Position numbers and translations under genes: made by a program | Assembly: GCF_026586625.1 (NCBI RefSeq) | Contig: NZ_JAODIW010000010.1 | Coordinates: forward strand, 186,001-250,000 | Reading direction: 5' to 3' | Length of the DNA stretch: 64,000 nucleotides | DNA from: Halobium salinum | GTDB lineage: Archaea; Halobacteriota; Halobacteria; Halobacteriales; Haloferacaceae | In this document: in pieces, positions 1 to 64,000 of the stretch | Position numbering within the stretch: position 1 is the first letter of the stretch | How the letters are laid out: the number at the start of each line of letters is the position of its first letter | Notes under the pieces: model-generated | What the model was told of the DNA's origin: nothing | Database searches by the model: none | Seen by the model: only the letters and a program-made list of their open reading frames with translations

Positions 1-771
1 GAGGCCGAGGCCGTGGCCGCCGACGACGACGCGGCCGTGGTTGAAGAAGTCCGCGAGCATGTAGAACCCGCCGCCCTCGGTACCGACGAGGTTCTCCTCG
101 GGGATGCGGCAGTCGTCGAGGACGATGTGGCCCTGCTTCGAGGCGCGCATCCCCATCTTCTCGGGGATGTGTTCGGCCTCGTATCCGGGGGCGTCGGTCG
201 GGACGATGAACATCGAGTAGTTCGAGTAGCGGTCGTCCTTGTCGCCCGTCTTGGCGTACAGGGTGAGCCAGTCGGCCTCGACGGCGTTGCCGACCCAGTA
301 CTTCTCGCCGTTGAGCACCCACTCGTCGCCCTCCTTCTCCGCGCTCGTCGTCATCCCCGCGAGGTCGCTCCCCGTGTCGGGTTCGGAGACCGCGAGCCCC
401 GAAATCTGGTCGTTCTCGGCGACGGGCCGGAGGAACTCCTCTTTCTGCTCCTCGCTCCCGTAGTGTTCGACGATTTCACAGCCGAAGCTCGCGAGCTGGA
501 GGGTCAGCGCGATGCCGGCGTCGGCGCGGTAGAACTCCTCGGCGATGGCGAGCACCTGCTGGAGGTCGAACCCGCTCCCGCCGTACTCCTCGGAGATGTC
601 CTGGGCGATGAGCCCGGCGTCCATCCCCGCTTCGAGCACCTCCCACGGGTACTCCCCGCTCTCGAAGTACTCCTCGGCGTTCGGTTCGATGTGTTCGGCC
701 GCGAACTCCCGCGCCTGCTGCTTCACGTCCCGGGCGTGCTCCGGAACGACACTCTCTTCCAGAAGGTCCAT
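1..771 (-). CDS. Acyl-CoA dehydrogenase, C-terminus beyond window
   Basis: Flavoenzyme expected to introduce the alpha-beta double bond into an acyl-CoA. The 257 visible residues start MDLLEESVVPEHARD and show the family order: helical N-terminal domain, then the FAD/substrate segment with LAVSEPDTGSDLAGM and ADWLTLYAKTGDKD, then GMRASKQGHIVLDDCRIP. The C-terminal helical domain with the catalytic Glu lies beyond position 1, so the gene is truncated by the window and the acyl chain-length class cannot be judged. It lies downstream of the MenE-like ligase on the same strand, with an 80 nt gap. Confidence 0.9.
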   Translation of the reverse strand, partial: MDLLEESVVPEHARDVKQQAREFAAEHIEPNAEEYFESGEYPWEVLEAGMDAGLIAQDISEEYGGSGFDLQQVLAIAEEFYRADAGIALTLQLASFGCEIVEHYGSEEQKEEFLRPVAENDQISGLAVSEPDTGSDLAGMTTSAEKEGDEWVLNGEKYWVGNAVEADWLTLYAKTGDKDDRYSNYSMFIVPTDAPGYEAEHIPEKMGMRASKQGHIVLDDCRIPEENLVGTEGGGFYMLADFFNHGRVVVGGHGLGL

Positions 772-850
772 ACTCGTCGTCGGGAGGGAACGGGCAAATA
801 GTTCGTGGAACGGGGGTAAACGTGGTACCCGTTGGGAGCGCCCCCGTTCG

Positions 851-2710
851 CTACGTTTCGTCCGACGGCTCGTCCGCGCGCGAGTCGCCGGTCGAAGCGC
901 CCTCTGCCCGGTCGACGGCGTCAAGAGGGTCGTCGCCGCCGTCGTCGTCGCCGTCACCGTACTCGTCTGACCTGTCGCCGTCGTGGCCGCTACCGGCGTC
1001 GTCATCGTCGCCGTCGCCGGGCCTGCGGTCGTCGATGCCACCCCCATCGGTGCCACCCCCGCCGGTGCCACCGTCGTCGATATCACTGGAAACGTCGTCG
1101 CCGTCGCCCGTCGCGTCCTCTCTCCCGTTCGGCTCGACGTCGTCGGCGTCGCGGGATTCGGCTTCGGCGACCTCGATTACGTCCACACCCGACTCGGTCT
1201 CCTCGGTCGCTTCGGCCTCCTCCCCCTCCCCGAGCGACAGCAACGCCTCCCGGACCGCCTCGCGGGAGACGGTGCCGGATGCGGTCCGGGGGAGTTCGTC
1301 GGCGAACCCGACCGTCCGGGGGAGCTTGTAACCGGCGATGCGTTCCCGACAGTGAGCCGTCACGTCCTCGGCCGTGAGCTCCGGGTCCGAAGGGACGACG
1401 AGCGCCGCGACGCGTTCGCCCCACGTCTCGTCCGGGAGTCCAACGACCGCGGCGTCGGCGACCCCTGGGTGAGCCCGGAGCGCCCCGACCACCTCGCCGG
1501 GGTCGACGTTCTCGCCACCGGTGACGATTCGGTCGTCGAGACGGTTGCTGACGTACACTCGACCGGCCTCGTCGACGTGTCCCACGTCGCCGGTGCGGAG
1601 CCCGTGGGGGCCGAAGGCGGCTTCGGTGGCCGCCTGGTCGCCGTAGTACCCCGGTGTGACGGTCGGCCCGGAGACGACGAGTTCGCCGGACTCGCCGGCG
1701 GGGAGGGGGTCGCCTGCGTCGTCGACGACGGTCAGTTCCGTCCACAACAGGGGCCGGCCGACGGTGCCGGGGTGCTCAAACGCCTCCTCGGGGAGCGCGG
1801 TGGCGATCTGCGAGGCGGTCTCGGTCATCCCGTAGGTCGGGTGGACGGGGACGGAGTAGTCCCGACAGCGGCGGACGAGTTCCTCGGTGGCGGGGGCGCC
1901 GCCGAGGAGGACGAACCGGAGCGACGCCGCGAGCGTCCCCCGGGAGTCGAGCATCCGGGTGAGCATCGTCGGGACGAGCGAGACCCCCGTCACGTCGTAG
2001 GTGCCGATGTCGTCGGCGGCGGCGCCGGGCTCGAACTCGCCGCGGAGGACGACCACGGAGCCGTACAGCGTCGAGCGGTACAGCGGCGCGAGTCCGCCCA
2101 TGTGGTACAGCGACAGCGCGACGAGCCAGCGGTCCCCCGGCGTCACGCCGAGACGGAACGCGCTCGCGACGGCGGAGCTGAACACGTTCCCCATCGTCAG
2201 CGTCACCGCCTTCGGCGTCCCGGTCGTCCCGGAGGTGAACAGGAGCGCGAGGGTGTCGTCGTGCTCCCAGTCGGCCGGGGAGACGGCCTTCGGCGACCAG
2301 TCTTCGAGACGTGCGACCGCCGTCCGCTCGGGGTCGTCGACGGAGGCGACGGGGACCGCACCGGCCGCCTCGTCGGCTCGGTCCTCGGTCTCGCCGTCGC
2401 AGACGAGCACCGTGAGGCCCGACACTCGGACCTGTTCGCCCAGTTCCTGGACCGTCAGCCGGCGATTGAGCGGGACGAGGACGGCACCGAGTCGCATGAC
2501 GGCGTGGACGAGTTCCACCGCCACCGGTCGCGTCCCGACGAGCGTCCCGACGTGGTCGCCGGCGCGGACGCCCAACCCGACCAGCCGGCCCGCGAGTTCG
2601 TCGACCGCTTCGTCAAGGGCCGCGTAGCTCCACTCCTCGCCGGTCTCGGCGGCGACGAGCCCCACCTTCCCCGGCGAGGTCCGGGCGCGGTGTGTGAGCC
2701 AGTCCTTCAT
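851..2710 (-). CDS. menE: o-Succinylbenzoate-CoA ligase-like AMP-forming ligase with acidic tail
   Basis: Adenylate-forming acyl-CoA ligase (ANL superfamily), best read as MenE of menaquinone synthesis. The P-loop is LLFTSGTTGTPKAV, followed by PTYGMTETAS and the hinge region GLRTGDVGHVDEAGRVYVSNRLDD. The usual C-terminal PRTxxGKxxR motif reads PRTASGTVSR, so the adenylation lysine is Thr here. Residues from about 497 to 619 form a low-complexity Asp/Gly/Ser/Glu tail not needed for the fold; the catalytic part ends at the usual family length of about 490 residues. A TATA-like CAGTAAAAC lies about 25 nt before the start. Another CoA ligase of the family remains possible. Confidence 0.75.
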   Translation of the reverse strand: MKDWLTHRARTSPGKVGLVAAETGEEWSYAALDEAVDELAGRLVGLGVRAGDHVGTLVGTRPVAVELVHAVMRLGAVLVPLNRRLTVQELGEQVRVSGLTVLVCDGETEDRADEAAGAVPVASVDDPERTAVARLEDWSPKAVSPADWEHDDTLALLFTSGTTGTPKAVTLTMGNVFSSAVASAFRLGVTPGDRWLVALSLYHMGGLAPLYRSTLYGSVVVLRGEFEPGAAADDIGTYDVTGVSLVPTMLTRMLDSRGTLAASLRFVLLGGAPATEELVRRCRDYSVPVHPTYGMTETASQIATALPEEAFEHPGTVGRPLLWTELTVVDDAGDPLPAGESGELVVSGPTVTPGYYGDQAATEAAFGPHGLRTGDVGHVDEAGRVYVSNRLDDRIVTGGENVDPGEVVGALRAHPGVADAAVVGLPDETWGERVAALVVPSDPELTAEDVTAHCRERIAGYKLPRTVGFADELPRTASGTVSREAVREALLSLGEGEEAEATEETESGVDVIEVAEAESRDADDVEPNGREDATGDGDDVSSDIDDGGTGGGGTDGGGIDDRRPGDGDDDDAGSGHDGDRSDEYGDGDDDGGDDPLDAVDRAEGASTGDSRADEPSDET

Positions 2711-2830
2711 CGGTCGCTCATCGCGCGGAGGGTTTTACTGTCTTTGCATCGCTCGCGTGGTCGGGGCCCAAGAACGCGGGACGGAGTCGGGTCGGGAAGG
2801 GTGCGGGCCGACGAGCCTGCCGAAGAGGGG

Positions 2831-3220
2831 TCAGTGCTGGACGAACTCCACCAGCACCCCGCCGGTCGACTTGGGGTGGAGGAAGGCGACCTCGTGGCCC
2901 CACGCGCCGGGTCGTGGCTCCTCGTCGACGAGTTCCACACCCACGTCGCGGGCGGTCTCCAGTGCGGCCTCGATGTCGTCGGTCTCGAGGGCGACGTGGT
3001 GGATGCCGGAGCCGTGGCGGTCGAGATAGCGAGCGATGGCGCCCTCGGCCTCCGGGTCCGGCTCCAGAAGCTCGAAGTAGCCGTCGCCGAACTCGAGGAA
3101 GACGACGTGCATCCCGTCGAAGCGCTCCTCGTGAGCGACGGTCACGCCGAACAGGTCGCCGAACAGCGCCGCCAGCGCCTTCGCGTCGGTCGTCGCCACG
3201 CCGACGTGGTCGAAGTTCAT
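2831..3220 (-). CDS. mce: Methylmalonyl-CoA epimerase
   Basis: Interconverts (R)- and (S)-methylmalonyl-CoA between propionyl-CoA carboxylase and the B12-dependent mutase. At 129 residues it is a normal-length VOC-fold epimerase. It has the N-terminal metal His in MNFDHVGVATTD, the FLEFGDGYFELLEP strand, GIHHVALETDDIEAAL, and the terminal FLHPKSTGGVLVEFVQH. The ATG at 3220 starts the domain exactly; longer upstream reading frames are only antisense to the next gene. It is divergent from the UPF0145 gene, with 53 nt between the two starts. The carboxyltransferase at 11001-12788 is a plausible pathway partner. Confidence 0.9.
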   Translation of the reverse strand: MNFDHVGVATTDAKALAALFGDLFGVTVAHEERFDGMHVVFLEFGDGYFELLEPDPEAEGAIARYLDRHGSGIHHVALETDDIEAALETARDVGVELVDEEPRPGAWGHEVAFLHPKSTGGVLVEFVQH

Positions 3221-3273
3221 ATCGGCGGGTCGCCCGGAGAAGACATAAATCCCGGCCGGAAGAGCGATACGAT

Positions 3274-3588
3274 ATGGAGGTAACCTCCACCGAGACGGTC
3301 CCCGGTCGCGACGTTGCGGAGTCACTCGGCATCGTCCGCGGCAACACCGTACGCTCCAGAAACGTCGGCTCCGACTTCGCACAGGGCCTGAAGAACATCG
3401 TCGGCGGCGAGTTGAAGGGGTACACCAAGCTCCTCGGCGACTCGCGCGACGAGGCCGTCGAGCGGATGCTCGCCGAAGCGGAGGAGACGGGCGCCGACGC
3501 GGTCGTGAACCTGCGCTTCGAGACCGGTAGCGTCGCCCAGAACAGCGTCGAGATGCTGGCGTACGGAACCGCGGTGCGCCTGGAGTAG
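3274..3588 (+). CDS. UPF0145 (YbjQ/DUF74) family protein
   Basis: A 104-residue protein of the YbjQ/DUF74 family, often annotated as heavy-metal-binding although its function is unproven. Hallmarks are VRGNTVRSRNVGSDFAQGL, IVGGELKGYTKLLGDSRDEAVERM and GADAVVNLRFET. The family is a small pentamer-forming fold. The ATG at 3274 was chosen because it starts the domain and has a TATA-like CATAAAT about 28 nt upstream. It sits between the epimerase (divergent) and gdhB (convergent) and is probably monocistronic. Confidence 0.85.
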   Translation: MEVTSTETVPGRDVAESLGIVRGNTVRSRNVGSDFAQGLKNIVGGELKGYTKLLGDSRDEAVERMLAEAEETGADAVVNLRFETGSVAQNSVEMLAYGTAVRLE

Positions 3589-3633
3589 CGAAGCGGCGCG
3601 ACCCGCGACGACACTCCTTCTGTTACCGCCCGC

Positions 3634-4890
3634 TCAGGGCCAGTTGCCGCCCTGTTCGTACGCCCGCAGGACGCGCTCGATGGCGACGACGTAGGCGGCG
3701 GTGCGGAAGTTCGGCAGGTCGTGCGCCTCGTATGCGTCCGTGAGGTCGTCGAAGGCGGTCGTGATGACCCGTTCGAGTTCGTCGTTGACGCGCTCCTCCG
3801 TCCAGTAGAACCGCTGTCGGTTCTGGACCCACTCGAAGTACGAGACGGTGACCCCGCCCGCGTTGGCCAGGATGTCCGGGAAGACGGAGACGTCGCGGCC
3901 GGTGAGCACGTCGTCGGCGTCGGGCGTGAGCGGCCCGTTCGCGGCCTCGACGATTACGTCGGCCCGCACCTCCTCGGCGAGGTCGCCGTCGATGGCGTTC
4001 TCCAGCGCGGCGGGGACGAGGAGGTCCACGTCGAGTGTGAGCAGGTCCTCGTTCGTCAGCTCCTCGTCGGCCCCCTCGAAGCCGGAGAGACTACCCGTCT
4101 CGCGCTTGTGCGCCTTCGCGGCCCGGGCGTCGAAGCCGCCCTCGGCGTAGACGGCGCCCGAGGAGTCGGAGGCGGCGACGACCGTGGCGCCGAGGTCCTC
4201 GATGAGGGACGCGGCGATGGAACCGGCGTTGCCGTACCCCTGGACGGCGACCGTCGCGTCCTCGACGTCCTTCCCGAGGTAGTCGAACGCCTCGCGGGCG
4301 GTGAGCATCGTCGAGCGACCCGTGGCCTCGACGCGGCCCTCGCTCCCCCCGGAGTCGAGGGCCTTCCCCGTGATGACCCCCGGCGCCGTGGTGCGTTCGA
4401 GCGTCTCGTAGGTGTCCTTTATCCAGTTCATCTCCCGCTGGCCGGTGTTCACGTCCGGCGCGGGGATGTCGCGGTCCTCACCGATGATGGGTCGGAGCTC
4501 CGTCGCGAAGGCGCGGGTGAGCCGTTCGAGTTCGGCCTCGCTGTACTCGTCGGGGTCGACGACGATGCCACCTTTCCCGCCGCCGTAGGGGATGTCGACG
4601 ACGGCGCACTTGTACACCATCCACCCCGACAGCGCCTTCACTTCGTCGCGGCTGACGCCCGGGTGGTAGCGGATGCCCCCTTTGTACGGGCCGCGGTCGC
4701 CGTTGAACTGCGAGCGGTAGGCGCGGAACACCTCGACCGAGCCGTCGTCGAGCTCGACCGAGAGGTTCGTCTCGAGCACCCGCTCGGGGTTCTTGAGGCG
4801 CTCGATCACGTCGGCCGACGCGTCGAGGTACGCCGCCGCGTCGTCGATCTGCTCCTGCAGGCTCTCGAACGGGTTGGCCTCGCCTGACAT
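3634..4890 (-). CDS. gdhB: Glutamate dehydrogenase, GdhB type
   Basis: NAD(P)-dependent oxidative deamination of glutamate or its reverse. The substrate domain has [12 protein letters not shown] and the catalytic-lysine motif [21 protein letters not shown] follows, then a Rossmann domain with [11 protein letters not shown], and the C-terminus is [13 protein letters not shown]. At 418 residues the length is normal. The ATG at 4890 is preferred over an in-frame GTG at 4905 because CTTAAC, read on the minus strand at 4915-4920, lies about 27 nt upstream, fitting a leaderless transcript. It is the most divergent of three GDH paralogues within 6 kb. Confidence 0.93.
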
Positions 4891-4975
4891 ACGAATCCGT
4901 GCCACGGGGTGGGGGTTAAGCCTGCCGACTCGATATCACACCCCAAACCTAGAACAATATTAATATCGGTCCGAA

Positions 4976-5881
4976 TCAGTCCTTCGTCGTGTCGTCCGTA
5001 CGGTCCTCGCCGCTCTCGCCGTCCCCCTCGTCTCCCCCCACGTCAGCCGCGGCCGCCCGCGCCACGATTCGCTCGGCCTGCGCGACGAGCGGCGCGTCTA
5101 TCATCTCGCCGTCGACCTGGAACACCCCGCGGCCCTCGACTTCGGCCTCGTCGCGGGCCTCGAGTACGCGTTCGGCCCACTCGACGCGCTCCGGCTCCGG
5201 CGTGAACGCGTCGTTGATGACTTCGACCTGCGAGGGGTGGATGGCCAGTTTGCCGTCGTAGCCGAGTCCGAGTGCGAACGCCGTCTCCTCGCGCAGTCCT
5301 TCGGGGTCGCCGAAGTCGGTGTAGACGGTGTCGATGGCGTCGACGTCGGCCGCGGCGGCGGCGACGACGACGTGCTCGCGGGCGTACAGCACCTCCGTCC
5401 CCTCCTCGGTGCGCGTCGCCCCGAGGTCCGCCGCGAGGTCTTCGGCGCCGAAGACGAGCGCGTCGGTCGCCGACGCCCGGGCGATTTCGGCGGCGTTCAG
5501 CACGCCGGCGGCGTCCTCGACGAGCGCGAGCACGGGCAGTTCCCACCCCGCTCGACCGAGGCGTTCCTCGGCGCGGACCACGTCGTCGAGTCCGCCGACC
5601 TTCGGGAGCATCAGGGCGTCCAGTTCCCCGTCGAGTTCGTCGACGAGGAGGGCGTCGAGGTCCGCCTCGGGGGCGGCGTCGACGCGGACGCACACCTCGA
5701 CGTCGGGGTCGAAGTCGTCGTCTGCGAGCACCTCGCGGACCGCCTTCCGAGCCTCGTCCTTCCGGGAGGGGGCGACGGCGTCTTCGAGGTCGAACACGAG
5801 CGTGTCGGCGCCGGTCCGGGGGGCCTTGCGCATCAGTTCCGGGCGGTCGCCGGGCGAGAAGAGGACGCTCCGTCGTGGCAT
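4976..5881 (-). CDS. HpcH/HpaI aldolase family, CitE/malyl-CoA lyase-like
   Basis: A 301-residue TIM-barrel lyase of the CitE/malyl-CoA lyase family, which makes or breaks C-C bonds of CoA-thioester hydroxyacids with Mg2+. Seen are MPRRSVLFSPGDRPELMRKA, TLVFDLEDAVAPSRKDEAR with the acidic metal ligand region, VRVDAAPEADLD, LMLPKVGGLDDV, LVEDAAGVLNAAEIA, FGAEDLAADLGATR and YDGKLAIHPSQVEVIN. In haloarchaea a homologue acts as beta-methylmalyl-CoA lyase in the methylaspartate cycle. That role is inferred here from the GDH, MaoC, epimerase and carboxylase genes nearby, not proven. Residues after about 280 are an acidic tail. Confidence 0.8.
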   Translation of the reverse strand: MPRRSVLFSPGDRPELMRKAPRTGADTLVFDLEDAVAPSRKDEARKAVREVLADDDFDPDVEVCVRVDAAPEADLDALLVDELDGELDALMLPKVGGLDDVVRAEERLGRAGWELPVLALVEDAAGVLNAAEIARASATDALVFGAEDLAADLGATRTEEGTEVLYAREHVVVAAAAADVDAIDTVYTDFGDPEGLREETAFALGLGYDGKLAIHPSQVEVINDAFTPEPERVEWAERVLEARDEAEVEGRGVFQVDGEMIDAPLVAQAERIVARAAAADVGGDEGDGESGEDRTDDTTKD

Positions 5882-5942
5882 GGCCGTGGTATCGACCGGG
5901 GACGGTTTCAAGCTACGCGTTGGAGTGCCTCGCCGTACGGGC

Positions 5943-6323
5943 TCACGCCGCGAGCCGCGCGTACAGCCGCTCGGCCCCGCCGTGGAAGCCGAACCAGTAC
6001 GCGACCCCGTAGGCGGGGAGGACGAACAGCGCCGGGAGGACGACGCCGAAGACGGAGCCCCTCGGGAGGGACGCACCGCCCTGCACGAGGTAGTACACCG
6101 GCGAGAGCGCGAGCCACGAGGCGAGGAAGAACGCGACGACCTGCCGGTACGACTCCGCCCGGATGACCAGCCAGAGCGAGAGAACCAGCGAGAGGACGAC
6201 CGCGACCGGGAGGATGGCGGGGAGGGCGAGGGACGCCGGCGGCGCCAACAGCGCCAGTCCGGGGAGGATGACCGACGCGAGCAGCAGCGTTCCCAGCGCG
6301 AAGCGGAGCCGTTCGTACCCCAT
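5943..6323 (-). CDS. Small integral membrane protein
   Basis: A 126-residue protein with four hydrophobic stretches: about residues 8-28, 32-54, 61-82 and 92-113. The N-terminus (MGYERLRFALGTLLLAS) is positively charged before the first membrane segment. It matches no family I can name. It lies between the CitE-like lyase and the middle GDH paralogue on the same strand, with gaps of about 60 and 96 nt, so co-transcription is possible but not shown. Confidence 0.7.
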   Translation of the reverse strand: MGYERLRFALGTLLLASVILPGLALLAPPASLALPAILPVAVVLSLVLSLWLVIRAESYRQVVAFFLASWLALSPVYYLVQGGASLPRGSVFGVVLPALFVLPAYGVAYWFGFHGGAERLYARLAA

Positions 6324-6419
6324 CGTCGGCGACTACGCGGGAGGAGGGTGGTAAACCCGTCGTCCTGGGTCGGGCACCGTCGGTGTCGTCAGCCGGACGG
6401 GCTTCCGGCGGTCGAGAAG

Positions 6420-7730
6420 TCAGGGAGCCGCCTTTCGGCGACGGTGCGCCGCGGCGACCCGCTCGACCGCGAGGAGGTAGGCGGCCTGCCGCCAGGTCAC
6501 GTCGCGTCGGGCGGCCGTGGACGCGACGGTTTCGAGCGCCCGCTCTATGCGGTCGTCGAGTTCGGCGTGGACGCGCTCGCGTGACCACCGCGTCGCCCGC
6601 CGGGTCTGGACCCACTCGAAGTACGACGCGGTCACCCCGCCCGCGTTGGCGACGATGTCGGGGACGACGGTGACGCCACGCTCCTCGAAGACGGCGTCGG
6701 CGGCCGTCGTGGTCGGTCCGTTGGCCCCCTCGACGACGACGTCCGCCCGCACGCCGGGCGCGTTGTCCGCGGTCAGGACCCCGCCCACGGCCGCCGGAAC
6801 GAGCACGTCGACGCCGAGTCCGAGCAGGTGTTCGTTGGTGAGCGTCCCCACCCCGGCGTCGTGGTCGAGTCGACCCGGCACGTCGCTCGCCGCTCGGCCG
6901 AGGTCGAGCCCGCTGGGGTCGTAGACGGCCCCGTCGACGTCGCTGACGGCGACGACCGACGCGCCCCACTCGTCGAGGAGGCGGGCGGCGTTCGCCCCGA
7001 CGCTCCCGAACCCCTGGACGGCTACCGTCGCCGCGTCGAGCGGTGCGCCCGTCGACTCCCACGCGTACCGGGCCGCGAGCGCGACGCTCCGGCCGGGCGC
7101 CGCCTCCCGCCCGCGACAGCCGCCGGCCGAGAGCGGCTTCCCGGTCGCGACCGCGGGGTCACCGGCGGCGTCGGCGAACGCCCGCATCGTCGACGCGTCG
7201 GTGCCGACGTCGGGGGCGACGACGTCGCGCTGGGGTCCCACTGCCCCGGAGAGCGCCGCCGCGAGCCCGTAGGTGAGCCGCTCGTGTTCCGCTCGGTTCA
7301 GAGTCGAGGGGTCGACGACGACGCCGCCTTTCGCCCCGCCGAAGGGAACGTCCACGACGGCGCACTTCCAGGTCATCCACATCGCGAGCGCGAGACACTC
7401 GGACTCCCCGACGCCCGGGTGGTAGCGGACGCCACCCTTGTACGGGCCGCGCGAGTCGTCGTGCTGGACACGGTAGCCGACGACCGTCTCGCGCGTCCCG
7501 TCGTCACGGTGCACGGGGAACGACACCCGGTGGACGTGATCGGGCCGACGGAGACGGTCCGCGAGGGCAGGCTCCACGTCCGCGCGGTCGAGCGCGGCGT
7601 CGAGCTGCCGTCGAGCGGTCTCGACGGGCGTCTCGCCCGCGGGGACCGAGCCGTCTTCGGTCTCCGCCTCGGCGGGCGAACTGTCGATGGGCGAACTGTC
7701 GGTCCGGTCGGAGGGGTGTCTCGTACTCAT
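6420..7730 (-). CDS. Glutamate dehydrogenase paralogue (divergent)
   Basis: A 436-residue Glu/Leu/Phe dehydrogenase. It keeps [12 protein letters not shown], the lysine motif [19 protein letters not shown], a Rossmann motif [10 protein letters not shown] and a C-terminus ending in [15 protein letters not shown]. It differs from both neighbours in the substrate region ([10 protein letters not shown] where GdhA types have MAWFMDAYS), so the substrate or cofactor preference may differ. An in-frame GTG at 7781, with TTTATAG about 27 nt upstream (7803-7811 on the minus strand), could be a leaderless start adding 17 residues; the ATG at 7730 is the conservative choice. Confidence 0.85.
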
Positions 7731-7948
7731 GGGATCGTCGAAACCGGCACCGACGCCGGCTTCCTCGTGACGAACGTCCACCGATAGCCACTTAGTTTTG
7801 CTATCTATAAACCAAATTCGCACTATCTCGGACGGTGTGGCTACCGGGTGCCGGCAGAATTCGAAGAGAGCGGCCTCGTGACTGTAGAACCGACGATTCG
7901 ACCAGTCGGGTAGGGGTGAGCAATCCAGAACTGGACGATAGGGCTACC

Positions 7949-9241
7949 CTACGGCCAGACGCCGCGAATCTCGTGAGCCTCGGAGACGCGTTCGAGGGCG
8001 ACGACGTAGGCGGCGTCACGCCAAGTCACGTCGCGGTCGTCGACCTCGCGGCGGACGGCGTCCCACGCCTTCAGCATCTCCGACTCCAGTTCCTCGTGGA
8101 CGCGGTCGAGCGACCACTGGCGGCGGTTGATGTCCTGGAGCCACTCGAAGTACGAGACGGTGACCCCGCCCGCGTTGGCCAGGATGTCGGGGAGGACGTG
8201 GACCCCGCGCTCCTCGAAGATGGCGTCGGCGGCGGTCGTCGTCGGTCCGTTGGCGCCCTCGACGATCATGCGCGCCTGCACGTCGTTCGCGTTGTCGACG
8301 GTGAGCACGTTACCGATGGCGGCGGGGATGAGCACGTCCACGTCGAGTTCGAGCAGTTCCGCGTTCTCGAGTTTCTGCGGGGCGTCGTAGCCCGAGACCA
8401 TCCCGGGGCGCTCGTCGTGGTCCTGCACGTCGTCGGTGTCGAGGCCGTCGGGGTCGTAGATGGCGCCGTTCACGTCGCTGACAGCGACGACGGTCGCGCC
8501 CCACTGGTCGAGCAGGCGCGCGGCGGGCGCGCCGACCGACCCGAACCCTTGGACGGCGACCGTCGTCTCCGAGAGGTCCCAGTCGTAGTACTCGATGGCC
8601 TGCCGGGCGATGATGGCGACCGAGCGGCCGGGGGCCTCCTCCCGGCCGTAGGAGCCGCCGATGACCGGCGGTTTCCCCGTGACGACGCCGGGGTGGGTCT
8701 CGCCCTCCTGCATCGAGTAGGCGTCCATGAACCACGCCATCGTCTGGGGGTCGGTGCCCATGTCGGGCGCCGGGATGTCCTTCATCGGCCCGACGAACTC
8801 CCGGAGTTCCTCGGCGAACCGTCGAGTCAGCCGCTCCTTCTCGGTCTCGGAGAGCTCCTTGGGGTTGACGACGACACCGCCCTTCCCGCCGCCGAAGGGG
8901 ATGTCCATCACGGCGCACTTCCAGGTCATCCACATCGAGAGGCCGACGCACTCCTCGGCGCTGACCTCCGGGTGGTAGCGCAGGCCGCCCTTGAACGGCC
9001 CGCGCACGCTGTCGTGCTGGGCGCGGTAGCCGGTGAAGACTTCGAGCGACCCGTCGTCGCGCTTGAGCGGGATGGACACCTGGTGGACCTTGTCCGGATG
9101 CTTCAGGCGGTCGATGACCCCCGCGTCCACGTCGAGGTGGGCGGCGGCGCGTTCGAGCTGGCGCCGTGCGGTCTCGACCGCGCTCTCTTGTTCTTCGGCC
9201 TCGTCCGTCGCCTCCGTCTCTGAGGATGCAGCAGCCGTCAT
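7949..9241 (-). CDS. gdhA: Glutamate dehydrogenase, GdhA type
   Basis: A 430-residue glutamate dehydrogenase with [12 protein letters not shown], catalytic [42 protein letters not shown], and the cofactor Rossmann motif [16 protein letters not shown]. It is closer to the 6420-7730 copy than to gdhB, sharing WMTWKCAV and the C-terminal WRxAAY block, which suggests duplication. The ATG at 9241 gives the usual length. An in-frame GTG at 9340 lies about 27 nt from TTTATGA (9361-9367 on the minus strand), so either a roughly 100 nt leader or a longer protein is possible. It is divergent from the MaoC gene. Confidence 0.92.
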
Positions 9242-9506
9242 GAGTGTGTCTCCGTGTCGTGGCTGCCCCTCACTGTCACGGGAGGGGCGCCGAGAATCGC
9301 CCGTGGAGCGTGCCGAGTTCGGCGTGTCGCGGGCATTCACCGACCGTTCTCGGTGAACAATCATAAACCTTCATAAAAGCATTGTGCCGGTGCCACCTTT
9401 TGCCACGGCGCTGATTGCGAGCGCCGGGAGGATGCGTTCTCGTGACACCCCACGTCGAACCCGCCGAACCGTCACGGTTTTGCACCGGCCGGTCGACCGC
9501 GGCGAC

Positions 9507-9974
9507 ATGACCGGCCGCTACTACGAGGAGTTCACCGTCGGCGAGACTATCGACCACGAGCGCCGCCGGACGGTCTCCGAGAGCGACAACCAGCGTTTCT
9601 GTGACATGACGATGAACCAGCAGCCGCTCCACTTGGACGCCGACTTCGCCGCCGACACCCAGTTCGGCGAGCGCCTCGTCAACGGCATCTACACGCTCGC
9701 GCTCGCGGTCGGCGTCTCCATCCCAGAGACGACCGACGGCACCATCGTCGCGAACCTCTCGTACGACGCCGTCGAGCACCCCAACCCCGTCTTCCACGGC
9801 GACACGATTCGCGCGCGGTCGACCGTCACCGACAAACGCGAGACCAGCGACGGCGAGCGCGGCGTCGTGACGATGCACGTCGAGGCGTTCAAAGTCGACG
9901 ACGACGGGGACGACACCCTCGTCTGTGAGTTCGACCGGACGGTGCTGTCGCTCAAAGGTGGGGAAACGGAGTAA
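9507..9974 (+). CDS. MaoC-like hotdog-fold dehydratase
   Basis: A 155-residue single-hotdog MaoC/(R)-enoyl-CoA hydratase type protein, starting MTGRYYEEFTVGETIDHE. It contains the hydratase segment DNQRFCDMTMNQQPLHLDADFA, where the Asp and the His of PLHLD sit as in MaoC catalytic centres, then GERLVNGIYTLALAVG and HPNPVFHGDTIRA. This class hydrates enoyl-CoA substrates; a mesaconyl-CoA or methylaspartate-cycle role is only suggested by the CitE-like and GDH neighbours. The archaeal mesaconyl-CoA hydratase known to me is longer, so another enoyl-CoA is equally likely. Convergent with the DUF5658 gene. Confidence 0.82.
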   Translation: MTGRYYEEFTVGETIDHERRRTVSESDNQRFCDMTMNQQPLHLDADFAADTQFGERLVNGIYTLALAVGVSIPETTDGTIVANLSYDAVEHPNPVFHGDTIRARSTVTDKRETSDGERGVVTMHVEAFKVDDDGDDTLVCEFDRTVLSLKGGETE

Positions 9975-10030
9975 GTCGACGACGAATCGCCGACCGGCCG
10001 AGTCGGTGGACGGGTCGACCGGGCGGCCGG

Positions 10031-10408
10031 TCAGAGCGTCGACAGCATCACGACGTTCACCGCCACGGCCGTCCACCAGGGGATAGAGAGCCCGATAGGG
10101 ACGACCGTGCGCGTCCCGGCCGGGAGCACCCGCCACGCGACGAGGCCGACGGCGACGACCGCCGCCTTGGAGGTCGCGAGCGCGACCGGCGCGCCGTACG
10201 CCTCGACCAACGACCTGACGAGGGGGTTCGCCTCGGTCAGTCCGCGCTGGAGGCCGTAACCGGTGAGCACCGAGTCGAGCGTCAGGGCGAGCACCACCGA
10301 CCCCCACAGGAGCCACGCCCGCCGGTCCGCGGCGACCAGCGCCGCGTCGATTCGACTCGTCGTTCGCTCGACGGCCCGCGAGAGCGGTAGTGGGGTAGAG
10401 GTGGACAT
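10031..10408 (-). CDS. DUF5658-type membrane protein
   Basis: A 125-residue integral membrane protein with about four segments. The central stretch LWGSVVLALTLDSVLTGYGL followed by GLTEANPLVRSLVE is the pattern of the DUF5658 family: an Asp in the first membrane helix and a conserved E-x-N-P loop. Function is unknown. The ATG at 10408 was chosen because the longer upstream reading frame is only antisense translation of noncoding DNA and part of the carboxyltransferase. No TATA box lies close upstream; an AT-rich candidate is at 10600-10615. Confidence 0.75.
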   Translation of the reverse strand: MSTSTPLPLSRAVERTTSRIDAALVAADRRAWLLWGSVVLALTLDSVLTGYGLQRGLTEANPLVRSLVEAYGAPVALATSKAAVVAVGLVAWRVLPAGTRTVVPIGLSIPWWTAVAVNVVMLSTL

Positions 10409-11000
10409 CGAGAGCACCGGGTCTGTGGGTCGTACGCGGGCAGGGTACGTGAGAAATTGCCGCGTACTGGGGCGTACGGAGGTCTTACCGCCGAACCGGG
10501 GGAAAGGGACTCGCCGCCATCCGGAGGGCGCGAAACGGTCGACACGGGGCGGAAACCGACCATTACCAAAAAGAAAGTATGTCTGGTTACTCTGACGTTC
10601 GCTAAATTTTATATGTTGAGCGCGACCAGCGTGTACTGGGAGGCGAAGACGGGTCGGCTCACGCCGGCCACCGACGACAGCGTAGGAACGTGACGGCCTC
10701 CCGAAGCGAAGTGTCGGGGAGCACGGTGCTACCGACCCAATCGGGGTCAGCCCGGTTCGGGCCGGACCGACGATGGCGTGGCCGCCCGGACCCGGGTGGT
10801 CGGGGGAAGGTTCGGCTTCCGTCGAACCTGCCGTCGTCACGCGACTTCCCGATGCAGTGTCGCGCGCTCGGTCGAAAACAATCGCGTGCCAGCGACGATG
10901 CCAGTGCGACCGGCGCCGGGACACGCTACTCTTCGAGGACGCCACGGACGGTGAGCGACGACGAGGCGGTCCCCGAGCGACTCTCGCCGACCGACGCGCC
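10409..11000. other. Long noncoding stretch with an AT-rich island
   Basis: No convincing gene. The distinctive part is an AT-rich island at 10560-10616, containing CCAAAAAGAAAG and AATTTTATATG, the latter a TATA-like box usable in either orientation. Short ORFs here are basic and look like shadows. The island could be the promoter of the 10031-10408 gene with a roughly 170 nt leader, or of a small RNA; the sequence does not decide. Confidence 0.4.
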
Positions 11001-12788
11001 TCAGAGGACCGTACCGTGTTTCTTGTCCGGCAGTGACTTCTCGACGTCCTCGTAGAACGCGAAGCGAGCAGCGAGTTCGTCGCGCAGTTCCGACGGTGGG
11101 ACGATTTCGTCGATGACGACCTCGCTCGCCATCCGATGGGCGTCGATGTCCTGGCGGTACTCCTCGCGGAGCTCCTGCTCGCGCTCGGCGCGCTCGTCGG
11201 GGTCGTCGATTTCGGCCAGCTTGTTGGCGTAGACGGCGTTGATGGCCGCCTCCGGACCCATAATGCCGATTTCGCCGGAGGGGAGCCCGATGACGCTCTC
11301 GGGGTCGTAGGCCGGGCCGCCCATCGCGTAGATGCCGGCGCCGTAGGCCTTGCGCACGACCACGGTCTGTTTCGGCACCGTCGCCGACGACGTGGCGTAG
11401 ATGAACTTCTTGCCCTTCTCGAGGATGGCGTCCTTCTCGACCTGCGAACCGGCCATGAACCCCGGCGTGTCACAGAGGTAGAGCAGGGGAATCTCGTAGG
11501 CGTCGCAGGTCCAGATGAACTCGGCGGCCTTCTCGGCGGCGTCCGGGAAGATGGCGCCCGACCGTTCGGTGGGCTGATTGGCGACGACCCCGACCGGCCG
11601 GCCGTCGATTCGACAGAAGGCGGTGACGATCTCCGCGCCGTACTCCGGTTTGAGTTCGAAGACGGACTCGGCGTCCGCGACGCGGTCGAGGAGGTCGAAC
11701 ACGTCGTAGGCGCGGTTCGGCTGGTCCGGGATGAGCTCGTCGATGCCGTCGGGCGAGTACGTCGGCGGCTTCGTCTCCGAACGCGGCGGCTTCTCCCCCG
11801 CCTGGTTCGGCAGGTACGTGAGGAGGTCGGCGACGAGTTCGCGGGCGTGGGCCTCGTCCTCGGCGACGAGGTCCGCGCTCCCGGAGTACTTCGCGTGCAC
11901 CTCCGGCCCGCCGAGGTCCTGCATCTCGATCTCCTCGCCGGTGACCATCTTCACCATGCGCGGGGAGGCGATGGCCATCGCGGACATCCCCTCGACCATG
12001 ACCGTGAAGTCCGCAAAGACCGGCGTGTACGCGGCGCCGGCGATACACGGACCGTACAGCACGCATATCTGTGGCACCCGGCCGGAGAGCATCGAGTGGT
12101 TGTAGTAGTACTTCCCGATACCCTCGCGGTTCGCGAAAAACCCCGTCTGCTGGTCGATGCGTCCGCCGGAGGAGTCCATCAGGTAGAGGACGGGTTTGCC
12201 CGATTTGAGGGCGCGCTGTTGCATCCGGAGGAACTTCTCCACCCCGAGACGCGCCATCGACCCGGCCTTCACGGTGAAGTCGTTCGCCATGAAGTGGAGG
12301 TCGCGACCCTCGAACTCGGCGGCGCCCGTGATGAGTCCGTCCGCCGGGAGTCGGCTGTTCTCGTCGTACTCGTCGACCTCCGGCGACGCGGGGTGCCACT
12401 CGTCGAAGCCGGCGAAGCGGCCGTCCTCGAAGGCGAGTCCGTCCTCGCCGAACCACAGGTCGAGGCGGTCGCGGACGAACAGCTTCCCCTGCTCGGGGAG
12501 GCGCTGTTTGTACTTCTCCGGACCGCCCGCGAGAATCTCGTCTATCTCCTCCCGGAGCGCCCGCTCGCGCTCGGTCGGACCGCGGTCGTCAGAGAGCGGG
12601 TACTGCGTCTCCGGGGGCTCGGCGACGGCCGACGGCTCCTCCCCGTCGCCGACGTGCACCTCGATGTCGACGCCGAGATGTTCGGCGAGCGCACTCGCGA
12701 TCGCGCCCGCCTCCTCGTCGTTCGCCCCCGCACCGACGTGGACTTTCATGCGTCGGCCTGCGAAGGGCGATTGGAAATCGTTTTCCAT
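11001..12788 (-). CDS. pccB: Acyl-CoA carboxylase, carboxyltransferase (beta) subunit
   Basis: Biotin-dependent carboxyltransferase that moves CO2 from carboxybiotin to propionyl- or acetyl-CoA. Two crotonase-fold halves are visible: LYLMDSSGGRIDQQTG and VLYGPCIAGAAYTPVFAD in the first, FPDAAEKAAEFIWTCDAYEIPLLYLCDTPGFMAGSQVE and AMGGPAYDPESVIGLPSGEIGIMGPEAA in the second. At 595 residues it is longer than the roughly 515 of typical PccB because of an N-terminal extension with NDEEAGAIASALAEHLG. The ATG at 12788 has GTGTACTA about 30 nt upstream; an internal ATG at 12746 is an alternative. No biotin carboxylase subunit is in the window. Confidence 0.88.
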   Translation of the reverse strand: MENDFQSPFAGRRMKVHVGAGANDEEAGAIASALAEHLGVDIEVHVGDGEEPSAVAEPPETQYPLSDDRGPTERERALREEIDEILAGGPEKYKQRLPEQGKLFVRDRLDLWFGEDGLAFEDGRFAGFDEWHPASPEVDEYDENSRLPADGLITGAAEFEGRDLHFMANDFTVKAGSMARLGVEKFLRMQQRALKSGKPVLYLMDSSGGRIDQQTGFFANREGIGKYYYNHSMLSGRVPQICVLYGPCIAGAAYTPVFADFTVMVEGMSAMAIASPRMVKMVTGEEIEMQDLGGPEVHAKYSGSADLVAEDEAHARELVADLLTYLPNQAGEKPPRSETKPPTYSPDGIDELIPDQPNRAYDVFDLLDRVADAESVFELKPEYGAEIVTAFCRIDGRPVGVVANQPTERSGAIFPDAAEKAAEFIWTCDAYEIPLLYLCDTPGFMAGSQVEKDAILEKGKKFIYATSSATVPKQTVVVRKAYGAGIYAMGGPAYDPESVIGLPSGEIGIMGPEAAINAVYANKLAEIDDPDERAEREQELREEYRQDIDAHRMASEVVIDEIVPPSELRDELAARFAFYEDVEKSLPDKKHGTVL

Positions 12789-13260
12789 GTGGAATTCTCC
12801 GAACCGGTCGGTCGTAGTACACTACCGCGAACCGAGCGAACCAGTGGCTACCGGTGCGACGCGAAGCCCGACCCACTACGAGAGCGACAGTAACCCCGAC
12901 CCCCAACCCCGAGACCGACCCCGACGGGGACACCGAGGGACCTGACCAGCGACCGGACTCGGAGGACCACGACCGCTTCGCGGAGGCGTTCGGTGGCGTC
13001 GGCACGCTGCTGCGGTTCCCCATCGGATGACGACGACGCTACTGTCCGCGTGAGTTTGCGGACAGGTGGCGTCGTCGCTCCTGGGGACAGGCCGCGACAC
13101 GACTACTGACTGGCCCCGAATCGAATCGTCAGCGCACGCTCCGGGGTGGTCGTCTCCTCCCTGATAACCCTCCGTCGCCGCCTTCGGGGGCGCGGCTGGC
13201 GCAGAAGCGTCCTCTCGAAAGGAAACGCACTCCGGAGAAAGCCGCAGGAGTCGCCGGGCC
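12789..13260. other. Intergenic region between fbp and pccB
   Basis: No confident gene. A 58-codon plus-strand frame, GTG 12854 to TGA 13030, ends in the acidic EDHDRFAEAFGGVGTLLRF, which resembles haloarchaeal protein composition; its first half is Pro/Thr/Arg-rich and poor. Directly after that stop codon comes the hairpin at 13031-13077. The remainder, 13078-13260, shows nothing recognisable. If the small frame is not real, the region simply holds the pccB promoter and the fbp 3' end. Confidence 0.35.
13031..13077. repeat. Strong two-part hairpin
   Basis: CGACGACGC (13031-13039) pairs with GCGTCGTCG (13069-13077), and inside it CTGTCCGC (13042-13049) pairs with GCGGACAG (13058-13065) around an 8-nt loop. 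There is no T-tract on either side. It lies downstream of fbp on the minus strand, so it could protect or end that mRNA; it also directly follows a possible small plus-strand ORF. Confidence 0.7.
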
Positions 13261-14163
13261 TCAGTCCAGCGTCTCTTCGAGCAGGTCGATGAGGTCGTCG
13301 TTGCCGACGTACACCGGGACGCGCTGGTGGAGGTCCGTCGCCTCCACGTCGAGCAGCGACCGCTCGCCGTCCGAGGAACTGCCGCCGGCGCACTCGACGA
13401 TGTAGCCGATGGGGTTCCCCTCGAACTGGAGGCGGAGCTTCCCGCGCTCGGCGGACTGGAGCGCGGGGTAGGCGAACACCCCGCCGTAGGTGAGCACCTG
13501 GTTGATGTCGCCGATCATCGCTCCTCCATACCTGAGCTTCATGCTCGGGTCGGCTTCCACCTGCTCGACGTAAGCGGCGAAGTCGCGGGTCCAGTCGGGG
13601 ACGCGCCCGCCGAACCCGTAGACGGAGGGGTCGTCCGGGAGGGTCACGTCCTCGCGGATTTCGCGGCGGGAACCGTCCTCCACGACACACTCCGTCACTC
13701 GGCCGTCGCGTGCCGTAATCATCGTCGTGATGGGGCCGTAGAGGACGTACGCGGCGCCGACGAGGTCGGCCCCCTGTGCGGGGAGCGGCGCGTCGTACAG
13801 CGCGAGGATGGTCCCCATCGTGTTGTTCGGCTTGAGGTTCGAGGAGCCGTCGAGGGGGTCGATGGCGGCGGAGAGCCCGTCGCCGAACCCGTCCTCGTCC
13901 ACGTCGATGACCTTGGTGCGCTCCTCGCTGGCGTACGTGCCGACGCCGTCGACGCCCTCCATCGCTTCGAGCAGGAGGTCGTCGGCGTACGTGTCGGCCG
14001 CGAGCTGGTGCTCGCCGCTCGGGTTGGTCTCGTCGCCCTTGGTGCGGCGACCGGGGAGCCCGGCCCGAATCTCGGGGGCGACGCTCGCGACGGCCGCGAA
14101 GGCGGCTTCGACGGCGTCGTCGTGGCCCTCGGAGTCGTCGGCCCCGCCGTCGGTCCGAGCCAT
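13261..14163 (-). CDS. fbp: Fructose-1,6-bisphosphatase, class I
   Basis: Hydrolyses fructose-1,6-bisphosphate in gluconeogenesis. The 300 residues contain the metal/phosphate motif [56 protein letters not shown] and the substrate segment [20 protein letters not shown]. The start codon overlaps the last base of the aldolase stop codon (TGATG), so the two are one transcription unit and translationally coupled. Metal ligands of the DPLDG motif are intact. Confidence 0.93.
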
Positions 14164-14993
14164 CAGTCGTCGCTCGCGGCGGCGGGTTCGCTCTCCGCGC
14201 CCGGCATCGCGTCCAGCGCCTCCTCGGCGGTGGTCCCCTCGAAGATGACCTTCTCCAGTCCGTCGAGCATGGCCTCGGGGTTCTCCCGCTGGAAGATGTT
14301 GCGACCGACCGCGAGGCCGGACGCGCCGGCGCGCATCGCCGACTCGACGGTCTCGAGGAAGTCGCGGTCGCTCGCCTTCGAGCCGCCGGACATGACGACC
14401 TTGCACTTCCCGGCGGACTGGCAGGCCCACTCCATCGCGTCGGCCGAACCGGGATACTTGACCTTCGCGATGTCGGCGCCGAGTTCGAGGCCGAGCCGGG
14501 TCGCGTACGCGATGGTCTTCGGGTCGCGGTCGTTCTTCAGCCCCTGTCCGCGGGGGTACGACCACATCACGACGCCCATGTCGCGGTGGCGGGCGGCCTC
14601 CTGTGCGTCGCGGAACTCCTCGGCCATCTCAACCTCGTTGTTCGAGCCGCCGTAGTAGGTGAACCCGATGGCGTCGGCGCCGAGGTCGTGGGCGTAGTCG
14701 ACCGACCAGTTGACGGCCGAGTCGGGCTCGCCCATCCACAGGTTCGAGGTGCCGTTGAGCTTCGCGAGGAGCGTCACGTCGTCCTCGTAGGAGGGGTAGT
14801 GCGCCTCGGCCACACCCTTCCCCACGGCGAGTGCGGTGACGGCGTCGTGGGTCGCGAGGTCGAACACGACGCCGGGGTCGGTCGTCTCCGGCACCGGTTC
14901 GAAGTCGACCGGCCCGTGCTCCAGACCGTGGTCGTACGCGAGGATGAGTGCTTTCCCGTCCCTCGTGATGGCGGAGTCGGCGTCGTCTAACAT
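14163..14993 (-). CDS. fba: Class I fructose-bisphosphate aldolase (archaeal DhnA type)
   Basis: Schiff-base aldolase of glycolysis and gluconeogenesis, 276 residues. It has the DhnA-type opening [53 protein letters not shown] (the KVKYPG block carries the reactive lysine in this family), [16 protein letters not shown] and [11 protein letters not shown]. The ATG at 14993 has a TATA box 27 nt upstream, so the mRNA is probably leaderless. It is the first gene of the fba-fbp unit. A 2-amino-3,7-dideoxyheptulosonate synthase-type paralogue is the main alternative, but the neighbouring fbp argues for aldolase. Confidence 0.9.
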
Positions 14994-15015
14994 CGAGATA
15001 GACTGCGGGAAGGAG

Positions 15016-15025
15016 CTATATCAAA
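15016..15025 (-). promoter_or_regulatory. TATA box of fba-fbp
   Basis: TTTGATATAG on the minus strand, centred about 27 nt upstream of the fba ATG at 14993, which fits transcription starting at or within 2-3 nt of the start codon. Confidence 0.65.
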
Positions 15026-15266
15026 GTGGTGGTGGCCAGGTGGGCGCATCGCACGAAATCGGACGTTGTAGTGCTCCATAACCGAATTTACGCAGTTCCG
15101 AGTGGTGGATTAAATAACTACGCTCGTAGTAAATGAGTGGGTCGGTGGACGCGACCGCGGGGTTCGGGTCGATTCGGGTCTGTCGGGTCGGGTCCGGGTC
15201 AGTTCAGGCTGGTCCCGGTCGGGTCTGGGTCGGTCCGAGTCGTGACCGGCCGCGCTCGGGCCGTCT

Positions 15267-15509
15267 TCAGGCCGGCGTCCGGGGGGACGTCCGTCGGAGC
15301 CAGACCGGGGTGTCGGTGTCTCCGTACACCTTCGTCAGTAGCCCGCGGTCGGTGAGTTCGTCGAGCAGGTCGGTCGCGGTCTCGACGTCGACGCCGACGT
15401 CCTCGGCGACCAGGCGCGCGGAGCGGGCCTGGAACGTCGCGAACGTCTCCAGCACGTCTTCTGGGGTCAGGGGCCGGCTGTCGTCGTACCGGAGCCCGTC
15501 TGTTGCCAT
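15267..15509 (-). CDS. Small winged-helix protein, copy 1
   Basis: An 80-residue protein predicted to be a winged helix-turn-helix: LTPEDVLETFATFQARSARLVAEDVGVDVETATDLLDEL with the recognition-helix region, then a wing ending TKVYGDTDTPVWLRR. It is clearly homologous to the next gene upstream (15620-15835), including an identical TDTPVWLRR end, so the pair arose by tandem duplication. The ATG at 15509 follows a TATA-like ATATACATG at about 15548-15556 and a GGAG stretch. Function is unknown; a small DNA-binding regulator is inferred. Confidence 0.78.
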   Translation of the reverse strand: MATDGLRYDDSRPLTPEDVLETFATFQARSARLVAEDVGVDVETATDLLDELTDRGLLTKVYGDTDTPVWLRRTSPRTPA

Positions 15510-15619
15510 GGGGGTGGTCTCCTCCACCCGACGGTGGGAGTGGCTCCCATGTATATGGTGTGGCCGGTTTCGTCCGGAACGATACACAACAATTGCCGTT
15601 TGCGTCGGGAAGCGAACGA

Positions 15620-15835
15620 TTACCCGACGCTTCGACGCAGCCAGACCGGGGTGTCGGTGTTCCCGTACACCTTCGTCATCGTTCGTCGCTCGGCCAGTTC
15701 GTCGAGCAGCGCGGCGGCCGTCTGTCGGTCGACGCCGAACTCCTCGGCGACCATCCCGGCCGACTTCGCCTGGAACGGTGCGAACCGCGAGAGCACGTCG
15801 TCGGGAGTCGGGGTCGGGGTCTGAGGGGGTTTCAT
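15620..15835 (-). CDS. Small winged-helix protein, copy 2
   Basis: A 71-residue paralogue of 15267-15509. It has TPDDVLSRFAPFQAKSAGMVAEEFGVDRQTAAALLDELAERRTMTKVYGNTDTPVWLRR in the same order of helix, recognition helix and wing (quoted here only as the key pattern: DDVL, FQAKSA, VAEEFGVD, LLDEL, TKVYG). Antisense readings across it are basic and thus shadows. The two copies are 110 nt apart, and the intervening stretch has its own TATA-like element, so they may be transcribed separately. Confidence 0.76.
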   Translation of the reverse strand: MKPPQTPTPTPDDVLSRFAPFQAKSAGMVAEEFGVDRQTAAALLDELAERRTMTKVYGNTDTPVWLRRSVG

Positions 15836-16016
15836 AGTGGGGTGTGGGACCGGTTCCCGACCTACTGTCGACGACGACCACGGGTGAGTTCCCGGCTTGA
15901 CAGGAACAGGTCCTCAAGTGGGGGGGTAGTCTACGGTGGCCTCGTGACGGGACCCCGGAGGTGACGGCGACGGTGACAACCGAAGCTATACGTCGCCGCC
16001 GGGCACAGCCCCCGCC

Positions 16017-16877
16017 ATGCGTGGACTCGACAGCGTGGAGCGAATCGGCATCGTCGGCGCGGGAACGATGGGAAGCGGCATCGCACAGGTGTGTGCGACA
16101 GCCGGCTACGACGTGGTGATGCGCGACATCGAGCAGTCGTTCGTCGACCGCGGCTTCGACACCATCGAGGACTCCCTCTCCCGGTTCGTCGAGAAGGAGA
16201 AACTCAGCCGTGAGGAGGCCGACGCCGCGACCGAGCGCGTCGAGGGGACGACCGACCTCGACGACCTCGCGGACTGCGACCTCGTCGTCGAGGCCGCGGT
16301 GGAGAACATGGAGATAAAGAAGGACGTCTTCGCGGACCTCGACGACCTCGTCGACGAGGAGGCGGTGCTCGCGACCAACACCTCCACCCTCTCCATCACG
16401 ACCATCGCGAGCGCGACCGACGCGCCCGAGCGCGTCGTCGGCCTCCACTTCATGAACCCCGTCCCCGTGATGAAGGGCGTCGAGGTCGTCGTCGGCGAGA
16501 AGACCGACCCGGCCGCCGTCGAGCTCGCCCACGAGTTCTCCGAGGCGCTCGGGAAGGAGACCTGGGAGTCCGACGACAAGCCCGGCTTCGTCACCAACCG
16601 CGTGCTGATGCCGTGGATCAACGAGGGCATCCGCGCCTACGACGAAGGCGTCGCCACGAAGGAGGACCTCGACAAGGGGATGACCCTCGGCACCAACGTC
16701 CCGATGGGGCCGCTCACCCTCGCCGACCACATCGGCCTCGACGTCTGCCTCCACGCCACCGAGACGCTTCACGAGGAGCTCGGCGACCGCTACACCCCCG
16801 CCTACCTGCTGAAGCGGAAGGTCGACGCCGGCGACCTCGGGAAGAAGACGGGGAAGGGGTTCTACGAGTACGAGTAG
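16017..16877 (+). CDS. hbd: 3-Hydroxyacyl-CoA dehydrogenase
   Basis: NAD-dependent oxidation of 3-hydroxyacyl-CoA (or reduction of acetoacetyl-CoA). At 286 residues it has the single-domain HBD length. Seen are the Rossmann motif IGIVGAGTMGSGIAQV, LVVEAAVENMEIKK, LATNTSTLSITTIA, GLHFMNPVPVMKGVEVV with the catalytic His, KPGFVTNRVLMPWINE and the C-terminal LLKRKVDAGDLGKKTGKGFYEYE. The TATA-like GCTATA at 15985-15990 lies about 29 nt before the ATG, suggesting a leaderless message. It is convergent with the PAC2 gene. Confidence 0.93.
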   Translation: MRGLDSVERIGIVGAGTMGSGIAQVCATAGYDVVMRDIEQSFVDRGFDTIEDSLSRFVEKEKLSREEADAATERVEGTTDLDDLADCDLVVEAAVENMEIKKDVFADLDDLVDEEAVLATNTSTLSITTIASATDAPERVVGLHFMNPVPVMKGVEVVVGEKTDPAAVELAHEFSEALGKETWESDDKPGFVTNRVLMPWINEGIRAYDEGVATKEDLDKGMTLGTNVPMGPLTLADHIGLDVCLHATETLHEELGDRYTPAYLLKRKVDAGDLGKKTGKGFYEYE

Positions 16878-16907
16878 GCCGTCGACGGGCGGTCCGCCCG
16901 GGAGCGT

Positions 16908-17651
16908 CTACTGGTACATCCCCAGCGGCTTCGCCTGCGTACTCTCCGCCTGTTCGCCGTCACCCATCCGCTGAGCGAGGCGCTGTTTCGCGTCGCGAAT
17001 CTCCTCGGCGTGTTCGACGAGGTCCTCGGTCGGGGCGTCGACGCCCGCCAGCGGCCCGATGCCGTCGGTGATGAGCTTCCGCGCCGCCTCCGGGTCGGGG
17101 AACTGCGGGTCCGACTCGACGATGAGCCCGACGGCCGTTCGCCGCTCCTGGATGGCGTGGTTCATCAGCGCGCCCGTCGGCCCGGTGACGACGCCGGTCT
17201 CGGCCGGGGCGTCGACGCCCGCCTCCGAGAGCAGGTCGTGGCCCTCGCCGGAGGCGACGCCGTACAGCACCGGCGGCTCCTCGTCCTTCTCGCGGCCGAT
17301 ACCCGAGAGGTAGATGGGGACGACCGAGTGCTCGTCGAGCCACCCGTCGATACACTCGGCGAACTCCGTCGCCGCCTGGGGGTGGACGGGGACGTCGCTC
17401 TGAAGCACGACCAGTCCCCGTTCCTCGTCGGCGTACAGTCGAACCGGAGGTCTGAGGTCGGCGTCGCCCTCCTGGTAGACGGCGACGCGCGGGAGGCCGT
17501 CACAGAGGACGTTCGCGTAGTGGGTCATCTCGAACTCCTCGACGAGGTGGTCGGCCGCGATCTTCCCGACTAATCCGACGCCCGGGAGCCCCTCTACCAG
17601 ATACGGCGCGTCGAGTGCCAGCCCCTCGTCGAGTACGTCGATGTGTGCCAT
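16908..17651 (-). CDS. PAC2 (proteasome assembly chaperone) family protein
   Basis: A 247-residue protein of the PAC2/DUF75 ATP-grasp-neighbour family related to eukaryotic proteasome assembly chaperone 2. Typical blocks are LDAPYLVEGLPGVGLVGKIAADHLV, RPPVRLYADEERGLVVLQSDVPV, IYLSGIGREKDEEPPVLYGVAS and TGVVTGPTGALMNHAIQERRTAVGLIVESDPQFPDPEAA. Archaeal members are conserved but their role in 20S proteasome assembly is unproven. The IS6-type element is inserted just upstream (from 17700), between this gene and hflX. Confidence 0.85.
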   Translation of the reverse strand: MAHIDVLDEGLALDAPYLVEGLPGVGLVGKIAADHLVEEFEMTHYANVLCDGLPRVAVYQEGDADLRPPVRLYADEERGLVVLQSDVPVHPQAATEFAECIDGWLDEHSVVPIYLSGIGREKDEEPPVLYGVASGEGHDLLSEAGVDAPAETGVVTGPTGALMNHAIQERRTAVGLIVESDPQFPDPEAARKLITDGIGPLAGVDAPTEDLVEHAEEIRDAKQRLAQRMGDGEQAESTQAKPLGMYQ

Positions 17652-17699
17652 ACCGAAACCGAGGGGGCGACCGACCGTAAAACCGCGGTCGCAGCGCGG

Positions 17700-18396
17700 G
17701 GTCGTGTTTAGTTTGGAGAATTGAACCAGGCAGCGAACGCTTGGAGCCAGTTTTCAGCGGTTTCAGGGAAAACGTGGCTGAAGCAGTTCGAGAACGAGGA
17801 CGTTCGACGTTTCAGCTCACGAAAGATGCGCTCGATGCTGTTCCGATTTCCATGTCGTTCAGGATGAAATCGGAGCCCAGCTCGGGAAAGCGCAGTTTGG
17901 AGGTGCTGAGCGCCATCGACCAGAAACACGGCAGATTCGACGGAGTGTTTCTCGCGCAATTCGGCGAGAAAAATCTGCGTTGCTGAGGTCGTCGTAGTTG
18001 GAAAGAGCCTGACATGGAGTAACTGGTTTGTGTCGGGGTCACAGGCAGCGTACAGCCAGTATTGCTGGGAATTGATCCGAATCACCGTCTCGTCGAGCGC
18101 GACGTGATTCGGGTTCCGACCATCGGTCGGCTGTAGATCGGCCTTCTGAATCCAGTCGTGAACCGCTTTTCGAGACCGTTCGACACCCAGGCTTTCGAGC
18201 AATGAGACGGTATTCGACAACGAGAGGCCCGCCAAATGCGATTGAATACCGAGCTTCATCGCCCACTCGGGTGCCCGCTCTCGTTCCACAAATTCCATGT
18301 CGATCCAGCCACTAGGACCGACGAGGCGGCTGATTTCTGGCATAGAGCACCAAGAAATCACGGCGCCTCACTTTTCACGCTTAACTAAACACGACC
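17700..18396. mobile_element. IS6-type insertion sequence
   Basis: About 0.7 kb, bounded by inverted repeats GGTCGTGTTTAGTT (17700-17713) and AACTAAACACGACC (18383-18396), with a single transposase gene filling the interior on the minus strand. Base composition is visibly less GC-rich than the flanks. No clear 8-bp target duplication is seen outside the repeats, so either the repeats are longer than drawn or the flanks have diverged. A short element with the same end sequence lies at 24097-24451. Confidence 0.85.
17708..18343 (-). CDS. IS6-family transposase (DDE)
   Basis: A 211-residue DDE transposase: an N-terminal helix-turn-helix region with HLAGLSLSNTVSLLESLGVERSRKAVHDWI, then catalytic Asp in HVALDETVIR, second Asp in VFLVDGAQHLQTAL, and catalytic Glu in RNSIERIFRELKRRTS. 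The short length and the Glu context are those of IS6/IS26-like haloarchaeal elements. The triad is intact and the frame unbroken, so it may be active. The ATG at 18343 is preferred; an upstream in-frame ATG at 18361 would add six residues. Confidence 0.88.
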   Translation of the reverse strand: MPEISRLVGPSGWIDMEFVERERAPEWAMKLGIQSHLAGLSLSNTVSLLESLGVERSRKAVHDWIQKADLQPTDGRNPNHVALDETVIRINSQQYWLYAACDPDTNQLLHVRLFPTTTTSATQIFLAELREKHSVESAVFLVDGAQHLQTALSRAGLRFHPERHGNRNSIERIFRELKRRTSSFSNCFSHVFPETAENWLQAFAAWFNSPN

Positions 18397-18660
18397 TCCC
18401 ACACCCGGAGAACACTTTTGTTCCGGGGGTGACACCTCCCGACCGATGCTGACCCTCTCCTCGTTCTGAACCGGGTCCACGCGGCGGGGTGTGGACTCCG
18501 GTACGTCGGGCACCCGAGCGCCGGGCGTCCCGTGTCGCGTTCGACTACACAGCCGTCGGTGGCGGTCGGCTCTGGCCGCTACCGGCGGCACCCCGCGTCG
18601 CCGACGCGCGTTCGACAGCCTCCCGCTGGGAGGTCGGCGCGACGGCGGCGCCGACACCGA

Positions 18661-20010
18661 ATGCAGGATTCAGACAGACGACGTCGAAGGAGTCAGGAAC
18701 GGACAGCACTCGTCGCCGCCCGCGACGCGGCGACGGAGCCGGACACCGAGGAGGCCATCGCTCTCGCCGACACCGCCGGCTACGAGGTAGTCGGCGCGGT
18801 GACCCAACGACGGGTCGAGGACCCGGACTACTGGTTCGGGCGCGGGAAGGCCGAGGAGCTGATGCGTCGTGTGACGAACACCGGCGTCGACACCGTCGTC
18901 TTCGACGGCCCCCTCTCGCCGAAGCAGGCTTACACCCTCGGGGAGCTCTGTCCCGACGGGACGCAACTGCTCGACCGGCATCGACTCGTGCTCGATATCT
19001 TCGCCGAGCGAGCGGGGACGCGGGAGGCGGGTCTGCAGGTCCGCCTCGCGGAACTCCGATACGAACTGCCACGAGTGAAGATGGCCGTGCGACTCGAACG
19101 GCAGGCCGCCAACGAGCGGACGGCCTCCGGGGCGCACGCAGGGCAGGGCGGTGGGAGGGACGAGAAAGAGCACCGTCGCGTCCGGGACCTCCGCGAGCGC
19201 ATCGAGCGAATCGGGGCGAAGCTCGACTCGCTCGGCGACGTGGCGGCCGACCGCCGAGCGCGACGACACGCGGCCGGCTTCGACCTCGTCGCAGTCGCGG
19301 GCTACACGAACGCCGGGAAGTCGACGCTCTTCCAGCGACTCGCGACGGACCTCGACCTCGGCGAGAACGACCGTCGCCACCCGGACGAACACTCGACGGC
19401 GGCCGCCGACGACGGCCTCTTCGAGACGCTCGACACGACGACGAGACGGGCCGAACTGGACGGCCGGCGCGTCCTCCTCACCGACACGGTCGGATTCGTC
19501 GCCGACCTCCCGCCGTGGCTCGTCGAGTCGTTCGAGACGACGCTCTCGGCGGCGTACGCCGCCGATGCCGTGCTGCTCCTCGCTGACGCGAGCGACCCGG
19601 TCGACCGGATTCGTGAGAAGGTCACGACGAGTCGGGAGATTCTCGCCGACGGTGTCCGGGGCGAACTGCTTCCCGTGCTCACGAAGGTCGACCGAGTGCC
19701 CGACGAGGCAGCCGCGGACCTGCGGGCGGCCGTCGCCGGCGCACTGAGCGCCGAGCCCGAGGACGTGGCGGCCATCAGTACGCACGAGGGTGACGGGCTC
19801 GAGACGCTCGAACGGCGGGTCGCGGCAGCGCTTCCACGGGAGACGGCGACCTTCGACGTGCCGAACGACGGTGAGACGCAGTCGCTGCTCTCCTGGGCAC
19901 ACGACCACGGCGTGGTGCACGACGTGACGTACACCGGCGACCGGGTGCGGTTCGGGTTCGAGGCGCGACCGGCGGTCGTCGAGCGCGCTCGGAGCCGAGC
20001 GACGCGCTGA
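18661..20010 (+). CDS. hflX: GTPase HflX
   Basis: A 449-residue ribosome-associated GTPase of the HflX family (ribosome rescue or splitting in bacteria). The N-terminal HflX domain holds DYWFGRGKAEELM, DGTQLLDRHRLVLDIFAERAGTREAGLQVRLAELRYELPR and a charged coiled linker. The G domain has G1 AGYTNAGKSTLF, G3 DTVGF and G4 TKVD. The C-terminus VVHDVTYTGDRVRFGFEA closes the fold. The ATG at 18661 is the conservative start. The IS end lies about 265 nt upstream, so insertion may have changed the native promoter. Confidence 0.9.
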   Translation: MQDSDRRRRRSQERTALVAARDAATEPDTEEAIALADTAGYEVVGAVTQRRVEDPDYWFGRGKAEELMRRVTNTGVDTVVFDGPLSPKQAYTLGELCPDGTQLLDRHRLVLDIFAERAGTREAGLQVRLAELRYELPRVKMAVRLERQAANERTASGAHAGQGGGRDEKEHRRVRDLRERIERIGAKLDSLGDVAADRRARRHAAGFDLVAVAGYTNAGKSTLFQRLATDLDLGENDRRHPDEHSTAAADDGLFETLDTTTRRAELDGRRVLLTDTVGFVADLPPWLVESFETTLSAAYAADAVLLLADASDPVDRIREKVTTSREILADGVRGELLPVLTKVDRVPDEAAADLRAAVAGALSAEPEDVAAISTHEGDGLETLERRVAAALPRETATFDVPNDGETQSLLSWAHDHGVVHDVTYTGDRVRFGFEARPAVVERARSRATR

Positions 20011-20252
20011 GACCGCAAGCGGAAGCGCGCTGACCCGGTGAACGTGACGAACAGGCGAGACCGTCGACGAACGACTCCGCGGGCGGTGTCTCGCACGACC
20101 GCCTCGGCCGACCCGCGGTTCCTCTCAGGCGACGACGGTGGTAGTCCCGGTATCCCGTATGAACTCCCGCGTCGGACGAGGGTCGAACCCGCGGGACGCG
20201 ACCGCACGACACTCCGACAACGGTAAACCGCGCCGCCGTGTTCACGACACCG

Positions 20253-21929
20253 ATGAGTAAACGAGCGGAGTCGGTCGCCGACGGGGGGAGCGTCCACGTC
20301 GTCGGTACGGCTCACGTCTCCGCCGGCAGCGTTCGCGAGGTCGAGGAGGTCATCGACCGCGAGCGCCCGGAGGTCGTCGCGGTCGAACTCGACGAGGGTC
20401 GCTACCGGCAGATGCAGGGCGAGACGCCCGACGACCTGGAGCCCGGCGACCTGCTGAAGGGGAATACCGTCTTCCAGTTCATCGCGTACTGGACGCTCTC
20501 GTACGTGCAGGCGCGCCTCGGCGAGAAGTTCGACATCCAACCCGGTGCCGACATGTTGGCGGCGGTCGAGACCGCAGAGGAGTTGGGCATCGACGTGGCG
20601 CTCGTCGACCGCGACATCCAGACCACCGTCCAGCGCTTCTGGACCCGGCTGTCGACGTTCGAGAAGCTCCAGATGATGGGGAGTCTGGTGTTCGGCCTCG
20701 CCGACCCGCGAATCGTCGGCCTCGGCATCGGCGTGTTCGTCGGTCTGTTCTTGGGGCCTATCATCGGCCTCTTCGGCCCGACGTTGGGGCTCACCGACGC
20801 GGTGCTTCTCCGGGCCGCGACCGGCGGCGTCGTCGGACTCGGGGCCGGGTTCCTCACCTACCTCGTCGCCGGGTCGTTCCTCGGAGAAGAGGAGAGCCTC
20901 CTCGCCGGGGCGGGCGTCGGCGTCCTCGCCGGCGGCGTCGGCGGTGCCGCGCTCGGTCTCGGCGCCGGGTTCGTCGCCGGCCTCGGCGGGTTCGCGGTCA
21001 CCGCGCTCGGGAGCATGACCCTCGGGCTCACGGCGGGCGTGCTCGTCGGCGCCGCCGCCGGCGCTGCCTTCGCCGCGCTCGGGGTCGGTTCGGGCGGCGA
21101 GGAGATAGAGGAGGTCGACCTCGACCGGCTCACCGACCGCGACGCGGTGACGGTGATGATGGAGGAGTTCCGCGAGTTCAGCCCGGGCGGCGCGGAGGCG
21201 CTCATCGACGAGCGCGACGCGTTCATCGCGCATCGACTCCTCGCGTTGCGCGAGCAGGGCAAGGAGGTCGTCGCCGTCGTCGGCGCCGGCCACCGCGCCG
21301 GCATCGAACGCTACCTCGACGACCCGTCGTCGCTGCCGCCGATGGAGTCGCTCGTCGGGGAGGCGAAGTCGCGCGGGATTCCGTGGTTCAAGATTATCGG
21401 AGTCACGTTCTCGCTGGGCTTCCTCGCGTTCTTCCTCCTGCTCGCGATGGCGGGGGTCCGAAACGGGTTCCTCCTCCGGCTGTTCGGCGCGTGGTTCCTC
21501 GTCAACGGCCTGTTCGCCGGCGGTCTCGCCAAACTGGCGGGCGCCCGCTGGGATTCGGCGCTCGTCGGCGGCGGACTCGCGTGGATGACTTCGGTCAACC
21601 CGCTTCTGGCGCCCGGCTGGTTCTCGGGATACGTCGAACTCCGACACACCGCCGTCAACATCGCCGACATCGGCACGCTGAACGAACTGCTCTCCGACGA
21701 GGAGCGCCCGCTGAAGGCGGTGCTGTCGGACATGCTCGACGTACCCCTCTTTCGGCTCATCATGGTCGTCGCGATGACGAACATCGGGAGCATGATCGGC
21801 ACCGCGCTGTTCGCGGCGTACGTCCTCCCGCTGTTCGGGGCCGAACTCGGCGGCGTCGACGCGGTGACGCGCCTGATGCTCGACGGGGCGCGCAACAGCC
21901 TCGACATCATCCTGGGGGCGCTGTCGTGA
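20253..21929 (+). CDS. TraB/PrgY-like membrane protein
   Basis: A 558-residue TraB/PrgY family protein. The N-terminal domain starts with SVHVVGTAHVSAGSVREVEEVI and EVVAVELDEGRY and is completed by VVAVVGAGHRAGIERYL, the conserved GTAH/Glu/GxGH signature of a putative metal-dependent hydrolase fold. Between them lies a glycine-rich multi-pass insertion (about residues 150-270, repeated GVGxLAGGVGGAALGLGAG-like helices), and a second membrane bundle forms the C-terminus. The ATG at 20253 is preferred over GTG 20238 because GTAAACC lies 27 nt upstream. The stop overlaps the start of the M50 protease gene. Confidence 0.85.
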   Translation: MSKRAESVADGGSVHVVGTAHVSAGSVREVEEVIDRERPEVVAVELDEGRYRQMQGETPDDLEPGDLLKGNTVFQFIAYWTLSYVQARLGEKFDIQPGADMLAAVETAEELGIDVALVDRDIQTTVQRFWTRLSTFEKLQMMGSLVFGLADPRIVGLGIGVFVGLFLGPIIGLFGPTLGLTDAVLLRAATGGVVGLGAGFLTYLVAGSFLGEEESLLAGAGVGVLAGGVGGAALGLGAGFVAGLGGFAVTALGSMTLGLTAGVLVGAAAGAAFAALGVGSGGEEIEEVDLDRLTDRDAVTVMMEEFREFSPGGAEALIDERDAFIAHRLLALREQGKEVVAVVGAGHRAGIERYLDDPSSLPPMESLVGEAKSRGIPWFKIIGVTFSLGFLAFFLLLAMAGVRNGFLLRLFGAWFLVNGLFAGGLAKLAGARWDSALVGGGLAWMTSVNPLLAPGWFSGYVELRHTAVNIADIGTLNELLSDEERPLKAVLSDMLDVPLFRLIMVVAMTNIGSMIGTALFAAYVLPLFGAELGGVDAVTRLMLDGARNSLDIILGALS

Positions 21930-22576
21930 GCTCCCGAACCGAAAGCGGTCTGCGGTTCAGCTCGCGCGAACTGCTCGACCTTGGGGTCGCCTGGGTCGCG
22001 CTCGGACTGGCCTTCGCCGTCTTCTTCGCCCGCGGTGGCCAGGGGTTCGTTAGGGCGCTGGTCGGCGGCGGCGCGGTGACGCTCGTCGTCGTTTCCCTGC
22101 TCACGGCCGGCGTCGGCTTCCTGCTCCACGAACTCGCCCACAAGGTCGTCGCCACCCGGTTCGGGCAGGTGGCGGAGTTCCGCGCCGACTACGGAATGCT
22201 GTTCGTCGGCGTGATGAGCGCGCTCGTCGGCTTCATCGTCGCCGCCCCGGGTGCCGTCCACCACCGCGGCTACCTCTCCGAACGCGAGCACGGGCTCATC
22301 GCCCTCGCCGGCCCGGCGATGAACCTGCTGCTCGCCGTGTTGTTCGTTCCGCTGCTCGTCGTCGGCGCGGTCGGCGCCGGGTCGAACCTCGTCCTCGAAC
22401 TGGGCGCTCGCGGCCTCGCGGTGAACCTCTTTCTCGCCGCGTTCAACATGATTCCCTACGGCGGCATCGACGGGAAGACGGTGCTCGGCTGGAGCAAGGT
22501 CGTCTGGGCGCTCGTATTCTTCCCGAGCGCGGCGGTGACGGTGTTCGTCGTCTTCGTGCTCGGTATCGGGTTCTGA
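21926..22576 (+). CDS. M50-type intramembrane metalloprotease
   Basis: A 216-residue multi-pass site-2-protease-like protein. The zinc motif HELAH is at residues 68-72 inside the second membrane segment, and FNMIPYGGIDGK near residue 177 supplies the third ligand in the family's NxxPxxxxDG motif. About six membrane helices; no PDZ domain. The GTG start shares GTGA with the TraB-like stop codon, so expression is coupled, suggesting a functional pair in membrane proteolysis or quality control. Confidence 0.88.
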   Translation: MSSRTESGLRFSSRELLDLGVAWVALGLAFAVFFARGGQGFVRALVGGGAVTLVVVSLLTAGVGFLLHELAHKVVATRFGQVAEFRADYGMLFVGVMSALVGFIVAAPGAVHHRGYLSEREHGLIALAGPAMNLLLAVLFVPLLVVGAVGAGSNLVLELGARGLAVNLFLAAFNMIPYGGIDGKTVLGWSKVVWALVFFPSAAVTVFVVFVLGIGF

Positions 22577-22679
22577 CTCCCGGTCGCGTCGGCCGACCCC
22601 TCGTGACCGGACACCGTCACCGCGGTGACCACCAACCGCGGCCCAACCGCCTTTCACCGCGGCCGGCCAACGCGCCCCC

Positions 22680-24071
22680 ATGGTAGAGAGCGTCAACCCG
22701 GCCACCGGTGAGACCGTCGAGAGCTACGAGGACCACACCGAGGAGGAGGCGCTCGACGCGCTCGACGCCGCGGTCGACACGTTCGAGGAGTGGCGCGAGA
22801 CCACGTTCGCCCACCGCCAGTCCCTGCTTGAGAACGCCGCCGACGTACTCCGCGAACGGCAGGACGAGTACGCCGAACTGATGACCCGCGAGATGGGCAA
22901 ACCCATCGAGCAGGCCCGTGCGGAGATAGAGAAGTGCGCGTGGGTCTGTGAGTACTACGCGGAGACCGCCGAGTCGCATCTCGCCGAGGAGCAACTGAGC
23001 GTCGGCCCGACCGACAGCGCCGTCGTTCGCTACGAGCCCCTTGGACCGGTGCTCGCCGTGATGCCGTGGAACTTCCCGTTCTGGCAGGTGTTCCGCTTCG
23101 CGGCGCCGAACCTCGCCGCCGGCAACGTCGGCTTACTCAAGCACTCCTCGAACTCCCCCGGCAGCGGGCAGGCCATCGAGGAGGTCTTTCGCGAGGCGGG
23201 GTTCCCGGAGGGGGCTTTCCAAAACCTCTTCGTCGGCTCGGAGGTGGCGTCGACGCTCATCGCGGACGATCGCCTGCGCGCCGTGACCCTGACGGGGAGC
23301 GTCGGCGCCGGGCAGGCCGTCGCCGAGCAGGCCGGCGCGAACCTCAAGAAGACCGTGCTCGAACTCGGCGGCTCGGACCCGTTCGTCGTCCTCGACGACG
23401 CGCCGGTCGAGGAGACCGCCGCGAAGGCCGCCCACGCCCGCCTCCAGAACGGCGGCCAGTCCTGCATCGCCGCGAAGCGCTTCATCGTCCACACGGACGT
23501 GTACGACGAGTTCGTCGACGCCTTCGTCGAGGAGATGGACTCCTGGACCGTCGGTGACCCGCTGGAGGAGGAGACGCAGGTCGGCCCACAGGCCGACGCG
23601 GAGCTGATGGAGGAGCTGCACGACCAGGTCCAGCGGACCCTCGACGAGGGTGCCGAGGCGCTCCTCGGCGGCGAGCCCCTCGACCGCGAGGGTGCGTACT
23701 ACCCGCCGACCGTGCTCACGAACGTCCCGCGCGACGCCGCCGCGGCGTGCGAGGAGACGTTCGGCCCCGTCGCCGCCGTCTTCGAGGTCGAGAGCGAGGA
23801 CGAGGCGGCCGAACTCGCGAACGACTCCGAGTTCGGCCTCGGCGCGTCGGTGTGGACCGGCGACCCCGCGGGTCGAGGGCGGGCGTTCGCGAAGCGCTTC
23901 GAAGCCGGCTGTTGTTTCGTCAACGAGTACGTCAAGTCCGATCCGCGGGTGCCGTTCGGCGGCGTGAAGGACTCCGGCTACGGCCGGGAGCTGTCGAAGG
24001 CCGGGATTCGCGAGTTCGTCAACCGGAAGACGCTGTGGGTGAACCACGACCTGACCGAGGGGTCGGAGTAG
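22680..24071 (+). CDS. NAD(P)-dependent aldehyde dehydrogenase, succinate-semialdehyde type
   Basis: A 463-residue aldehyde dehydrogenase oxidising an aldehyde to the acid. The family order is present: VMPWNFPFWQVFRFAAP, GNVGLLKHSSNSPGSG, VTLTGSVGAGQAVAEQ (cofactor loop), catalytic Glu region VLELGGSDPFVVL, catalytic Cys in NGGQSCIAAKRFI, then CEETFGPVAAVFEV and PFGGVKDSGYGREL. The short N-terminus and the SCIAAKR context resemble GabD-like succinate-semialdehyde dehydrogenases, but the exact aldehyde is uncertain. The IS-derived element lies just downstream. Confidence 0.88.
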   Translation: MVESVNPATGETVESYEDHTEEEALDALDAAVDTFEEWRETTFAHRQSLLENAADVLRERQDEYAELMTREMGKPIEQARAEIEKCAWVCEYYAETAESHLAEEQLSVGPTDSAVVRYEPLGPVLAVMPWNFPFWQVFRFAAPNLAAGNVGLLKHSSNSPGSGQAIEEVFREAGFPEGAFQNLFVGSEVASTLIADDRLRAVTLTGSVGAGQAVAEQAGANLKKTVLELGGSDPFVVLDDAPVEETAAKAAHARLQNGGQSCIAAKRFIVHTDVYDEFVDAFVEEMDSWTVGDPLEEETQVGPQADAELMEELHDQVQRTLDEGAEALLGGEPLDREGAYYPPTVLTNVPRDAAAACEETFGPVAAVFEVESEDEAAELANDSEFGLGASVWTGDPAGRGRAFAKRFEAGCCFVNEYVKSDPRVPFGGVKDSGYGRELSKAGIREFVNRKTLWVNHDLTEGSE

Positions 24072-24096
24072 GTCGGGATCACGGGACGGACCTGTC

Positions 24097-24451
24097 GTGT
24101 TTAGTTAAGCGACCCACCGAGCAGGGACGGGCAACAATCGGCCGAACAGCCGGTGTTGGGAGGGACTTCGGAAGGGGCCGCGCTCGCGGCGAAGGCCGGC
24201 GTTCACGAGAGCGAAGCTCTCGTGAGCCCACGAGAAGTGCCGTCGGCACTTCTCGGGACGACGTAAGCACCGCAGGCGAGCGAACCCAGTGAGCGAGCCG
24301 AGGAGCGCAGCGAGATTCCCGTGAGCGTTGCGAACGGGAAGCAGCGAGACGAGTGGAACGAGTCTCGCCAGCCGCCCGAGTCGCGAGCGCGGGGGCTTCC
24401 GTGAACTACCGACACAGCACCTCTACCGACTCAACCCCTCTTAACTACACA
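24097..24451. mobile_element. MITE-like element related to the IS6-type IS
   Basis: A 355-bp noncoding element with ends GTGTTTAGTTAAG (24097-24109) and CTTAACTACAC (24441-24451, one TT shorter). The left end and its flank share 18 identical bases, CGCTTAACTAAACACGAC on the opposite strand, with the right end of the IS at 17700-18396. The interior is a chain of perfect hairpins: CACGAGAGC/GCTCTCGTG (24204-24224), CGAGAAGTGCC/GGCACTTCTCG (24231-24255), TTCCCGT/ACGGGAA (24316-24340) and CGAGAC/GTCTCG (24345-24367). It carries no transposase and was probably mobilised in trans. Confidence 0.75.
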
Positions 24452-24506
24452 TCGCCGACGGACCACACGGAAGGTTTATTTTCCGAGCTACTGAGACCCG
24501 GTCGAA

Positions 24507-24986
24507 ATGTCGTCCGACTTCGGTCGCCGCCGTCTGCTCGCGCTCTCCGCGGGGGCCCTCGCCGTCTCTGCCGGTTGTTCCGCGCTCCGTTCCGAGGAGC
24601 CACCCGAACCGTACGTGATGGGTGAACTGTCGATTGCGAACGGCTCGACGGCGGACCGTGCGGTGAGCCTACTGGTCGAGCACGACGACGAGATACTGCT
24701 CTGGGAGCGCTACGAGCTGCGGGGCCAGGGCGGGGCTCGGCGGTACTCGAAGACGGTCGGCGAGGACCTGCGCTGTGAGACCGGTCCGTTCACGCTCTCC
24801 GCACGGGTTCACGGGACGGGGGCGCGGAAGCGGTACAGAACCGACAACCCCCGGCTACGGACACATCTCGGCCGGAGCGGCGGTATGGAGTTCCGAATCG
24901 AAGAGGAGGGTGGACTCACACTCCTCGTTAGCTACCACGAGGAGACCGCGTGTCGTGAGGCGCTTCGGACGACCGGAGAACGGTAG
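24507..24986 (+). CDS. Tat-exported lipoprotein, function unknown
   Basis: A 159-residue protein with a haloarchaeal Tat lipoprotein signal: RRRLLALSAGALAVSAGCS, twin-arginine region, hydrophobic core and lipobox AGC with the lipidated Cys near residue 23. The mature part is small and beta-strand-like (MGELSIANGSTADRAVSLLVEHDDEILL and so on), a layout common in cell-surface haloarchaeal lipoproteins with an immunoglobulin-like fold. A TATA-like TTTATTTT at 24475-24482 lies about 29 nt before the ATG, immediately after the MITE, so the MITE may border its promoter. Confidence 0.78.
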   Translation: MSSDFGRRRLLALSAGALAVSAGCSALRSEEPPEPYVMGELSIANGSTADRAVSLLVEHDDEILLWERYELRGQGGARRYSKTVGEDLRCETGPFTLSARVHGTGARKRYRTDNPRLRTHLGRSGGMEFRIEEEGGLTLLVSYHEETACREALRTTGER

Positions 24987-25151
24987 TGACCTAGCTTCCG
25001 GCACGTCGAACAATCGGCTTCGGCGCGCAGACGAGGGGTTCGCTCGGTAACCGTGACTCGACGACGGACAACGCGAGGTTCGAACTCCTCCCCGCTGTCC
25101 CGATTCGTAGCGGCCCACCGACTTTTCCCGCCCTCACCCGAACGCACCACC

Positions 25152-26735
25152 ATGACCGACAACAACGCGGCCGATCTCCTCGTGGAGTGTCTCGAGGCGG
25201 AGGGAGTCGAGCGCATCTACGGTCTCCCGGGCGAGGAGCTCGCCCACCTGATGATGGCCATCAAGGCCTCCTCGATAGAGTTCGTTCCCGTCCGCCACGA
25301 GCAAGGGGCGGCGTTCATGGCCGACGTCCACGGGCGGCTCACCGGCGACGCGGGGGTCTGTCTCTCCACGCTTGGGCCGGGGGCGACGAACCTCCTCACG
25401 GGGGTCGCGGACGCCCACCTCGACAAGGCCCCGCTGGTGGCGATTACCGGACAGGCCTCCCGCGAGAAGGCCCACAAGGAGTCCCACCAGATGCTCGACG
25501 TCGTCGACATCTTCGAGTCGACGGTCAAGTGGAACACGAGCGTCGACGACCCGGCGGTCGTCAACGAGACGGTTCGAAAGGCGTTCAAACTCGCCGAGTA
25601 CGAGAAACCCGGCGCGACCCACCTCGAACTCCCCGAAGACGTGGCGAGCGAAGCCGTCGACGACGACCCGCTCCCGACCCGCGACCCCGTCCGGCGGCCC
25701 GACCCGGACACCCCCTCCGTGGAGCGCGCCGCGGAACTCATCGAGGCCGCCGACCACCCCATCGTCCTCGCCGGGAACGGGGCCGTCCGGACCGACGCGG
25801 CCGAGAACCTCCGTACCTTCGTCGAGGAGACCCACCTGCCGGTCGTGGCGACGTACATGGGGAAGGGCGCCATCTCCGACCGCGACCCGCACTCGCTGAT
25901 GACCATGGACTCCGGCCCGGAAGACGAGTCGACGCGGGCCATCGAACGCGCGGACCTCGTGCTCGCGGTCGGGTACGACATCGCCGAACACGACCCGGAG
26001 AGTTGGAACCCCGACCGCGAGACGACGGTCGTCCACCTCGACCACGAGCCCGCAGAGGTGTACGCCCACTACAACCCTGAGTTGGAGATCGTCGCCGACC
26101 TCTCGATGGGGCTCGAACGGCTCGCGGAGGCGGTCGAACCCAGCGAGGAGAGCTCGTGGTGTGAGGACGAGCACGACGCCGTGCTGTCGGACGCCATGGA
26201 GACGCCCGACGACGAGGGGTTCACCGTCGAGGGGACGCTCCCGTACCTCCGCGAGGCGATGGCCGACGACGACGTGCTCCTCTCGGACGTCGGTTCGCAC
26301 AAGATGGCCATCGCGAAGCGCTTCCCCGTCTACGAACCCAACACGTGCATCATCTCGAACGGGTTGGCGTCCATGGGGATTGCGGTTCCGGGGGCCGTCG
26401 CGGCCGACCTCGCGGTCGACGGAAACGTGGTGGCCGCCACCGGTGACGGCGGGTTCCTGATGAACGCCGCGGAGTTGAACACCGCCGACCGTCTCGGCTG
26501 CGGGTTCACGGTCCTCTTGTTCAACGACGACGAGTACCGGCTCATCACCGAGGAGTTCGAGCACGTCGTCGGCGACACGTTCGGCACAGAACTGACGAAC
26601 CCGGACTACGTCGACTTCGCCGAGAGCTTCGGGATGGCGGCGTATCGCCCGGAATCGTGGGCGGACCTCGAGGAGACCCTCGACAGCGTCGTCGGCGACG
26701 GGGAGCTGTCGCTCGTCGAGGTTCGACTGGCGTAG
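25152..26735 (+). CDS. Thiamine-diphosphate enzyme, acetolactate synthase large-subunit-like
   Basis: A 527-residue ThDP enzyme. The catalytic Glu is in VRHEQGAAFMADVHG, then CLSTLGPGATNLLTGVADAHLDKAPLVAITGQ, a central domain, and the ThDP/Mg motif GDGGFLMNAAELNTADRLGCGFTVLLFNDDEY. The set SHQMLDVVDIFESTVKWN and the absence of a small-subunit gene resemble catabolic, FAD-independent acetolactate synthases more than IlvB. It shares only the general fold with ilvB at 38160-39980. The TATA-like ACTTTTC lies about 30 nt before the ATG. Other ThDP decarboxylases remain possible. Confidence 0.8.
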   Translation: MTDNNAADLLVECLEAEGVERIYGLPGEELAHLMMAIKASSIEFVPVRHEQGAAFMADVHGRLTGDAGVCLSTLGPGATNLLTGVADAHLDKAPLVAITGQASREKAHKESHQMLDVVDIFESTVKWNTSVDDPAVVNETVRKAFKLAEYEKPGATHLELPEDVASEAVDDDPLPTRDPVRRPDPDTPSVERAAELIEAADHPIVLAGNGAVRTDAAENLRTFVEETHLPVVATYMGKGAISDRDPHSLMTMDSGPEDESTRAIERADLVLAVGYDIAEHDPESWNPDRETTVVHLDHEPAEVYAHYNPELEIVADLSMGLERLAEAVEPSEESSWCEDEHDAVLSDAMETPDDEGFTVEGTLPYLREAMADDDVLLSDVGSHKMAIAKRFPVYEPNTCIISNGLASMGIAVPGAVAADLAVDGNVVAATGDGGFLMNAAELNTADRLGCGFTVLLFNDDEYRLITEEFEHVVGDTFGTELTNPDYVDFAESFGMAAYRPESWADLEETLDSVVGDGELSLVEVRLA

Positions 26736-26825
26736 TCCGAAAACGGGAGTCTCCGTACGCCGAGGTGGCGTCGCTCGAACGGTCGTCTGCTCCGTCGGTC
26801 GACGGGAGGCCGCTTCCGCGGCGCG

Positions 26826-27077
26826 TTACGCGTCGCGGTTGTACCCGTGGCCGACGAGCAGGGCGAGCGCGTTCACGACGAGGAGCGCCAGGAACACGGT
26901 CGCCTCGTTCCCCTCGAGCCCACCCATCAACAGGGGGACGTAGAGGAACGGAAACGCGATAGCGGCCCAGAATCCCACGAATCGGAGCGGAGCGACCGCC
27001 ATCTCCGCGGCGGAGACGGCGAACGCTGACGCGCCGGCCGACGTACGGTCACTTGCGGTCGTTGAAGCACCTGACAT
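26826..27077 (-). CDS. Small two-helix membrane protein
   Basis: An 83-residue protein with two predicted membrane segments (about residues 30-50 and 58-76) and a polar N-terminus. No family recognised. The ATG at 27077 is listed; an in-frame GTG at 27086 lies about 28 nt after CTTTTCA on the minus strand and may be the true leaderless start. It is convergent with the ThDP enzyme gene. Confidence 0.6.
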   Translation of the reverse strand: MSGASTTASDRTSAGASAFAVSAAEMAVAPLRFVGFWAAIAFPFLYVPLLMGGLEGNEATVFLALLVVNALALLVGHGYNRDA

Positions 27078-27086
27078 CCGAAACAC

Positions 27087-27507
27087 CCGGTCGGGAGTAC
27101 GGTAGACACGTGCTTGAAAAGATCACATCGTTGTGGAATTTTCAGACCGTTCACCCGCTAGTACTGGATAATTACTCAGTCTATACCACCAATACTGCCC
27201 GTGGCGCCCGAATTCGTGCTCCAGGACGGCTGTAAGGCCTGCGTTCCGGCCGGTAGACGCTCGTACCCGTCGGCTACGGGTGCCCTAACTGGTTGGATAC
27301 CTGGAACGGTGGCGCCGCGGGCGATGCGAGCCGACGGGCGCCGGCTCCCGGCCGGTTCGCAGGGCCTACTCCGCCGATATCGTCCGTTAGGCCGCCAGTA
27401 AGCGACCGTTCACGGTGAAAACGGTCGGCTTCGGGCCTCGGAGACGACGGGTGGCGGGCCCCCGGACGAACGGTGGGCTTTTGCCGGCCCGCATCGCCGG
27501 GTCGTCC
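27087..27507. other. Intergenic region upstream of purM
   Basis: No gene recognised in about 420 nt. 27110-27200 is AT-rich and may hold the promoter of the small membrane protein (minus strand). ACCCGTCGGCTACGGGT at 27266-27282 can form a short hairpin. The purM promoter element GGGCTTTT sits at about 27475-27482. I saw no RNA gene signature. Confidence 0.4.
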
Positions 27508-28581
27508 ATGGGAGACGACGGCTCCGAGAGCGACCGTGAGAGCGATGCGCCGGACGCGCCGAACGCGCCCGAAGAAGCCGACGAGGCCGAGGAGGGCGAC
27601 GAGGGGCTGACCTACGCAGCGGCCGGCGTCGACATCGACGCGAGCGAGGCGGCGACCGCGGCGCTCGTCGGCGCCGTCGGGGCGGGAGAGGCCGAGGGGA
27701 GCGACTACGCCGGGCTGATGGATATCGGCGACCGGTACCTCGCGCTCGCGACCGACGGCGTCGGGACGAAACTGCTCGTCGCGGAGGCGCTCGGGGACTA
27801 CTCGACGGTCGGCATCGACTGCATCGCGATGAACGCGAACGACCTCGTCGCCGCCGGCGTCGACCCGGTCGCGTTCGTCGACTACCTCGCCGTCGAGGAA
27901 CCCGACGAGGCGTTCGCCGAACAGGTCGGCACCGGGCTCTCCGCCGGGGCCGCCGAGGCGGGCGTCCGTCTGGTCGGCGGCGAGACGGCGGTCATGCCGG
28001 AGGTCATCCGCGGACTGGACCTCGCCGGCACCTGCGCCGGCCTCGCGCGCAAGGACGCGGTCTTCGCCGGCGAAGCCGAGGCCGGCGACGCCTTGGTGGG
28101 GTGGCGCTCCTCGGGTATCCACTCGAACGGGCTCACCCTCGCCCGCCGGGCGGCTACCCGCGACGGCGACTACACCGACGCGTTCCCCTACGACGGCTAC
28201 GACACCGTGGGCGAAGCCCTGCTGGAGCCGACCGCCCTCTACACCGACCTGCTCTCACCGATGCGCGAGCACGGCGTCCGCGCCGCGGCCCACGTCACCG
28301 GCGGCGGGTGGACGAACCTCTCGCGGATGGGCGAGCACCGCTACGTCGTCGACGACGCGTTCGACCCCCAGTCCGTCTTCCGGTTCGTCCAGGAGGCCGG
28401 TGACGTGGACGACGAGGAGATGCACCGCACGTTCAACATGGGCACCGGGTTCGTCGCCGCCTGTCCGGCGGACCGGGCCGAGTCGCTCGCGGCCGAGACG
28501 AACGGTCGCGTAATCGGTCGGGTCGAGGCGGCCGAGGCCGCGGCGGACGAGTGTGTCGAGATTCGCGGGCTGGAGATCTGA
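27508..28581 (+). CDS. purM: Phosphoribosylformylglycinamidine cyclo-ligase
   Basis: ATP-dependent ring closure making aminoimidazole ribotide in purine synthesis. The 357 residues include LTYAAAGVDIDASE, LALATDGVGTKLLVA, GIDCIAMNANDLVAAGVDPVAFVDYL, RLVGGETAVMPEVI, ALVGWRSSGIHSNGLTLARR and HVTGGGWTNLSRM, all AIRS hallmarks. The first roughly 32 residues are an extra Asp/Glu/Ala-rich leader without known function. The ATG at 27508 has a T-rich GGGCTTTT about 29 nt upstream. Confidence 0.93.
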   Translation: MGDDGSESDRESDAPDAPNAPEEADEAEEGDEGLTYAAAGVDIDASEAATAALVGAVGAGEAEGSDYAGLMDIGDRYLALATDGVGTKLLVAEALGDYSTVGIDCIAMNANDLVAAGVDPVAFVDYLAVEEPDEAFAEQVGTGLSAGAAEAGVRLVGGETAVMPEVIRGLDLAGTCAGLARKDAVFAGEAEAGDALVGWRSSGIHSNGLTLARRAATRDGDYTDAFPYDGYDTVGEALLEPTALYTDLLSPMREHGVRAAAHVTGGGWTNLSRMGEHRYVVDDAFDPQSVFRFVQEAGDVDDEEMHRTFNMGTGFVAACPADRAESLAAETNGRVIGRVEAAEAAADECVEIRGLEI

Positions 28582-28653
28582 GACGGTCGGTTCGCGACCG
28601 ACCCTTGTATATTGGGCATCAACGGGTAACCGGTCGTTCACGTACGTGTGGGT

Positions 28654-29082
28654 ATGGCGCGACCGCAGTTCTCGACCGGGCTCTCGGTCCGGGTCGTCGG
28701 CGCCGCGCTCGTGTTCGTCGGAGCCCTCCTCCCGTGGCTTCGAGTCACCGCGGACCCCGCCGGTACGGCGGGGCTGGCCGACCACGCGGGGCTGCAGACG
28801 GGTCTCCACTTCCGGGCGGTCGTCGTCCTCCCGCTCGTCGTCACCGCGCTCGTCTACGTCGTTCACCGCCCGAGCGAGTCCTGGAGTCGCATGCTCGGCT
28901 CCGCCGCCGGTCTCGGCGCGCTCGTCCTCGTCGGCTTCTACTGGCTGGACAACGTCGGGTCGACGTTCGACCCCGGCCCTGGGATGGCGGTGACCGTCCT
29001 CGGCGCCGCCCTGCTCGTCCTCGCGACGACGAGCCCGGAGCTGTTCTCGGAAGCCAAGGAGCGGCTGTCGGGGTCGGGGTGA
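28654..29082 (+). CDS. Four-helix membrane protein
   Basis: A 142-residue integral membrane protein with hydrophobic stretches at about residues 11-30, 52-72, 83-100 and 111-130. Family not recognised; small haloarchaeal proteins of this layout are common. An in-frame GTG at 28648 is an equally possible start. It lies 72 nt downstream of purM with a TATA-like TGTATATT in between, so it may have its own promoter. Confidence 0.65.
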   Translation: MARPQFSTGLSVRVVGAALVFVGALLPWLRVTADPAGTAGLADHAGLQTGLHFRAVVVLPLVVTALVYVVHRPSESWSRMLGSAAGLGALVLVGFYWLDNVGSTFDPGPGMAVTVLGAALLVLATTSPELFSEAKERLSGSG

Positions 29083-29094
29083 GCGCAGAAGTGA

Positions 29095-29290
29095 GGCGGA
29101 GCGGTGCTGTGGCGGTGCGGAGGCGGCGCAGCGGCGGTGCGGTTGCGCTCCGATAGTCGCCGCGAGTGACCGGAGGGAGCGAGCGGCTTTTTGCTCGAGC
29201 TTTTTCGAGGAGGGGCGAGACGACGGAGCAGTCTCGTTTCTTCACGGGGCGCCGGCGGCGCCCCGTGAAGAGTGGTGGCCGAAGGCCATC
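29095..29290. repeat. Palindrome-rich intergenic repeat with T-tracts
   Basis: Includes two T5 tracts (29187-29206, GCTTTTTGCTCGAGCTTTTTC), a plausible terminator for the plus-strand membrane protein gene. A perfect 14-bp stem CTTCACGGGGCGCC / GGCGCCCCGTGAAG (29240-29270) with a 3-nt loop follows. The text GAGCGAGCGGC and similar is typical of short dispersed haloarchaeal intergenic repeats. Confidence 0.6.
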
Positions 29291-29309
29291 CGACGAGGAA
29301 AGAGGTCGG

Positions 29310-29849
29310 TTAGGAGAGTTGGCGGGCCAAATCCGCCTCCGTGATGATTCCGGTCGCCTCGCCGCCCTCGGTGACCATCACGGCCTTGTAGTGGTCGAGG
29401 AGGTTGCGCACCTCGCCGACGGTCGCGTCCGGCGACACCGAGGGGAAGGATTCGCTCATCACCTCGCGGACGGGGAGGTCGCCCACGTCCTCGCCGCTTC
29501 TGATGATGTCGCCGTGGCTGATGGAGCCGACGGGGATGCCGTTCTGGATGACGGGGAGTTGGGAGTAGGCGGCCTCGTCCATGCGCTCCTCCGCCTGGCG
29601 GACCGAGTCGTCGGGGGCGACGTTGATGACTTCGGGGTGCATCACGTCGCCGGCGCGGAGGACGCTCCCCTCGGCCTCGTCGAGCGCCTCGACGATGCGC
29701 CGGAGCGTGGAGAGTCGGGGGTCCACGTCGCCGCCCTCGATGCGGGCGATGAGCGGCTGCGACACGTCGGCGCGGTCTGCGAGTTCGCTCTGCGTGAGGT
29801 CCAGACCGGTCCGGCGCTCGCGGAGGTCCTGCGGCGTCGGGAGTTCCAT
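29310..29849 (-). CDS. XRE-type HTH plus CBS-pair regulator
   Basis: A 179-residue regulator: an N-terminal Cro/CI-type helix-turn-helix (LTQSELADRADVSQPLIARIEGGDVDPRLSTLRRIVEAL, about residues 18-58), then two CBS motifs (VMHPEVINVAPDDSVRQAEERM and VMSESFPSVSPDATVGEVRNLL) likely forming a ligand-sensing pair for an adenosyl nucleotide. The ATG at 29849 matches the usual MELPTP start; an in-frame ATG lies at 29858. A near-palindrome CGAAAAGCTTTCG at 29873-29885 upstream could be its operator or promoter. Confidence 0.87.
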   Translation of the reverse strand: MELPTPQDLRERRTGLDLTQSELADRADVSQPLIARIEGGDVDPRLSTLRRIVEALDEAEGSVLRAGDVMHPEVINVAPDDSVRQAEERMDEAAYSQLPVIQNGIPVGSISHGDIIRSGEDVGDLPVREVMSESFPSVSPDATVGEVRNLLDHYKAVMVTEGGEATGIITEADLARQLS

Positions 29850-29946
29850 ACCGGCCATAACCAAAGGTAATACGAAAAGCTTTCGACGATGTGTTGGCGG
29901 TCGTGAGGGTGGTTCGAGCCGTGGCCGCGCCGTCGGCTCGACCGAC

Positions 29947-30606
29947 CTACGCCTCCAACCGCCCGGCGAGAAACACCCACGGGAGGTCCTCCTCGTCGAG
30001 TGTCCCGTGGCTCTCGGGGTCCTCCTCCAGCGAATCCGGTGCGAGCCAGCGGTCGACGACGCGGAAGCCGGCCTCCCGGAGGTGGTCGCGTGTCGCCTCC
30101 TCACCGGCCATGTTCCACTCCATCCCGACGTCCGTGTCGAGCCAGTCGGGGTTGGCGCCGTCCCACTCGCCGCGCCCCTCACAGAGGAGGACACGCCCGC
30201 CCGGGCGGAGTACGCGGGCGACCTCGCCGACGACGCGTCCGTGGTCGTCCATCGGCACGTGGATGAGCGACCAGCAGGCGACGACGGCGTCGACGCTGTC
30301 GTCGTCCAACGGAAGCGCCGTCATGTCGCCCTGCAGGAGGTCGGCCGCGGGTGCGGCCTCCCGGGCGAGGTCGAGCTGTCCCCGAGAGAAGTCGAGTCCG
30401 ACCGCGTCGGTCGACCCGGCCATCCGCGTGAGGACGGGTCGCCCGTGCCCACAGCCGGCGTCGAGGACACGCTGTGGGTCCGAGAGCGAGTCCAGGAACG
30501 CCTCCAGAATCTCGACGCTGCGGCCGGTGGTCGCCCGCTCCTCGGCGTACACCTCGGCGATTTCGTCGTACGCCCGGCGGACTGCGTCCTTGTCGACCAC
30601 GGGCAC
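29947..30606 (-). CDS. Class I SAM-dependent methyltransferase
   Basis: A 219-residue methyltransferase with motif I VLDAGCGHGRPVL, an acidic motif II VGLDFSRGQL, motif IV-like GDMTALPLDDDSVDAVVACWSLIHV and post-motif LRPGGRVLL, as in the UbiE/methyltransferase-11 group. The substrate cannot be told. The start is GTG at 30606 (MPVVDKDAVRRAYD), with another GTG two codons in. It lies upstream of the HTH-CBS gene on the same strand with a 97 nt gap. Confidence 0.83.
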   Translation of the reverse strand: MPVVDKDAVRRAYDEIAEVYAEERATTGRSVEILEAFLDSLSDPQRVLDAGCGHGRPVLTRMAGSTDAVGLDFSRGQLDLAREAAPAADLLQGDMTALPLDDDSVDAVVACWSLIHVPMDDHGRVVGEVARVLRPGGRVLLCEGRGEWDGANPDWLDTDVGMEWNMAGEEATRDHLREAGFRVVDRWLAPDSLEEDPESHGTLDEEDLPWVFLAGRLEA

Positions 30607-30684
30607 CGACTATCGAGGCAAACACAATCAGTCTTCTGACTATTTCGTCCCGGCCCCGGACTCGGGCAGACGCGGCGGGACGCG

Positions 30685-31056
30685 CTATCGCTCGTCCTCG
30701 TCGTCCTCGTCGCCCTCGGTCTCGACGATTTCGATGACTTCGAGGGGGACGTCTCGGAGCGCCCCGCCGACCTCGCTCTTGGCGATGCGGGCGGCGTGTT
30801 CCTCGGTCTCGGCGTTGAACACGTCGATTTCGAGCATCAGCCCGACGAGGGCCGTGCTGGCGGCGATGAACGCCGAGTCGAACGGCTCGCCACAGGCCGG
30901 ACACGGAGTGAGGCCGACCTCGACCTCGACGTACTCCTTGTTCTTCTGGTTCAGCCGACGGCCGGCCTCGCTGACGGCGACGCCGATGGCGTCGTCGATG
31001 TCCTCTACGTCCCGCACCAGCCAGGCCGCCTCCATCGCGACGAGGTAGTTGCTCAT
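30685..31056 (-). CDS. DUF555 (UPF0212) family protein
   Basis: A 123-residue archaeal protein starting MSNYLVAMEAAWLVRDVEDIDDAIGVAVSEAGRRLN, with a CPACGEPFDSAF knuckle that could bind zinc together with a partner, and ending in an acidic tail. This matches the archaeal DUF555 family, whose function is unknown. The ATG at 31056 was chosen over a start three codons upstream because the family begins at MSNYLV. It is divergent from the DUF5799 gene. Confidence 0.85.
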   Translation of the reverse strand: MSNYLVAMEAAWLVRDVEDIDDAIGVAVSEAGRRLNQKNKEYVEVEVGLTPCPACGEPFDSAFIAASTALVGLMLEIDVFNAETEEHAARIAKSEVGGALRDVPLEVIEIVETEGDEDDEDER

Positions 31057-31178
31057 ACCACCCACAAGTCGGCGGTGCTTTCAGGTGTTGTGGTTTCCGG
31101 ACGCCTCGGCCGGTGACGACGCGTCGACCGGTCCGCGTGTGGGAAACCCTGATACGGCGGCTGGCCGAACGAGGGGAC

Positions 31179-31637
31179 ATGGCAGACTGGACGGACTCCA
31201 TCGTCGGCGACCGGATGACCGTGGACCGGGAGTTCAACGACCGGCTCCAATCCTCGCGCTTCTCGAACCAGGAGTGGGGGCTCATCATGACCGCCACCGA
31301 GTTCGAAATCGAACACGCGGACGACCCCGACCGGGCGCGCATCGTCGTGAACACCGAGAAACTCCCCCAAATCATCCCCGAACTGGAGAACGTCCGCTCG
31401 CAGATGGGCGCGATGGGCGGCGGAGGCGGAAGCGGGGGCGGTGGCTCCTCCGGCGGGGGCGGCGGCGGCCTCTTCGACTCGGTGAAACGCGCTTTCGGTC
31501 TCGGCTCCGGCGACGGGGTAAAAGACGAGGAACTGGAGGCCGCAGAGCGGCTCACACAGGAGTACGCCGACGAACTTCAGCGCCACCTCGAGAGCAAGGG
31601 AAAGTGGGAGCAGGTCAGAATCGCCTACCAAGAGTAG
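31179..31637 (+). CDS. DUF5799-type haloarchaeal protein
   Basis: A 152-residue acidic protein. The opening MADWTDSIVGDRMTVDREFNDRL and QEWGLIMTATEFEIEHADDPDRARIVVNTEKLPQIIPELENVR match my memory of the DUF5799 family. A Gly/Ser linker (about residues 77-98, MGGGGGSGGGG pattern) separates this from a C-terminal helical part rich in Glu and Gln. Cytosolic, function unknown. The Gly-rich linker is a mild low-complexity oddity. Confidence 0.75.
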   Translation: MADWTDSIVGDRMTVDREFNDRLQSSRFSNQEWGLIMTATEFEIEHADDPDRARIVVNTEKLPQIIPELENVRSQMGAMGGGGGSGGGGSSGGGGGGLFDSVKRAFGLGSGDGVKDEELEAAERLTQEYADELQRHLESKGKWEQVRIAYQE

Positions 31638-31701
31638 CGCGAAGCAGGTGCCGGAGGGACGCACCCGGGCTCCTCGCGTGCGGGTCGAACCGACCGCGAC
31701 C

Positions 31702-31851
31702 TTACACCTCGTCGCCGCTGTGGAACAGCGTCAGCTCCTCGGCCTCGTAGATGTTGATGAGCTCTTCGACGAGTTCGTCGTAGCTCTCGTCCTCTTCGCG
31801 GAGACTGTCCAGGCGGGCCACGGTCTGCTCGCTGAGTTCGACCTCTGGCAT
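31702..31851 (-). CDS. Small acidic protein, DUF7557-like
   Basis: A 49-residue acidic protein: MPEVELSEQTVARLDSLRE followed by DELVEELINIYEAEELTL, an amphipathic helix-rich pattern like haloarchaeal VapB-like/DUF7557 proteins. No toxin gene is adjacent, so a toxin-antitoxin role is not supported. A clear TATA box at 31874-31883 places a leaderless transcript at this ATG. The longer frame upstream is low-complexity repeat translation. Confidence 0.75.
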   Translation of the reverse strand: MPEVELSEQTVARLDSLREEDESYDELVEELINIYEAEELTLFHSGDEV

Positions 31852-31873
31852 GGGTGACCGTTGGCTACGCGCC

Positions 31874-31883
31874 CACTTATACT
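31874..31883 (-). promoter_or_regulatory. TATA box of the 49-residue protein gene
   Basis: AGTATAAGTG on the minus strand, centred 27-28 nt before the ATG at 31851. The 15-nt string GGCCGACAGTATAAG here recurs exactly in the promoter of the 39-residue membrane protein gene (52129-52248). Confidence 0.75.
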
Positions 31884-31925
31884 GTCGGCCGGCCCTTCGC
31901 GAATCCGGGTCCCACGCCGCTCGCG

Positions 31926-31979
31926 GTGTCGGTGGCGTCGATGGCATCGGTAGCGTCGGTAGCGTCGGTGGCGTCGGGG
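31926..31979. repeat. Six imperfect 9-bp tandem units
   Basis: GTGTCGGTG, GCGTCGATG, GCATCGGTA, GCGTCGGTA, GCGTCGGTG, GCGTCGGGG in a row: a small minisatellite between the DUF7557-like gene and ptsH. No gene is disrupted. Confidence 0.7.
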
Positions 31980-32058
31980 GCGACGCTGGTACCAATAGCG
32001 ACGCCGGTGTCGGCGGGGTCACGCCGGGAGGACGCGAGCGAGGACGCCCCCGACCGCC

Positions 32059-32388
32059 TCACTCCTGGCCCGACCGGCCCGTCACGTTCGGCTCGTCCGC
32101 TCGTTGGGGCGTCGACAACACGCGTTCGAGGGCGTCGATCACCGCCTCGGGCTCCTCGCCTTCGACGACGAGTTTCACCGACTCCCCCTGGCGCACGCCC
32201 AGGCTGGCGACCGCGATGGTGCTCCCGGCGTCGACGAGGTCCGACTCGTTGTCGACGCGAGCCACTCGTACGTCCGCGTCGTGGCGGTTCACCGCCTCGA
32301 CGAACTCGTTCGCGGGGCGGGCGTGGAGCCCCGATTCCGCGGCGACCCGGACGGTACGCACCGCGCGCGTCGTCTCACTACCGCTCAT
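32059..32388 (-). CDS. ptsH: Phosphocarrier protein HPr
   Basis: Phosphoryl carrier of the PEP:sugar phosphotransferase system. The active-site His is residue 22 in SGLHARPANEFVEAV; the second conserved block VDAGSTIAVASLGVRQGESVKLVVEGEE carries the Ser-46-equivalent region. At 109 residues it has an extra C-terminal tail after the HPr domain. Its ATG overlaps the stop of the upstream frame (ATGA). That upstream frame is a broken EIIA gene, and no EI, EIIB or EIIC is present in the window, so this HPr is an orphan locally and must serve a distant PTS or DhaM-type system, if any. Confidence 0.88.
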   Translation of the reverse strand: MSGSETTRAVRTVRVAAESGLHARPANEFVEAVNRHDADVRVARVDNESDLVDAGSTIAVASLGVRQGESVKLVVEGEEPEAVIDALERVLSTPQRADEPNVTGRSGQE

Positions 32389-32641
32389 CCGGCACCCCCT
32401 GCCCGGAGGGCGTCCTGCACTGCCTCGACCGTCGTGGCCGCGAGGAGCCGATTGCGCACCGACTCGCGGGCGAACACGTCGGCGCGGGCGGCCCCCCGGT
32501 CGACGACTCGACCGCTCGCGGCGGCTCGGTCGGGCAGGAACTCGCGGCAGTCGTCTTTCGTCCCCGGCGCGGGTCGGGACTGACGACGGCGCGGGGGAGG
32601 AGCTCTGCTGTGTCGACGGCGGGTCGGTGGCTCTGTGTCAT
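32385..32641 (-). pseudogene. Decayed PTS EIIA gene upstream of ptsH
   Basis: From the ATG at 32641 one frame gives MTQSHRPAVDTAELLPRAVV then SPDP, an EIIA-like start. After a frameshift near 32570-32580 the neighbouring frame continues GTKDDCREFLPDRAAASGRV and VDRGAARADVFARES, matching the helical N-terminal part of fructose-type EIIA. It then jumps directly to RNRLLAATTVEAVQDALRAG, which looks like the EIIA C-terminus. The middle of the domain, with the phosphorylated His, is missing. The stop codon overlaps the HPr start, as expected for an ancestral operon. The identification rests on pattern, not on an alignment search. Confidence 0.6.
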
Positions 32642-32741
32642 GGGAGGCATTCCGGTCAGGAATCCGTACAGGTGTGTGGTTGGCTGGCGCTTGTCGGGTC
32701 GTCGGGCCGGGGCGACATACCGATTGCGGTGGTAACGGTGG

Positions 32742-32785
32742 CGCGCGCTCCGACCCGGCACCGTCATCCCGGGTCGGAGCGCGCG
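32742..32785. repeat. Perfect 17-bp inverted repeat
   Basis: CGCGCGCTCCGACCCGG (32742-32758) and its exact complement (32769-32785) around a 10-nt loop. It lies in the 300-nt stretch between the EIIA remnant and leuB, where no gene is seen. With no T-tract it is not a classic terminator; it may be a remnant of decay or an RNA-stability element for leuB (3' side). Confidence 0.75.
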
Positions 32786-32942
32786 TCGGCGCGATTCCGG
32801 CGATGCCGCGCCGCGCGAGGACCCACGCCGGCAACCCGACCGCGCTCCCAACCCGTGCGTGTTCGCGTGTGTTCGACGGCCTGCGCGACGCTCGCGAGCA
32901 CGTGTTTCGAACGGAAACGAAACCGGCCGAACGGTCGGGTCC

Positions 32943-33944
32943 TCAGAGACGGTCGACGACCGCCGCGGTCACGTCCTCAGTCGAGGCGTCCCCGCCGAGG
33001 TCCGGCGTTCGGGGACCGTCGGCGAGGACGCCTTCGGTCGCCTCGCGGACGCGTTCGCCCGCGTCGTCGTGGCCGAGGTACTGGAGCAACATCGCGGCCG
33101 AGAACAGCGTCGCAGCCGGGTTGGCGACTCCGTCGCCGGCGATGTCCGGGGCGGTGCCGTGGACCGGTTCGAACAGCGCGCGGTCGGGGCCGACGTTCGC
33201 GGAGGGGAGCAGACCGAGTCCCCCGACGAGGCCCGCCGCGAGGTCCGAGAGCACGTCGCCGGCGAGGTTCGGACAGACGACCACGTCGAACGTCTCCGGT
33301 TCGAGACAGAGGTGGGTCGCCACCGCGTCCATCAGCACCTCGTCGGTGTCGACGCCGCGTTCGTCGGCGACGCCGACGACGGCGTCGCGGAACCGGCCGT
33401 CCGTCTCGCGCATCACGTTCGCTTTGTGGGCGACGTGGAAACCCGGGGTCTCGCCGGCGTCCGCACGGTCGGTGACGTAGTCGCAGGCGAACTCGGCGAG
33501 GCGTTCGGAGGCCGAGGTGGTCACCACGCGCGTCAGCGTCGAGAGGTCCTCGGAGAGGCGGTCCTCGTGGCCCGAGTAGACGCCCTCGGTGTTCTCCCGC
33601 AGGAAGACGAGGTCCGTCTCCGGGCGGAGCGCGTCGACGCCGGGGTACGCCTTCGCCGGGCGTACGTTCACGAAGGAGTCCACAGCCTCCCGAAGCGGGA
33701 GGATGACGTCTGCGGCCGTCTCGCCGGCGGCACCGAACAGCGTCGCGTCGGCTTCGGCGGCGAGGTCGTACGTCTCCTGTGGCAGGGCGTCGCCCGTCTC
33801 CGCTTTGACGGCGTCGCCGGCGTCGGCCTCGACGAACTCGAAGTCGCCGACGGCCTCCAGCACCTCGACCGCGGCCGGGACGACCTCCTGACCGATGCCG
33901 TCGCCGGGGATGACGGCGATTCGGTCGCGTTCGTCGCGTCCCAT
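32943..33944 (-). CDS. leuB: 3-Isopropylmalate dehydrogenase
   Basis: NAD-dependent oxidation and decarboxylation of 3-isopropylmalate in leucine synthesis; 333 residues. Seen are [42 protein letters not shown], the Mg/substrate block [27 protein letters not shown] and [18 protein letters not shown]. The ATG at 33944 comes one base after the leuD stop; an in-frame GTG at 33953 overlapping leuD is an alternative. It is the last gene of the ilv-leu operon. Confidence 0.94.
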
Positions 33945-33945
33945 C

Positions 33946-34596
33946 TCAGACACCGTCCCCCGTGACGTACGGGAGCGAGTCCGCGGTCTCGCGGACGGCG
34001 TTCCCGTTCGCGCCCATCAGCGCCGTCGTGTCCCAGACGCCTTCGACGAGCGCCTTCCGCTGGGCGTCGTCGACGGTCACGTCGACGGTCGTGTCGCCGT
34101 AGGTGACGGTCTCGCCCTCGACGTCGACGTCGATGGTCTCCTGCGGGTGGGCGTCGACCCACGCCTGAATCTCCGAGACGGTCTCGTGGTCCGCGGTGAC
34201 GGTCGGGACGCCGAGCGCGAGGCAGTTGCCCGCGAAGATTTCCGCGAACGACTCGCCGACGATGGCGTCGACGCCCCAGCGCATCAGCGCCTGCGGGGCG
34301 TGCTCCCGGGAGGAGCCACAGCCGAAGTTGGCGTTCACGACCATCACCGAGGCGTCGCGGAAGCGGTCCTCGTTCATCGGGTGCTCCTTCTCCTCGTCGT
34401 CGTCCGTGAACCGCTGGTCGAAAAAGGAGAACTGACCCAGGCCGTCGAAGGTGACGACCTTCATGAACCGCGCCGGGATTATCTGGTCGGTGTCGATGTC
34501 GTTGCCGCGAATCGGGATGCCCGTTCCGGAGACGTGCGTGACGGTCTCCGCCGGCCCCTTGTCGCCGCCGTCGTCGGTGGGGTTAGAGGAACTCAT
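33946..34596 (-). CDS. leuD: 3-Isopropylmalate dehydratase, small subunit
   Basis: Swivel-domain subunit of isopropylmalate isomerase, 216 residues. Diagnostic blocks are [64 protein letters not shown] and the C-terminal [14 protein letters not shown]. The start is 2 nt from the leuC stop, so it is translated with leuC. Longer than the roughly 165-residue archaeal-type LeuD, fitting the bacterial-type subunit. Complete and with no sign of damage. Confidence 0.93.
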
Positions 34597-34598
34597 CG

Positions 34599-36035
34599 TT
34601 ACGCCTCCACCTCCCCGTCGACCTCGCGCTCGGGCAACTCCCGGACGTCGGTGACGTGGCCGGTGACGGCGGCGGCGGCGACCATCCGTGGGTTCATCAG
34701 GACCGTGCGGCCGTCCTTCGACCCCTGTCGGCCCACGAAGTTGCGGTTCGAGGAGGAGGCACACGCCTCGTCGCCCTCCAGTTGGTCCTCGTTCATGCCG
34801 AGACACATCGAACAGCCGGCGTTGCGCCAGTCGAACCCCGCTTCACGGAACACGTCGTCAAGCCCCTCCGCCTCGGCGGCGGTCTGGACGCGCTGACTGC
34901 CGGGGACGACCATCGCGCGCACGTCGGGGTCGACCTCGCGGCCCTTCACGAGTCGGGCGGCGCGACGCAGGTCGGCCAGCCGGGCGTTCGTACAGGAGCC
35001 GAGGAAGGCGACGTCGACCTCGTACCCCTCCATCGTCTCGCCGGGCGTGACGCGCATGTGTTCCTGCGCGCGCCGCGCCGTGTCCCGCTTGTCCTCAGGC
35101 AGGTCCTCGGGGTGGGGAATCGGTTCGGAGATGCCGACGCCCTGTCCGGGCGTGGTCCCCCACGTGACGACCGGCTCCAACGAACTGCCGTCGATGGTGA
35201 CCACGTCGTCGTACTCGGCGTCGTCGTCGGAGGCGACGGACTCCCAGTACGGCTTCAGGCGCTCGAACTTCTCGGGGTCGTCGCGGAAGGCGTCGGTGTC
35301 GCGCAGCCACTCGTAGGTGGTCTCGTCGGGGTTGACGTACCCCGCGCGGGCGCCGCCCTCGATGGACATGTTACAGATGCTCATTCGGCCCTCCATGTCG
35401 AGGGATTCGATGGCCTCGCCCGCGTACTCGTACACGTAGCCGACGCCGCCGTCGGTGCCGAGCCGGCGGATGATCTCGAGGATGACGTCCTTCGCCTCGA
35501 CGCAGTCGCCGAGCTCGCCGGTGACCTCGATTTTTCGCACGTCCTTCTTCTCCATCGCGACACAGCCGGTGGCGAGCACGTCGCGAATCTGGGACGTGCC
35601 GATACCGAACGCGAGGGCGCCGAACGCGCCGTGCGTGGAGGTGTGAGAGTCGCCACAGACGACCGTCATGCCGGGTTGAGTCATCCCCTGTTCCGGCCCG
35701 ATGACGTGGACGATGCCCTGGTCGCCGGAGGTGGGGTCCGAGAACTCGATTCCCGAGTCGCGAACGTTCTCCTCCAGTTCGGACATCATCTCCTCAGCGG
35801 CCGCGTCGGCGTACGGCCGGGACTGGTCGGCCGTCGGCACGATGTGGTCGACCGTCGCGTGCGTGCGCTCCGGGAACGCCACGTCGACGCCGCGCTCGCG
35901 CAGCATCCCGAACGCCTGCGGGCTCGTCACCTCGTGGATGAGGTGGAGGCCGACGAACAGCTGGGTTTGGCCCGTCGGCAGCGTCGTCACCGCGTGGTTC
36001 TCCCACACCTTGTCGTACAGCGTTCCGTCACTCAT
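34599..36035 (-). CDS. leuC: 3-Isopropylmalate dehydratase, large subunit
   Basis: Aconitase-superfamily [4Fe-4S] dehydratase, 478 residues. Visible are [68 protein letters not shown] and [15 protein letters not shown], the latter two supplying the cluster Cys residues, then [12 protein letters not shown]. The ATG at 36035 ([16 protein letters not shown]) is the usual start; it overlaps the end of the small hypothetical gene by 8 nt. Fourth gene of the operon. Confidence 0.95.
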
Positions 36036-36396
36036 GTACGCCGTCACTCCCGTCCTCGGCGTCGTCGTTCACCTCGTCCTGGGCGGACAGTTCGTCGCCG
36101 CGCTCCCACACCTCGTTGGGCTCGTCGCCGTTCGGGGCGGTGTGCTCGACGTCCTTCATCCGCTGGCCGTCGCCCGCGTCCTCCTCGTCGTCGCGCTCCG
36201 GCACCGCACCGCCGTCGGCAGTTCCACGGCCGTTCGGTGCCGTTCCACCGTCGGCAACGGCGGGGCCGCGAGTGTAGACCGTGGTAAACGTCTCGCCGGT
36301 CTGGGGGTTCGTGTGGCTGACCTCCCCCATCGTCTGTCGGCTCCGGTTCTTCTCCGTCACGCTCGTCTCGTCCGTGTCTCGTCGATTCGCATTCAT
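36028..36396 (-). CDS. Conserved-looking acidic hypothetical protein inside ilv-leu operon
   Basis: A 122-residue, strongly acidic, probably disordered protein. The only patterned block is [22 protein letters not shown]; the rest is Asp/Glu/Gly-rich. Its start shares ATGA with the ilvC stop and its end overlaps leuC by 8 nt, so it is certainly read as part of the operon. I recall an unnamed protein at the same place in other haloarchaeal ilv-leu operons, but could not check. It does not resemble any biosynthetic enzyme. A regulatory or stabilising role is speculation. Confidence 0.8.
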
Positions 36397-37445
36397 GCGT
36401 TGACCTCCGCTCTCTCGGCCTCGTCCTCGCTCTCCGACTCCTCCTCCTCGGCCCACGCGAACAGTTCGCGCAGGCGGCCGCCGACCTGTTCGATATCGTG
36501 GTCCTTCTCGGCCTGCCGAATCTGGGTGTAGCTCGGCCGGCCGGCCTGGTTCTCGGCGATCCACTGGCGGGCGAACTCGCCGGTCTGGACCTCCTCCAGC
36601 ACCTGTTCCATGTTCTCGCGGGCGTGCTCGTCGACGATGCGGTCGCCGCGCGTCAGCCCGCCGTACTCCGCCGTGTCGGAGACGGAGTCCCACATGCCGC
36701 CGAGCCCGTCCTCGTACATCAGGTCGACGATGAGCTTCATCTCGTTCAGCACCTCGAAGTACGCCATCTCCGGGGAGTAGCCGGCGTCGACGAGCGTCTC
36801 GTACCCCTGCTTGATGAGGCTCGTGACGCCGCCACAGAGGACGGCCTGCTCGCCGAACAGGTCGGTTTCGGTCTCCTCCTGGAACGTGGTCTCGATGACC
36901 CCCGCGCGGGTGCAGCCGATGGCGTGAGCGTAGGCGAGGGACTCCTCCTTCGCCTCGCCGGTCGTGTCCTGGTAGACGGCGATGAGGCCCGGCGTCCCCT
37001 GGTCGTTCTCGTAGTTCCGACGCACGAGGTGGCCCGGCGACTTCGGTGCGACCATCGTCACGTCCACGTCCTCGGGGGGCTGTATCTGGTTGTAGTGGAT
37101 GTTGAACCCGTGGGCGAACTGGAGCGTGTCGCCCGCGTCGAGTTCGTCCTCGATGGCCTCGAACACCGCCGGCTGGGCGGTGTCGGGGACGAGCATCGAG
37201 ACGATGTCCGCCGCCGCCGCGGCCTCGTCCGGCGTCGCCACGTCCAGCCCGTCGGCCTCGGCGGCCGAGCGCGACGAGGAGTCCTCGCGCAGGCCGACGA
37301 CCACGTTCACCCCGCTCTCGGCGAGGTTCTGCGCGTGGGCGTGTCCCTGGCTCCCGTAGCCGAGGACGGCTACCGTCTTGTCGTCGATTTTCGAGCGGTC
37401 CGCGTCGTCGTCGTAGTACACTTCGGTGGTGAAGTCGTCAGTCAT
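36393..37445 (-). CDS. ilvC: Ketol-acid reductoisomerase
   Basis: Isomerises and reduces acetolactate or acetohydroxybutyrate with NAD(P)H and Mg2+. The 350 residues have the Rossmann motif [92 protein letters not shown] (metal ligands) and [12 protein letters not shown]. It is a class I (short) KARI. Its start overlaps ilvN by 8 nt and its stop overlaps the next gene by 4 nt. Confidence 0.95.
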
Positions 37446-38163
37446 CGTCTGTGGTGGGTGTGGTCTGTGGGGTGGTCTGCTGTTCGGTCGCCGAACTGTT
37501 CGCCGCCGCCTCGTGGCCGGGGTCCTCGTCCGGCGTCGTCGGCGTGTCGCCGCGGGCGAGCGCCGTCTGGCCCGTCCGGGCGATCTCGATGATGCCGAAC
37601 TGCCGGAACGCGTCGACCGCGTCGTCGATCTTCTGCTGGTCGCCGGTTATCTGCACCGTAATCGTTCTGGGCCCGGCGTCCAGGGTCTGGCCCTCGTACA
37701 TCTGCGTGATGGCGTGGACCTTGTCCGGTTCGTCGCCCCGCACCTTGAGGAGGACGAGCTCCGCGCGGACGGCGTCGTTCCCGAGTTCGCCGACCGCGAT
37801 GGCGGGCTTGAGCTTCGCCAACTGCTTCTTCACTTGGTCGATGCCGGCGTCGGTCTCCTCGACCACGAGCGTGATGCGCGCGTGGCCGTCCACGGTGGTC
37901 GGGCCGACGGTAAGGCTCTCGATGTTGAACTGCCGTCGGGAGAACAGCCCCGAGACGCGCGACAGCACGCCGGGTTCGTTCTCGACCAGCGCCGAGATGA
38001 CGGCGCTTCGCTTTCGTGGCTCGGCCTCGACCTCGGGGTCGATGCGCACGCCGTGAGAGTTGCGCCGCCCCTCTGGGTGCGGGCGCTCCTCGGGACGCGG
38101 GCCTTTCAGGCCCTGCTTCGGCAGGTCGCCGTTGTCGGTCGGCTCCTCGGAGTCGCCGCTCAT
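37438..38163 (-). CDS. ilvN: Acetolactate synthase, small (regulatory) subunit
   Basis: ACT-domain subunit giving branched-chain feedback control to IlvB. The domain is at about residues 52-130: [37 protein letters not shown] and [26 protein letters not shown] second regulatory part contains [13 protein letters not shown] and [32 protein letters not shown]. Both termini carry haloarchaeal low-complexity extensions (about 50 acidic/charged residues before, a Thr/Gln tail after). The ATG overlaps the ilvB stop (ATGA). Confidence 0.93.
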
Positions 38164-39980
38164 AGCTGGTCCTCCGTCAGAGCGAACTTGCCGTTCGCAC
38201 CGCCGCTCGGCACCATCGGGTAGACGTTGGCCCCGGGGTCGACGTGGAAGTCGATAACCGAGGGGCCGTCGTAGGCCAGTGCCTCTTCGACCGCGTCGGC
38301 GACCTCGTCGTAGTCGTCGACGGTCCAGCCCTTTGCGCCGAACGCCTCCGCCAGTTTGTCGAACTGGGGACACCAGTCGTAGCCGGCGGCCATCCGCCGG
38401 CCCTCGAAGAATGCGTCCTGCCACTGGCGGACCATCCCGATGTACTCGTTGTTGAGCACCGCGACGGTGATGTCGAGTTCCTCGCGGACGGCCACGGAGA
38501 GCTCCTGGAGCGTCATCAGGAACGAGCCGTCGCCGTCGACGCAGACGACCTGCTGGTCGTCGTCGGCCGCGAGGCGAGCACCGATGGCGGCCGGGAGGCC
38601 GTACCCCATCGTGCCGAGCCCGTGACTGGACACCCACGTACGCGGGCTGGTGTAGGTCCAGTACTGGGCGGCCCACATCTGGTGCTGGCCGACGCCCGTG
38701 GTGACGATGGTGTCGTCGGCCGTCGCCGCGTCCAGCGCCTCGACGACGAACTGCGGCTTCAGCGGCTCGTCGTCGGGGGTGGCGTAGTCCATCGGGTACT
38801 CGTCCTTCCACGTCGCGCACTGCTCGCGCCACGCCGCCGTGTCGGGGGAGGACCCGACCGCCTCGCTCAGCTGTTCGAACACCGTGCCCGCGTCGCCGAC
38901 GAGCGGGTAGTCCGCGTACACGTTCTTCGAGATTTCGGCCGGGTCGATGTCGGCGTGGACGACCTCCGCCTCGGGGGCGAAGGTGTCGACGCCGCCGGTG
39001 AGGCGGTCGTCGAAGCGGGTGCCGACCGCGACGAGCAGGTCCGTGTGGGTAATCGCCATGTTGGCGTAGCCGGTGCCGTGCATCCCGGCCCACGACAGCG
39101 AGAGGTCGTGGTCTTCCGGGAACGCGCCGATGGCCGGCATCGTCGTCACGACCGGGACGCCGTGTTCGACGGCGAACTCGCGGGCGGCCTCACAGGCGTT
39201 CCCCTTCACGACGCCGCCGCCGAGGAGGAGGACGGGCCGTTCGGCCGCCTCGAAGGCTCGTGCCGCGGCCTCGACGTCGGCCTCGTCGGCCTCGTCGGCC
39301 GGCGAGTAGGTGTCGGGGAGGCGGCCCTCGCCGGGTTCACGCTCGGTCTCGCCGAGGGTCGTGTCCTTCGGCAGGTCGACCAGCGTCGGCCCGGGACGGC
39401 CGGCGCCGGCCAGCGACAGCGCCTCGCCGACGGTGTCGCCGACGGTGTCCGCGTCGCCCGCGAAGTAGTTGTGTTTCGTGATGGGGGTCGTGACGCCCAT
39501 CGTGTCCGTCTCCTGGAACGCGTCGGAGCCGACCATGTGCGACGGGACCTGCCCCGTCAGCGCGAGCACCGCGTCCGAGTCCATGTTGGCGTCGGCGATG
39601 CCCGTCACGAGGTTGGTGGCGCCGGGGCCCGAGGTGGCGAGGCAGACGCCCGGCTCGCCTTTCACGACCCCGTAGGCGTCGGCCGCGTGGGCCGCCCCTT
39701 GTTCGTGGGCCATCGTGACGTGGCGCACGTCGGCGTCGTACAGCGCGTCGTAGACGGGCATGATGGCGCCGCCCTGCACGCCGAAGGCGGTCTCGACGCC
39801 GGCGTTCTCCAGTGCGCGGACGACGGACTGCGCGCCCGTGGTGACGGGCGCCCGGTCGGCGCCGTCGTCGGGCTGTTCGTCGCTCGGTTCCGCCGACATG
39901 TCGCGCTCGGCGCCGTCCGCCGGCGGGTCGTCGGGGTTCTCTTCTGCTCGGTCGGCTTTCGGTGTCGCGGGTTCGCTCAT
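38160..39980 (-). CDS. ilvB: Acetolactate synthase, large subunit
   Basis: ThDP/FAD enzyme making acetolactate and acetohydroxybutyrate, 606 residues. Seen are the catalytic Glu in MAHEQGAAHAADAYG, CLATSGPGATNLVTGIADANMDSDAV, FQETDTMGVTTPITKHNY, the FAD domain with VGTRFDDRLTGG, and the ThDP motif CVDGDGSFLMTLQELSVAVREELDITVAVLNNEYIGMV. The first roughly 45 residues are an acidic leader. No TATA box lies near its ATG; transcription most likely begins at the leader-peptide promoter at 40200-40210, leaving a transcript of about 200 nt before this start codon. Confidence 0.95.
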   Translation of the reverse strand: MSEPATPKADRAEENPDDPPADGAERDMSAEPSDEQPDDGADRAPVTTGAQSVVRALENAGVETAFGVQGGAIMPVYDALYDADVRHVTMAHEQGAAHAADAYGVVKGEPGVCLATSGPGATNLVTGIADANMDSDAVLALTGQVPSHMVGSDAFQETDTMGVTTPITKHNYFAGDADTVGDTVGEALSLAGAGRPGPTLVDLPKDTTLGETEREPGEGRLPDTYSPADEADEADVEAAARAFEAAERPVLLLGGGVVKGNACEAAREFAVEHGVPVVTTMPAIGAFPEDHDLSLSWAGMHGTGYANMAITHTDLLVAVGTRFDDRLTGGVDTFAPEAEVVHADIDPAEISKNVYADYPLVGDAGTVFEQLSEAVGSSPDTAAWREQCATWKDEYPMDYATPDDEPLKPQFVVEALDAATADDTIVTTGVGQHQMWAAQYWTYTSPRTWVSSHGLGTMGYGLPAAIGARLAADDDQQVVCVDGDGSFLMTLQELSVAVREELDITVAVLNNEYIGMVRQWQDAFFEGRRMAAGYDWCPQFDKLAEAFGAKGWTVDDYDEVADAVEEALAYDGPSVIDFHVDPGANVYPMVPSGGANGKFALTEDQL

Positions 39981-40085
39981 GCTGGTGCTGGGTGGTCGGT
40001 CGACGAGTCGGTCGAGTCGCTGGCCGGCCGGGTCGCGAACCGGTCGGCGAACGGTGCGGAGACGGGTACGGAAGGTGGGGTGATG

Positions 40086-40101
40086 GGGGCTAGGCAGCCC
40101 C
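40086..40101 (-). promoter_or_regulatory. Hairpin enclosing the leader-peptide stop codon
   Basis: GGGGCT / AGCCCC stem (minus strand 40101-40096 with 40091-40086), loop GCCT. The TAG of the leader peptide (40092-40090) spans loop and 3' arm, so a ribosome at the stop would open the stem, while one held at the Val codons (40128-40120) would not cover it. Directly after comes a C-rich, G-poor stretch (about 40089-40050) without ORF. How this acts on transcription is not shown by sequence. Confidence 0.55.
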
Positions 40102-40176
40102 TACGATAATGAGCGAACGGACGACGACCGCGTCGCTCTCGGCGGGCGAACGCCGGGCGACTGTGGGTCGCGTCAT
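40090..40176 (-). CDS. Putative branched-chain leader peptide of the ilvB operon
   Basis: A 28-residue ORF starting MTRPTVARRSPAESD and ending AVVVRSLIIVGAA then TAG. Its run of Val, Leu and Ile codons (GTC GTC GTC, CTC ATT ATC GTA) at positions 17-25 sits just before the stop. The arrangement is like the E. coli ilvB leader, which I recall as having a VVVV-R-VVVVV run. The ATG lies about 30 nt after a TATA box, so the mRNA would start near 40178 and be leaderless. ilvB begins 109 nt after the stop. The antisense frame is unremarkable. Function as an attenuator is inference. Confidence 0.7.
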   Translation of the reverse strand: MTRPTVARRSPAESDAVVVRSLIIVGAA

Positions 40177-40199
40177 CGTATCTGGGCCGAGTACGTGGT

Positions 40200-40210
40200 G
40201 GATAATAACT
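40200..40210 (-). promoter_or_regulatory. TATA box of the ilv leader / ilvB operon
   Basis: AGTTATTATCC on the minus strand, centred about 30 nt before the leader-peptide ATG (40176) and about 225 nt before ilvB. It is the only TATA-like sequence between leuA and ilvB, which argues that the leader is transcribed with the operon. Confidence 0.65.
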
Positions 40211-40332
40211 CTGTCGCGGGGTGCAAGCTCTGCCCCGGTCACTCGCTACCGGGGCGGAACGAGTCCCACAACGACGGCCCCGACGTTTCAGCCGCCGCTC
40301 CGTGTGCGGGGTGAACGAAGGGGTCGCCATCG

Positions 40333-41554
<1,222 letters not shown>

Positions 41555-41580
41555 CGTACTCCGTGCGTGGCGCTACCTCG

Positions 41581-41619
41581 TATATAATACTGTCCCTCAG
41601 ACAGTCGGTACCAACCGAC
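41581..41619 (-). promoter_or_regulatory. leuA TATA box with two abutting inverted repeats
   Basis: The TATA box lies at 41581-41588, 30 nt before the ATG at 41554. Immediately upstream come ACTGTC/GACAGT (41589-41605, 5-nt loop) and GTCGGT/ACCGAC (41604-41619, 4-nt loop), sharing two bases. The palindromes cover the place where TFB and activators bind, so they may be an operator or activator site for leuA. Confidence 0.6.
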
Positions 41620-41963
41620 GGTACAGTTCGCTCGTCCGTCACGAGCCACAAAATCGCCCGACGTAATCGACTTATGATGACTACAAAGGACCTTATATCG
41701 AATAATATCACTTCGAGACGTGGACGCCGCGACAGAATCATGAACTATATTCTTTCTCGTCTGAGACGTAAAATCAACGTAGCTCGCCCTCGGGCGCGCT
41801 TCGAACCGGACGGTCGTCCACTCGGTCGCCCGCTCGGAGCGACCGGTCGGGGTCACCACGACCGGGGACGGTCGCGGTGCCCGCGGGTACGTCGGGGCCA
41901 CGGCCGGAACCTGACAGTCACGCGGTCCGAACGCTTTTGCCACCCCACTCCGGAAGCCCCGGT
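41620..41963. other. AT-rich intergenic region between leuA and DUF5779 gene
   Basis: 41640-41790 is the most AT-rich noncoding tract of the window. A minus-strand frame opens at ATG 41741, about 30 nt after TTTTACG, and runs to 41493. Its first part is unusually rich in Ile, Leu, Val and Phe and uses codons rare in this genome (ATA, TTA, TTG, AGG). This may be a chance product of AT-richness. 41790-41963 holds the promoter side of the plus-strand gene and shows nothing else. Confidence 0.4.
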
Positions 41964-42254
41964 ATGGGTGACTTCGACCTCGACCTCCGCGGTGCCGAGG
42001 ACCAACTCGACGAGGAAGGGATTCAGGGCGACGTAGTGCTCGGCGTTCTCGACGGCGAGACCGACCCCGACGTGTGGGTCTCGAACGTCGAGTCGGGCAA
42101 CGTGCTGGTGCTCGCCATCCAGGGCGACCTGAACGAACTGGCGTCGGACTTCGCGCGCGAAGTGAAGGACATCGACGGGAGCCTGATGCACTTCCGGAAG
42201 TTCCTCGTCGTCTCGCCGCCGGGGGTCGACATCGACACCGACCGACTGGGCTGA
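41964..42254 (+). CDS. DUF5779-type haloarchaeal protein
   Basis: A 96-residue protein that I recognise as the DUF5779 pattern: MGDFDLDLRGAEDQLDEEGI, VVLGVLDGETDPDVWV, NVLVLAIQGDLNELASDFAREVKD and FLVVSPPGVDIDTDRL. Cytosolic alpha/beta, function unknown. The ATG at 41964 gives the canonical start. Convergent with the cupin gene (25 nt gap). Confidence 0.82.
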   Translation: MGDFDLDLRGAEDQLDEEGIQGDVVLGVLDGETDPDVWVSNVESGNVLVLAIQGDLNELASDFAREVKDIDGSLMHFRKFLVVSPPGVDIDTDRLG

Positions 42255-42279
42255 GTTCCCGACCGGCCTTCCGTCGAAG

Positions 42280-42849
42280 CTACCCCCCGAAGCGGTCGGC
42301 CTCTCCGCCACACGCCGCACAGGAGAGGACGTACGTCTCGCCGTCGTCGACGACCTCGTGGGTTCGGTCCGTCTCGTCGCCGCAGTTCGGGCAGGGCTCC
42401 GAGACGACCGCCTCGTCGCTCGCCTTGGGAGCGCCGACCGCGAGAACCCGCGCGGGCTCCGAACCGACGGCCCGCGCCCGGTTGGGGTGGTTCGGCGGGA
42501 CGAAGAACGCCTCACCGGTCTCGACACGGTGTGTCACCTCCGGCGTGTCGACCTCGACCGTGCCGGCGACGACGTAGAACAGTTCCTCGTGCTCGGGGTG
42601 GCTGTGGTACCCCCACGGGAGGCGCTCGCCGGGGTCGGCCTCGAACACGTTGAAGCCGAACTCGGTCGCGCCGACCGCCTCGTCGACCTCCCGTTTCGCT
42701 CGCGTCGGGTTCGGCGTGTTCGGCAGGTCGTCGACGACGACGTGGCGGTAGCCGCCGGACGGCCCCGACGTGTCGCCGTTGTCGTCGCTGTCGGTGTCTA
42801 CACCGGCGCCGGCGTCCACGTCGGCCTCCGTGTCGGGGTCGTCGGTCAC
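42280..42849 (-). CDS. Cupin-domain protein with C-terminal zinc ribbon
   Basis: A 189-residue protein. The cupin barrel spans about residues 45-140, with motif 1 GYHSHPEHEELFYVVAGTVEVD (His and Glu metal ligands) and motif 2 GEAFFVPPNHPNRARA. It is followed by a CPNCG...CAACG zinc-ribbon-like end (about residues 153-184). The N-terminal 30 residues are acidic and disordered. The start is GTG at 42849. Function of this fusion is unknown; a small-molecule-sensing or sugar-modifying cupin is possible. Confidence 0.82.
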   Translation of the reverse strand: MTDDPDTEADVDAGAGVDTDSDDNGDTSGPSGGYRHVVVDDLPNTPNPTRAKREVDEAVGATEFGFNVFEADPGERLPWGYHSHPEHEELFYVVAGTVEVDTPEVTHRVETGEAFFVPPNHPNRARAVGSEPARVLAVGAPKASDEAVVSEPCPNCGDETDRTHEVVDDGETYVLSCAACGGEADRFGG

Positions 42850-42953
42850 GGCTTGGAGGACGGGCGGCGACGGGAAAGGTGCGTGGCTTCGGTCTCGCTC
42901 GCCGAGTCGACTGACTGATTCGCCGAGTCGACTGACTCGCTGGCTCGACTCAC

Positions 42954-43799
42954 TCAGTCACCCGCGCCGCCGACGAACGTCAAGTAGTGGCCGTCGGGGT
43001 CGCGAACGCGGAGTCCGTCCCCGTGTCGGGTGTCGACCTGGACCGCCTCACCGACGCGGTCGGCGACGGCCACGACCGTCGCCTCCGGGTCGGCGACGCG
43101 AAGCGCGAGGTCGACGTGTACGCCCCCGCGGGCGTCTGCGAGCCCCAACTGCGGTTCCCACAGTTCGAGGTCGAACGGGCCGGCCAGCCGCACCCGGCGT
43201 CGGTTCTCCCCGCGGTCGTACGGTTCGAAGCCGAGCGTCTCGTAGAGTGCGACCGCGGCGTCGAGGTCCTCGACCTCGAGGACGATTTCGAAGATGTCGG
43301 TGAGGGGAGGCGCGTCCTCCCTCCGGTCCGCTTCGTCGCCGGCCTCTGGCGGGCCGCTCGCGGGGCTTCGGTCCGCGTTGTCACCGGCCGCAGGCCGGTT
43401 GCTTGCCGAGCTTCGCTCGGCGTCGTCGTCGGGTTCCACCCGACTGCTCGCGGAACTCCGTTCCGCGTTGTCGCCCACCTCCACGCAGTGGCCGTCGGGG
43501 TCGTCGACGTAGATGGAGCGATAGGAGCCGAACTCGTACTCCTCGGGGTCGAGGTCGGCGAAGCGTTCGCGCCAGGTCTCGAACGCCCCGTTCGGCGTCG
43601 AGAACGCGTAGTGGACGTGAAGCCCGCCGCGGGGGACGGCGGTCGGTCGCCGGAGGACGAGCTCCGCGTCGCCGACGCGGAAGACGACCTCGGTATCGGT
43701 CTCCCGGACGGGGTCGAGCCCGAGGTGGTCGACGTAGAACGCCCGGGCCCGGTCGAGGTACGTCACTTCGAGGGCGAGGTGTGCGAGCGAGGAGCGCAT
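42954..43799 (-). CDS. Two-domain VOC (glyoxalase/extradiol dioxygenase-like) protein
   Basis: A 281-residue protein with two VOC domains. Domain 1 is about 1-108 (LAHLALEVTYLDRARAFYVDHLGLDP, then IYVDDPDGHCVEVGD) and domain 2 about 166-281 (IFEIVLEVEDLDAAVALYETLGFEP, HVDLALRVADPEATVVAVADR, VRDPDGHYLTFVGG). His and Glu ligands of domain 1 are in place; the second domain starts with Glu where the His is expected. The linker (about 109-165) is built from three and a half 15-residue repeats of the form D-x-A-x-R-S-x-A-S. Substrate unknown. Confidence 0.82.
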   Translation of the reverse strand: MRSSLAHLALEVTYLDRARAFYVDHLGLDPVRETDTEVVFRVGDAELVLRRPTAVPRGGLHVHYAFSTPNGAFETWRERFADLDPEEYEFGSYRSIYVDDPDGHCVEVGDNAERSSASSRVEPDDDAERSSASNRPAAGDNADRSPASGPPEAGDEADRREDAPPLTDIFEIVLEVEDLDAAVALYETLGFEPYDRGENRRRVRLAGPFDLELWEPQLGLADARGGVHVDLALRVADPEATVVAVADRVGEAVQVDTRHGDGLRVRDPDGHYLTFVGGAGD

Positions 43800-43958
43800 G
43801 CCACCGGGTGTTGGCGGCGACGCGGGATAAACGTCGGCGCCGACGAGAGACGAGCGTCGGTGTCGACAGCGGCCGACACGCCGGCACGGTGCGAAACGGC
43901 GGGAACGCGGGGAGGCCCCGCCAGAGGCGTTATGCGCGGCGCCTCCCTAGGACCGGGC

Positions 43959-44642
43959 ATGCCAATGAAGGGCGGCGACGCCGAAATGCGCGTAATCGAC
44001 GAGTGGGACGGCGGGGCGGGGTGGATTGCTCACCCCGACGAGGCGATGGAGCGCGCGAGCCACGCGCTCGTCTCCGACGGCGACGTGTGGGTCGTCGACC
44101 CGGTCGACGCCGACGGGGTCGACGACCTGCTCTCGGGGCTCGGCGACGTGGTCGGGGTCGTCGTCGCGCTCGACCGACACGAGCGCGACTGCGACGCCGT
44201 GGCGAAACGTCACGACGTCCCCGTCTACGTCCCCGACTGGATGAGCGGCGTCGCCGACGACTTCGAGGCGTCGGTCGAACGCTTCGGCCGCTCGCTCGGC
44301 GACTCCGGCTACCGCGCCATCACCGTCCGCGACACCGGCCTCCCCCGCTGGCAGGAGCTCGGCCTCTACAACGAGGACGAGGGAACCCTCCTCGTCTCCG
44401 AGTCCGTGGGGACGGCGGACTTCTTCCGCGCCGCGGGCGAGCGCCTCGGCGTCCACCCCGCCCTGCGCCTGTTCCCGCCGCGACGGACCCTCGGCGGGCT
44501 CTCCCCCGAGCGGATTCTCGTCGGCCACGGCGAGGGCGTGTTCGAGGACGCCCCCGAAGCGCTGCGCGACGCGCTCGCCGGCTCCCGCCGGAACGCCGCG
44601 GGCCTGTACGGCAAACAGCTGAAGACGCTCGTCTCGGGCTGA
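43959..44642 (+). CDS. Metallo-beta-lactamase-fold-like protein, degenerate metal site
   Basis: A 227-residue protein with the strand order of the MBL fold: DVWVVDPVDADGVDDLLSGL, then VVALDRHERDCDAVAKRHDVPVYVPDW where active enzymes have THxHxDH, and ILVGHGEGVFEDAPEALRDAL at the place of the late GHG motif. Two of the usual metal His are replaced (Arg and Cys), so catalysis is doubtful. The fold assignment is my inference. The TATA-like TTATGC lies 27 nt before the ATG. Confidence 0.6.
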   Translation: MPMKGGDAEMRVIDEWDGGAGWIAHPDEAMERASHALVSDGDVWVVDPVDADGVDDLLSGLGDVVGVVVALDRHERDCDAVAKRHDVPVYVPDWMSGVADDFEASVERFGRSLGDSGYRAITVRDTGLPRWQELGLYNEDEGTLLVSESVGTADFFRAAGERLGVHPALRLFPPRRTLGGLSPERILVGHGEGVFEDAPEALRDALAGSRRNAAGLYGKQLKTLVSG

Positions 44643-44766
44643 CGAGGGCGCTGCGGTCGCCCGGACCGAGCGGACTGGACCGGGTAGAACCGGCTGGCCC
44701 GAACTGGACCGGACCCGCGGGAACGAGGGCAACGAGGTGTCGCACGGACGACCGGTCGATTCGGCG

Positions 44767-44777
44767 GTAAGTTTTTG
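44767..44777 (+). promoter_or_regulatory. TATA-like box of the CHAT unit
   Basis: GTAAGTTTTT, about 32 nt before the 14-codon ORF at 44804 and about 73 nt before the CHAT gene, consistent with the short ORF being at the very 5' end of the message. Confidence 0.5.
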
Positions 44778-44803
44778 CTGTCGGGGCCGAAAACCGCCGT
44801 CGT

Positions 44804-44848
44804 ATGACTGCAGCGTGTCGGCCAGTCGGGGAGGTGCCGACGCGATGA
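44804..44848 (+). CDS. 14-codon upstream ORF coupled to the CHAT gene
   Basis: MTAACRPVGEVPTR, ATG at 44804, with the stop TGA sharing ATGA with the CHAT start (44845). Its position near the predicted 5' end and the overlap suggest that translation of the CHAT protein depends on ribosomes finishing this ORF. It could be chance; an in-frame GTG upstream of the CHAT ATG (44815) would bypass it. Confidence 0.4.
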   Translation: MTAACRPVGEVPTR

Positions 44849-46977
44849 CCGTCGAGTTCTCCTCGGACGGCGACGCCGGGCTCCTCGTCACCGACGCCGT
44901 CGAGCGGCGCCAGTGTACCCTTCTGACGCCCGGGCCGGTCGACTCGCGTCCGGCCGGAAGCGACGCGTTCAGGTTCCCGGTCGACGCCGCCGTCGCGGTC
45001 GAGACCGGCTCGCTCACCCTCCCCAGCGTCGTGGCGACGTTCGTCCGCGACGCGAGCGGGGAGATGCTCGCCGACGTCGACCACTTCGAGCGACACGAGT
45101 TCGAGGCGGGCCGGTACGGCGTCGAACTGAGCGCCCCCATCAAGCTGTACCTGCTCGTCGAGGGACCGATGGTCGTCGAGACGACCGGGGACACGACGAC
45201 CGTCGAACGGGACGGCGACGGCGCGATTCGCGTCGGCGCCCGGTCGTTCCACGACCACCCCGCGGGGACGATTACGACGACCGCGGACCCACACGACGCC
45301 ATGACCGCCGTCTCCGCGCTGTCCTCGTCGCTGAAGACCACGTCGCCCGAGCGCTCGTTCCCCTCGCTCCGCGGTCATCCGCCGACCATCGAACTCGGCG
45401 AGTCGCTCTCGGTGCCCGAGGAACTCACTCCGCCCGACACCGGCGTCCGCATCGAGGTCCCGCCCCGCTTACAGAACGTCTACACGGTCGCACCGCTGGC
45501 GTTCTACCTCGGGGCGCGGGTCGAGCCGGGTGCCACCCCCCGCCTCGTCACCGACGACGGGTTCGAACACGCGCTCGACGGCCCACGGGGGTTCCCGGAG
45601 ACGGTCGCCCGAACCCTGAAACAGGTGTTCTTCCTCGACTGTGTCGTCCGGACCGAGGGCCTCTACACCGTCTCACTCCACGAGCGTCGCGCGGTCGAGG
45701 AGGCCGTCGACCTCGACTTCGCGGCGCTCTACGAGCGGTCGCTCCCCGAACAGCTGGCGGCGTACCTCTCGGTCCCCTTCGCCGTGCTCGAAGAACACGT
45801 TCCCGACTGGAAGCAGACGACCCGCCTCGACCCGACGCCGGAGAACGTCGAACTGCTCCCCTTCCTCGTCAACGACCTCGCGGTCGTCCTCCCGCCGGAG
45901 GGTCGGTCGGTGACGCCCTCGGAGGCCCAGATGGCCGCCATCGACGCGTTCACCCGCGACGACCGTCGCAGGCACGACGCCCACGACACCCGCGACACCG
46001 CGGACCCGCTGGTTCGGAGCGCGACGGGGGCCACCTCGGAGTCGGCGGGTCGGACGCCCGGGCCGTCGTTGGTGCAGCCCGCGGGGACGGACTCCCTCGA
46101 ACAGGTCTGGGCGGGCGCCGACGCGCCGGTCGGTGCGAGCAAGGCCTCCGTGCGCGCGTTCCGAAACCGACTGGAGCGGGGACCGACCGACGGCGACATC
46201 GACATCGTCGTCGTCTGCAACGACGACGCGATGGACGAGGAGGGGGACGTGGCGGAGCGAGTGTACGGCAGTCGCGACACGCTCCCCTTCGACGTGCAGG
46301 TGTACCACGACCTGTCGACCGCGGCACTCCGTGCGGTGCTCGAAACGGAGGTCGACTTCCTGCACTACATCGGCCACATCGACGACGCCGGATTCGACTG
46401 TGCGGACGGCAAACTCGACGTCACCGGCCTCGACCGCGTCGGCGTCGGCGCGTTCTTCCTCAACGCCTGTCGCTCCTACGGGCAGGGGATGGCCCTCCTG
46501 GAGCGTGGCGCCGTCGGCGGCGTCGTCACCCTCACGGACGTAATCAACAGCGGCGCGGTCCGCGTCGGCAAGACGATGGCCCGGCTGCTGAACGCGGGGT
46601 TCCCGCTACGGCCGGCACTCGACATCTCGAAGGGTCGCTCCATCGTCGGCGGGCAGTACACGGTCGTCGGCGACGGGAACGCGGACATCGTGCAGTCGGA
46701 CAGTCGGTCGCCCGTCGTGCTCGACCTCGACGTCGACCCGGACGGCGAAATCCGGGCGACGCCGCACCTGTACCCGACGCGGTCCCACGGGATGGGGTCG
46801 TTCGCCGGGGTGCCGCTCGGCGACGAGGGGGTCAAACACCTCGTCTCCGGTCCCGTCGACAGCTTCTCCGTCTCGGAAGGGGAGTTGCGCTCGGTCCTGA
46901 GCGTCGAGGAACTGCCGGTGCGCTGTGACGGTGAGCTCCACTGGAGCCAGACGTTCGACTTCGACCTGGTCAGGTAG
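44845..46977 (+). CDS. CHAT-domain (caspase-like) protein
   Basis: A 710-residue protein whose C-terminal third is a CHAT peptidase domain. The catalytic His is in FLHYIGHIDD (residue 511) and the Cys in FFLNACRSYGQGMALLERGAVGGV (residue 542), with preceding strand DIDIVVVCNDD. The N-terminal roughly 400 residues form an uncharacterised all-beta/alpha region starting MTVEFSSDGDAGLLVTDAVERR; residues about 395-440 are an acidic Pro/Thr linker. No signal peptide. CHAT proteases often act in effector or cell-death pathways; here the convergent 44-residue hydrophobic peptide gene is a candidate partner. Both catalytic residues are intact. Confidence 0.85.
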   Translation: MTVEFSSDGDAGLLVTDAVERRQCTLLTPGPVDSRPAGSDAFRFPVDAAVAVETGSLTLPSVVATFVRDASGEMLADVDHFERHEFEAGRYGVELSAPIKLYLLVEGPMVVETTGDTTTVERDGDGAIRVGARSFHDHPAGTITTTADPHDAMTAVSALSSSLKTTSPERSFPSLRGHPPTIELGESLSVPEELTPPDTGVRIEVPPRLQNVYTVAPLAFYLGARVEPGATPRLVTDDGFEHALDGPRGFPETVARTLKQVFFLDCVVRTEGLYTVSLHERRAVEEAVDLDFAALYERSLPEQLAAYLSVPFAVLEEHVPDWKQTTRLDPTPENVELLPFLVNDLAVVLPPEGRSVTPSEAQMAAIDAFTRDDRRRHDAHDTRDTADPLVRSATGATSESAGRTPGPSLVQPAGTDSLEQVWAGADAPVGASKASVRAFRNRLERGPTDGDIDIVVVCNDDAMDEEGDVAERVYGSRDTLPFDVQVYHDLSTAALRAVLETEVDFLHYIGHIDDAGFDCADGKLDVTGLDRVGVGAFFLNACRSYGQGMALLERGAVGGVVTLTDVINSGAVRVGKTMARLLNAGFPLRPALDISKGRSIVGGQYTVVGDGNADIVQSDSRSPVVLDLDVDPDGEIRATPHLYPTRSHGMGSFAGVPLGDEGVKHLVSGPVDSFSVSEGELRSVLSVEELPVRCDGELHWSQTFDFDLVR

Positions 46978-47129
46978 GCGGGCGGCGTTCGGCGTCGCCG
47001 TGTGTGTTCACGGTTTCGTCCTCCGGTTCGTTCTGTCGCCTCGTACTACCGGGCCGTCGCTCGCGACTTCGATTCGAGCGGGACGCGACACGAACAGGAG
47101 TAGAACAGTCTCGATACGCCGCTACCGAT

Positions 47130-47264
47130 TCAGGGGCCGCCGCAGGTCGTCGCGAATCCGGCCGCCGCGCTCCCGGCCTGTGAGAGCAACAGCAGCATCG
47201 TGAACAGGGCGCCGATCATTCGCGGGTTCTCGGTCAGGTACGTCGTCAGGTCGTTGTCTTCCAT
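47130..47264 (-). CDS. 44-residue hydrophobic peptide, DUF7503-like
   Basis: MEDNDLTTYLTENPRMIG then ALFTMLLLLSQAGSAAAG and FATTCGGP. One membrane segment (about residues 16-36), polar N-terminus, C-terminal Cys-Gly-Gly-Pro. I recall a haloarchaeal family of such peptides (TYLxENPRxIGxLFTxxLLLSQAG), named DUF7503. TTATTAAATTA at 47290-47300 is a TATA box about 30 nt upstream, so the gene is leaderless. It is convergent with the CHAT gene, 152 nt apart. Function unknown. Confidence 0.8.
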   Translation of the reverse strand: MEDNDLTTYLTENPRMIGALFTMLLLLSQAGSAAAGFATTCGGP

Positions 47265-47481
47265 GACGGATGTGACCTGTACGCATCGCTTATTAAATTA
47301 TTCTGACATGATTCGTATAGGAATTATGCTGGTGAAAACTCCGGTTAACTGACGCTCACTGTCGATGTATATTAATAATGTGATGTTTCAGCGACATTCG
47401 GGGCCACCCACGTCCCGTGGAGTCGGTGTGAAGCGGGGTAGAGCCGAGGGGACAGCCCCCACACGCGACGGCGACGCGGTT

Positions 47482-47925
47482 ATGCGGTCGGGGGCGCAAC
47501 GCTCGCGCGTGGTGTACGTCACGACGGGACTCGTCGAAGTGTTGCTGGAGCTGGCGGCCGACGCCGAGCCGCGGTCGGCGAGCGTGGTGCTCTCGGCGAC
47601 GCCCGCCGGGGAGTTCGACCCGCCGCTGGACCTCGACCCCGAGACGCCGGTGCTGACGCACTTCTACCTCCCGGACGCCGGCCGGTCGGTGTCGGCGGTG
47701 TTCGGGATGGACCTCGGGACGCCGGCCGGCCGCGGCCGGGCCCGCTTCGTCACTCACCCGCAGGGCGAACTGTCGGTGAGCGAGCGCGACGACCTCGCGG
47801 GCGTGGTGCTCGTCGCCGTCCCGCCGTGGGAGGCGTCGTCACTGGCGGCGTTCGACAGGGCGGGCCGACGCCTCGAACTCCACGTCCTCGACGCCGAGCC
47901 CCCCGAAGAAGTGGTGGAGGACTGA
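47482..47925 (+). CDS. Conserved-looking haloarchaeal protein, unknown
   Basis: A 147-residue protein starting MRSGAQRSRVVYVTTGLVEVLLELAADAEPRSASVVLSATPAGEF, then THFYLPDAGRSVSAVFGMDLGTP and RARFVTHPQGELSVSERDDLAGVVLVAVPPWE. Alpha/beta, cytosolic, no motif I can assign; the isolated THF, SHP-like and D residues faintly recall MPN/JAB-like folds but without JAMM spacing. The ATG at 47482 was chosen for composition. Upstream 47265-47400 is AT-rich and contains ATGTATATTAATAATG, perhaps its promoter with a leader. Confidence 0.65.
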   Translation: MRSGAQRSRVVYVTTGLVEVLLELAADAEPRSASVVLSATPAGEFDPPLDLDPETPVLTHFYLPDAGRSVSAVFGMDLGTPAGRGRARFVTHPQGELSVSERDDLAGVVLVAVPPWEASSLAAFDRAGRRLELHVLDAEPPEEVVED

Positions 47926-47944
47926 CACCCCCGGCGACGGTCGA

Positions 47945-48154
47945 CTACTCGAGGTAGCCCAGGTCCGTCAACTGCTCCGCGATCTCCTCGAACTCCGACT
48001 CGGTCAGTCGGCCGCTGCGCTGGTGCTGGATGACGATGCTTCGTAGCAGGAATCGCACGAGGTCGCTCGTGGACGAGAAACTCGTCCCCTCGATGGTCTC
48101 CTCGACGCGCTCGCCGAGCTCCTTCGGAATCGAGACCGTCGTGTAGTCGGTCAT
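47945..48154 (-). CDS. Ribbon-helix-helix (CopG-like) DNA-binding protein
   Basis: A 69-residue protein: MTDYTTVSIPKELGERVEETIEGTSFSSTSDLVRFLLRSIVIQHQ with the N-terminal beta strand (TTVSIPKEL), helix A and helix B of an RHH domain, then an acidic C-terminal helix. Such proteins bind DNA as dimers, and the strand residues contact the major groove. No toxin gene is adjacent. Convergent with the preceding gene (19 nt gap). A transcriptional regulator of unknown target. Confidence 0.82.
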   Translation of the reverse strand: MTDYTTVSIPKELGERVEETIEGTSFSSTSDLVRFLLRSIVIQHQRSGRLTESEFEEIAEQLTDLGYLE

Positions 48155-48429
48155 GTCGGGTCGAAGGCGGCGACGCCGGATAAGTCCTGCTGGGCGGGAC
48201 AGACCGCGGGGGCCGTCCCGTCGGCAACTCGGTCCCGGTCCCCCCGCCCGGTCCCCTCGTGGACGGCGAGCGCGACGCCGGCGGCGAACGCGCCGGTGCC
48301 GACAGCGAGGCCGACGGTCGACCACACTGTCCGGGGGAATACCGCCTCTCCACCCACTCTTCTCCCTCTCCCGCTCCCGACGGTCGGTTGAAGGGTTTTT
48401 CCGGGGGCAGTCCGTACCCGAGCGTGACT

Positions 48430-48756
48430 ATGGCAGCTCGACCCCCACAGAACTCCGATTCGGAGCCGGAGGCGGTCGCGTTCGGCATCGCCGCACTCGC
48501 CGGAGAGCTCGACGACGCCGCGGTCGAGTTCCCGACGACGGCCGACCACCTCGTCGCGTCGCTCGACGACCCGTCCATCCCCTACAACGCGTCGGGCAAC
48601 GGCGTCGCCCTCTCGGCGGCGCTCGGCGAGGTCCCACGGGACCGCTTCGACACCAAGCGCGACCTGCTCGACGCGCTCCACCCCGTCTTCGAGGAGCGAC
48701 GCCGGTCGGGCGGCGGAAGCGTCGTCGGGCGGCTCCGAGGGATGCTCCCGTTCTGA
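48430..48756 (+). CDS. Acidic protein of unknown function (DUF5789-like?)
   Basis: A 108-residue protein. After a polar start, AVAFGIAALAGELDDAAVEFPTTADHLVASLDDPSIPYNASGNGVALSAALGEVPRDRFDTKRDLLDALHPVFEE suggests a small alpha/beta domain. It loosely recalls DUF5789 proteins (paired short strands with a helix containing F-x-T-x-x-D-L-L), but I am not sure. The start may be ATG 48430 or GTG 48424. Confidence 0.6.
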   Translation: MAARPPQNSDSEPEAVAFGIAALAGELDDAAVEFPTTADHLVASLDDPSIPYNASGNGVALSAALGEVPRDRFDTKRDLLDALHPVFEERRRSGGGSVVGRLRGMLPF

Positions 48757-48964
48757 GGCGGCGACGGCGACGACGCTCGGACCGCGAACGACGGCGGATG
48801 GTCCGCGGCCGACCGTCGGTCGACCGGTCGACGACCCAGTCGTTCCGAGCGCCGGCCGGCGACCGCCGAGCGCCTCCGAGCCGCCGGTCGATGCACGTTC
48901 GTGAGTATTCCATCCGCGATGGCTCCCGAGGGATTCAAGCCCCTGCACCGACCTCGGTCACACG

Positions 48965-49879
48965 ATGCGACACGACCACCTGCTGTCCGCACACCAGCTC
49001 TCGCGGGCGGACGTAGAGGAGGTGCTCTCCCGGGCGGCCGAGGTCGCCGCCGACCCGGCGGCGTTCCGGGATCGACACGCCGGGAAGCTCCTCGCACTCT
49101 GCTTCTTCGAGCCGAGCACCCGGACGAAGATGAGCTTCGACGCGGCGATGAAGCGCCTCGGCGGCGACACGGTCGACATGGGGAGCGTCGAGTCCTCGTC
49201 GGTGAAGAAAGGCGAGAGCCTCGCCGACACCGTCCGCGTCATCGAAGGGTACGCGGACGGGGTCGTCCTGCGCCACCCCAGCGAGGGCGCGGCGACGATG
49301 GCCGCGGAGTTCGTCGACGTGCCGCTGGTCAACGCCGGCGACGGCGCCGGTCAGCACCCGACACAGACCCTCCTCGACCTCTACACCATTAGGGAGACCC
49401 ACGGGCTGGACGACCTCACCATCGGGGTCATGGGCGACCTGAAGTACGGCCGGACGGTCCACTCGCTGTCGACCGTCCTCACGAACTTCGACGCCCGGCA
49501 ACACTTCATCAGTCCGGAGTCGCTCCGCCTGCCAAGGGGCGTCCGCTTCGACCTCCACGAGGCCGGCGCACAGGTGCGCGAACACACCGACCTCGACGAG
49601 GTGCTCCCCGAACTCGACGTGCTGTACGTCACGCGCATCCAGCGCGAGCGGTTCCCCGACGAGAACGAGTACCACACCGTCGCCGGTCAGTACCGCATCG
49701 ACGCCGAGACGCTGGAGGCGGCGAAGGACGACCTCACCGTGATGCATCCGCTCCCGCGCGTCGACGAAATCGCTCCCGAAGTCGACGACACCGACCACGC
49801 GCGTTACTTCGAACAGGCCCACAACGGCGTTCCCGTTCGCATGGCGCTGCTGGACCTGCTCCTGGAGGAAGGCGAATGA
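48965..49879 (+). CDS. pyrB: Aspartate carbamoyltransferase, catalytic subunit
   Basis: Second step of pyrimidine synthesis. The 304 residues contain the carbamoyl-phosphate motif [55 protein letters not shown] and the aspartate loop [12 protein letters not shown] with HPLPRVDEI. All binding residues are present. Its stop overlaps the pyrI start (ATGA), giving 1:1 coupling of catalytic and regulatory chains. It has the canonical length. Confidence 0.96.
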
Positions 49880-50343
49880 GCGACACCGACAAACAACTGC
49901 GCGTCTCGAAGATTCGCAACGGCACCGTCATCGACCACGTCACCGGCGGGCAGGCGCTGAACGTCCTCGCCATCCTCGGTATCGACGGCGCCGGCGGCGA
50001 GTCGGTGAGCATCGGGATGAACGTCCCGAGCGACCGACTCGGCCGGAAGGACGTGGTGAAGGTCGAGGACCGCGAACTGAGCCAGTCGGAGGTCGACGTG
50101 CTGTCGCTCATCGCCCCGGAGGCGACCATCAACATCGTCCGCGACTACGAGGTGGTCGAGAAACTGCGCGTCGAACGCCCCGAGCGCGTCACGGGCCTGC
50201 TCACCTGTCCGAACCGCAACTGCATCTCCAACGCGAACGAGCCGGTCGACTCGCGGTTCGACGTGGTCGACGACGGCGTGCGCTGTGGCTACTGTGGGAC
50301 CATCGTCCGCGACGACATCGCCGACCACCTGAGCGTGTCGTAG
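49876..50343 (+). CDS. pyrI: Aspartate carbamoyltransferase, regulatory subunit
   Basis: Allosteric, zinc-binding chain of ATCase, 155 residues. The nucleotide domain begins [29 protein letters not shown]; the zinc domain has Cys111, Cys116, Cys137 and Cys140 in [12 protein letters not shown] and VRCGYCGT. The ATG shares four bases with the pyrB stop. The intact zinc cysteines imply a real holoenzyme with PyrB. Confidence 0.95.
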
Positions 50344-50420
50344 GTCACGAACGCGGCACACCGCGACCGGTCGTCCCGTCGGTCGAAACCGCTTTGCTTC
50401 GCTCCCGCCTACCGCCGACC

Positions 50421-50540
50421 ATGTCACGGAACGCGACGCTCGTGCTGCTGTTGACACTCTCGGCCCTGCTGTATCTCGTCTTCGCCAACGGAAACGGGGA
50501 GCCGGTCGAGATAACCGTCGACCGCGAGGGGACGGCGTAG
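50421..50540 (+). CDS. 39-residue membrane peptide
   Basis: MSRNATLVLLLTLSALLYLVF then ANGNGEPVEITVDREGTA: one membrane helix (about residues 6-21) followed by a short acidic outside or inside tail. It lies 77 nt after pyrI with a T-rich CGCTTTGC about 30 nt before its ATG, so it may have its own promoter or ride on the pyr transcript. No family known to me. Typical of haloarchaeal small membrane proteins. Confidence 0.55.
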   Translation: MSRNATLVLLLTLSALLYLVFANGNGEPVEITVDREGTA

Positions 50541-50596
50541 AGAGGGTCGGACGCGGCGTGTGGAGAGTCGGACGCCGCTCGTCGGAAGCCCGACGC

Positions 50597-51043
50597 TCAC
50601 TCGATGCCGTGCTCGATGCTCGGCTCCAGTTGGGTCTCCATGCAGGCGGTGTCCCAGACGGCCCACGTCTCGGCGATTCGGCCGCCGTCGAGACGGTGAA
50701 TCACGATGCCGTCCACCTCGATGTGCTGGCCCGTCGGCTCGTAGTCGCCCCACCAGCCGTCGTGGGTGCCGCGTTGGGTCGCGCGGACGACCACGCGGTC
50801 GTCGGTGGCGATGAGGTCGTGAATCTCGACGGTGAGGTCGGGGAACGCCCGCCGCACCTCCCTCATGAACGCTTCGAACCCGTCGGGGCCGAACACGTCC
50901 GGCGAGGCGGGGTCGTGGCGGACGTAGTCGGTCGTCAGCAGTTCCTCGGCGACGGCGAGGTCACCCTCGCCGACGAGTTCGGTGAAGAACCGCCGGACGA
51001 CGGCCTCGTTCTCCGCGGTCCGGTCGGCGTCGAGTACTGTCAT
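50597..51043 (-). CDS. SnoaL-like ester cyclase/polyketide cyclase family protein
   Basis: A 148-residue NTF2-like protein: ENEAVVRRFFTELVGEGDLAVAEELLTTDYVRHDPAS, GFEAFMREVRRAFPDLTVEIHDLIATDDRVVVRATQRGTHDG and GIVIHRLDGGRIAETWAVWD, the SnoaL-like pattern with the His-Asp pair in YVRHDP. Family members include cyclases and uncharacterised binding proteins; this one's substrate is unknown. The ATG at 51043 (MTVLDADRTAENEA) was preferred over an upstream frame that runs into the neighbouring promoter. Confidence 0.83.
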   Translation of the reverse strand: MTVLDADRTAENEAVVRRFFTELVGEGDLAVAEELLTTDYVRHDPASPDVFGPDGFEAFMREVRRAFPDLTVEIHDLIATDDRVVVRATQRGTHDGWWGDYEPTGQHIEVDGIVIHRLDGGRIAETWAVWDTACMETQLEPSIEHGIE

Positions 51044-51165
51044 GTGGTACCACCGTGCTCGTTCTACGCGTCCCGAGAGCATAAGTCGGCGCCGGGGACC
51101 GGTTCGTCCGGTGAGGGTCGTCCCGAGACGAACGACTTAGGCACGACCCGGTCCAAGCCCGGTCC

Positions 51166-52095
51166 ATGTACGGGGTCGTCACGCGCAACGCCGGCGAGGT
51201 GGACTGGTCGACGTTCGAACGCGGCTTCTACGAGGTGAAAGACGTCACCGGTCGGCCGGCCGAGCCGTTGCCGAACGCCGTCAACATGGTGTCCTGCTTC
51301 GGCGACAACCGCGCCGCCGCCGACGACCCCGACCTCGTTCCGGTGAACGACGTCGGCGAGCCGGCGAACCGCGACCGCGACTACTTCGACTGGGCGTACG
51401 TCTGTCCGACTCACGAGGCCTACCGCGAGGGGCTCCTCGAAATCGTCGAGGACTGCGCCGAACAGAACGAGGACGTGCGCCTCGACGACGTCGGATTCCC
51501 CCGCGAGGGGTACTGTCGCTGTGACCGCTGCGAGCGGCTGTTCGCCGAGAGCGACGACGAGGACTGGTACGACTGGCGTGCCTCCGTCATCTCCGAGTTT
51601 GTCGCCGAGGCGGCCTCGCGGATTCCGGGCCGGACGTACCTCACGCTGTACCCCGACCCGTACCCGGGCCACCTCTACCGACGCGCCGGCCTCGACGTCG
51701 ACGCCCTCGCCGAGCACGTCGACGAGTTCGTCGTCCCGCTGTACGACACCGCGTACGAGACGACCTACTGGCTGGAGACCGCCGCTCGCGGGTTCCAGAG
51801 TCTGCTCGGCTGGAAACCGGAGGGTCCGGGTGCCGACGGGGTCGCGGGCGTCCTCCCCTCGGGCGAGTCGGTCCGCGACGACGGCACCCCGTTCTCGGTC
51901 GAACTGTACGCCGTCGAGGTCGACATCGACGCCCTCGTCCACGCGACGGAGGTGGCCGAGGCGTACGCGAACGGCGTGTTCTTCGGCTACGACGCGAGCA
52001 ACGCCGCCGCGGCGGTTCGCCGGAAGGACGCGGACCGCCGGGAGGGCGTGAGCCACGGGGAGCCCGGGGGCGGGGGCGGCGGCGACGGAGAGTAG
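51166..52095 (+). CDS. Putative TIM-barrel glycosidase-like protein
   Basis: A 309-residue protein. The opening MYGVVTRNAGEVDWSTFERGFYEVKDVTG, the block CPTHEAYREGLLEIVEDCAEQNEDVRLDDVGFPREGYCRCDRCERLF and PGRTYLTLYPDPYPGHLYRRAGLDVDALAEHVDEFVVPLYD look like an (alpha/beta)8 barrel of the glycoside-hydrolase-like type, in which an Asp after a strand (RLDDVGFP) and a downstream Cys-x-x-Cys knuckle are common. Substrate unknown; the C-terminal Gly tail is disordered. Call made from pattern only. Confidence 0.6.
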   Translation: MYGVVTRNAGEVDWSTFERGFYEVKDVTGRPAEPLPNAVNMVSCFGDNRAAADDPDLVPVNDVGEPANRDRDYFDWAYVCPTHEAYREGLLEIVEDCAEQNEDVRLDDVGFPREGYCRCDRCERLFAESDDEDWYDWRASVISEFVAEAASRIPGRTYLTLYPDPYPGHLYRRAGLDVDALAEHVDEFVVPLYDTAYETTYWLETAARGFQSLLGWKPEGPGADGVAGVLPSGESVRDDGTPFSVELYAVEVDIDALVHATEVAEAYANGVFFGYDASNAAAAVRRKDADRREGVSHGEPGGGGGGDGE

Positions 52096-52128
52096 TGTTC
52101 GGGACGCCCGGCCCGAGAGCCTCCCCGC

Positions 52129-52248
52129 TCAGCTCAACGGACCGTACGACAGCGCCCAGATGACCACGAAGCCGAGGGTCGCAACGAGAATCGCGAGGGC
52201 GAACAGCCCGTACATCAGTCGGCGCTGTCCCTTGGTGGGTTCCGCCAT
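52129..52248 (-). CDS. 39-residue single-span membrane protein
   Basis: MAEPTKGQRRLMYGLFALAI followed by LVATLGFVVIWALSYGPLS: a positively charged N-terminus and one membrane helix. A TATA box (52273-52279) is about 28 nt before the ATG, giving a leaderless message. The promoter string matches that of the 31702-31851 gene. Function unknown. Confidence 0.75.
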   Translation of the reverse strand: MAEPTKGQRRLMYGLFALAILVATLGFVVIWALSYGPLS

Positions 52249-52272
52249 GTCGCGTACGTAGGTACGGTCGGG

Positions 52273-52279
52273 CTTATAC
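52273..52279 (-). promoter_or_regulatory. TATA box of the 39-residue membrane protein gene
   Basis: GTATAAG on the minus strand, preceded by GGCCGACA, the same 15 nt as at 31875-31889. About 28 nt before the ATG at 52248. Confidence 0.72.
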
Positions 52280-52337
52280 TGTCGGCCTCGGAACCGTCGA
52301 CCGAACTGTTTTGCCCCTGCACGAGCAATGCTAGCCC

Positions 52338-52493
52338 ATGGCACAGGAACTGGCGGCGACCTCGCGCTGTCTCGGCTGTGGCTACAGGGCGCCTTCCGGG
52401 GTGGAGGAGTGGGACCACGTCGACTCCCCGCCGCTCGGCGAACTGACGCGCTGTCCGGAGTGCGGGTCGACGAACGTGACGACCGGCCGGTGA
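52338..52493 (+). CDS. 51-residue zinc-ribbon (CPxCG-type) protein
   Basis: Two knuckles, CLGCGYRA and CPECGST, separated by about 27 residues (EEWDHVDSPPLGELTR), form a rubredoxin-like treble of four Cys expected to bind one zinc. Short CPxCG-type zinc-finger proteins are a recognised haloarchaeal small-protein class. TGTTTTGC lies about 30 nt before the ATG. It is divergent from the 39-residue membrane protein gene, with 89 nt between the starts. Confidence 0.8.
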   Translation: MAQELAATSRCLGCGYRAPSGVEEWDHVDSPPLGELTRCPECGSTNVTTGR

Positions 52494-52536
52494 GGACGGC
52501 CGTCCGGGCGGCTCTCCGCGCCGCCTACCGCGTCGC

Positions 52537-53292
52537 CTACCGCGCCGTCAACCCGCCGTCGACCGGAATCGCGGCGCCGGTGACGAACGAGGCGTCGTCC
52601 GAACAGAGCCAGACGACGCTCGCCGCGATCTCCGCGGGGTCGGCCATACGACCGACCGGCTCCAGTTGCGTCATCGCCTCGGCCGCCGCCTCGTCGCCGC
52701 CCCCGTAACGCTCGACCATCGGCGTGTCGACGACGCCGGGACAGACGGCGTTGACGCGGACGCCTTCCGTCGCGTACTCCAACGCGGTCGTCCGCGTGAG
52801 GCCGACGACCCCGTGCTTGCTCGCGACGTACGGCGCGATGCCTTCGAACCCGACGAGCCCCGCGACCGACGCGACGTTGACCACCGCGCCGCCGCGCTCG
52901 AGCAGGTGTGGGAGGGCGTGTTTCGTCCCGTAGAACACCCCGGAGAGGTTGACCCCGAGGACGCGCGCCCAGTCGGCCGCGGTCTGCTCGCCGGTCGGTG
53001 CGTTCGTCCCCTCGACCCCGGCGTTGTTGACGACGAAGTCGAGCCCGCCGAACGCGTCGACCGCGGCCGCGACCGCGTCGGCGACGGCGTCCTCGTCGCT
53101 CACGTCGGCCGCGACGAACACGGCCTCACCGCCGACCTCCTCGATTCGGTCCACCGTCTCCGCGCCGCCCGTCTCGTCCACGTCGACACAACAGACCTTC
53201 GCACCCTCCGACGCGAACCGCCGTGCGATCTCCCGTCCGATACCGCTCCCGGCGCCCGTGACGAGCGCCACCGTTCCGTCGATTCCGTTCAT
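52537..53292 (-). CDS. Short-chain dehydrogenase/reductase
   Basis: A 251-residue classical SDR: cofactor motif VTGAGSGIGREIARRF, NAD-preferring acidic residue in CVDVDE, NNAGVEGTN, the Ser of NVASVAGLVG, catalytic YVASKHG (Tyr-x-x-x-Lys), and C-terminal SFVTGAAIPVDGGLTAR. The substrate cannot be told; the length and ending resemble 3-oxoacyl/glucose-dehydrogenase-type reductases. Convergent with the preceding zinc-ribbon gene and divergent from the nucleoside hydrolase. Confidence 0.9.
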   Translation of the reverse strand: MNGIDGTVALVTGAGSGIGREIARRFASEGAKVCCVDVDETGGAETVDRIEEVGGEAVFVAADVSDEDAVADAVAAAVDAFGGLDFVVNNAGVEGTNAPTGEQTAADWARVLGVNLSGVFYGTKHALPHLLERGGAVVNVASVAGLVGFEGIAPYVASKHGVVGLTRTTALEYATEGVRVNAVCPGVVDTPMVERYGGGDEAAAEAMTQLEPVGRMADPAEIAASVVWLCSDDASFVTGAAIPVDGGLTAR

Positions 53293-53449
53293 CCTGTGCT
53301 CCTGTCGCGGTCGACTCGACTGTCGCCGCTACCGGAGGCTACGCGGCCGGCGAGTAAATCCGTCACCGCGATTCCCGGCCCCCGAGAGTCGCCCCAACCT
53401 CTGCGACCGTCCACAACGGACTTCCCCTCCCCCTGTGAACCACCGAGGT

Positions 53450-54409
53450 ATGTCTACACAGCGCGTCATCGTCGACACCGACACGGCCGGCGACGACACG
53501 CAGGCGATTCTCCTGTCCGTCCTCTCGGAGCGAGCGACCGTCGAGGGGCTGACGATGGTCGCCGGCAACGTCGAGTTCGACAGGGAGGTCGAGAACGCGA
53601 AGTACACGCTCGAACTGGCGGACGCCGCCGACGACGTACCCGTCTACGAGGGCGCACGACAACCACTCCTGAAGGAGTACGAACACGCCGACTACGTCCA
53701 CGGCGAGGGCGGCCTCGGGGGCGACCTCTTTCCCGAGACGGGAATCGACTCCGCCGAGGGGTTCGGTCCCGACTTCATCGTCGAGACCGCTCGCGACCAC
53801 CCCGGGGAGGTGTCGTTGCTATGTATCGGCCCGCTGACCAACGTCGCGCTGGCGCTCCGGCGCGAGCCCGAGTTGAACGAGTTGCTCGACGAGGTGTGGG
53901 TGATGGGCGGGGCCGTAAACTGCGGCGGCAACGTCACGCCCGCCGCGGAGTACAACTTCTGGGTCGACCCGGACGCGGCGAAGGTCGCCCTCCGGGAGTT
54001 GGACGTCCACCTCGTCGACTGGGGGCTCTGTCTCGAGGCCTCGCTGATTCCGGGCGAGGACTTCGAGCGCATCCGCGGCTACGACACGGAGCTCTCGGAG
54101 TTTTTCCTCGAACTCGCCGGGCCCGTCCGCGAGTTCACCCGCGACGAACAGGGCGTCGACGGCGCCACCTCGCCGGACACGCTCGCGGCGGCCTGCATGC
54201 TCGCGCCCGAACTCCGCGAGGAGGTCGGCACCTACCACGCGGACGTGGACGAACGCGAGGGGTTGACCCGCGGGTACAGCACGGTCGACGTCGACGGCGT
54301 CACCGACGGGGAAGCACGCACGACGGTCGTTCACGAGGCCGACCACGACCTGTTCTTGGCGATGGTCGACGGGCTACTGGAGGAACGGGACCCGGACCGA
54401 CCGCTCTGA
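53450..54409 (+). CDS. Inosine/uridine-preferring nucleoside hydrolase
   Basis: Cleaves the N-glycosidic bond of ribonucleosides. The Ca2+-binding Asp cluster is at the start, RVIVDTDTAGDDTQAILL, and the family blocks LLCIGPLTNVALALRREPEL, VWVMGGAVNCGGNVTPAAEYNFWVDPDAAKVAL and CLEASLIPGEDF follow. At 319 residues the length is normal. GAGGT lies 3-7 nt before the ATG, an unusually clear Shine-Dalgarno for this window. Substrate preference cannot be told. Salvage or catabolism of nucleosides is likely. Confidence 0.92.
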   Translation: MSTQRVIVDTDTAGDDTQAILLSVLSERATVEGLTMVAGNVEFDREVENAKYTLELADAADDVPVYEGARQPLLKEYEHADYVHGEGGLGGDLFPETGIDSAEGFGPDFIVETARDHPGEVSLLCIGPLTNVALALRREPELNELLDEVWVMGGAVNCGGNVTPAAEYNFWVDPDAAKVALRELDVHLVDWGLCLEASLIPGEDFERIRGYDTELSEFFLELAGPVREFTRDEQGVDGATSPDTLAAACMLAPELREEVGTYHADVDEREGLTRGYSTVDVDGVTDGEARTTVVHEADHDLFLAMVDGLLEERDPDRPL

Positions 54410-54472
54410 GTTCGGGGCGCGGACCGACCGATTCGGCTCCGACCGGAGCGGACGGTTCGAACCCGGACCGAA

Positions 54473-54616
54473 CTACGCCCCGTCCTTCCGTCGTTTGACG
54501 ACCAGCACGACCAGGACGACGAGGGCGATAATCGGCGACAGCAGCGTCAGGATAATCGAGAGCGCGTGGAGCAGGTCCCACACCGCGTAGGCGACCCCCT
54601 CGGTGAACTTGCTCAC
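54473..54616 (-). CDS. 47-residue membrane peptide
   Basis: MSKFTEGVAYAVWDLLHALS then IILTLLSPIIALVVLVVLVV and KRRKDGA: an amphipathic start, one long membrane helix and a basic end, suggesting N-out/C-in topology. The GTG start (54616) overlaps the TGA of the upstream gene (GTGA), so it is read with 54613-54933. Function unknown. Confidence 0.72.
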   Translation of the reverse strand: MSKFTEGVAYAVWDLLHALSIILTLLSPIIALVVLVVLVVKRRKDGA

Positions 54617-54933
54617 GACCCCGACGGCTCCTCGGCCGGGCGGCTCTCCCGACGGTAGGCTCGGACGGCGTCCTCGCAGGCCCGCATGGCCTCGTAGCGC
54701 TCCGACTCGTCGAGCGAGACGGTCTCGACGACGTGCCAGCCGGCGTCACGCACCAACGCCTTCACCCAGCGGTCGGTGCCGAGCAACAGCGCCTCCGTCG
54801 CCCCCTCGTTTGCGTCCGCGGCGTTCTCCCCGGGGTCGACGGCGACGGCCAGTTCGACGCTGTTCGCGCGATTCAGCTTCGCGACCTCGCCGTCGGTGAG
54901 CGGTCGGTCCGGCAGCGAGTCGAGGATGCTCAT
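54613..54933 (-). CDS. Haloarchaeal conserved-looking protein, unknown
   Basis: A 106-residue protein beginning MSILDSLPDRPLTDGEVAKLNRANSVELAVAVDPGENAADANEG, then WVKALVRDAGWHVVETVSLDESERYEAMRACEDAVRAYRRE. Predicted alpha/beta, soluble. I do not recognise it. The ATG at 54933 gives a compact protein; the longer reading frame upstream is antisense to the next gene's leader. Coupled by GTGA to the 47-residue membrane peptide gene. Confidence 0.72.
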   Translation of the reverse strand: MSILDSLPDRPLTDGEVAKLNRANSVELAVAVDPGENAADANEGATEALLLGTDRWVKALVRDAGWHVVETVSLDESERYEAMRACEDAVRAYRRESRPAEEPSGS

Positions 54934-55093
54934 GCTCTCGGGTTCGTCGGCCCAGGAGTTGACCCTTCCGACGGCCGTCGACGTGTCCGACGGCCGCCGT
55001 GGGTGCCGGGAGTCTCGCGATATCCCACCGATACCTCGTCGACACCCCGACGAAGTCGAAAAGCTTCTTTCGCGCGCCCCGCCACGGGAGGAC

Positions 55094-56767
55094 ATGTCGC
55101 GTCGCGCCGCCGACCGTCTCGACCGGGTCGTCGACACCGCCGAGCGTGCCGTCGACGGCCGGGTCGACCGCACGACCGCCGCGGTCGTCGGCCTCGCCGC
55201 CCTCGCGCTCCTCCTCCGACTCGTCGACCTGGGGGGCCGGCCCTTCCACTGGGGGGAGGGTCGCGTCGGCTACTGGACGCTTCGCTACCTCGAGACCGGC
55301 GCCTTCGAGTACCGCCCCGTCGCCGGCGGGCCGCTCCTCTACATCGTCGACCGGTGGGTGTTCGCGCTCCTCGGCGCGAGCGACGCGAGCGCCCGGCTCG
55401 TCGTCGCGCTCGTCGGCGGCCTCCTCCCGCTCGCGGCCCTGCTCTACCGTCACCGGCTCCGCGACGACGAGACCGTCGTCCTCGCGGTCGTCCTCGCGGT
55501 CAGTCCGACGCTCGTCTACTACTCCCGGGCGCTCCGGGGCGACGTGCCCCTCGCCGCGTTCGCCTTCGTCGCCGTCGGCGCGGTCCTGTACGCGCTCGAC
55601 CGCGGGGAGGAACGGGCGCTCTACCCCGCCGCCGTCGCGGCGGGACTCGCCTTCGCCGCGAGCGGGTTCGTCGTCACGACGCTCGTCTGCGTCCTCCTCG
55701 CCGCGGTCCTCGTCGTCGACCACGCCCGAGTCGCCCGCGCGGGTCGGGCCGCGACGGTCGACCGCGCCGAGGCCGCCGCCCGACGACTCGACGACTGGGT
55801 GACGCCGGCCGCCCGGTCGTTCCTGCTGTTCGTGGGTGTCTGGGTCGTCTTCTACGCGCCGCGGTCGGCCCCCGGCGAAGGATTCGACCTCGCCGACCCC
55901 GTCGGGTGGCTTCGGGCGCTGGAGGCGACGCTCGTCGTCCCCGTCCAGCGTTTCGTCGGCGTCCGAGTCGACAACCGGCTCCGCACCGGCGCCGGACACC
56001 CGCTTCTCGACTTCCTGATGGGGTACGCCGACCTGCTGGCGACGCTCGCACTCCCGACGCTCGGCCTCGCCGTCGGCGCCTTCTTCTACGACCGGTATCG
56101 GCCGGGGACGCGCCCGCTGGTCGCCTTCTGCTCGTTCTGGGCGGGGCTGTCGCTGTTTTTCTTCCCGGTGACGGCCGAACAGCTCGCGCCGTGGGTCGTG
56201 GTGCACACCCTCGTCCCGCTCTCGGTGCCGGCCGCCGTCGGCGCCGCGGCGCTCCTCCGGTTCGGTCGCCGCGCGGCCGGCGACCGGGACGCCGGGCGGA
56301 CGCTCGTCGCGACACTGCTCGTCGTCGGCGTCCTGCTCCACGTCGGCAGCGTCGCGGCGTGGGGGACCTACGGCCCCAGCGACCGGGACAACCACCTCGC
56401 CCAGTACGGCCAGCCGGCGGACGACCTCGACCCGCTCGTCGCGAACGCTTCGGCCGCCATCGAAGGGAACGACGCTGTCGACGTGGTGTACGTCGGCGAG
56501 GCGTACTACACCAGCCCGAACGACCCCCGACAGCCGCCCGTCGGGACGGCGTGGGGGAACCGCCTGCCGCTCCCGTGGTACTTCGAGCGGATGGGCGCCG
56601 AGACCGCGAGCGTCCGCGCCCCCGGAGAACTGTCGTCGTCGCCGCCGGTCGTCGTCGCCGAGCCACAGTACGCGGACGACCTACGGGAGCCGCTGTCGGA
56701 GTACCGTGTCGACCGCTATCGGCTGGGGCTCTGGAACCGCGAGGTCGTGGTGTTCACGCGGCGGTAG
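55094..56767 (+). CDS. Agl23/TIGR03663-type membrane protein
   Basis: A 557-residue polytopic protein with about 9-11 membrane helices, a hydrophilic loop with GRPFHWGEGRVGYWTLRYLETGAFEYRPVAGGPLLYIVDRW and RLVVALVGGLLPLAALL, and a C-terminal soluble part with VVYVGEAYYTSPNDPRQPP. The F-H-W-x-E-x-R-x-G-Y-W loop is the signature I associate with TIGR03663 proteins, named flippase-activity-associated Agl23, likely GT-C-fold glycosyltransferases acting on lipid-linked sugars. A GGGAGGA lies a few nt before the ATG. Role in N-glycosylation is inferred. Confidence 0.82.
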   Translation: MSRRAADRLDRVVDTAERAVDGRVDRTTAAVVGLAALALLLRLVDLGGRPFHWGEGRVGYWTLRYLETGAFEYRPVAGGPLLYIVDRWVFALLGASDASARLVVALVGGLLPLAALLYRHRLRDDETVVLAVVLAVSPTLVYYSRALRGDVPLAAFAFVAVGAVLYALDRGEERALYPAAVAAGLAFAASGFVVTTLVCVLLAAVLVVDHARVARAGRAATVDRAEAAARRLDDWVTPAARSFLLFVGVWVVFYAPRSAPGEGFDLADPVGWLRALEATLVVPVQRFVGVRVDNRLRTGAGHPLLDFLMGYADLLATLALPTLGLAVGAFFYDRYRPGTRPLVAFCSFWAGLSLFFFPVTAEQLAPWVVVHTLVPLSVPAAVGAAALLRFGRRAAGDRDAGRTLVATLLVVGVLLHVGSVAAWGTYGPSDRDNHLAQYGQPADDLDPLVANASAAIEGNDAVDVVYVGEAYYTSPNDPRQPPVGTAWGNRLPLPWYFERMGAETASVRAPGELSSSPPVVVAEPQYADDLREPLSEYRVDRYRLGLWNREVVVFTRR

Positions 56768-57120
56768 CGCCCGGGGGCAGACGGCGTGGCGCCGCGCGCG
56801 GCCGCCAATCGCCGAGACGTAGGCCCCGTACTCTCGACAACGCGTCGTCGGAGGGCGCCTCCGTGGGCCCGGAGTCCCGCCCGTTGGAGTCGATACGGTC
56901 GGCGTCACCGTCACGAGGGACCCGCTCTTCGTCCCCTGGGCGGGCCTGGTTCCGGCGCCCGGGCCCGATTCTGACTCCTGGGCCTGGTTCTGACTCCTGG
57001 CCCCGACTCTGGCCGGAATCCGCGTGCAGTTCCACGCACACGCCGGTCGAGGACGGAATCGAGGAGAGAACGGAGAGAGAAGAAGAAGCGGTCAGCGAGA
57101 CCGCACGGCGAGCGAGCGTC
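56768..57120 (-). terminator. Noncoding region with pyrimidine-rich tract after tfb
   Basis: No gene. On the minus strand, directly downstream of the tfb stop, comes a long C/T tract (about 57095-57060: CTTCTTCTTCTCTCTCC pattern), like the pyrimidine-rich archaeal 3' ends; this is the likely tfb terminator. 56950-57010 has near-repeats of CTGACTCCTGG. The rest shows nothing recognisable. Confidence 0.5.
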
Positions 57121-58080
57121 TTACCGGAAGCCCATCGCTTCGATCTGCTCTTGATAGCGATTGCGGATGGTGACCTCCGTCACCTGCGCCACGTCGGCGA
57201 CCTCGCGCTGGGTCTTCTTCTCGTTGCAGAGCAGGGAGGCGGCGTAGATGGCGGCGGCGGCGAAGCCGGTCGGGGACTTGCCGGAGAGCAGGCCCTGCTC
57301 GGCCGAGACGTCGATGATTTCGGTCGCCTTCGCCTGCACCTCCTCGCTGAGGCCGAGGGCGGAGGCGAAGCGGGGGACGAACTGCTTTGGGTCGACGGGT
57401 TTCAGCTCGAGGCCGAGCTCCTGGGAGATGTAGCGGTAGGTGCGGCCAATCTCCTTCTGCGGGACGCGCGAGACCTCCGCGACCTCGTCGAGGCTCCGCG
57501 GGATGCCCTCCTGTCGGCACGCCGCGTACAGCGCGCTGGTGGCGACGCCCTCGATGGAGCGCCCGCGGATGAGGTCCTCGTTGAGCGCGCGGCGGTAGAT
57601 GACCGAGGCGACCTCGCGGACCGAGCGCGGCACGCCGAGCGCGGAGGCCATCCGGTCGATTTCGGAGAGCGCGAACTGGAGGTTGCGTTCGCCGGCGTCC
57701 TTCGTGCGGATGCGCTCCTGCCACTTGCGCAGGCGGTGCATCTGCGAGCGCTTCTCCGACGACAGGGACCGACCGTAGGCGTCCTTGTCCTTCCAGTCGA
57801 TGGTCGTCGTCAGCCCGCGGTCGTGCATCGTCTCGGTGATGGGCGCCCCGACACGCGACTTCGACTGGCGCTCGGAGTGGTTGAACGCGCGCCACTCGGG
57901 TCCGCGGTCGATGGTCTGCTCGTCGAGCACGAGTCCGCAGTCGTCACAGACGAGTTCCCCCTGGTCCGCGTCCGTGATGACCTCGGAGGACCCACACTCC
58001 GGACAGTCGACCGACTCGTCCTGCTGTGTCTCCGGCTCCGTCTCCGTGGCTCGCTGGCGCTGACGGGTTGGACGCTCCAT
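57121..58080 (-). CDS. tfb: Transcription initiation factor TFB
   Basis: TFIIB homologue recruiting RNA polymerase to BRE/TATA promoters. The 319 residues show the N-terminal zinc ribbon with Cys26, Cys29, Cys45 and Cys48 (CPECG ... CDDCG), then the B-finger/reader region [21 protein letters not shown], and two cyclin folds: [19 protein letters not shown] and [20 protein letters not shown] in the first, [35 protein letters not shown] in the second, with the final [12 protein letters not shown] helix. One of several TFBs expected in a haloarchaeon. Leaderless promoter at 58103-58112. Confidence 0.95.
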
Positions 58081-58102
58081 ATAAACCTTGTGGGTGGGGG
58101 AA

Positions 58103-58112
58103 GGTTTAAACC
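58103..58112 (-). promoter_or_regulatory. Palindromic TATA region of tfb
   Basis: GGTTTAAACC, a perfect palindrome centred 27 nt before the tfb ATG at 58080. The divergent gene at 58356 has its own TTGTATTA at 58324-58331, about 29 nt before its start. Confidence 0.65.
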
Positions 58113-58355
58113 TTTGTAACAGTCGCCATTTAGATACTTTCTGTTCGATTCTTGCCGAGTAGAGGAGAAAGGAAGCCATAGGGCGGTGAAAACCGGCTCT
58201 TCGATGAGATGAACCTGAATCTATCTGTTCGCGTCCGCTACCTGTCTGACGCCTGTCGACGTCGAACCGTGACGACCCGGACGCGGGCGTTTTCGTATAA
58301 CCACTGTGCATTCACGAAGACTTTTGTATTACCAAAGTATATCCCCTGACACGCC

Positions 58356-58799
58356 ATGAGCACCACCCACGTCCCGGACGCCGAGGCCCCCGTCGGCTGT
58401 CGCCGTGCCCAAGTCACCCCCGTCGAGATAGCGGCGACGGACCTCGAGTCGACCGCGGCCGACTACCTCCGGTCGCTGAAGGCCGAACTCGGAGCGGACG
58501 GCTACCAGCCGGCGGCCGTCCGTGCGAGCGCGGCGTTCGAGACCGACTGCTCGCTCGCGACCCAGCGCGAGGTCGACCGCCTGCGCGACTTCGTCGCCGC
58601 GGCCGCCCTCCTCGGCGCCGGACGACTCACCGTCGAGGTGGAGGACGCGACGTGTGACGCCGCGAAACTCACGCCCGCGCTCCGGGCGCTGGCGGAACGC
58701 GCCGGCCGCGAGGGCGTCCGACTGACGGTGGAGGGGGACGCGGACGTGAACCTCGACTTCGACCGGGACCGCCCGAACGCGTCACAGTCGGCTCGATAA
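58356..58799 (+). CDS. Haloarchaeal protein, unknown, coupled to methyltransferase
   Basis: A 147-residue acidic protein. After a Pro-rich start comes an alpha/beta body: STAADYLRSLKAELGADGYQPAAVRASAAFETDCSLATQREVDRLRDFVAAAALLGAGRLTVEVED and VRLTVEGDADVNLDF. No family known to me. Its TAA overlaps the ATG of the METTL5-like gene (TAATG), so the two are co-translated and perhaps functionally linked. TATA-like TTGTATTA lies 29 nt upstream. Confidence 0.75.
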   Translation: MSTTHVPDAEAPVGCRRAQVTPVEIAATDLESTAADYLRSLKAELGADGYQPAAVRASAAFETDCSLATQREVDRLRDFVAAAALLGAGRLTVEVEDATCDAAKLTPALRALAERAGREGVRLTVEGDADVNLDFDRDRPNASQSAR

Positions 58800-59422
58800 T
58801 GGCCAGCAAGCGGGCGCTGGAGGGTCGACTCGCGGTCGTCGCCGGCTTCGAGGACCCGCGTGCGTCCCTCGAACAGTACCCGACGCCGCCGGACGTCGCC
58901 GCCCACCTCGTCCACCTCGCCGACCTCCACGGCGACGTGGACGGCCGGACCGTCGTCGACCTCGGGGCGGGGACCGGGATGCTCGCCCTCGGCGCCGCTC
59001 TCCGAGGGCCCGCCCGGGTCGTCGGCGTCGAACTCGACCGTGCCGCCCTCGAGACGGCACGCGAGAACGAGCGTCGGGTCGGGTCGATGACGCCCGTCCA
59101 CTGGGTGCAGGCCGACGCCACCCGGCCGCCGCTCGCCATCGACGAGCCGACGACCGTGCTGATGAACCCGCCCTTCGGCGCTCAGGACGGCGCCCGCGGG
59201 GCGGACCGCGCGTTCCTCCTCGCGGCCGCCGACCTCGCCGCTGTCTCTTACTCGGTCCACAACGCCGGGAGCCGCGAGTTCGTCGAGGCGCTCGTCGCCG
59301 ACGAGGGGGGCGAGGTCACCCACGCGTTCGCCGTCGACTTCGCGGTCGACCACCAGTTCGACTTCCACGAGTCGGAGCGCCGCGAACTGGAGACGGAAGT
59401 GTACCGCATCGAGTGGGGCTGA
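58799..59422 (+). CDS. METTL5-like N6-adenine methyltransferase
   Basis: A 207-residue class I methyltransferase with motif I VVDLGAGTGMLALGAAL, acidic VGVELDRAALETA and the catalytic NPPF motif in VLMNPPFGAQDG, which marks amino-methyltransferases on N6 of adenine (rRNA type, like human METTL5/archaeal Trm/rlm-type proteins). The opening LEQYPTPPDVAAHLVHLA with its YPTP is also typical. The ATG overlaps the previous stop (TAATG). An 18S/16S rRNA target is inferred from the family. Confidence 0.88.
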   Translation: MASKRALEGRLAVVAGFEDPRASLEQYPTPPDVAAHLVHLADLHGDVDGRTVVDLGAGTGMLALGAALRGPARVVGVELDRAALETARENERRVGSMTPVHWVQADATRPPLAIDEPTTVLMNPPFGAQDGARGADRAFLLAAADLAAVSYSVHNAGSREFVEALVADEGGEVTHAFAVDFAVDHQFDFHESERRELETEVYRIEWG

Positions 59423-59517
59423 CCGGTCCGACCGTGCCGACGGTCGAACGACGCCGACCGTCGAGTGACGCCGACGGTCGACCGTGTCGACTGCCGGGAG
59501 AGGGTCGGACGGTGGGC

Positions 59518-59581
59518 GGCCGACGGATTCGATGGTCGACGGTCGACGGCCGACGAACTCAACGGCCGACGGATTCGATGG
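59518..59581. repeat. 18-bp direct repeat in GC-rich intergenic region
   Basis: GGCCGACGGATTCGATGG occurs at 59518-59535 and 59564-59581, with many shorter CGACGGTCGA variants from 59425 to 59630. The region lies between the methyltransferase and rhomboid 3' ends (convergent) and codes for nothing convincing. Confidence 0.7.
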
Positions 59582-59631
59582 CCGATGGGGTCGACGACCG
59601 ACGGACTCGGTAGTCGGTGACGAGCCTGCGA

Positions 59632-61323
59632 CTACCGATACTTCTCGGCCTTCGCGACCCGCACCCGTGTCTCGCCGCGGGTCGCGACCAGCCGCTTTCC
59701 CTCGTGTGTGAGCGTCAGCCCTTCGAGCGTCACCGACTCGTTCTTCGCCGGCATGGGTGCCCGTGCGGACTCCTCGCCGTGTCTGACGACGAGGAGGAAC
59801 CGGTTACGCTCGGCGACGACTGTCACGTTCCGCCCGTCGACGACGGGTTCCGCGGTCGCCGGCGAGGAGGTGTACACCGGCACCTCGCGGCCGCGGGCGG
59901 AGAGGTTCACGCGGTAGACGGGGTCGGCGCCGGCCGGGACCCAGCCGGAGCGCTTCGCGACGACCCGTTCGCGCCAGCCGACCCCGCCGAGGCGGACCGG
60001 CGCCGACCCGGTGAACGCGAGCCGCGACTTCTTGACGGCGGTGAACCAGATGCCGCGCTCGCGGCTCCGGACGATGACGCCGGAGGTGTTCACCGTCGTC
60101 GTCTCGCCGAACGCCTCCACGTCGACGACGGAGACCATCGCGTTCTGGACGTTCTCGGCGTAGGTCACCTCGTAGTCGTTCACCTTCACGGCCCGGTTGG
60201 GGAGGTCGTCGTCGGCGACGGTGAGCAGGTTGACGCCGACGGCGGGACCGGCCATCGCCGCCGTCGAGAGCACGAGGACGCTCATCGCGGCCTGTTTCCC
60301 CGTGAGCGTCCCGAGGGACGCCCGGGCGGACCCGCCGGAGCCGGACCCCCATCCCGGGACGGAGACGTTCTGAAACAGCCGCCGACCGTCGGCGGTCGCC
60401 GCCGCGGTGACGACGGCGGCGAGCAGGGTGACGAGTGCCAACCCGCCCGCCCGGTAGAGGACGAAGGTACCGCTCCCCCGGAACCAGTACACCGCCCAGA
60501 ACGACTGCGAGACCGTAAACAGGAGCGCACCGGTGAACAGCCGGAGCGCCGACGGGAAGGAATCCCCCCGGCGGTCGGCGAGCCACAGTGCGAACAGCGC
60601 GCCGAGGAGGAAACCGAGTGCGTGCCCCTGGAGCGCGATGTCGGCGAACCACGGCGTCGAGAACACCGGCTGGCTGGAGAATGTGGAGACGGGTCGGACG
60701 AACGCCCCCCAGGTGAGGTCGAGCACGCGTCCGGCGACGAACGCCAACACCGTCGCGTACGGGTAGTACAGGAGTGCGAACCCGGCGAAGGCGTACACGA
60801 CGCCCGAGAACCCGATGACGGGGCCGAGCCCGAACAGGGAGGTGAGTACGCCGACGACGAGCACGACCGTCGGGAAGACGACGAACGCCCGGACGTAGGG
60901 GTTCGCGTGCCACGCCCCGAACGACGAGGCGCCGCGCTTGCGAGGGAAGTGTCCGAAGGCGTACTCGGCGACGACGGCGAAAGTGACCGTCCCGACGAGG
61001 TTGCCGACGAGGTGACCCGGCCCGGAGTGTGCGAACGCGGACGTCAACATCCCGGTCGGGTAGAAGAACGACCACGCGGTGAACGGAATCACCGTCGGTG
61101 CGAACCAGTGGTCGAGGCCGTCCTGTAGCGTGAGATACACCGTCAGGACGAACGCGACGGTGAGGAGCGTCCCCCACGGCACGCCGAAGAGAAAGCGCGA
61201 CCGGAGCCGGTGGCTCCACTCGCCGTCGGGGCGGTCGAGCCGGTGCACCAGGGCCAGCGCCAGGACGAACGCGGCGACGACGGCGAGCTGCTGGAGCGGG
61301 AGCCAGTCGGGTACCGCGACCAT
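59632..61323 (-). CDS. Rhomboid-family intramembrane serine protease with C-terminal domain
   Basis: A 563-residue protein. The first roughly 300 residues form a six-to-seven-helix rhomboid core: HSGPGHLVGNLVGTVTF (loop with His/Asn), catalytic Ser in VIGFSGVVYAFAG and catalytic His in ALQGHALGFLLG. Further helices follow at about 280-320 and 350-370. The C-terminal roughly 190 residues are an extracytoplasmic beta-rich domain with repeated VDGRNVTVVAERNRFLLVV-like strands. This long haloarchaeal type is larger than classical 200-residue rhomboids. ATG at 61323. Confidence 0.88.
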   Translation of the reverse strand: MVAVPDWLPLQQLAVVAAFVLALALVHRLDRPDGEWSHRLRSRFLFGVPWGTLLTVAFVLTVYLTLQDGLDHWFAPTVIPFTAWSFFYPTGMLTSAFAHSGPGHLVGNLVGTVTFAVVAEYAFGHFPRKRGASSFGAWHANPYVRAFVVFPTVVLVVGVLTSLFGLGPVIGFSGVVYAFAGFALLYYPYATVLAFVAGRVLDLTWGAFVRPVSTFSSQPVFSTPWFADIALQGHALGFLLGALFALWLADRRGDSFPSALRLFTGALLFTVSQSFWAVYWFRGSGTFVLYRAGGLALVTLLAAVVTAAATADGRRLFQNVSVPGWGSGSGGSARASLGTLTGKQAAMSVLVLSTAAMAGPAVGVNLLTVADDDLPNRAVKVNDYEVTYAENVQNAMVSVVDVEAFGETTTVNTSGVIVRSRERGIWFTAVKKSRLAFTGSAPVRLGGVGWRERVVAKRSGWVPAGADPVYRVNLSARGREVPVYTSSPATAEPVVDGRNVTVVAERNRFLLVVRHGEESARAPMPAKNESVTLEGLTLTHEGKRLVATRGETRVRVAKAEKYR

Positions 61324-61512
61324 GTGTTTCCCTACCACCGCGGCGTCTTGAACTCGCTGGTAGTCGGCCGCCGTCGACCCTCGGCGTGGCCCGCCGAAGG
61401 GGGTCGGCCCGCTCGGAGCGGACCGGGCGAGTCCGGCCGCACCGCGGCGAGAACGCGGCGCCGTGGCTCACGGAACGCCGGTCGGGGGGCGGAATCGGGA
61501 AACGGGTCCGGG

Positions 61513-61791
61513 TTACAGCTTCGACTCGGCGTCGTCGGCGAGTTCCTGCATCCGCTTGCCGACGCGGCCGGCGTTCGAGAACTCGTCGTCGCTCATCGCC
61601 GTCGCGAGGGCGTTACCGAGGACGAAGACGGCGTGCTTGTGTTCGCTCTTCGACTTGTGGACGTGCGAGGGGTCGACGGCCAACTGCTCGTACGGCTCGA
61701 ACAGAGCCGAGTCGACCTCCTCCCGGGAGCGGAAATGCTCCATGATGACGACCATCTGTTCGTGGAGCTCCAGCAGTTCGTCCTTGTGCAT
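61513..61791 (-). CDS. UPF0058 family protein
   Basis: A 92-residue, all-helical haloarchaeal/archaeal UPF0058 protein: MHKDELLELHEQMVVIMEHF, then DSALFEPYEQLAVDPSHVHKSKSEHKHAVFVLGNALATAMSDDEF. Function unknown; the repeated His may bind a metal. ATTCTTAAAG (about 61813-61822 on the minus strand) is a TATA-like box 27 nt upstream, fitting a leaderless message. Confidence 0.85.
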   Translation of the reverse strand: MHKDELLELHEQMVVIMEHFRSREEVDSALFEPYEQLAVDPSHVHKSKSEHKHAVFVLGNALATAMSDDEFSNAGRVGKRMQELADDAESKL

Positions 61792-61871
61792 ACCCGCCCG
61801 TATGCACGTCCTCCCTTTAAGAATTACTTGCGCCCCGGTCACACGTCGCGACGGGCCCGTCCTCGAAGGTC

Positions 61872-62087
61872 TCAGAAGACGTACTCGTCCTCGTGGCCCA
61901 TCATCCCGTCGTCCTCGAACCCGGGCTCGTTGTCGTCGTCCATCGGTCCGCTCGTCTTGTACGCCTTCATCCCCGTCGAGAGCAACTCCTCGACCGCGTC
62001 CTCGCGGTCGACGAACTCCCCCTGCTCGACCATCTGGGCGATCCGCATCTCGAGGTGTTCGGGGACGGTGATTTCGACTTTCGGCAT
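61872..62087 (-). CDS. Ribbon-helix-helix protein with acidic tail
   Basis: A 71-residue protein: MPKVEITVPEHLEMRIAQMVEQGEFVDREDAVEELLSTGMKAY with an RHH/CopG arrangement (strand EITVPEHL, helix A, turn, helix B), then a very acidic tail ending EDEYVF. Likely a small dimeric DNA-binding regulator or antitoxin-like protein; no toxin is next to it. ATTTAAAAC lies about 35 nt upstream. Confidence 0.78.
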   Translation of the reverse strand: MPKVEITVPEHLEMRIAQMVEQGEFVDREDAVEELLSTGMKAYKTSGPMDDDNEPGFEDDGMMGHEDEYVF

Positions 62088-62387
62088 CTGAACGGGCGTG
62101 GCTTTGAAGAGGGCACATTTAAAACTACCGGGGCGGTTCTCGCGCTGTCGGAGCTTTTGATTTACTCGATAGAAATCGGTTTTCTGTTCGGCAACCTAAT
62201 TTTCCGTCACGGCGAACTCGACGCCGGCCGGGGACGGAGGGGCTCTCCTGCTCTCCGCCCGTTTCTCCACCGCCCGGACGCTCACACCCGAGTTCTCTCG
62301 TTTCCGCCGTCTCTTACGCCCCGGCCGTCTCGGTCCCGACCACACCCAAGTCGACACCGATAGGTGACCGCAGACGTTGGGTTCGGT

Positions 62388-62981
62388 ATGGTAACCGACG
62401 TCACCGGTCTGTACGAGGAGTTCGGCGACGAGCGCCTCCCGCCGGGACAACGACTGACGGAGCGGTTCCCGGTCCTCTCGAAGAGCGGGACGCCGTCGTG
62501 GGACCGCGACTCGTGGACGTTCGACGCCTGGGGAGCGGTCGAGAACGAGCTCTCGCTCTCCTTCGAGGAGTTCACCGACCTCCCCAGCGAGACCCAGCGC
62601 CAGGACTTTCACTGCGTGACGGGCTGGAGCAAGTTCGACTGTGCGTTCACCGGCGTCACCTTCCCGACGCTCGCCGACCGGGTCGGCGTCGACCCCGACG
62701 CCGTCCACGTCATGTTCCACGCGATGGACGGGTACACGACGAACCTCCCGCTCGAGGACTGCGCGCGCGACGAGGTGCTGTTCGTCTACGAGTACGACGG
62801 TGAGCCCCTCCCCGCCGACCACGGCGGCCCGCTCCGGGTCGTCACCCCACACAAGTACGCCTACAAGGGCGCGAAGTGGGTGAACGGCGTCGAGTTCCTC
62901 ACCGACCCCGAGCGGGGGTACTGGGAGAAGCGGGGCTACTCGAACACGGCGAACCCGTGGGACGAGGAGCGCTACAGTTAG
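62388..62981 (+). CDS. Sulfite-oxidase-fold molybdopterin oxidoreductase
   Basis: A 197-residue small member of the sulfite oxidase/MsrP-like fold. The Mo-coordinating Cys is in [20 protein letters not shown]; other typical blocks are [89 protein letters not shown] and NPWDEERYS. No Tat signal, so cytoplasmic. Substrate unknown. The ATG at 62388 has a CGATAGG about 29 nt upstream. Confidence 0.88.
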
Positions 62982-63060
62982 TCCGAACGGGACGGCGAAT
63001 CGCCCGACGGGACTCCTCGGTCGGGGAGGGCTTTTATCCTCGGGGACAGTACCTCGTGAC

Positions 63061-63786
63061 ATGATTTCACTCGACGATGCGGTCACCGCCCGGCTCGAAT
63101 CACACGGTGCGCGCTTCGAGGTGCTCATCGACCCCGACGCGGCGCTCGCGATGAAACGCGGCGAGTTCGACGGCGACCTCCAGGACGTCATCGCAGCCGA
63201 GGACGTGTTCGAGGACGCCTCCCGCGGCGACCGACCCGCCGAGGAGGACCTCAAGAAGGTGTTCGACACCACCGACCCCCTCGAAATCATCCCCGAAGTG
63301 GTCGAACGCGGGGAGATTCAGATCACGGCCGAGCAGCGCCGCGAGATGCAGGAGCAGAAGCGAAAGCAGCTCATCAACACCATCGCGCGCAACGCGGTGA
63401 ACCCGCAGATGGACGACGCCCCGCACCCGCCCGACCGCATCGAACGCGCGCTCGAACAGGCCGGCTTCCGCGTCGACCCGATGGAGCAGGTCGAGACCCA
63501 GGTCGACGACGCGCTCGACGCCCTTCGCCCGGTGCTCCCCATCCGCTTCGCCGAGATCACCGTCGCGGTCAACATCCCGGCGCAGTACGCCGGCAAGGCG
63601 CAGGCGCGGGTGCGGAGCTTCGGCGACCTCGAGCGCGAGGAGTGGCAGGCCGACGGCTCGTGGGTCGGGGTAATGACGTTCCCCGCCGGGATGCAGAACG
63701 ACTTCTACGACCTCGTGAACGAGCACACCAGCGGCGAGGCCGAGACGCGAATCATCAAAGACGAGGACGAGATCGGCACGCGGTAG
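63061..63786 (+). CDS. Ribosome maturation protein SBDS
   Basis: A 241-residue SBDS/Sdo1 protein that in archaea and eukaryotes acts with EF-2-like GTPases in 50S/60S maturation. Domain [59 protein letters not shown] with the conserved surface; domain [47 protein letters not shown]; domain [30 protein letters not shown]-like CTTTTATCC (63031-63039) is about 27 nt before the ATG. Confidence 0.94.
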
Positions 63787-64000
63787 GCCGGCGGTCCGAT
63801 TCTGCGACGGCGGCCCGCTCGGCTGGCTGATGGCCGGCCTCGTCTCGGGAAGCCTTCTGACACCTCTCGCGGGCGACGTCGGACTCGTCGTCTACGCCGC
63901 GCCGTAGAGCGTGAAGACGCACGTCGAGGCGGGTCGACGGGTGTCTCGACGACGAGAACATCGAAGCGGCCGCCGTACGGGTGAGACGGAAGAACGGACC

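Follow-up and report, generated by a model that had tools for sequence, protein, structure and literature searches.

The window analysed here is a stretch of 64,000 nt from the haloarchaeon Halobium salinum, and on its minus strand a leader element lies between leuA and ilvB. The gene at 38160-39980 is taken to be ilvB from family knowledge, and the genes after it in the operon are presumed on the same basis to be ilvN, ilvC, leuC, leuD and leuB. The features of the locus are the following, all on the minus strand and each with its basis in brackets.

40202-40208, minus: TATA-like box TTATTAT, ~32 nt 5' of the leader ATG (sequence and A+T profile)
40090-40176, minus: leader ORF of 28 amino acids, MTRPTVARRSPAESDAVVVRSLIIVGAA, ATG at 40176, TAG at 40092-40090 (sequence; homologues upstream of ilvB)
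40102-40110, minus: putative control codons ATT ATC GTA, Ile-Ile-Val (residue and codon statistics)
40086-40101, minus: hairpin GGGGCT-GCCT-AGCCCC (sequence, folding, stop position, pair counts)
40070-40089, minus: G-free C/U-rich tract of 20 nt (composition, length of G-free run)
40072-40073, minus: UU at +12/+13 after the 3' arm, within the predicted pause or termination zone 40073-40066 (T enrichment, weak hybrid)
39981-40089, minus: untranslated interval of 109 nt from the leader stop to ilvB (sequence and ORF list)
38160-39980, minus: ilvB, acetolactate synthase large subunit, ATG at 39980, the gene predicted to be regulated (ORF)

The stem alone is weak in the window, where the 121-nt region is not unusually stable against shuffles (z -0.53); the 206-nt leader is stable (z -2.16). 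The question was therefore put to the relatives of the locus, and comparison of their sequences carries the case for the leader, its promoter spacing and codon choice, the hairpin, the tract, the distance of the UU and the absence of other structure. Homologues of ilvB were found in 137 of 146 genomes. A homologous leader of the same design lies upstream of ilvB in 109 of 110 loci, 80 of them from a tblastn-confirmed scan and 30 from a genome search; the remaining one (L089) was dropped, its contig beginning 57 nt before the match. These loci include near duplicates such as L016 and L045. For composition, folding and UU counts the set was thinned to 77 or 87 sequences sharing no more than 80% identity across 120 nt; codon, stop and stem counts cover 78-121 unthinned sequences.

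A covariance model built from 77 non-redundant leader copies matches 364 of 392 genomes of the haloarchaeal order (333 of the 345 good ones), nearly always once per genome. Among 294 genomes sampled from the phylum, all 48 matches fell inside this order and none outside, and each of the 48, when checked, lay on the ilvB strand 76-320 nt upstream of the gene. The H. salinum genome contains the exact core ATYGTAGGGG...CCCC at a single site. Sixteen extra ilvB loci were also inspected, 13 from genomes with no model match and three second copies: 12 have a divergent leader with a stem and four do not. No leader or hairpin is recognisable before ilvB in L219-L222, deep-branching members of families f9 and f11 whose ilvB is 56-58% identical to that of the window, which suggests that the element arose after the split from these lineages or was lost there.

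The mean A+T content of upstream 6-mers, computed over 87 non-redundant leaders, peaks at 0.82 at position -32 from the ATG. Judged by this TATA spacing, transcription probably yields a leaderless mRNA that begins at or beside the leader AUG. A TATA-like box and the ATG following it, placed without using the reading frame, could be assigned in 75 of the 87 leaders; in 74 of these 75 the promoter-located ATG is in frame with the stop codon of the hairpin and the frame is open. From frame and promoter spacing we infer that the leader is translated. The peptides span 18 to 54 residues. In the survey of the ilvB loci the leader was taken to start at the in-frame ATG closest to the hairpin, and some true starts may lie further up.

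The leader peptide of the window ends in VVVRSLIIVGAA. Across the leaders, Ile, Leu and Val make up 33-89% of the residues at 11 of the last 12 positions and ~10% further upstream; the translated-looking ORF rich in Ile, Val and Leu codons that an earlier note on this DNA had pointed out is indeed kept across haloarchaea. Among the 78 loci with an IVG ending, the Val codon is GUA in all 78, although GUA represents 0.9% of the Val codons in ilvB of the same organisms. The Gly codon is GGG in all of them (18.8% of Gly codons in ilvB) and the Ile codon is AUU in 58 (7.2% of Ile codons in ilvB). Stem pairing alone does not explain GUA because in about one leader in two its GU is not part of the stem, the best stem in the list of arms starting from the A or later; a slowly read codon would account for the choice. 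The AUY-GUA codons abut and overlap the 5' arm of the hairpin. At the locus there is a short ORF whose codons specify the amino acids made by the pathway it would control, and the broader statement that the element is a leader ORF sensing branched-chain amino acids is very probably correct.

The hairpin that the earlier note had placed over the leader stop codon is present and conserved across haloarchaea. In the window its stem pairs GGGGCT (40101-40096) with AGCCCC (40091-40086) around the loop GCCT (40095-40092), so that the T of the TAG lies in the loop and its A and G in the 3' arm. Folding of 77 non-redundant leaders gives a mean z of -2.2 at the hairpin, against ~0 between the stop and +170. 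Of 121 leaders, 110 have the first base of the stop codon in the loop, 10 have the stop after the stem, and in one it is apart from the best stem. This conserved placement supports the suggestion, also made in that note, that the position of the ribosome would open and close the hairpin.

The stem is short, with a median energy of -11 kcal/mol, and its sequence is variable: 31 distinct arm pairs occur in the 121 leaders, with loops of varying length. The arms of the predicted hairpin covary. Among the 77 sequences the loop-adjacent pair is C-G in 47, U-A in 14 and U-G in four; one has a G-C to C-G change; and 16 cells of the alignment are changed on both sides versus 6.2 in shuffles. These pair counts rest on a register chosen from the sequences by the author. 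RNAalifold run on a plain MAFFT alignment placed the helix one column off and gave no compensations, and the structure read from the sequences was used instead. Divergent copies carry the compensated stems GGGCC/GGCCC, GGUGC/GCGCC and GGGGUUC/GAACCCC, the first of them together with the peptide IRVRAAMAH or IRVRAAPAH. In L229 and L231 the GA peptide motif is lost and the Ile and Val codons, hairpin and tract are kept.

The choice of stop codon follows the predicted stem. Leaders ending in IVGAx have UAG before C in 42 of 44 cases, and of the 29 ending in IVGA, 24 have either UAG preceding C or UAA/UGA with a G after it; either option supplies a G pairing with C. A second ilvB copy in genome G050 (L232) has a leader ending in IIAIIAIIGVS with six Ile codons, followed by a GGGG...CCCC stem.

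Downstream of the stop, the 40 nt at 40089-40050 contain by eye count 23 C, 4 G, 8 T and 5 A, the first 20 nt being free of G. On the minus strand of the window, such a G-free 20-mer begins at 16 of 63,980 positions, one of them being 40089; in 80 homologous loci the share of positions is 0.11%, whereas 78 of 121 leaders carry one at the spot after the hairpin. The G-free run from the 3' arm has a median length of 21, versus 3 in shuffles. G frequency is 3-4% in the 20 nt past the stop and returns to ~22% later. The C-rich, G-poor stretch of about 40 nt that the earlier note described is C-rich, as claimed, and conserved in being G-free over about 20 nt; the remainder has a moderate excess of C over G and is not uniformly G-poor. 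The same note saw no ORF after the stop. This is strictly incorrect, a mechanically called ORF of 117 amino acids in another frame (39977-40330, minus strand) spanning the whole leader and promoter and crossing the interval; it shows no sign of being a gene.

Within the tract the strongest U enrichment is at +12/+13 after the 3' arm, with T frequencies of 0.59 and 0.58. Of 81 copies, 43 have their first UU between +10 and +15; in 200 shuffles this number averaged 13.9 and never exceeded 24. Energies of the RNA:DNA hybrid were taken from literature values. By these, the 9-bp hybrid downstream of the hairpin is weakest when its 3' end is at +16 (-10.4 kcal/mol, versus -14.2 for the coding sequence of ilvB); the leader of the window has its weakest hybrid at +18/+19, that is 40067-40066. 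With the 3' end at about +16 the hairpin would just have emerged from the polymerase. A UU 12-13 nt from the hairpin is nearer the geometry of bacterial pauses than that of terminators.

Only one conserved hairpin was detected. A second one, terminator or antiterminator, is absent from the 77 leaders, where mean z stays at ~0 in every window between the stop and +170, and there are thus no mutually exclusive antiterminator and terminator hairpins in this span. Long-range pairing between leader and interval was considered for ilvB and rejected, its mean z over the 77 leaders (0.05) being no better than in shuffles. No hairpin followed by a U-run, hence no intrinsic terminator of that kind before the first gene, is found on the minus strand of 39900-40350, as the earlier note had held in proposing termination that needs no U-tract. 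None of the models of Rfam 15, T-boxes and riboswitches included, matches at E<=1 in 39800-40400 or reaches the gathering score in the window. Without the two alternative hairpins of classical attenuators, the element does not qualify for that class, although it may work like a classical leader-peptide attenuator.

The reading that we favour, with about even confidence, is a leader-peptide attenuator of the ilvB operon acting by direct ribosome occlusion, with pausing or termination at 40073-40066. Transcription would start at or next to the leader AUG and ribosomes would translate the leader co-transcriptionally. When Ile- and Val-tRNA are charged, the ribosome would reach the stop codon and leave, and the stop-codon hairpin would fold at the moment when the polymerase, 12-19 nt further on, occupies the G-free pyrimidine-rich tract with its UU and weak hybrid. 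The polymerase would then pause or terminate at ~40073-40066, with or without help from the factor FttA. If Ile or Val runs low, the ribosome would stall at AUY-GUA, the 5' arm would stay unpaired and the polymerase would read through into ilvB. A ribosome stalled at codons touching the 5' arm would mask it. With AUU or GUA in its A site the ribosome would cover the arm, so the hairpin is expected to form only once the leader has been translated normally and the ribosome released. Since the 5' arm would be covered by a ribosome waiting at the stop as well, release has to be quick compared with the polymerase for this scheme to work.

That the ribosome stalls, that the polymerase pauses or terminates and which way the response goes are deduced here from sequence, and the choice among mechanisms turns on sign and geometry. 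Occlusion yields the expected sign of the response with the parts present; loading of a factor on the interval and reinitiation were weighed for sign as well. The fixed distance of the UU and the weak hybrid are easier to reconcile with a hairpin acting on the polymerase than with a long site for factor loading. In Haloferax volcanii 59% of transcripts stopped in vivo at one hairpin that has no T-stretch, and the part of the study available reports 503 termination sites with a hairpin at most 10 nt away (PMC7237163). These share with the ilvB element, as it is predicted to work, a hairpin upstream of the 3' end, the lack of a T-stretch and partial termination. The one tested is, according to the same part of that study, a different hairpin located in the coding region of HVO_A0420 and not tied to a leader peptide (PMC7237163).

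It is possible, if unlikely, that the untranslated C-rich interval is instead a rut-like loading site for FttA/aCPSF1, with translation of the leader deciding the access of the factor to the polymerase. The G-free tract is conserved, there is no U-run terminator, and C exceeds G (~0.4 versus ~0.2) until about +100 past the stop, unlike in 24 hisG upstream regions (C 0.33-0.36 and G 0.28-0.34 in four of five bins). The factor, named in the earlier note, is also encoded in the genome (TIGR03675, 982.8 bits, G000:C13:280050-281945). However, the sequence is strongly G-free for only ~20 nt with a mild excess of C afterwards, a UU and a hairpin at fixed distance would be superfluous, and the passages of the FttA/aCPSF1 literature that were searched mention no C-rich site. 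A stalled ribosome would moreover leave the C-rich RNA equally exposed, which makes the sign of the response unclear; starvation would therefore not lower termination unless the hairpin is the switch. FttA may assist or complete termination.

Control at the level of translation, with leader and hairpin setting reinitiation at ilvB, ribosome loading or mRNA decay and transcription unaffected, is distinctly improbable. It would be compatible with an unstructured interval, with an ilvB start lying 70 to >200 nt downstream in most loci, and with the lack of a ribosome-binding motif visible on inspection at the ilvB start of the window. Yet folding z-scores of the 77 leaders reveal no conserved structure at the ilvB start, reinitiation after the leader would drop rather than rise under starvation, and the UU and weak hybrid at fixed distance are left unexplained.

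There is little to recommend the view that the inverted repeat is a binding site for a regulatory protein, as DNA operator or RNA hairpin, next to an incidental ORF: the arms GTAGGGG/CCCCTAC are often perfect, but the loop varies in length, the arms change with compensation, the stop codon keeps its place in the loop (110/121) and the ORF its frame (74/75). Least probable of all is a nascent arrest peptide of the type of TnaC, in which the strikingly conserved IVG(A/V) ending directly before the stop would halt the ribosome on the stop codon when it senses an amino acid, since divergent peptides that keep the stem and the branched-chain amino acid codons argue against it (the endings IRVRAAMAH, IRVRAAPAH, AIIGVS, SIIGASY and VFVGAA replace the conserved one and the hairpin persists) and the exclusive use of GUA and GGG for V and G points to a constraint on codons and RNA.

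Leaders of other genes were searched for in 40 genomes per gene. A Phe leader with a GFGFFFA-like ending lies upstream of pheS in 16 of 30 loci by a strict pattern, e.g. L164, L169 (in the H. salinum genome) and L186, with a TATA-like box ~30 nt before its ATG; looser forms in other loci are outside this count. Upstream of the second trpS, 12 of the 15 best-scoring loci of 30 have a Trp leader with W-R-W, mostly followed by GADS. The leader of H. salinum (L192) reads MQSAPWRWRSHASGADSPVAVVAAA, and L191 and L194 are other examples. Base pairing is possible between the GADS codons and a GCTCACTCGCTTTCTC stretch downstream of them, and pairing between leader and interval is strong for trpS (mean z -1.84 over 12) and not for pheS (-0.26 over 16). 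No leader was recognised by eye before hisG and trpB in 24 loci each; W-rich ORFs ~500 nt upstream of trpB in L260, L264 and L265 (family f2) were not counted. For H. volcanii, the accessible part of a start-site study lists uORFs with their own start site, of 26 amino acids before pheS (HVO_2948) and of 23 amino acids before the Trp-tRNA ligase gene HVO_A0127 (PMC4983044). These short ORFs before amino-acid genes, with a start site of their own, fit the Phe and Trp leaders; the list, as far as it was available, gives no regulatory codons, hairpin or mechanism (PMC4983044). The absence of ilvB from the uORF table in the same part of that paper counts against the proposed ilvB attenuator (PMC4983044).

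The gene leuA (41496-40333, minus strand) is overlapped by an out-of-frame ORF at 41554-41480 that starts with MSNN and ends in DRVLRGHISPHY. In 40 of 78 loci (L034-L113), window included, the LeuA frame has no ATG, GTG or TTG before the catalytic motif. The out-of-frame ORF and leuA share a GTTCTT site, whose CTT is present in 76 of the 78 loci. Expression of leuA appears, from the arrangement of the two frames, to need a programmed +1 frameshift at GTT CTT joining them. A first impression that leuA was a leader-peptide case was dropped in favour of the frameshift after reading both frames. The start of leuA2 has been treated as an open problem, with slippage mentioned (PMC8305020).

A wider reading joins these cases: haloarchaea would control their supply of amino acids in a general way that is sensed through translation, by mini-ORFs at ilvB, pheS and the second trpS and by the LeuA +1 frameshift at a conserved CUU codon, with a minimal attenuator at ilvB. 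It is tentative, and we hold it with somewhat less than even confidence. The mini-ORFs would be leaderless and carry cognate codons (Ile-Val, GFGFFFA and WRW...GADS), and the single ilvB hairpin would act on the archaeal polymerase over the G-free tract with neither antiterminator nor U-tract.

In E. coli, ivbL-ilvB and trpL are ribosome-mediated leader-peptide attenuators, and in trpL the first hairpin has the stop codon in its loop. The haloarchaeal element resembles them in having a short leader with codons for the pathway products and a biosynthetic operon downstream, and trpL also in the position of the stop codon. It differs in being archaeal, with a leaderless ORF and a single short hairpin, and no antiterminator or U-run terminator was detected. 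The E. coli pyrBI attenuator is set apart by its complete intrinsic terminator and by its response to UTP, which it senses via the speed of the polymerase; it is similar in that the position of the ribosome directly blocks a hairpin affecting the polymerase. The bacterial ilvB-II, ilvB-OMG and ilvB RNA motifs have a uORF rich in branched-chain amino acid codons upstream of ilvB, as here, of lengths varying by multiples of three according to the part of their description available (PMC10272879). In the same part ilvB-II is a bacterial motif with a P2 terminator stem and uridines (PMC10272879). The haloarchaeal element differs in these respects and has no Rfam match.

This type of ribosome-sensed switch is long known in bacteria. 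No report of an archaeal amino-acid leader-peptide attenuator was found in the open-licence literature searched, outside of which most subscription papers lie. If the interpretation is true, textbook bacterial leader-peptide attenuation would be at work in archaea, with a polymerase and a termination factor closer to the eukaryotic ones. Haloferax, which is genetically tractable, would then provide a single defined and conserved locus at which to test archaeal transcription-translation coupling, and the element would be a natural place to study how transcription is ended by hairpins, U-poor pyrimidine tracts and FttA.

Follow-up and report, generated by a model that had tools for sequence, protein, structure and literature searches.

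Leader-peptide attenuation is a textbook mechanism of bacteria; to our knowledge, no archaeal case has been described, and none was found in the open papers searched. A short open reading frame (ORF) in front of the ilvB operon of Halobium salinum raises the question of whether such a case exists. An earlier note on the 64,000 nucleotides of DNA analysed here, referred to as the window, had proposed leader-peptide attenuation for a 28-codon ORF at 40090-40176. Comparison across haloarchaea indicates that this leader is probably a ribosome-mediated attenuator of the haloarchaeal ilvBNC-leuCDB operon, although its sensor differs from the one proposed.

The ORF itself is borne out and reads on the minus strand, a strand that the note had left unstated; on the plus strand, the translation of 40090-40176 is nonsense. 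The TATA box placed about 30 nt upstream corresponds to GTTATTATC, centred about 28 nt before the leader ATG. Equally, ilvB begins 109 nt after the leader, at 39980, and has no TATA box near its start, just as had been noted. The stop codon indeed lies inside a GC-rich stem, whereas the run AVVVRSLII is specific to this genome. The locus comprises the following elements:

40201-40209, minus strand: TATA-like box GTTATTATC of the leader promoter, assigned by its position in the window and by the A+T peak in 91 nonredundant leaders.
40090-40176, minus strand: leader ORF of 28 codons, apparently leaderless from its promoter geometry, with the translation MTRPTVARRSPAESDAVVVRSLIIVGAA followed by a stop; the same core stands in 141 of 146 ilvB loci.
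40102-40107, minus strand: putative regulatory codons, namely Ile ATC (40107-40105) and the invariant rare Val GTA (40104-40102; GTA in 91/91).
40086-40101, minus strand: GC stem-loop GGGGCT-GCCT-AGCCCC directly after GTA; its loop and 3' arm share the leader stop TAG (40092-40090).
40070-40089, minus strand: C/T-rich tract without G, containing CCTTCC and terminator-like by its TTC statistics; it begins with the 3' arm of the stem.
38160-39980, minus strand: ilvB, large subunit of a biosynthetic acetolactate synthase (TIGR00118, E=7.2e-205), the presumed regulated gene.
37438-38163, minus strand: ilvN, overlapping ilvB as in an operon; named by sequence inspection and position.
32943-37445, minus strand: ilvC, leuC, leuD and leuB in series, the remainder of the presumed operon; ORFs named by sequence inspection.

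Known families offered no assignment: Rfam covariance models gave no relevant match to riboswitches, T-boxes or other leaders in 39800-40500, and the leader peptide matched nothing in Pfam or NCBIfam.

For comparison, protein searches of four haloarchaeal families, that of the window among them, supplied ilvB loci, to which a DNA pattern added 30 more. The search for leaders allowed any third base in the Val codon; GTA was imposed in the 30 pattern-derived loci and not in the protein-derived ones. Lack of the ORF in relatives had been named as grounds for abandoning the proposal. Instead, the ORF is kept across several haloarchaeal families: of the 146 loci in which the ilvB motif is present, 141 have upstream of it a short leader ORF that reads V-G-(A/V)-(x)-stop, with Ile in front in almost every case, and is set against a GGG..CCC stem; an in-frame ATG is present in all but one of them (140/141). 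Three of the five remaining loci keep ATTGTAGGGG and reach a stop a few codons later, and the other two (L121 and L122) end in SIRVRAAPAH, keep an in-frame GTA and have their stem re-paired as GGGCC-GCTCC-GGCCC. A covariance model of the core found matches in 45 of 53 haloarchaeal genomes versus 1 of 242 other Halobacteriota, that one at E=0.01. Moreover, the exact pattern occurred 41 times in about 85,000 species genomes, 40 times before ilvB and once at a contig end; 40 of these matches carry haloarchaeal names, and the remaining one belongs to a MAG called simply Euryarchaeota archaeon. Judged by these searches, the element is specific to the class of haloarchaea. Since the C-terminal core and the TATA-placed start recur before ilvB throughout haloarchaea, and since a TATA filter over the 64-kb window lets only three short ORFs pass, the leader ORF lies far beyond chance.

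With respect to its expression, the 91 nonredundant leaders show an A+T peak at -32 to -27 from the leader ATG, which would put the start of transcription on this codon or only a few bases from it. The leaderless geometry seen in the window thus holds throughout haloarchaea. When all frames are considered, the ATG best placed relative to a TATA box shares the frame of the core in 74 of 75 cases, and the stop falls at one same place in the form of TAG (67), TAA (18) or TGA (6). In other words, the short leader ORF upstream of a regulated gene that characterizes an attenuator is represented here by a conserved and frame-locked ORF, which is presumably translated. Mere openness of the frame was rejected as evidence, one other frame being likewise open in 91/91. 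The body of the leader, by contrast with its end, is near-neutral at the amino-acid level (synonymous changes in 35% of single-change codons versus 30% expected), as is to be expected if it only needs translating.

Two readings that dispense with a regulatory role of translation can be weighed at this point. A stand-alone small protein gene that stands before ilvB by happenstance would account for the promoter and the ORF; this is scarcely credible in view of the near-neutral body, the variable length, the invariant codon choice and stem, and the strict linkage to ilvB. Similarly, GTAGGGG-N-CCCC could be the DNA or RNA binding site of a regulator to which the ORF is incidental, a reading in line with the invariance of GTAGGGG at the base level and the drift of the 3' arm beyond CCCC. 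It is nevertheless very improbable, as the motif keeps frame with the TATA-placed ATG despite leader lengths of 18 to 54 codons, an in-frame stop of any of the three kinds follows at once, and GTA is found again in unrelated valS leaders that have no GGGG stem.

The codons next to the stem suggest what the ribosome would sense. In all 91 nonredundant leaders the Val codon is GTA, compared with 0.6% of the Val codons in ilvB, and every leader match had this codon even where the search left the third base free. The preceding residue is Ile, with synonymous variation between ATT (67) and ATC (23), or in one case Leu. The residue two before Val, on the other hand, is free and can be I, R, G, A, S, P, V or F, which rules out the conserved Val/Leu/Ile run that the earlier note had taken for the sensor. 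Given this freedom, and given that Gly and the following Ala/Val are dictated by the stem bases GGGGC/T, the conserved unit is Ile-GTA directly against the stem. The control codons cognate to the pathway product that are expected of an attenuator are hence Ile ATY and the invariant Val GTA. Two pairings were considered and discarded. GUA-UAC pairing is ruled out as the cause of the GTA invariance by the occurrence of TAC after CCCC in only about a quarter of the leaders, and a pairing between the core and UACGAU in the start region, as in the fold of the window, is broken by the starts of family f4 (..GTAATG), as judged by eye.

The same codons bear on the idea that the peptide itself is the signal, in which case a branched-chain amino acid would cause the C-terminal IVGA to arrest the ribosome from within the exit tunnel, and control of ilvB would lie with this arrested ribosome. 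This is quite unlikely. The ending IVG-Ala/Val-stop is near-universal, and there is a weak resemblance between the window peptide and E. coli IvbL, which 67 of 5000 shuffles equal and which is probably largely one of composition. However, Gly and Ala/Val follow from the stem bases, three loci continue past IVGA, and the two that end in SIRVRAAPAH do without IVGA yet retain GTA and the stem. Together with the near-neutral body, this leaves no conserved nascent peptide of the kind that marks arrest peptides, and selection for a peptide sequence gives no reason for GTA to be the fixed codon. It is these loci without IVGA, the neutral body and the fixed codon that render peptide arrest the less likely explanation.

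The second constant part of the leader is its stem, the best version of which comprises 5 to 9 pairs in every leader. In 44 diverse sequences, 89.4% of the cells are paired versus 86.4% in shuffles (0/500 as high), and 9 cells have changed on both sides versus 3.1 in shuffles (0/500). Because there is little variation in the outer pairs, support from covariation is confined to the two pairs nearest the loop; folding of the leader as a whole shows nothing unusual (z = -1.42). G is scarce downstream of the stem, at 3% and then 12% in the first two ten-base blocks, and a T/C tract follows at 11-16 nt, with T rising to about 50% at +11 to +13. The first 40 nt after the stem contain TTC in 92% of the leaders, a share that falls to 24% and 12% in more distal stretches, and TTTC in 47%, as against 1% more distally; the tract of the window itself, CCTTCC, is weak. 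A stem with a directly adjoining T run, as in bacterial terminators, was not found, the T/C tract standing in its place. This tract resembles the terminators of H. volcanii rather than bacterial ones: there, a T stretch is followed by C, with 95% termination for T5C and 59% for one hairpin element (PMC7237163). Likewise, no second, mutually exclusive structure in the manner of the trp antiterminator/terminator pair was found, but a single conserved stem with the stop codon inside.

The T/C tract also points to termination as the controlled step, as opposed to a post-transcriptional mode in which a stalled or terminating ribosome alters RNA folding or decay and thereby controls ilvB translation or mRNA stability. 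This mode is unlikely on the whole. It would suit those relatives that have a second upstream ORF (uORF) over the ilvB start, in several with GGAGG (for instance L004 and L066). Reinitiation from the leader stop, however, is improbable over the 109 nt present here, because in H. volcanii translational coupling does not extend past about 30 nt (PMC12548453). The second short ORF overlaps the ilvB start in L004, L026, L066, L068 and L086 and is absent from the window; it suggests translational coupling in those lineages.

Comparable leaders precede other genes. In 23 of 30 loci (L194-L219), pheS follows a leaderless ORF of the MASEP..GFGFFF type at a distance of about 35-190 nt; it ends in GFGFFF(x) or close to it, its Phe codons vary synonymously between TTT and TTC, and in several cases the stop again falls inside a GC stem. 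After the stop, pheS leaders also have conserved GGTGGA and GAAACCG boxes, which could pair. E. coli likewise has a Phe-rich leader, pheM, before the genes of its Phe-tRNA synthetase, pheST, but the haloarchaeal one is archaeal, leaderless and built around GFGFFF. The second type of trpS is preceded in 11 of 13 loci (L222-L234) by a leader of the form MQSAP..WRWR..GADS..AA with Trp codons in WRW. Finally, valS of the high-scoring type, mostly from a Halobacteriaceae-like family (f2), has an ORF of 9-10 codons in 8 of 9 loci (L298-L305), all eight with GTA GTA CGT and most with a TTTCT-like tract after the stop. As GTA makes up 0.2% of the Val codons in those valS genes, and its pair here counts as cognate control codons as well, two mutually unrelated leaders of Val-related genes stand out by their choice of GTA. 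No cognate leader was found before hisS, leuS, trpC or the canonical trpS. Two uORFs in a start-site study of H. volcanii, one of 26 aa before pheS and one of 23 aa before trpS HVO_A0127, are given there without a regulatory reading (PMC4983044, Table 2); they provide independent evidence that transcription of two of these leaders begins at a start of their own. The ilvB leader is not among the 16 uORFs of that survey, which had a limit of 250 nt and found 15-31 aa (PMC4983044); in Haloferax, this leader starts about 244-250 nt upstream of ilvB and has 33 codons, at the edge of that limit and beyond those lengths.

Attenuation, as the favoured reading, draws support from the conservation, from the leaderless geometry and from the cognate-codon leaders before pheS, valS and the second trpS, and has to be amended in that the sensor would consist of Ile and one invariant rare GTA abutting the stem. 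What the comparison shows is the anatomy of the leader, its conservation, its codon choice and its linkage to ilvB; transcription start, translation, stalling, termination and regulation are what we infer from these, in the following manner. Transcription would start at or a few bases from the leader ATG, as the promoter geometry implies, so that the first ribosome would load at the 5' end of the RNA and trail RNA polymerase. If Ile-tRNA and, above all, the Val-tRNA for the rare GTA are charged, the ribosome would reach the stop in the stem-loop and leave, whereupon the free GGGG/CCCC stem would form beside the T/C tract and transcription would end. On the contrary, under shortage of Ile or Val the ribosome would stall with the Ile or the GTA codon in its A site, and its leading edge would cover the 5' arm right after GTA, preventing the stem and permitting read-through into ilvB. 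Termination at the stem and T/C tract may involve FttA, the likely archaeal polarity factor (PMC12548453). Several findings speak against attenuation: the conserved sensor codons number only two, fewer than in classical attenuators; the second structure, an unusual fold of the whole leader and a strong T/C tract in the window were not found; covariation is confined to two pairs; the pheS leader is without a comparable T/C tract; and the ilvB leader is missing from the uORFs listed for H. volcanii.

Extending this reading to the parallel cases, we lean slightly towards a general, previously undescribed leaderless leader-peptide system of haloarchaea (ilvB, valS, pheS and second-type trpS), in which ribosomes would read charged-tRNA levels to control transcription, GTA, a codon almost missing otherwise, would together with its tRNA serve to sense Val, and the bacterial terminator/antiterminator pair would give way at ilvB to a single stem that overlaps the stop codon and is masked by the ribosome. 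If true, archaeal transcription-translation coupling would serve as a sensor, operating from leaderless RNA and without Rho.

Several bacterial systems are similar in arrangement. The E. coli ivbL leader of ilvBN is likewise a short ORF about 100 nt before ilvB, with Val codons near its end and leading into structured RNA. It differs, however, in its long run of GTG/GTC Val codons and its hairpin followed by a T run, as opposed to one invariant GTA in an ORF that starts leaderless, and a stem that overlaps the stop codon and carries no T run. Bacterial ivbL and pheM function much like the proposed attenuator, but sequence homology to them is not supported. In the tnaC leader of E. coli, the ribosome at the leader end masks a factor-dependent termination site, following peptide arrest by Trp and with Rho as the factor. 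The proposed control of ilvB would share with tnaC a single ribosome position that masks downstream RNA without an antiterminator, but would depart from it in lacking Trp peptide arrest and Rho, the archaeal factor being likely FttA (PMC12548453). In actinobacteria, too, a uORF with branched-chain codons controls ilvB or ilvBNC, which by arrangement is alike; the bacterial hairpin attenuators differ (PMC10272879, PMC11857589, PMC1262725).

Apart from the leaders, the neighbouring leuA deserves mention. Its body in the window (41370-40333, minus strand) has no usable start in its own frame, and the only TATA-placed ATG before it opens a frame one base off, reading MSNNTSSVTNPTDRVLRGHISPHY up to a stop (41554-41480, minus strand). 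The one-base offset and a conserved GTTCTTC occur at leuA in 15 of 15 haloarchaea examined (relatives L282-L295), about half of which have no ATG, GTG or TTG in the leuA frame before the DTTLRDGEQ motif. The sequences suggest that leuA may undergo programmed +1 frameshifting at CTT-C, a Leu codon; a literature search found no paper on a programmed leuA frameshift. The third TATA-placed short ORF of the window, of 44 aa, lies at 47264 on the minus strand and reads MEDNDLTTYLTENPRMIGALFTMLLLLSQAGSAAAGFATTCGGP.
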